The notes beneath the pieces were generated by a model that was not told the origin of the DNA, did no database searches, and saw only the letters and a list, made by a program, of their open reading frames with translations. Positions 1 to 16,037 of a stretch of DNA of 16,037 nucleotides are shown here, one piece after another; the first letter of the stretch is position 1, and each line of letters opens with the position of its first letter. Made by a program: the position numbers and the translations under genes. Origin of the DNA: Flavobacterium sp. (lineage in GTDB: Bacteria; Bacteroidota; Bacteroidia; Flavobacteriales; Flavobacteriaceae); contig NZ_JAIWOF010000102.1 in NCBI RefSeq assembly GCF_020217025.1, forward strand, positions 1 to 16,037. The letters are read 5' to 3'.

Positions 1-120
1 GAGTAAAAACTAAACTTCGGCGAAATTATTGTTTAAAAATCGAAAGTACTAATAAAATTGAGCAAATACAAGAACTTTGCTCTCGTTGCAGTGCACAAAT
101 ACCATTCCAAAAAGATTATG

Positions 121-128
121 TACCTTTG
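121..128 (+). promoter_or_regulatory. Bacteroidota -7 promoter element for the helicase gene
   Basis: TACCTTTG matches the TAnnTTTG -7 consensus of Bacteroidota. It lies 21 bases before the ATG at 150, which puts transcription start at about 133-136 with a short leader. No TTG of a -33 box stands at the usual 17-23 base spacing. The match decides against a TTG start at 126, because that codon lies inside the element. The stretch 1-120 holds no gene I can recognise. Confidence 0.7.
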
Positions 129-149
129 CAAACAATTTTATTTACGCAT

Positions 150-1496
150 ATGAAAACTTTCCTAGAATTCGATTTACCAAAATCATTACAAAAAGCATTA
201 GACGAATTAGGTTTTGTTCACGCTACACCTATTCAAGAAAAATCGCATTCTGTAATTCTTTCAGGAAGAGACATGATGGGAATTGCACAAACCGGAACAG
301 GAAAAACCTTCGCCTATTTGTTACCCATTTTAAAACAATGGAAATTTCAAAATAACGAATCACCAAGAGTAGTTATTTTAGTTCCAACGCGTGAATTAGT
401 TGTACAAGTGGCTGAAGAAGTGGAAAAACTAACCAAATACATGAGTGTGCGAACACTTGGTATTTATGGTGGTGTCAACATCAATACACAACGTAAAGCA
501 TTAGCTGAAGGTGTCGATATTTTAGTCGGAACTCCTGGTCGTGTAATGGATTTAGGTTTAGATGGCGTTTTACGATTTGATGAATTACAAAAATTAGTCA
601 TTGACGAATTTGACGAAATCCTAAACTTAGGTTTCCGTGCGCAATTGACTTCGATTTTATCGATGATGCGTGGCAAAAAACAAAACATCTTATTCTCGGC
701 AACCATGACCGAAGAAGTAGATGCCATGTTAGATGAATATTTCGAATTTCCTGAAGAAGTTTCTTTGGCACAAAGTGGAACTCCGTTAGAACAAATCGAA
801 CAAATTGTATATCAAGTTCCGAATTTCTTGACCAAATTGAATATGTTGAAACATTTGGTTCGTGAAACCGAAGGAATGGATCGTGTGTTAATTTTCGTCA
901 ACAACAAACGTATCGTAGAATTAGTTTCCGAAACCTTAGAAAGCGAATTTCCAGAGCAATTTGGCGTAATTCACTCCAACAAATCGCAAAACTATCGTTT
1001 GAATACGATGGCTGCTTTTCAAGCGGGCGAATTAAGAGGTTTAGTTACTACTGATATTATGGCGCGTGGTTTGGATATTTCCGATATTACGCACGTTATC
1101 AACCTACAATTTACCGAAGAACCAGAAAAATACATGCACCGTATCGGTAGAACCGGTCGTGCTGATAAAACGGGTGTTGCTATAAGTTTGATTTCCCCAA
1201 GTGAAGTGGAACCAAAAATTGAGGTAGAATTATTAATGAATACCGAAATTAAAGAACTTCCTATTCCAGAAGATTTAAAAATAGAAGAACGCTATTTAGA
1301 CTTCGAAAAGGAAAAGAAAAAAATGAAGTTCTTACTAAAAACGCCTAAAAAAGAAGGTGGAGAAGCATTTCACAAGAAAAAAGAAAAAAACACTAAAGTC
1401 AACTTAGGCGGTCCAGGAAAACGTACTCCAAGAAAAACAGAATCCAGAAACCGAGCGGTTGAAAGAAAACGTGCGGAGAAGAAAAAGAAAAGATAA
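150..1496 (+). CDS. DEAD-box family ATP-dependent RNA helicase
   Basis: This encodes a 448-residue cytoplasmic helicase that would unwind RNA duplexes or remodel RNP at the cost of ATP, typically in ribosome assembly, mRNA turnover or cold adaptation. Motifs appear in order: a Q motif ending near Q29, motif I AQTGTGKT (46-53), PTREL (79-83), TPGR (128-131), motif II DEFD (152-155), SAT (183-185), TTDIMARGLDI (300-310) and HRIGRTGR (330-337). A lysine/arginine-rich tail (about 385-448) probably adds non-specific RNA binding. Motif II reads DEFD rather than DEAD; the catalytic D-E and final D are intact, so activity is expected. The ATG at 150 is preferred because the -7 element lies just upstream and the Q-motif region begins at once. 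The exact subfamily (RhlE, DbpA, CshA and so on) cannot be assigned by eye. Confidence 0.95.
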   Translation: MKTFLEFDLPKSLQKALDELGFVHATPIQEKSHSVILSGRDMMGIAQTGTGKTFAYLLPILKQWKFQNNESPRVVILVPTRELVVQVAEEVEKLTKYMSVRTLGIYGGVNINTQRKALAEGVDILVGTPGRVMDLGLDGVLRFDELQKLVIDEFDEILNLGFRAQLTSILSMMRGKKQNILFSATMTEEVDAMLDEYFEFPEEVSLAQSGTPLEQIEQIVYQVPNFLTKLNMLKHLVRETEGMDRVLIFVNNKRIVELVSETLESEFPEQFGVIHSNKSQNYRLNTMAAFQAGELRGLVTTDIMARGLDISDITHVINLQFTEEPEKYMHRIGRTGRADKTGVAISLISPSEVEPKIEVELLMNTEIKELPIPEDLKIEERYLDFEKEKKKMKFLLKTPKKEGGEAFHKKKEKNTKVNLGGPGKRTPRKTESRNRAVERKRAEKKKKR

Positions 1497-1501
1497 TTGT
1501 C

Positions 1502-1520
1502 AATTATTAATTATCAATTC
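1502..1520 (+). repeat. Short AT-rich dispersed repeat, copy 1
   Basis: The 19 bases here agree at 17 positions with the reverse complement of 4715-4733. This copy begins just after the helicase stop codon and includes TTAATTATCAATT. Just before and within it, GATAATT (1492-1498) and AATTATC (1509-1515) form a 7-bp inverted repeat over the stop codon with no following T run, so it is a poor terminator. Its function is unknown. Confidence 0.5.
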
Positions 1521-1528
1521 TATTTTCG

Positions 1529-1536
1529 TACTTTTG
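1529..1536 (+). promoter_or_regulatory. Bacteroidota -7 promoter element for the BatA-like operon
   Basis: TACTTTTG fits TAnnTTTG exactly and lies 17 bases before the ATG at 1554, so the leader would be only about 10-13 nt. No -33 TTG is found at the standard spacing. It indicates that the 1554-5067 genes are transcribed independently of the helicase. Confidence 0.65.
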
Positions 1537-1553
1537 ACAAATTCTAATTATAA

Positions 1554-3479
1554 ATGCAGTTCAAACATCCAGAAATTCTCTACTTCCTTTTTCTGTTGGT
1601 TATACCAATTTTGGTGCATTTATTTCAATTACGTCGTTTTAAAAAAGAATATTTTACTAACGTAAAGCTTCTGAAAGAACTTCAAATTCAAACCCGAAAA
1701 AGTTCTAAAATCAAGAAATGGTTGTTGTTGGCAACACGCTTATTGTTGTTAACTTGTTTGATTTTAGCCTTTGCCCAACCTTTTTTTGACGCCAAAGACA
1801 CCACAAACAAAGGAAACGAACTTATCATTTTATTAGACAACTCGTTTTCGATGCAAGCCAAAGGCGCAAAAGGCGAATTACTCAAACGCAGCATTCAAGA
1901 TTTATTAGAAGAATTACCCGAAAACCAACAATTCTCATTACTTACGAATTCCGAAGTTTTTTGGGATACGGATATCAAATCCATTCAAAAAGAATTGCAG
2001 AATTTAAAATATTCTGCGATATCGTTTCAATTGGATTATTTGATTAATCAAGTCGAAACCAAAAAGAAAAACACTAAGAAAGACTACGTTATCATTACTG
2101 ATGCTATCCAATCCGAAAGTAAAAAAGCATTGGATTTAGCCGAAAATAATGTTGTGTATTTCATCCAATCCGAAGCGCAAAACAAAACCAACATCAGCAT
2201 TGATAAAGTTGCGATTTCACAAGTCCTAGATCAGTTTTACGAACTGAAAATAACGCTTCAAGCTTTTGGAGAAACTGAAAATGAAGTGCCACTTTCTGTT
2301 TTTAGTAACAACAAAGCAATTGCTAAAACCATCGCAAAATTTGAAACGCAAAAGACAGAAATTGCAATCACCATTCCAAAAAACGATTTCCACGGAAACA
2401 TAAGTATCGAAGATAACAGCTTAAGCTACGACAACGATTACTATTTGAGCATTTCAAAACCAGAAAAAGCGAATGTAATTGCCATCGGAAATTCAGATAA
2501 AAACAATTTCTTAAGTCGCATATTCACGGCTGATGAATTTAATTTTCAAAGCACAGAATTAGCTACTTTAGACTACAATCAAATTGAAAATCAAGATGCG
2601 ATTGTATTGAACGAATTGGAAGATTTACCAGTTGCTTTGGGAACGACATTGAAATCGTTTTACGAAAAAGGCGGTAATATTGTTTTAATTCCGAATGCAA
2701 AAAATACACCAAGTCTATTAAATGCTTTTGTGAAAAACTTTGGTGGATTCAACTATTCCCAACTTACAACTTCTGGAAAACAAATCACGAAAATCAACTT
2801 TAATCATCCGTTATATCAAACAGTTTTTGAGAAAAAAGTGAGTAATTTCCAATATCCAAATGTTAAAGAAAGTTTCACTTTATCAGGTATTACGAATATT
2901 TTACAATACGAAGACAATTCAGTTTTCGTGGGTTCGACTACGAATCGATTGGGAACTTTTTACGCTTTTTCGGCACCGATAAACAAACAAAATAGTAACT
3001 TCCAAAATGCGCCATTAATTGTTCCAACCTTCTACAACATGGGACAAAATCAAGGCAAAACCGGAATTAACGCTTACACCATTGGAGAAAACGAAAACCT
3101 AATTTTAGAAACGATTTTAGCCAAAGACGAAGTAGTTTCAGTACAAAAAGAAGGCTATAGTTTCATTCCGATGCAACAAATTTTGAATACCAAATGTAAA
3201 TTATCGTTTGGTGATTATCCTGAAGAAGCAGGAAATTTTGATGTTATAAAAGCGAACAATTCGCTAAAGAAAATCAGCTTCAACTATCCAAGAACCGAAA
3301 GCGATTTAACGCAAGTTTCGACTACCAATTTTGAGAATTTCACTAAAGTAAACAACATAGCCACCGTTCTAAACGACATTGCTTATGAACGCACGAGCAA
3401 TGAAATTTGGAAATGGTTTATCATCGCAACACTACTATTTTTAATAACAGAACTACTAATCCAAAAATTTGTAAAATGA
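1554..3479 (+). CDS. BatA-domain / vWA-like membrane protein
   Basis: This is a 641-residue inner-membrane protein. Two N-terminal hydrophobic segments (about 8-26 and 55-76), separated by a short basic stretch, form the BatA-type N-terminal double-membrane domain. A von Willebrand A-like start follows (ELIILLDNSFSM, 89-100) with a MIDAS-type DxSxS at D95-S97-S99. The long middle part is probably periplasmic and includes a glutamine-amidotransferase-like Rossmann segment around 350-400 (AIVLNELEDLPVALG, then KGGNIVLIPN). A last hydrophobic helix at about 617-638 anchors the C-terminus. This architecture is common in Bacteroidota, sometimes near MoxR/Bat genes; none is present here. Its role (envelope stress, MoxR-linked chaperone) is not established. 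The stop overlaps the next start (ATGA), suggesting translational coupling with the dihydroorotase homologue. Confidence 0.85.
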   Translation: MQFKHPEILYFLFLLVIPILVHLFQLRRFKKEYFTNVKLLKELQIQTRKSSKIKKWLLLATRLLLLTCLILAFAQPFFDAKDTTNKGNELIILLDNSFSMQAKGAKGELLKRSIQDLLEELPENQQFSLLTNSEVFWDTDIKSIQKELQNLKYSAISFQLDYLINQVETKKKNTKKDYVIITDAIQSESKKALDLAENNVVYFIQSEAQNKTNISIDKVAISQVLDQFYELKITLQAFGETENEVPLSVFSNNKAIAKTIAKFETQKTEIAITIPKNDFHGNISIEDNSLSYDNDYYLSISKPEKANVIAIGNSDKNNFLSRIFTADEFNFQSTELATLDYNQIENQDAIVLNELEDLPVALGTTLKSFYEKGGNIVLIPNAKNTPSLLNAFVKNFGGFNYSQLTTSGKQITKINFNHPLYQTVFEKKVSNFQYPNVKESFTLSGITNILQYEDNSVFVGSTTNRLGTFYAFSAPINKQNSNFQNAPLIVPTFYNMGQNQGKTGINAYTIGENENLILETILAKDEVVSVQKEGYSFIPMQQILNTKCKLSFGDYPEEAGNFDVIKANNSLKKISFNYPRTESDLTQVSTTNFENFTKVNNIATVLNDIAYERTSNEIWKWFIIATLLFLITELLIQKFVK

Positions 3480-4735
3480 CGCAAGTTATTCTAAAACAAG
3501 CCAAAATTATCGACGCTTCAAGTCCGTTTCACAACCAAGTGATGGACATTAAAATTGAAAACGGAACGATAACTCAAATAGAAAAAGAAATTTCTGCTAC
3601 TTCTGGGTTTGAAGTGGTAAATATTCCAAACTTACACGTTTCCAAAGGTTGGATGGACAGCTCGGTTTCTTTTGGAGAACCAGGCTACGAAGACCGCGAA
3701 ACCATAGAAAACGGATTAAAAGTCGCAGCTAAAAGCGGATTTACTGCGGTAGCTTTACAACCAAACTCAAATCCAACCATCGACAATCAAGCGCAAGTGC
3801 GATTTGTGTTGGACAGAGCTAAAAATCAAGCGACAACTTTATATCCCATCGGAGCCTTAACAAAAGGTAGCGAAGGCACCGATTTAGCGGAATTATTCGA
3901 CATGAAAAACGCGGGAGCTATTGTTTTCGGAGATTATAAAAAAGCCTTACAAAATGCTAATCTTCAAAAAATTGCGTTGCAATACGTTCAAGATTTCGAT
4001 GGAATGTTGATTGCTTTTTGTCAAGATAGCACTTTAAAAGGAATTGGAATTGCAAATGAAGGCGTTATCAGTACAAAATTAGGTATGAAAGGAATTCCGG
4101 CTTTAGCAGAAGAATTGCAAGTCGCACGTAACTTATTTTTATTAGAATATACAGGCGGAAAATTACATATCCCAACCATTTCAACTCAAGGCAGCATCAA
4201 ATTAATCAAAGAAGCAAAATCAAAAGGATTGCAAGTTACTTGTAGTGTTGCCGTTCACAATTTAGTTTTGAATGACGAAGTATTAATGGGATTTGATACG
4301 AGATACAAAGTATTGCCTCCATTACGCGAAGAAGCTACAAGAAAAGCTTTAGTAGAAGCGGTTTTAGATGGAACGATTGATTGCATTACTTCCGACCACA
4401 ATCCGTTAGACATCGAACATAAGAAATTAGAATTCGATTTAGCGAAGGATGGAACCATCGGTTTAGAAAGTGCATTTGGTGCTTTAATGACAGTTTTACC
4501 ACTTGAAGTTGTAGTTGAAAAATTAAATACTAATAAACTGGTTTTCAATGTAGAAAATCCATCAATAATAAGTAACAACAAAGCCGATATTTCACTATTC
4601 ACAACAGAAGAAAATTGGACATTTGTAAAAGAAAACATCTTATCAAAATCTAAAAATTCGGCTTTCTTAGGACAAAAAATGAAAGGAAAAGCCATCGGAA
4701 TTTACAACAACGGGCAATTGATAATTAACAATTAA
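3476..4735 (+). CDS. Dihydroorotase homologue lacking metal ligands (pseudo-dihydroorotase)
   Basis: This 419-residue protein belongs to the amidohydrolase superfamily, closest by eye to class I dihydroorotase of pyrimidine synthesis. The framework is recognisable: GWMDSSVSFGEPG (58-70), FGD (151-153), FCQD (181-184), HIPTISTQGS (231-240) and IDCITSDHNP (301-310). The expected metal ligands are missing. The HxH of the usual D-x-H-V-H is S63 and S65, the histidine of the HCED-like motif is F181, and the second histidine of HIxHxST is T234. The substrate-binding R of REPG is G67. D153 and D307 remain. It is therefore probably not a dihydroorotase. A known precedent is the inactive PyrC' of Pseudomonas, which supports aspartate carbamoyltransferase structure; a similar scaffold role here is inference. 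The ATG at 3476 overlaps the preceding stop by 4 bases. The frame is intact, so it is under selection, not a pseudogene. Confidence 0.85.
   Translation: MTQVILKQAKIIDASSPFHNQVMDIKIENGTITQIEKEISATSGFEVVNIPNLHVSKGWMDSSVSFGEPGYEDRETIENGLKVAAKSGFTAVALQPNSNPTIDNQAQVRFVLDRAKNQATTLYPIGALTKGSEGTDLAELFDMKNAGAIVFGDYKKALQNANLQKIALQYVQDFDGMLIAFCQDSTLKGIGIANEGVISTKLGMKGIPALAEELQVARNLFLLEYTGGKLHIPTISTQGSIKLIKEAKSKGLQVTCSVAVHNLVLNDEVLMGFDTRYKVLPPLREEATRKALVEAVLDGTIDCITSDHNPLDIEHKKLEFDLAKDGTIGLESAFGALMTVLPLEVVVEKLNTNKLVFNVENPSIISNNKADISLFTTEENWTFVKENILSKSKNSAFLGQKMKGKAIGIYNNGQLIINN
4715..4733 (-). repeat. Short AT-rich dispersed repeat, copy 2 (inverted)
   Basis: CAATTGATAATTAACAATT is the inverted near-copy (17 of 19) of 1502-1520. 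It supplies the last codons (Q-L-I-I-N-N) and reaches into the stop codon of the dihydroorotase homologue, so the C-terminus of that protein is partly built from repeat sequence. Confidence 0.5.
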
Positions 4736-4740
4736 TCGAT

Positions 4741-5067
4741 ATGAAAGAAGAAATAAATAAAGGTAAACAAACAGCAATTGTAAGCTATTTAACTATTGTA
4801 GGGTCAATAATTGCAATATTTATGAATCAAGAAGAAAATCGTAGTGAATTTGCTAGTTTTCATATCAGACAAGCATTAGGCATTTTCTTAACCTTCTTTT
4901 TATTAGGGTATCCTGTTGGTTATTTTGATAATTGGATGGTTTCAGCTTCATTTTGGATATTTATTTTCATACTATGGATTTATGGTTTTATCAATTGTTT
5001 AAATGGTGAAATGAAAATAGTTCCTTTTTTGGGAGAACTATATCAAAAAATTTTCAAATCCTTTTAA
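4741..5067 (+). CDS. Small DUF4870-like membrane protein
   Basis: The product has 108 residues and about three hydrophobic helices (near 13-30, 45-62 and 70-92). The pattern KQTAIVSYLTIVGSIIAIF, a short polar loop with ENRSEFASFH, then IRQALGIFLTF is typical of small DUF4870/Tic20-like membrane proteins in Bacteroidota. Their function is unknown. No catalytic residues are visible. It starts 5 bases after the dihydroorotase homologue with no visible promoter, so it is probably the last gene of that operon. The family assignment rests on pattern recognition only. Confidence 0.75.
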   Translation: MKEEINKGKQTAIVSYLTIVGSIIAIFMNQEENRSEFASFHIRQALGIFLTFFLLGYPVGYFDNWMVSASFWIFIFILWIYGFINCLNGEMKIVPFLGELYQKIFKSF

Positions 5068-5097
5068 CCTTTTAAACGCATAAACTTTTAACCTTTT
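5061..5097 (+). repeat. 13-bp direct repeat before the hydrolase gene
   Basis: CTTTTAACCTTTT occurs exactly twice, at 5061-5073 and 5085-5097, 24 bases apart. The first copy spans the stop codon of the small membrane protein gene; the second ends 8 bases before the next ATG. No TAnnTTTG match is found here, so how the hydrolase gene is transcribed is unclear. The repeat could be a regulator site or a simple tract duplication. Confidence 0.55.
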
Positions 5098-5105
5098 CCA
5101 TTAAA

Positions 5106-5744
5106 ATGAACTTACACTACTTAATTCAAGAACCAAAAGTTAAACACGATAAAAATCCATTATTACTATTATTACACGGTTATGGAAGCAACGAAGAAGA
5201 TTTATTTTCTTTTGCTACCGAATTACCAAATGATAGTTACGTAATTTCAGTTCGTGCCCCTTATGTTTTGCAACCTTACGGTCACGCTTGGTATGCGATT
5301 CATTTTGATGCAGACGAAAATAAGTTTTCAGATAACGTACAAGCAAAACAATCGGTAGAATTAATTGCAGGTTTTATTGACGAAATCGTAAAACAATATC
5401 CAATCGATGCAAAAAATGTAACTTTGATTGGTTTCAGTCAAGGTGCTATTTTAAGTTATGCTACTGCCCTAACCTATCCTGAAAAAGTTGCCAAAGTAGT
5501 GGTGTTAAGTGGTTATTTCAATCAAGAAATTATGCCAGAAGTTATCGATACGAAAGCGATTTCTCATTTAAAGTTCTTTGTTTCTCATGGTTCGGTTGAT
5601 CAAGTGATTCCAGTAGAATGGGCAAGAAAAGCAAAACCTGCTTTAGAAAATTTAGGGATAGAAGTAGAATACCATGAATATCCTGTGGGACATGGCGTAG
5701 CGCCTCAGAATTTCTTTGATTTTAAGAATTGGTTGCAACGATAA
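5106..5744 (+). CDS. Alpha/beta-hydrolase, phospholipase/carboxylesterase family
   Basis: This 212-residue cytoplasmic alpha/beta-hydrolase is of the small carboxylesterase/acyl-protein-thioesterase type (Abhydrolase_2 group). The oxyanion-region motif LLHGYGSNEEDLF sits at 22-34. The nucleophile elbow GFSQGA gives S111, followed by an acid in GSVDQVIPV (D165) and a histidine in VGHGV (H196), so the full triad is in order and at family spacing. Length is normal for the family (about 200-220). It has no signal peptide or membrane segment. The substrate is probably a short-chain or lysophospholipid-like ester, but this cannot be read from the sequence. It is followed at once by a strong terminator and lies convergent to the fasciclin gene. 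Confidence 0.88.
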   Translation: MNLHYLIQEPKVKHDKNPLLLLLHGYGSNEEDLFSFATELPNDSYVISVRAPYVLQPYGHAWYAIHFDADENKFSDNVQAKQSVELIAGFIDEIVKQYPIDAKNVTLIGFSQGAILSYATALTYPEKVAKVVVLSGYFNQEIMPEVIDTKAISHLKFFVSHGSVDQVIPVEWARKAKPALENLGIEVEYHEYPVGHGVAPQNFFDFKNWLQR

Positions 5745-5747
5745 ATT

Positions 5748-5779
5748 AAAAAGCTCTGAACTAAAATTCAGAGCTTTTT
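5748..5779. terminator. Bidirectional intrinsic terminator between convergent genes
   Basis: AAAAAGCTCTGAA (5748-5760) pairs perfectly with TTCAGAGCTTTTT (5767-5779) around a 6-base loop. The A and T runs flanking the GC core give a U tract on either strand, so the hairpin can end both the hydrolase gene and the minus-strand fasciclin gene. Confidence 0.9.
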
Positions 5780-5810
5780 ATTTAACAAACTAAACTAAAC
5801 ATTTTAAGCA

Positions 5811-6380
5811 TTATGATTTAGGTGTTACAACTGTATCCACTACATGAATTACACCATTTTTTTGGTTTACATCGGCAATGGTTACTTTAGCACTATTACC
5901 ATTTTCATCGGTAATATATAAGTCTTTACCTTTCATCCAAGCCGTTAATGTTCCACCGCTAACTGTTTTTAAAGTAGCTTTTCCATTTCCTTTTTTGATA
6001 GCAGCATCAATGTCTTTAGCATTCATTTTTCCTGCTACAACATGATAAGTTAAAATCGTTTGTAACATTTTTAAATTTTCTGGCTTTAATAGCGTTTCAA
6101 CTGTTCCAGCTGGTAATTTAGCAAACGCAGCATTGGTTGGGGCAAAAACGGTGAATGGTCCTTCAGACATTAAAACATCAACTAATCCAGCAGCTTTAAC
6201 AGCAGCAACTAATGTAGTGTGGTCTTTAGAATTAACCGCATTTTCTACAATGTTTTTACTTGGATACATGGGAGCTCCTCCTACTTCAACTGTTTTTTCC
6301 TTCATCTGAGCAAAAGAAGTTGTACCTGCTAATAAACCGAAAGCTACAATTGCAGTAGCGAAAAATTTGTTCGTTTTCAT
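5811..6380 (-). CDS. Secreted fasciclin (FAS1) domain protein
   Basis: This is a 189-residue exported protein. Residues 1-25 form a classical signal peptide: a basic start (MKTNK), a hydrophobic core (FFATAIVAFGLLAG) and a likely cleavage after the A in SFAQ. No lipobox cysteine follows, so it should be periplasmic or secreted and not a lipoprotein. One FAS1 domain covers about 50-189, with the H1-like segment GPFTVFAPTNAAF, then ILTYHVVAGK, and the H2-like segment GVIHVVDTVVTP at the C-terminus. FAS1 domains generally mediate adhesion or binding; the ligand here is unknown. It is a monocistronic minus-strand gene converging on the hydrolase gene. Its upstream region shares the 6381-6497 spacer with tpx; I see no exact TAnnTTTG for it, only TATTTTG about 90 bases upstream. 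Confidence 0.93.
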   Translation of the reverse strand: MKTNKFFATAIVAFGLLAGTTSFAQMKEKTVEVGGAPMYPSKNIVENAVNSKDHTTLVAAVKAAGLVDVLMSEGPFTVFAPTNAAFAKLPAGTVETLLKPENLKMLQTILTYHVVAGKMNAKDIDAAIKKGNGKATLKTVSGGTLTAWMKGKDLYITDENGNSAKVTIADVNQKNGVIHVVDTVVTPKS

Positions 6381-6497
6381 ATTTTATTTTTTAAAGTTTT
6401 ATAATGGCATTTACGCAGAAAATAAAATCATGGTTTTAAAAAAAGGAAAAAATAATATTAAGTTAACAAAATAGGTACACTCTAACCAATTATTCTT

Positions 6498-6505
6498 TAC
6501 TTTTG
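6498..6505 (+). promoter_or_regulatory. Bacteroidota -7 promoter element for tpx
   Basis: TACTTTTG is an exact TAnnTTTG match ending 18 bases before the ATG at 6524. It rules out translation from the in-frame TTG at 6503, which lies within the element. Confidence 0.7.
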
Positions 6506-6523
6506 TTACTCAAAAAAAAAGGT

Positions 6524-7021
6524 ATGGCATCAATTACATTAGGAGGAAATCCAATTCACACAAATGGCGATTTGCCAGCAGTAGGTTCAAAAGCTACTGA
6601 TTTTAATTTAGTAAAAACCGATTTAGGAACAGCAACTTTAGCTGATTTTGCTGGTTCTAAAGTAGTTTTAAACATTTTCCCAAGTATTGATACGGGAACT
6701 TGTGCTGCTTCTGTTAGAAAATTCAATGAAAAGGCAAGTGCTTTAGCAAATACGAAAGTATTATGTATTTCAAGAGATTTACCTTTTGCTCAAAAACGTT
6801 TTTGTGGCGCTGAAGGTTTAGAAAACGTAATCAACTTATCGGATTTTAAAGACGGAAGTTTTGGAAAAAACTACGGTTTAGAAATCACTGACGGTCCTTT
6901 AGCAGGTTTACATTCTCGCGTGGTAATTGTTTTAGATGAAAACGGAACAATTCTTCACGCTGAGCAAGTAAAAGAAATTGCTGACGAGCCAAATTACGAT
7001 GCTGCTTTAGCAGTACTATAA
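6524..7021 (+). CDS. tpx: Thiol peroxidase (Tpx, atypical 2-Cys peroxiredoxin)
   Basis: The product is a 165-residue peroxiredoxin of the Tpx subfamily that would reduce hydrogen and organic peroxides, with thioredoxin as the usual reductant. The peroxidatic cysteine is C60 in [15 protein letters not shown], the Tpx signature. The resolving cysteine is C94 in [10 protein letters not shown], at the spacing expected for the intramolecular disulfide. An extra cysteine, C81, precedes SRDLPF. The N-terminal ITLGGNPI and DFNLVKTDL segments are also typical, and length is normal. It has no signal peptide and so is cytoplasmic. The ATG at 6524 is chosen because it gives the standard Tpx N-terminus and follows the promoter. 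It is monocistronic, with its own terminator. Confidence 0.97.
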
Positions 7022-7027
7022 GAAACT

Positions 7028-7069
7028 AAACTGTCCTAAAGTTGATTATTCAATTTCAGGACAGTTTTT
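7028..7069 (+). terminator. Intrinsic terminator after tpx
   Basis: AAACTGTCCT (7028-7037) pairs with AGGACAGTTT (7058-7067). The interior continues pairing (AAAGTTGA with TCAATTT, one bulge) around a short TTAT loop, and the right arm ends in TTTTT. It is a long, convincing hairpin that separates tpx from the kinase gene. Confidence 0.88.
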
Positions 7070-7086
7070 AAATTTAAACAAACAAA

Positions 7087-7461
7087 ATGAAATTCGAAAA
7101 AGACGAAACCCTTTTCACAGGCCGATTAAAAAGCATGGGATTTGCCTTAAAAGGCGCTATTAAATTAATTACTACTGAGCACAGTGTTATGGTACAATCT
7201 TCTTTGGCTGTACTTATGACATTTGCTGGATTGTACTTTGGCATTAACCGTTATGAATGGATGATGCAAATCTTAGTTTTCGGTTTGGTTTTAGGTATTG
7301 AAGGATTAAATACAGCTGTTGAAAAAATTGCTGATTTTATTCATCCAGATTATCACGAACGCATTGGTTTTATTAAAGATATTGCCGCTGGAGCCGTGTT
7401 TTTTGCAGCCTTAACTGCTATTGCTATCGGATGCATTATTTATTTTCCGTATTTATTTTAA
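7087..7461 (+). CDS. Diacylglycerol kinase / undecaprenol kinase (DgkA family)
   Basis: This 124-residue integral-membrane lipid kinase of the DgkA family phosphorylates diacylglycerol or undecaprenol with ATP and feeds phospholipid or bactoprenol recycling. Three hydrophobic helices lie near 34-52, 60-80 and 100-120. Conserved residues are E31 in the first segment (TTEHS), the signature GIEGLNTAVEKIAD (70-83, with E72, N75 and E79) and KDIAAGAV (97-104). Length is typical (about 120). Sequence alone does not tell the diacylglycerol kinase from the undecaprenol kinase; the proteins named UDPK in Gram-positives and Bacteroidota DgkA look alike here. It lies between the tpx terminator and the ftsK promoter, with no clear promoter of its own in the 17-base gap. 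Confidence 0.92.
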   Translation: MKFEKDETLFTGRLKSMGFALKGAIKLITTEHSVMVQSSLAVLMTFAGLYFGINRYEWMMQILVFGLVLGIEGLNTAVEKIADFIHPDYHERIGFIKDIAAGAVFFAALTAIAIGCIIYFPYLF

Positions 7462-7467
7462 TTTAGC

Positions 7468-7475
7468 TACTTTTG
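7468..7475 (+). promoter_or_regulatory. Bacteroidota -7 promoter element for ftsK and following genes
   Basis: TACTTTTG is an exact TAnnTTTG match in the short gap after the lipid-kinase stop (7461) and 20 bases before the ftsK ATG. It shows that ftsK-lolA-lptF-ribB can be transcribed independently of the kinase gene. Confidence 0.68.
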
Positions 7476-7494
7476 TAAAAATTGTTCCGTTTAC

Positions 7495-10011
7495 ATGGCT
7501 AAAAAAACAAGTAAAGATTCCGTAAATTCTCCTACCGAAACCAAAGAAAAATTCTCTTGGCGTTTAAGTCGTCAACAGAAATTTATTTTCGGTATTTTAT
7601 TGATTTTCTTTTCAATAGCACTGTTGCTTTCCTTTATTTCTTACTTTATCACAGGAAATAACGATCAAAATATAGTTACCGAATTAGCCAATAGAAATGT
7701 CAAAGCCGACAACTGGTTGGGGAAATTTGGAGCGTATTTAGCCGACTTTTTCCTTTACAAAGGTTTTGGAGTAGCATCATTTATTTTTGTGAGAATCCTT
7801 TTTTTAATGGGTGCTTACTTAGTATTGGACATGGCTATATCGAAATTAAAGAAAAGCTTTTTTTGGGATTTTTATCTGATAATTTTTATTTCTATTATTC
7901 TAGGTTTTTTCTGGGAATACATTCCACAATTGGGAGGAACAGTAGGTTATGAAATGAATTTATTTATCCAAGATTATATCGGAAAAACAGGAACTTTATT
8001 AGTGCTTTTATTCGGAATCGTACTATTCTTAGTTTTCAAAATTAAGATGTCGCCTGAAAGTTTTACTAAAGTTTTTGAAAAACCACAAGCAGAACTAAAC
8101 GAAGATATTGCCGTTGCGAATACAATAGTTCCAGTAACAGAAGAGGCAAACGAAGAAACTGAAGAGGAAGAAATCAATACCGATTTACCACTAACAACTT
8201 CGTCCAATAGAACAGATGATTTCATCTTAACCGAAGACGAAGAAGAAATGGGGAATTTCGAATTGAAAACTTATCCTTCTAATTTTGAAATCAACAAAGA
8301 AGCTTTAAAACCAACAATTGCTTCAGCATCGGAATTAACTTTAGACCCAAAACCAAAAGTTGAAACTCCAGAAGTAACTAATTTTTCAATCGAAGACAGA
8401 AGCATTCCGAAAGAAGATTTCATAAACGAAGACGCTTTTGTTATTGAAAAAGTAGAAGAAGAGGAAATAGTTGAGGAAAATTTAGCCGCTAAATTGGTGC
8501 AAGATTTTGGTCTTTTCGACCCAACATTGGAATTATCCAATTACCAATTCCCTCCTATCGATTTATTAAAAGAATATTCTTCTGGCGGAATTACTATCAA
8601 TCAAGCCGAATTAGAAGAAAACAAAAATAAAATTGTTGATACCTTAAAGAATTACAGCATCGGAATTTCGCAAATTAAAGCGACTGTTGGACCGACAGTT
8701 ACTTTATACGAAATTGTTCCAGAAGCTGGTATTCGTATCTCAAAAATTAAAAACTTAGAAGACGATATTGCCTTGTCTTTAGCAGCTTTAGGAATTCGTA
8801 TTATTGCACCAATTCCAGGTAAAGGAACTATTGGTATTGAAGTGCCTAACAACAATCCAACGATGGTTTCAATGAAGAGTGTTATTGCTTCACCGAAATT
8901 CCAAACTGCTGAAATGGAACTACCAATTGCATTAGGAAAAACCATTTCTAACGAAACCTTTGTAGTGGATTTAGCCAAAATGCCTCACTTATTGATGGCA
9001 GGTGCTACAGGTCAAGGAAAATCGGTAGGATTGAATGCGGTGTTAACTTCGCTTCTTTACAAAAAACATCCAGCCGAAGTAAAATTCGTTTTGGTGGATC
9101 CAAAGAAAGTAGAATTAACATTATTCAATAAAATTGAGCGTCATTATTTAGCCAAACTTCCGGATGGTGGCGATGCTATTATTACCGATAACACCAAAGT
9201 AATCAACACGTTGAATTCGTTGTGTATTGAAATGGACAACCGCTATTCTTTATTAAAAGATGCGATGGTACGTAACATTAAAGAATACAATGAGAAATTC
9301 AGAAATCGCAAATTAAATCCAGAAAACGGACACCGCTTTTTACCTTATATTGTATTAGTTGTCGACGAGTTTGCCGATTTAATCATGACAGCGGGTAAGG
9401 AAGTAGAAACACCAATTGCTCGTTTAGCTCAGTTAGCACGTGCTATTGGAATTCACTTAATTATTGCTACGCAACGTCCGTCGGTAAACGTAATTACGGG
9501 GATGATTAAAGCGAACTTCCCTGCTCGTATTGCCTTTAGAGTAACTTCTAAAATTGATTCAAGAACCATTTTAGATTCGGGTGGTGCGGATCAATTAATT
9601 GGTCGAGGCGATTTACTCTATACACAAGGTAATGAGATTGTCAGAGTGCAATGTGCTTTTGTAGATACACCAGAAGTAGATAAGATTTGTGATTTCATTG
9701 GAGCTCAAAAAGCATATCCTGAAGCGTATTTACTTCCTGAATACGTAGGTGAAGAAAGTGGCATAAAACTTGATATAGACATATCCGAAAGAGATTCGCT
9801 ATTCCGAGAAGCTGCGGAAGTAATCGTAACCGCACAACAAGGAAGCGCTTCTTTAATTCAAAGAAAATTAAAATTAGGTTACAATAGAGCTGGTCGTTTA
9901 ATCGACCAATTAGAAGCTGCTGGTATTGTAGGTCCATTTGAAGGTAGTAAAGCCCGTTCCGTTTTAATACCTGATTTAGTTGCCTTGGAACATTTTTTAA
10001 ACAATGAATAA
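7495..10011 (+). CDS. ftsK: DNA translocase FtsK
   Basis: FtsK (838 residues) is a septum-anchored hexameric ATPase that pumps the chromosome-terminus DNA during division and promotes dimer resolution. An N-terminal membrane domain with about four helices (about 30-180) is followed by a very acidic, low-complexity linker (about 195-350, rich in E, T and V), much shorter than the linker of E. coli FtsK. The alpha/beta motor carries Walker A GATGQGKS (503-510) and Walker B VLVVDEFAD (with D624-E625). A C-terminal winged-helix gamma domain (about 765-838; ERDSLFREAAEV, then ASLIQRKLKLGYNRAGRLID) would read KOPS-like sites. The protein is complete. It leads an apparent operon with lolA and the permease gene; the lolA frame starts within or right after its stop. 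Confidence 0.97.
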   Translation: MAKKTSKDSVNSPTETKEKFSWRLSRQQKFIFGILLIFFSIALLLSFISYFITGNNDQNIVTELANRNVKADNWLGKFGAYLADFFLYKGFGVASFIFVRILFLMGAYLVLDMAISKLKKSFFWDFYLIIFISIILGFFWEYIPQLGGTVGYEMNLFIQDYIGKTGTLLVLLFGIVLFLVFKIKMSPESFTKVFEKPQAELNEDIAVANTIVPVTEEANEETEEEEINTDLPLTTSSNRTDDFILTEDEEEMGNFELKTYPSNFEINKEALKPTIASASELTLDPKPKVETPEVTNFSIEDRSIPKEDFINEDAFVIEKVEEEEIVEENLAAKLVQDFGLFDPTLELSNYQFPPIDLLKEYSSGGITINQAELEENKNKIVDTLKNYSIGISQIKATVGPTVTLYEIVPEAGIRISKIKNLEDDIALSLAALGIRIIAPIPGKGTIGIEVPNNNPTMVSMKSVIASPKFQTAEMELPIALGKTISNETFVVDLAKMPHLLMAGATGQGKSVGLNAVLTSLLYKKHPAEVKFVLVDPKKVELTLFNKIERHYLAKLPDGGDAIITDNTKVINTLNSLCIEMDNRYSLLKDAMVRNIKEYNEKFRNRKLNPENGHRFLPYIVLVVDEFADLIMTAGKEVETPIARLAQLARAIGIHLIIATQRPSVNVITGMIKANFPARIAFRVTSKIDSRTILDSGGADQLIGRGDLLYTQGNEIVRVQCAFVDTPEVDKICDFIGAQKAYPEAYLLPEYVGEESGIKLDIDISERDSLFREAAEVIVTAQQGSASLIQRKLKLGYNRAGRLIDQLEAAGIVGPFEGSKARSVLIPDLVALEHFLNNE

Positions 10012-10024
10012 AACAAAAATTAAA

Positions 10025-10669
10025 ATGAAACGTTTTTTACAAGTTGCAATCGCATTACTTATTGGTTTTTCGGTACAAGCGCAAGATGCTAAAAAAGCAA
10101 AAGAGTTATTAGATGAAGTATCGGCGAAAATAAAATCGTACAATAATATTGTGATTGACTTTAAATATACTTTAAATAATCCAAAAGAAAACATCAACCA
10201 AGAAAGCAAAGGAAATGTAGCACTTCAAGGAAATTTATACAACCTAAATTTCATGGGCGTAACTAAGATTTTCGACGGAAAAAAAGTATACACTATTGTA
10301 CCAGAAGATGAGGAAATCACCATCGCTAATTTTGATGCTAATGATGATAATGCCATCACACCAAACAAAATGTTGACCTTCTTTAATACAGGATACAAAT
10401 ATGCTTGGGACATTCCTCAAGATGTAAAAGGAAGAAAAATTCAATACGTAAAATTAACACCAAATAGTAGTAAAGACCAACGCAAAGAAATCCTAATAGG
10501 TATTGATATTGTTACCAAACACATCTACAATGTAATTGAAGTGGGTAAAAACGGTACAAAAACTACTTTAACTGTTAATTCTTTTAAAACAAATCAGCCA
10601 TTATCGAAAAATCATTTTACCTTTACCAAATCAAAATATCCTAATTATTACATCAATAAATTAGACTAA
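10025..10669 (+). CDS. lolA: Outer-membrane lipoprotein carrier protein LolA
   Basis: This encodes a 214-residue periplasmic carrier that takes lipoproteins released by LolCDE across the periplasm. The signal peptide MKRFLQVAIALLIGFSVQAQ ends with an A-Q cleavage region near 19. The mature part has the LolA/LolB fold pattern: a first helix AKELLDEVSAKIKSYNN, strands such as IVIDFKYTL and GNVALQGNLYNLNFMG, DGKKVYTIVPEDEE, the helix NKMLTFFNTGY, and a final FTKSKYPNYYINKLD. An in-frame ATG at 10004 overlapping the ftsK stop would add seven residues (MNKTKIK); I prefer 10025 because it gives a compact signal peptide, but 10004 is possible and would still be a functional leader. It lies directly between ftsK and the LPS permease gene, consistent with an envelope-biogenesis unit. 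Confidence 0.9.
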   Translation: MKRFLQVAIALLIGFSVQAQDAKKAKELLDEVSAKIKSYNNIVIDFKYTLNNPKENINQESKGNVALQGNLYNLNFMGVTKIFDGKKVYTIVPEDEEITIANFDANDDNAITPNKMLTFFNTGYKYAWDIPQDVKGRKIQYVKLTPNSSKDQRKEILIGIDIVTKHIYNVIEVGKNGTKTTLTVNSFKTNQPLSKNHFTFTKSKYPNYYINKLD

Positions 10670-10674
10670 TTTCG
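10667..10674 (+). promoter_or_regulatory. Possible weak -7 element before the permease gene
   Basis: TAATTTCG differs from TAnnTTTG by one base and lies 6 bases before the GTG at 10680, overlapping the lolA stop. It would give an almost leaderless mRNA. It may be chance, since the gene can also be read from the upstream ftsK promoter. Confidence 0.3.
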
Positions 10675-10679
10675 TTCGG

Positions 10680-12125
10680 GTGAAAATATTAGATAAATAC
10701 ATTATTAAATCTTTCATGATTACATTTACTTCGGTATTTGTAATCTTGTTTTTTATATTCGTTTTACAAGGAATTTGGCTTTTCATTGCTGAACTGGCAG
10801 GAAAAGATTTGGACTTTTTTACCATTGTCAAATTCTTATCGTTCTACGCTCCTACTATTGTTCCTTTAGTATTGCCGCTTTCTGTGTTGTTAGCATCCAT
10901 CATGACATTTGGTAGTTTTGCCGAAAATTATGAATTTGCTGCCATGAAATCTTCTGGTATTTCATTACAACGCGCTATGAAAATGCTAACGATTACGATT
11001 GGAATTTTATCATTAGTTTCTTTCTTTTTTGCTAATAATGTAATTCCAGACGCGCAATATAAATTCATCAATCTTAGAAAAACAATTGTTCAGCAAAAAC
11101 CCGCTATGGCTATTGCGGAAGGACAATTTAATACCATTGGTACTTCTAATATTAAAGTGGGTAAAAAAACGGGCGATAATGGTGAATTCTTAGAAGACGT
11201 AACCATGCATGTTAAAAACAGAAACATGGGCCTAGGAGCTAACACTATTATCAAAGCTAAAAGAGGTATTTTAACTAGTGAAGATGATTCTAATTATTTA
11301 CAATTAGAATTATACGATGGGTATTATTATGAAGATATTCATCCTGAAAATTTTGAGGAACGCAAGCGATTGCCTTTCGCAAAAAGTAGCTTTAAAAAAT
11401 ATGTTATTAATATCGATTTAACGAAACTAAATCAGTCAGAAATAGAAGATGGTGACATCACATCTGAAAAAATGCTTACTGCATTAGAACTTAAATACAC
11501 TATCGATTCTTTGCAAAAAAATTACGATAGAGAAATTGTTTCTTTTACTGATAATATAATTCAAAGAAATAACAACTTGCTTAGAAATAAAATAAGCATT
11601 GATAAAAATTCTTCTAAAATTCCTAAAGATCTATTTGAAATTTTTTCTCAAGGAGATAAAATACAAATTATTGAAATGGCTAAAAATAATGTTTCTGGTG
11701 TTGAGTATAGCATACAGAGCAATAAAATAGAACTTGAAAATAAAATTATAAACATCAACAATCACTGGTTAGCTATTCATGAAAAATTTGTGATAGCATA
11801 CTCTTGTTTACTAATGTTTTTTATTGGAGCACCATTAGGAGCCATTATCCGAAAAGGTGGTTTAGGATTACCTATTGTATTTGCAATTTTAATCTTCATA
11901 TCTTTCCATTTCATAAACACATTTGGTCGTAAAGTAGCACAACAAGACACAATATCTCCTTTCTTAGGTGCTTGGATGGCCTCACTACTAATGACGCCTT
12001 TTGCCATAATTTTAACCTATCGTGCCACAAACGATATTGGTATCATGATAAACTTTGATTGGATAACTGATCCATTTAAAAAACTTTTCAATAAAATAAC
12101 ACAAAATAACGACGACAACAACTAA
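10680..12125 (+). CDS. LptF/LptG family LPS export permease
   Basis: This 481-residue inner-membrane permease of the LptF/LptG (YjgP/YjgQ) family is the membrane half of the LptBFGC ABC transporter that extracts LPS. The start MKILDKYIIKSF leads into three N-terminal helices (about 12-35, 52-78 and 98-120), with the family stretch FGSFAENYEFAAMKSSGIS at the cytoplasmic face. A periplasmic beta region (about 125-255) follows, then three C-terminal helices (about 368-455) with FFIGAPLGAIIRKGGLG. It is clearly longer than E. coli LptF/G (about 360) because of a charged, helix-prone insertion at about 260-370, just before helix four. The start codon is GTG at 10680; no closer ATG gives the family N-terminus. 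LptF and LptG cannot be told apart by eye, and a partner gene is not in this window. Confidence 0.92.
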   Translation: MKILDKYIIKSFMITFTSVFVILFFIFVLQGIWLFIAELAGKDLDFFTIVKFLSFYAPTIVPLVLPLSVLLASIMTFGSFAENYEFAAMKSSGISLQRAMKMLTITIGILSLVSFFFANNVIPDAQYKFINLRKTIVQQKPAMAIAEGQFNTIGTSNIKVGKKTGDNGEFLEDVTMHVKNRNMGLGANTIIKAKRGILTSEDDSNYLQLELYDGYYYEDIHPENFEERKRLPFAKSSFKKYVINIDLTKLNQSEIEDGDITSEKMLTALELKYTIDSLQKNYDREIVSFTDNIIQRNNNLLRNKISIDKNSSKIPKDLFEIFSQGDKIQIIEMAKNNVSGVEYSIQSNKIELENKIININNHWLAIHEKFVIAYSCLLMFFIGAPLGAIIRKGGLGLPIVFAILIFISFHFINTFGRKVAQQDTISPFLGAWMASLLMTPFAIILTYRATNDIGIMINFDWITDPFKKLFNKITQNNDDNN

Positions 12126-12129
12126 TCCC

Positions 12130-13263
12130 ATGTCAAAGAACATACAACTAAACACAATTGAAGAAGCTATTGAAGACATCCGTCAAGGAAAAGTAATCAT
12201 AGTAGTAGATGATGAAGACAGAGAAAACGAAGGCGATTTCTTAGCTGCTGCCGAAAAAGTAACGCCAGAAATGATTAATTTCATGGCAACACATGGTAGA
12301 GGATTAATCTGTGCTCCATTAACCGAATCACGTTGTAAAGAATTAGATCTTCATGCCATGGTGCGTAATAACACCGACCACATGGAAACCGCTTTTACCG
12401 TTTCGGTTGACCTAAAGGGAAAAGGAGTTTCTACAGGAATTTCTGCTTCTGATAGAGCTTTAACTATTCAAGCCTTAATTGACCCTGAAACCAAACCATT
12501 CGATTTAGCACGTCCAGGACATATTTTCCCATTGATTGCCAAACAAGGTGGCGTTTTAAGAAGAACAGGACACACCGAAGCTGCCATTGATTTTGCACGT
12601 TTAGCTGGATTTAAACCGGCAGGTGTTATCGTAGAAATCATGAACGAAGACGGAACAATGGCACGTTTACCGCAACTGGTAGAAGTAGCGAAGAAATTCG
12701 ACTTAAAATTGGTTTCGATTGAAGATTTAGTAGCATACAGAATGCAACACGATAGCTTAATTCAAAAGAAAGAAGATTTTGATATCGAAACGCGTTTTGG
12801 AACATTTAGAATGCGTGCGTATTTACAAACAACTAACAAACAAGTTCACATAGCCATAACAAAAGGAACATGGAATGCTGGAGAACCTATTTTAACACGC
12901 ATTAATACAACGCAAGTAAATAATGATATTTTAGGAACGCTTACTAGCGATAACGATAAAAAGTTAGACAGTGTTTTCCGTAAAATAAACGAAGCTGAAA
13001 AAGGAGCTATTGTGTTTATTAATCAAGAAGTTAAGTCTTTAGAATTATTAGAACGTATCGCCGAATTAAAAGTATTACAAAGCCAAGGTGAAATGCGTGC
13101 TCCACAAATTAAAATGGACACCAAAGATTTCGGAATCGGAGCACAAATCCTTCACGATTTAGATATTACCAAAATCGAATTACTATCCAACAGCACCGCT
13201 CCTACCAAACGAGTAGGAATGATAGGCTACGGCTTAGAAATTACCGATTATGTAAATTATTAA
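12130..13263 (+). CDS. ribB: 3,4-dihydroxy-2-butanone-4-phosphate synthase with degenerate GTP cyclohydrolase II domain (RibB/RibBX type)
   Basis: This 377-residue cytoplasmic protein acts in riboflavin synthesis. The N-terminal half (about 1-205) is an intact DHBP synthase, converting ribulose 5-phosphate to the four-carbon unit: [10 protein letters not shown] (27-36), THGRGLIC (54-61), RPGHIFPL (128-135), [16 protein letters not shown] (145-160) and [12 protein letters not shown] (169-180). The C-terminal half (about 218-377) aligns without gaps to GTP cyclohydrolase II around [19 protein letters not shown] but has lost the zinc cysteines: expected C positions are Q262, S273 and N275. The catalytic QEGR segment reads QEVK (299-302). 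[13 protein letters not shown] (332-344) is still conserved. The second half should therefore lack cyclohydrolase activity, and a separate RibA would be needed. It starts 4 bases after the permease stop and ends the operon. Confidence 0.95.
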
Positions 13264-13267
13264 ATAT

Positions 13268-13301
13268 AAAGCCCCAAAAACTAGTATTTTGGGGCTTTTT
13301 T
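13268..13301 (+). terminator. Intrinsic terminator after ribB
   Basis: AAAGCCCCAAAA (13268-13279) pairs with TTTTGGGGCTTT (13287-13298) around a 7-base loop, followed by more T. It closes the ftsK-ribB unit and may also stop leftward transcripts of the minus-strand genes, as the opposite strand also ends in a T-rich arm. Confidence 0.9.
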
Positions 13302-13371
13302 ACAACTATTCTACAGCACTTTTGCTACTCAAGTTAAGAGAATTAAGATTCTTCTACTCAAGGTTCTATTT

Positions 13372-14901
13372 TTATTCAAAAATATTCATGTCTTCCTTAT
13401 AAATAGGACTTTCAATATTTAAAAAATGTAAGACACTATGAAATACATGGTATTGCGACAAATTATCCATCTTTTTCACTTTCATTTTACTTGTATCTGA
13501 AACCCATACAATAAATGGAATTTCATATTGTTCTTTTGGAGCAATACTCATAGGAATTCCATGCATATATAAGTTATTTTCTCCTAAAGATTCCCCATGA
13601 TCAGAAACAAAAAGCATCGTGCTTTTATACGTATTCAATTGCTTTAATGATTCAATTGTTTTATGTAAAATATAATCGGTATAAACAATCGAATTATCAT
13701 ATGCATTAATAAGTTCTGCTTGAGAGCAATTTGACAATTCTACACTTTTACAAACGGGTGTAAAATGCTCAAATTGAGCAGGATATTTCTTGTTATAACT
13801 AGGACCATGACTCGTACTTGTATGCAAAACAATTAAAATTTTATTCTTTTTACTAGCTAAAATCTGCTCTTTTAATCCATTTAAAAGAACTTCGTCATAA
13901 CCACAGTAGTCTTCTTTACAATTGGCTTGTAAATACTTCTTATCTTGATAATTTTTAACATGTACGGGTGGCTCACCCCAGTTGGTAGTTCGCCAAATTA
14001 CCTCTACATGATTACGATACAAATAATTAGGCAAAATTTCATACAAATCATCAGTTTCTTTGTGATCTAAAATACTTTTCACACCTGCTGTCGTGTAAGT
14101 AGCACTAGAATTGGCATCAAAATGGAATAAATTTTGAGTTTTAGACAACAGTGGATTCGTATTTTTACTGTAACCATATAAAGAAAAATTTTGTCTTCGA
14201 GCCGATTCTCCAATGACTAAAACTACAATCGCTTTTTCATTATCCTTTATTTTTGCATCTGGAAGTAAAATTTCCTTCTCATTTTTTTTATTTTGATGAA
14301 TATAAAAAAGAGACGTATTTACTACATACGACCACGGCATTGCTAATCCTCCTAACCTTTTTGAATTCTTATCAATCCATAACCAATTACTTGCATTAAC
14401 AAAAACTAAAACCAAAGCAAACAATAAGGTAAGCGATGATAGTATCGAAAACTTCTTCAGTGATACACTTTCAATTTTACTTTTAACAATCAAATAACTT
14501 GGTAAAACTCCCAAGAAAATAAGATAAAGTACCAATTTTAATGAAAAATAACTGCTCGACTCATCATAATTGGTATTCAATACATTACCAATCATACTTT
14601 CGTCTACAATTATGCCATAGGTTGAAACGAAGTAAACAGCAATGGCATTAAATAAAAAGAATAATACGAGTATAAATTTTCCTATCCGTTGTGATAAAAA
14701 TAAAAGTAAAAAAAACACAAACGCATTTAACAATATCATGAGTACTACCAAACTCGTTATCACAAAAAAACCACTAAAGCTTTTATAATTGATATTTTCA
14801 AATACGAAATTAAAAAAAGGAATATGAAAAAATAAGAAGTTAAGACAACTGATAATTAAAATAAAAGGCAGGATCTTGAAGTTATTTTTTAACGTAAACA
14901 T
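13372..14901 (-). CDS. EptA-type phosphoethanolamine transferase
   Basis: This 509-residue inner-membrane enzyme belongs to the sulfatase/alkaline-phosphatase superfamily and would move phosphoethanolamine from phosphatidylethanolamine to lipid A or another glycan in the periplasm. About five hydrophobic helices occupy 1-170, followed by a periplasmic catalytic domain. That domain shows IGESARRQNFSLYGYSKNTNP (E232), the nucleophile loop SSATYTTAGVKSIL with T270 aligning to the catalytic threonine, NCKEDYC (C328, C333), HTSTSHGPSY (H366), VC...NC (C384, C392) and SDHGESLGENNLYMHG (D434, H435, H447). The disulfide cysteines that usually flank the nucleophile loop are serines (S266, S276). Start choice: ATG at 14901 gives MFTLKNNFK; an in-frame ATG at 14925 would add eight residues. 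Either way the gene overlaps the PAP2 gene, so the two are co-transcribed. The acceptor (lipid A position or otherwise) is inferred. Confidence 0.9.
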   Translation of the reverse strand: MFTLKNNFKILPFILIISCLNFLFFHIPFFNFVFENINYKSFSGFFVITSLVVLMILLNAFVFFLLLFLSQRIGKFILVLFFLFNAIAVYFVSTYGIIVDESMIGNVLNTNYDESSSYFSLKLVLYLIFLGVLPSYLIVKSKIESVSLKKFSILSSLTLLFALVLVFVNASNWLWIDKNSKRLGGLAMPWSYVVNTSLFYIHQNKKNEKEILLPDAKIKDNEKAIVVLVIGESARRQNFSLYGYSKNTNPLLSKTQNLFHFDANSSATYTTAGVKSILDHKETDDLYEILPNYLYRNHVEVIWRTTNWGEPPVHVKNYQDKKYLQANCKEDYCGYDEVLLNGLKEQILASKKNKILIVLHTSTSHGPSYNKKYPAQFEHFTPVCKSVELSNCSQAELINAYDNSIVYTDYILHKTIESLKQLNTYKSTMLFVSDHGESLGENNLYMHGIPMSIAPKEQYEIPFIVWVSDTSKMKVKKMDNLSQYHVFHSVLHFLNIESPIYKEDMNIFE

Positions 14902-15709
14902 AAATAAATTTATAAAGAGCCACAAATAAACTAATTAATGCTAAATAAAACACTATAATTTTTTCATTATATATTTTTATTGAAACCGAAATACAACAGG
15001 CAATAATAGCAACAATAAATATAGGGCTATATTTCTTGAAACAAATCCAGTTCCAAATTTTATATTTTCTACTAATGAATATTCCTAACAGACCAGAACA
15101 ATATCCGATAACACTTCCTATTAAAACATCAAAAGGAAAATGAGCTCCTACGGCTACTCTAGATAGTCCAATTAAATACCCAAAACCTAGTAGAAGAAAA
15201 ATCCACATGCCTTTATATATATTTTTTTTAGGCATAAAAGCAAATAGAATTACAGTTAAAATCGTAAAAATGGTAACCGTATGCCCTGATGGCAAACTAC
15301 TAAAACCATGTAATGTTCTCCCTACGATAATAAAACTATCCTCATTTAAAATTTCTGCAGGTCGTGGAATTAAAAATAAATCTTTAAAAAATTTACAGAA
15401 AACTGCAGAAACTAGTAAGGCAGAAAGCAACGATTCCCAAACTTTAGGCGCATAAATTACCAATAAAATTAAAAACGATAAAAATATAGAGGCATCACCT
15501 AGTTGCGTCAAGTTAAAGGCCGTTACCTTATACGCTCCAAAATAATGATTCAAATCATAAAACCAATCCTTTTGAATTGCTACATAACCTTGAACACTTA
15601 AGGCATCATTCATTAAGAGAAACAAAACTAGGGTTAGAATGATAAAAAATGGAAATAAAAATAATCTAGGATTTATTTTATTAAAATTAGCAATTACGAC
15701 TTCGTTCAT
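14882..15709 (-). CDS. PAP2-family membrane lipid phosphatase (LpxE-like candidate)
   Basis: This is a 275-residue multi-spanning PAP2 phosphatase. All three active-site motifs are complete: K109-x6-R116-P117 (KDLFLIPRP), PSGH (140-143) and SR-x5-H-x3-D (S183-R184, H190, D194). It has about six helices in the PAP2 core (20-215) and two further hydrophobic segments at the C-terminus (about 228-245 and 252-272), an extension beyond the minimal family. PAP2 enzymes act on lipid phosphates such as phosphatidate, undecaprenyl diphosphate or lipid A. Because the gene is directly upstream of and overlaps an EptA-type transferase gene, a lipid A 1-phosphatase role like LpxE is favoured, by analogy with the Helicobacter pylori lpxE-eptA pair. 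UppP-type activity cannot be excluded. No exact TAnnTTTG is seen upstream, though the region to 15847 is extremely AT-rich. Confidence 0.9.
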   Translation of the reverse strand: MNEVVIANFNKINPRLFLFPFFIILTLVLFLLMNDALSVQGYVAIQKDWFYDLNHYFGAYKVTAFNLTQLGDASIFLSFLILLVIYAPKVWESLLSALLVSAVFCKFFKDLFLIPRPAEILNEDSFIIVGRTLHGFSSLPSGHTVTIFTILTVILFAFMPKKNIYKGMWIFLLLGFGYLIGLSRVAVGAHFPFDVLIGSVIGYCSGLLGIFISRKYKIWNWICFKKYSPIFIVAIIACCISVSIKIYNEKIIVFYLALISLFVALYKFIYVYVKK

Positions 15710-15847
15710 TTTAAATAATTAATTTGCTAAAAATAAAAAAAAAATCAAAATAGTTATATTTTTTTTACAAAAATTAATAATAACTTAATTAAAATTTAAA
15801 AAGTATTGAAAAAATATTTTTAGTTAAAGTTTTGTGCGTTTAATCGA
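15710..15847. other. AT-rich intergenic spacer upstream of the PAP2 gene
   Basis: This stretch is nearly all A and T, with long A or T runs (around 15733-15743 and 15759-15767). It presumably carries the minus-strand promoter for the PAP2/EptA pair. On that strand I see only imperfect -7 candidates (TATTTTG and TAATTTTTG), so no site is called. There are no open frames of note. Confidence 0.5.
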
Positions 15848-15874
15848 AAAGCCCAGATAGTTAGTCTGGGCTTT
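15848..15874. terminator. Hairpin terminator with no partner gene in the window
   Basis: AAAGCCCAGA (15848-15857) pairs perfectly with TCTGGGCTTT (15865-15874) around a 7-base loop, with T-rich sequence on both strands. No plus-strand gene runs into it, so it more likely ends a minus-strand gene coming from the right, now separated from it by the repeat array. Confidence 0.75.
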
Positions 15875-15894
15875 ATTATTACACGCTATACCTA

Positions 15895-16037
15895 ATTGGA
15901 AAAAACGGTCAAATTGACCACCACTTTCCAGTCTAAATTGACCACCGATTTCGGTGCAAACTGACCACCCAATTCCAGTCCAAATTGACCACCTAAATTT
16001 TAGGATAAATTAGCCATTAAAAACAGTTACTTTTTTT
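15895..16037 (+). mobile_element. Putative terminal end of an IS21-like insertion sequence (partial)
   Basis: Multiple diverged tandem repeats at a terminus are characteristic of IS21-family elements, where they act as transposase (IstA) binding sites. In Bacteroidota I recall ends made of GGTGGTCAATTT-type repeats, which is the reverse complement of this core. No transposase gene lies to the left, so the element would extend to the right beyond the window, with istA expected after 16037. The bases TTACTTTT at 16028-16035 resemble the start of a -7 element. The outer boundary near 15895 is a guess; no target duplication can be checked. Confidence 0.6.
15906..15993 (+). repeat. Four tandem ~24-bp repeats (AAATTGACCACC core)
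   Basis: The core (AAA)(T/C)TGACCACC recurs four times, ending at 15922, 15946, 15969 and 15993, so the period is 24, 23 and 24 bases. Copies 2 and 4 share CCAGTC before the core; copies 1 and 3 share CGGT. The first copy also has a dyad GGTCAA-A-TTGACC (15907-15919). Regular spacing of diverged copies suggests phased protein-binding sites, as at the ends of IS21-like elements. Confidence 0.9.

Follow-up and report, generated by a model that had tools for sequence, protein, structure and literature searches.

A widespread pseudo-dihydroorotase of Flavobacterium and its class, annotated as an enzyme, is probably a non-catalytic subunit of ATCase

The gene at positions 3476..4735 (+ strand) of the window, by which we mean the whole stretch of 16,037 nucleotides of Flavobacterium DNA that was analysed, encodes a pseudo-dihydroorotase (pDHO, PyrC'-like) of 419 amino acids. 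We regard pDHO as a catalytically dead dihydroorotase of the Aquifex type that is an obligate non-catalytic subunit of a class A2 ATCase, as described for Pseudomonas PyrB with PyrC'/pDHO, and we give this reading a probability of roughly 0.85. The role as ATCase subunit is one that we infer. Dimers of pDHO would hold two PyrB trimers together in a dodecamer and would make or stabilise active PyrB, and a second dihydroorotase of the same genome, P0002, would carry out the next step, the cyclisation of carbamoyl aspartate. The proposed activation of PyrB is carried over from P. aeruginosa, where PyrB is, according to the available portion of the source, monomeric and inactive until pDHO is added at about 1:1 (PMC7053772).

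The reading frame is intact, as the initial annotation had stated, starting with the ATG at 3476 and ending with a stop codon at 4735. It is coupled to the gene of a membrane protein upstream, since sequence and ORF ends show the start codon of pDHO lying over the stop codon of this gene in an ATGA with an overlap of four bases (3476..3479, + strand). The upstream gene (1554..3479, + strand) is a conserved neighbour and encodes a BatA-like membrane protein of 641 amino acids with a von Willebrand domain (Pfam BatA and VWA_2). Downstream follows an ORF for a protein of 108 amino acids (4741..5067, + strand), a frequent neighbour in Flavobacterium and its kin, for which no Pfam or NCBIfam match was found. 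Named database entries among the relatives of pDHO are called "dihydroorotase" or "dihydroorotase family protein".

Alignment to the Aquifex dihydroorotase bore out that all four metal-binding histidines are replaced. Codons 62-67 (3659..3676, + strand) read S S V S F G instead of the xHxHxR zinc and substrate motif, with H61 replaced by S63, H63 by S65 and the substrate arginine R65 by G67; the other two histidines, H180 and H232, have become F181 (4016..4018, + strand) and T234 (4175..4177, + strand). D307 (4394..4396, + strand), the equivalent of Aquifex D305, is kept as claimed. The listing of D153 as a retained ligand was off by one: codons 153 and 154 (3932..3937, + strand) encode Asp and Tyr, and D153 corresponds to Aquifex D152. 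Y154 occupies the place of the zinc ligand Asp153, which in the accessible text of PMC3880350 is the second Asp of TDDG and is followed by Gly154. Thus, five of the six metal ligands are replaced in this alignment, and D307 is the sole one left. In terms of an active type-I dihydroorotase, the alpha zinc site (HxH plus Asp153) reads S63, S65 and Y154 in pDHO, and the beta site (His180 and His232) together with the substrate Arg65 reads F181, T234 and G67.

The same loss is found in the relatives, for which the best 80 of 86 loci from a scan of genome contigs were compared. No histidine was present at any of the four sites in these 80 loci (one of them, L083, is a truncated locus that ends before T234), and all three alpha-site ligands are gone in 78 of the 80. 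D307 is retained in 75/80, alone in 73 and together with an Asp at position 154 in two, and five loci, including L083, keep no ligand; position 154 is a Tyr in 72/80. Chance or a sequencing error as cause of the metal-site loss was rejected, since the loss is common to 80 related loci.

The dihydroorotase framework is kept, as had been noticed from the sequence, and the model of pDHO confidently predicts an intact fold of the Aquifex type, the fold of active type-I dihydroorotases. Its lowest-confidence part is formed by blocks 181-210, the region of the loop NEG..ST.LG..GIP.LAE (codons 194-213; 4055..4114, + strand), which is common to active and inactive Aquifex-type proteins and by eye absent from P0002. 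The closest solved structures are 3d6n and 4bjh by VIA-align Z, and 3d6n, 4bjh and 1xrf by sequence, while Foldseek ranked a B. anthracis dihydroorotase first and the Aquifex structures next. The VIA-align fold score was higher for the complexed than for the free Aquifex dihydroorotase; this gap was set aside because the free structures lack some loops. With 272.7 bits, pDHO stays below the curated cut-off of TIGR00857 (279.05), and it is likewise below the cut-off of every model among the 25 of 31 matched models listed.

A genome search revealed one further dihydroorotase, P0002 (G000:C67). The initial annotation had looked to a second enzyme with HxH; the second enzyme exists, but it is of the carboxylated-lysine (KCX) type and reads Gln-x-His where His-x-His is usual, as does the solved P. 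gingivalis protein 2gwn which it resembles (524 bits). P0002 keeps the KCX site, the two later His, the Asp and the Arg, and passes the NCBIfam equivalog NF006688 with 716.6 bits (cut-off 535), and it would have dihydroorotase activity judging from its family. In KCX enzymes from genomes with the dead protein the Gln is found in 19/20 and the other six sites are kept in 20/20, whereas the Gln is present in 5/14 of those from family f2, the PyrI genomes and G546. The pyrB gene that had been expected is present as well, in the order pyrR-pyrB and on a contig other than that of pDHO, so that the two genes are unlinked in this genome. Its best match in the PDB is the PyrB chain from the dihydroorotase-ATCase complex of Aquifex (203.6 bits, the next match having 200.3). 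PyrI was not found in this one genome; single absences carry little weight here because the genome is 92.75% complete, and the survey of the class counts for more.

Presence and absence of the family were surveyed in 396 genomes of the class, which we take to be Bacteroidia, a match to the family alignment being called strong when its best E was below 1e-40. Such a match was obtained in 351 genomes; motifs were read for 43 of these (our own, 34 class loci, G072 and seven diverged copies), and the remainder rest on score. The first screen yielded 45 absentees (best E above 1e-40), 23 of them without PyrI. This count was too high, since a wider alignment recovered very diverged inactive copies in ten of the 23 (seven in family f89, and G412, G438 and G406).

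The type of PyrB follows this distribution closely. Of 112 genomes that have the inactive protein (47 plus 65 from two PyrB searches), 111 contain a PyrB with 45-89% identity to our own, which in four of them lies at contig ends or in pieces; the boundary at 44/45% is one that we set ourselves. The miss is G406, in which a diverged pDHO is present and no PyrB was found. Conversely, own-type PyrB occurs in none of the 36 clear pDHO absentees. Identities there are 34-38% in the 22 PyrI genomes, 40-44% in the eight genomes of f2, which is presumably Weeksellaceae (for four of the eight, G210, G265, G277 and G308, the screen used just the first alignment), and 37% in G462. G420, G449, G166 and G367 gave no PyrB match, and the only match in G546 was at 3.8e-5. 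In two f2 genomes that were read pyrB lies before a carA gene (NCBIfam name in one). In a PyrB tree a 100/100 branch sets apart the PyrI types together with G462, and f2 sits on a very long branch, with several deep forks not settled. Five genomes have own-type PyrB without a full pDHO copy. Three of the absences (G562, G568 and G604) have the appearance of assembly breaks, as the BatA-like gene is cut at the contig start where pDHO would follow; G604 also holds a pDHO fragment of 207 amino acids. In the other two, G566 and G609, neither pDHO nor the BatA-like gene was found.

PyrI was detected in 22 of the 396 genomes, in a group that we take to be Bacteroidales, and not one of these genomes gave a strong match to the pDHO family. 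Their best E values against the wider alignment (A2) were 1e-25 to 1e-54, and the locus held a KCX-type enzyme in all ten of the 22 that were read. PyrI and pDHO thus appear to be mutually exclusive in the class, and the PyrI genomes may represent few independent events. The KCX type itself (E 1e-70 or better) is present in 43/44 genomes with the dead protein, the miss being G409, and in 0/4 genomes with an intact Aquifex-type enzyme (G236, G009, G092 and G072), in which the best match is that enzyme itself. Therefore, the Aquifex-type dihydroorotase is dead in genomes that can draw on another dihydroorotase.

The phylogeny suggests how the inactive form arose. Outside the class, all six ligands are intact in 6/6 orthologue loci. 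Two of these genomes have the order pyrR-pyrB-pyrC, named by NCBIfam in G236 and seen from ORF order and PyrB position in G009, and in G092 dihydroorotase and PyrB are on different contigs. Within the class, the 34 loci have at most three of six ligands left, none keeps the whole alpha site and all have lost the H232 site; otherwise, the replacement patterns vary among families. All inactive proteins fall into a single clade (25 of 36 tree rows, SH-aLRT 100), with a support of 98/93 when the active-site columns are removed, and this clade is derived beside active enzymes, some of which are in a pyrR-pyrB-pyrC operon. One genome inside the class, G072, has a copy with an intact active site 181 bases from pyrB; it is among the 351 strong matches and was excluded from the inactive count. 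In G166 and G367, of the same genus, neither a copy of this enzyme nor pyrB was found. Taken together, the distribution across genomes, the ancestral gene order and the type of PyrB support the structural partnership with ATCase that had been suggested by analogy to Pseudomonas PyrC'.

As to the fixation of the replacements, raised in the initial annotation, S63 and T234 are invariant in 40/40 non-redundant sequences of nearer relatives; the replacements differ between families. Compared with random sets of sites, 9.8% of which were as low, the eight replaced sites show no significantly higher conservation, and pocket conservation in the nearer relatives is suggestive only. One could go further and regard pDHO as the counterpart of PyrI in this class, its vacated pocket (S63, Y154, F181 and T234, lineage-fixed in nearer relatives) binding an ATCase effector and the BatA operon coupling pyrimidine supply to an envelope process; we consider this rather unlikely.

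The neighbourhood of the gene offers an explanation of another kind, in which pDHO works with the translationally coupled BatA-like protein in membrane or aerotolerance functions, independently of pyrimidines. The ATGA overlap fits this idea, and so does the persistence of the arrangement: a BatA-like match lies upstream in 63 of the best 80 of 86 related loci and in 26 of 34 class loci, in 23 of the latter within 20 bases and in one 1.9 kb off. In addition, the BatA-like gene was not found in 19/22 PyrI genomes and in 4/4 f2 genomes examined. However, no BatA is located upstream in the other 17 of the 80 loci, Myroides among them (L045 has a different gene there), the two genes are both present and apart in f89, and the active orthologues outside the class have no adjoining BatA match in 6/6 loci. 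Moreover, the genes are not retained and lost together, since nine genomes (G492, G512, G586, G462, G546, G420, G449, G166 and G367) keep a BatA-like gene without pDHO. The stretches of these nine contain no pDHO homologue beside the BatA-like gene (in G462 the contig ends 310 bases downstream), and none has own-type PyrB. The adjacency is thus old but separable, and a function tied to BatA, the other role that had been proposed, keeps this conserved adjacency in its favour and is weakened by the rest. Because of the nine genomes and the separation in f89, linkage to pyrimidines explains presence and absence of pDHO, though not the coupling itself, better than linkage to BatA, and we think a BatA role independent of pyrimidines decidedly unlikely.

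It is very unlikely that pDHO is still an active dihydroorotase or amidohydrolase, metal-independent or differently metallated, with a rebuilt pocket. Precedents come from a Pseudomonas PyrC paralogue without zinc ligands, cited as active in the part of PMC2770081 available, and from the Aquifex H180A/H232A mutant, which stays active according to the accessible text of PMC3880350; the invariance of S63 and T234 would also fit. The alpha site (H61/H63/D153) kept by the Aquifex mutants is nevertheless lost here and in no class locus complete, the replacements vary between families without significant conservation, and the genome has a KCX-type dihydroorotase. In f2, four genomes were examined (three of them read), and these have the KCX type without pDHO.

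Extremely improbable is a decaying relic without function, which would account for the faster evolution of pDHO (39-48% identity to the protein of our own genome, against 66-80% for PyrB and 57-67% for the KCX dihydroorotase, in 33 of 41 genomes, the other eight being more diverged in all proteins or in pDHO) but not for the open frame, the strong match in most genomes, the confinement of clear absences to genomes that also lack own-type PyrB (except G566 and G609), or the conserved residues: of 98 that are invariant among seven active enzymes, 51 are still present in 85% or more of 42 inactive proteins. As to the ATCase reading, rate covariation of pDHO does not favour PyrB, being similar with PyrB (partial rho 0.30) and with the KCX dihydroorotase (0.27, n=41).

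The non-catalytic ATCase subunit that we propose would be a known kind of protein, apparently class-wide and annotated as an enzyme. No report of an inactive dihydroorotase in Bacteroidota was among the literature matches listed (title and abstract start; subscription literature is thinly covered), and as far as these matches go, the extent within the class, the exclusion of PyrI, the complementarity with the KCX type, the origin beside a pyrRBC operon and the location in a BatA operon are new. If the reading is correct, most of the class sampled has as its default the class A2 architecture known from Pseudomonas, and entries among the named relatives called "dihydroorotase" carry the wrong function, with consequences for metabolic models and for the interpretation of gene essentiality in Flavobacteria. 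One phylum would then contain active enzymes, dead subunits and replacements by PyrI as a natural series, in which one could test why an enzyme is retained after its activity is lost and for what ATCase needs a partner.

Among the known systems, the class A1 dihydroorotase-ATCase complex of Aquifex aeolicus (3d6n, 4bjh) is the closest in structure by VIA-align Z, and closest for PyrB too, by a small margin; its dihydroorotase is active, whereas pDHO lacks five of six metal ligands. The inactive dihydroorotase-like domain of fungal CAD (5nnl) is likewise without zinc ligands and attached to ATCase, as far as the available text of PMC7053772 goes, but it is a domain of one large polypeptide and its sequence match is weak (7.7e-5). 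In ATCase dodecamers, dihydroorotase dimers take the place of PyrI dimers (PMC7053772). PyrI, the regulatory chain of class B ATCase and mutually exclusive with pDHO here, is an unrelated protein that binds nucleotides. The marks of a class A2 pDHO, given for Pseudomonas PyrC'/pDHO in the accessible part of PMC7053772, are found again in Flavobacterium, namely an inactive homologue without zinc ligands, a separate dihydroorotase and a PyrB without PyrI, and the complex with PyrB would complete them. This likeness is drawn from the description, the trees containing no Pseudomonas sequence. Unlike in Pseudomonas, where the gene order is pyrRBC', the gene studied here lies away from pyrB, mostly in a BatA operon, and it occurs in the greater part of the class sampled.

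Apart from one copy in genome G072, the protein is inactive at all of its loci read in the surveyed class. The inactive copies of family f89 and of G438 (L204-L207 and L210-L213) are extremely diverged, with 27-29% identity in the seven compared, and are also altered at the sites of Asp residues that are invariant elsewhere. In G072 (L214) the Aquifex-type dihydroorotase is intact and its gene is located 181 bases from a gene for a PyrB that is 47% identical to the PyrB of the Flavobacterium genome itself. Possibly, a class A1 operon, the type encoding the active Aquifex dihydroorotase-ATCase, has been re-acquired here.

The genomes of family f2 (loci L169 and L170) encode a PyrB of a different type, its gene adjoining a carA gene, and a search of these genomes for the inactive dihydroorotase did not find it. 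The PyrB search gave no match at all in G406, G420, G449, G166 and G367 (97-100% completeness), which might be pyrimidine auxotrophs, have assembly gaps or use an unusual ATCase.

Downstream of the inactive dihydroorotase gene (window: 3476-4735, plus strand), many of the best 80 of 86 relatives' loci encode a 108-amino-acid protein (window: 4741-5067), without a match in Pfam or NCBIfam, followed by an esterase gene. In two families (L117 and L118), the gene directly 3´ of the inactive dihydroorotase is RibB/RibA-like and shares 56-57% identity with window: 12130-13263. Elsewhere in the window, the minus-strand genes for a phosphoethanolamine-transferase-like protein of sulfatase fold (window: 13372-14925) and a PAP2 phosphatase (window: 14882-15709) overlap.

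Gln-x-His replaces His-x-His in the KCX-type dihydroorotase of 19 of 20 genomes with the inactive protein (P0002, the second dihydroorotase of this genome, at L002; L228-L246) and of 5 of 14 other genomes. This is a naturally occurring form of the metal site that differs in one ligand; the solved KCX-type dihydroorotase of P. gingivalis (2gwn) likewise has Gln-x-His at this position.
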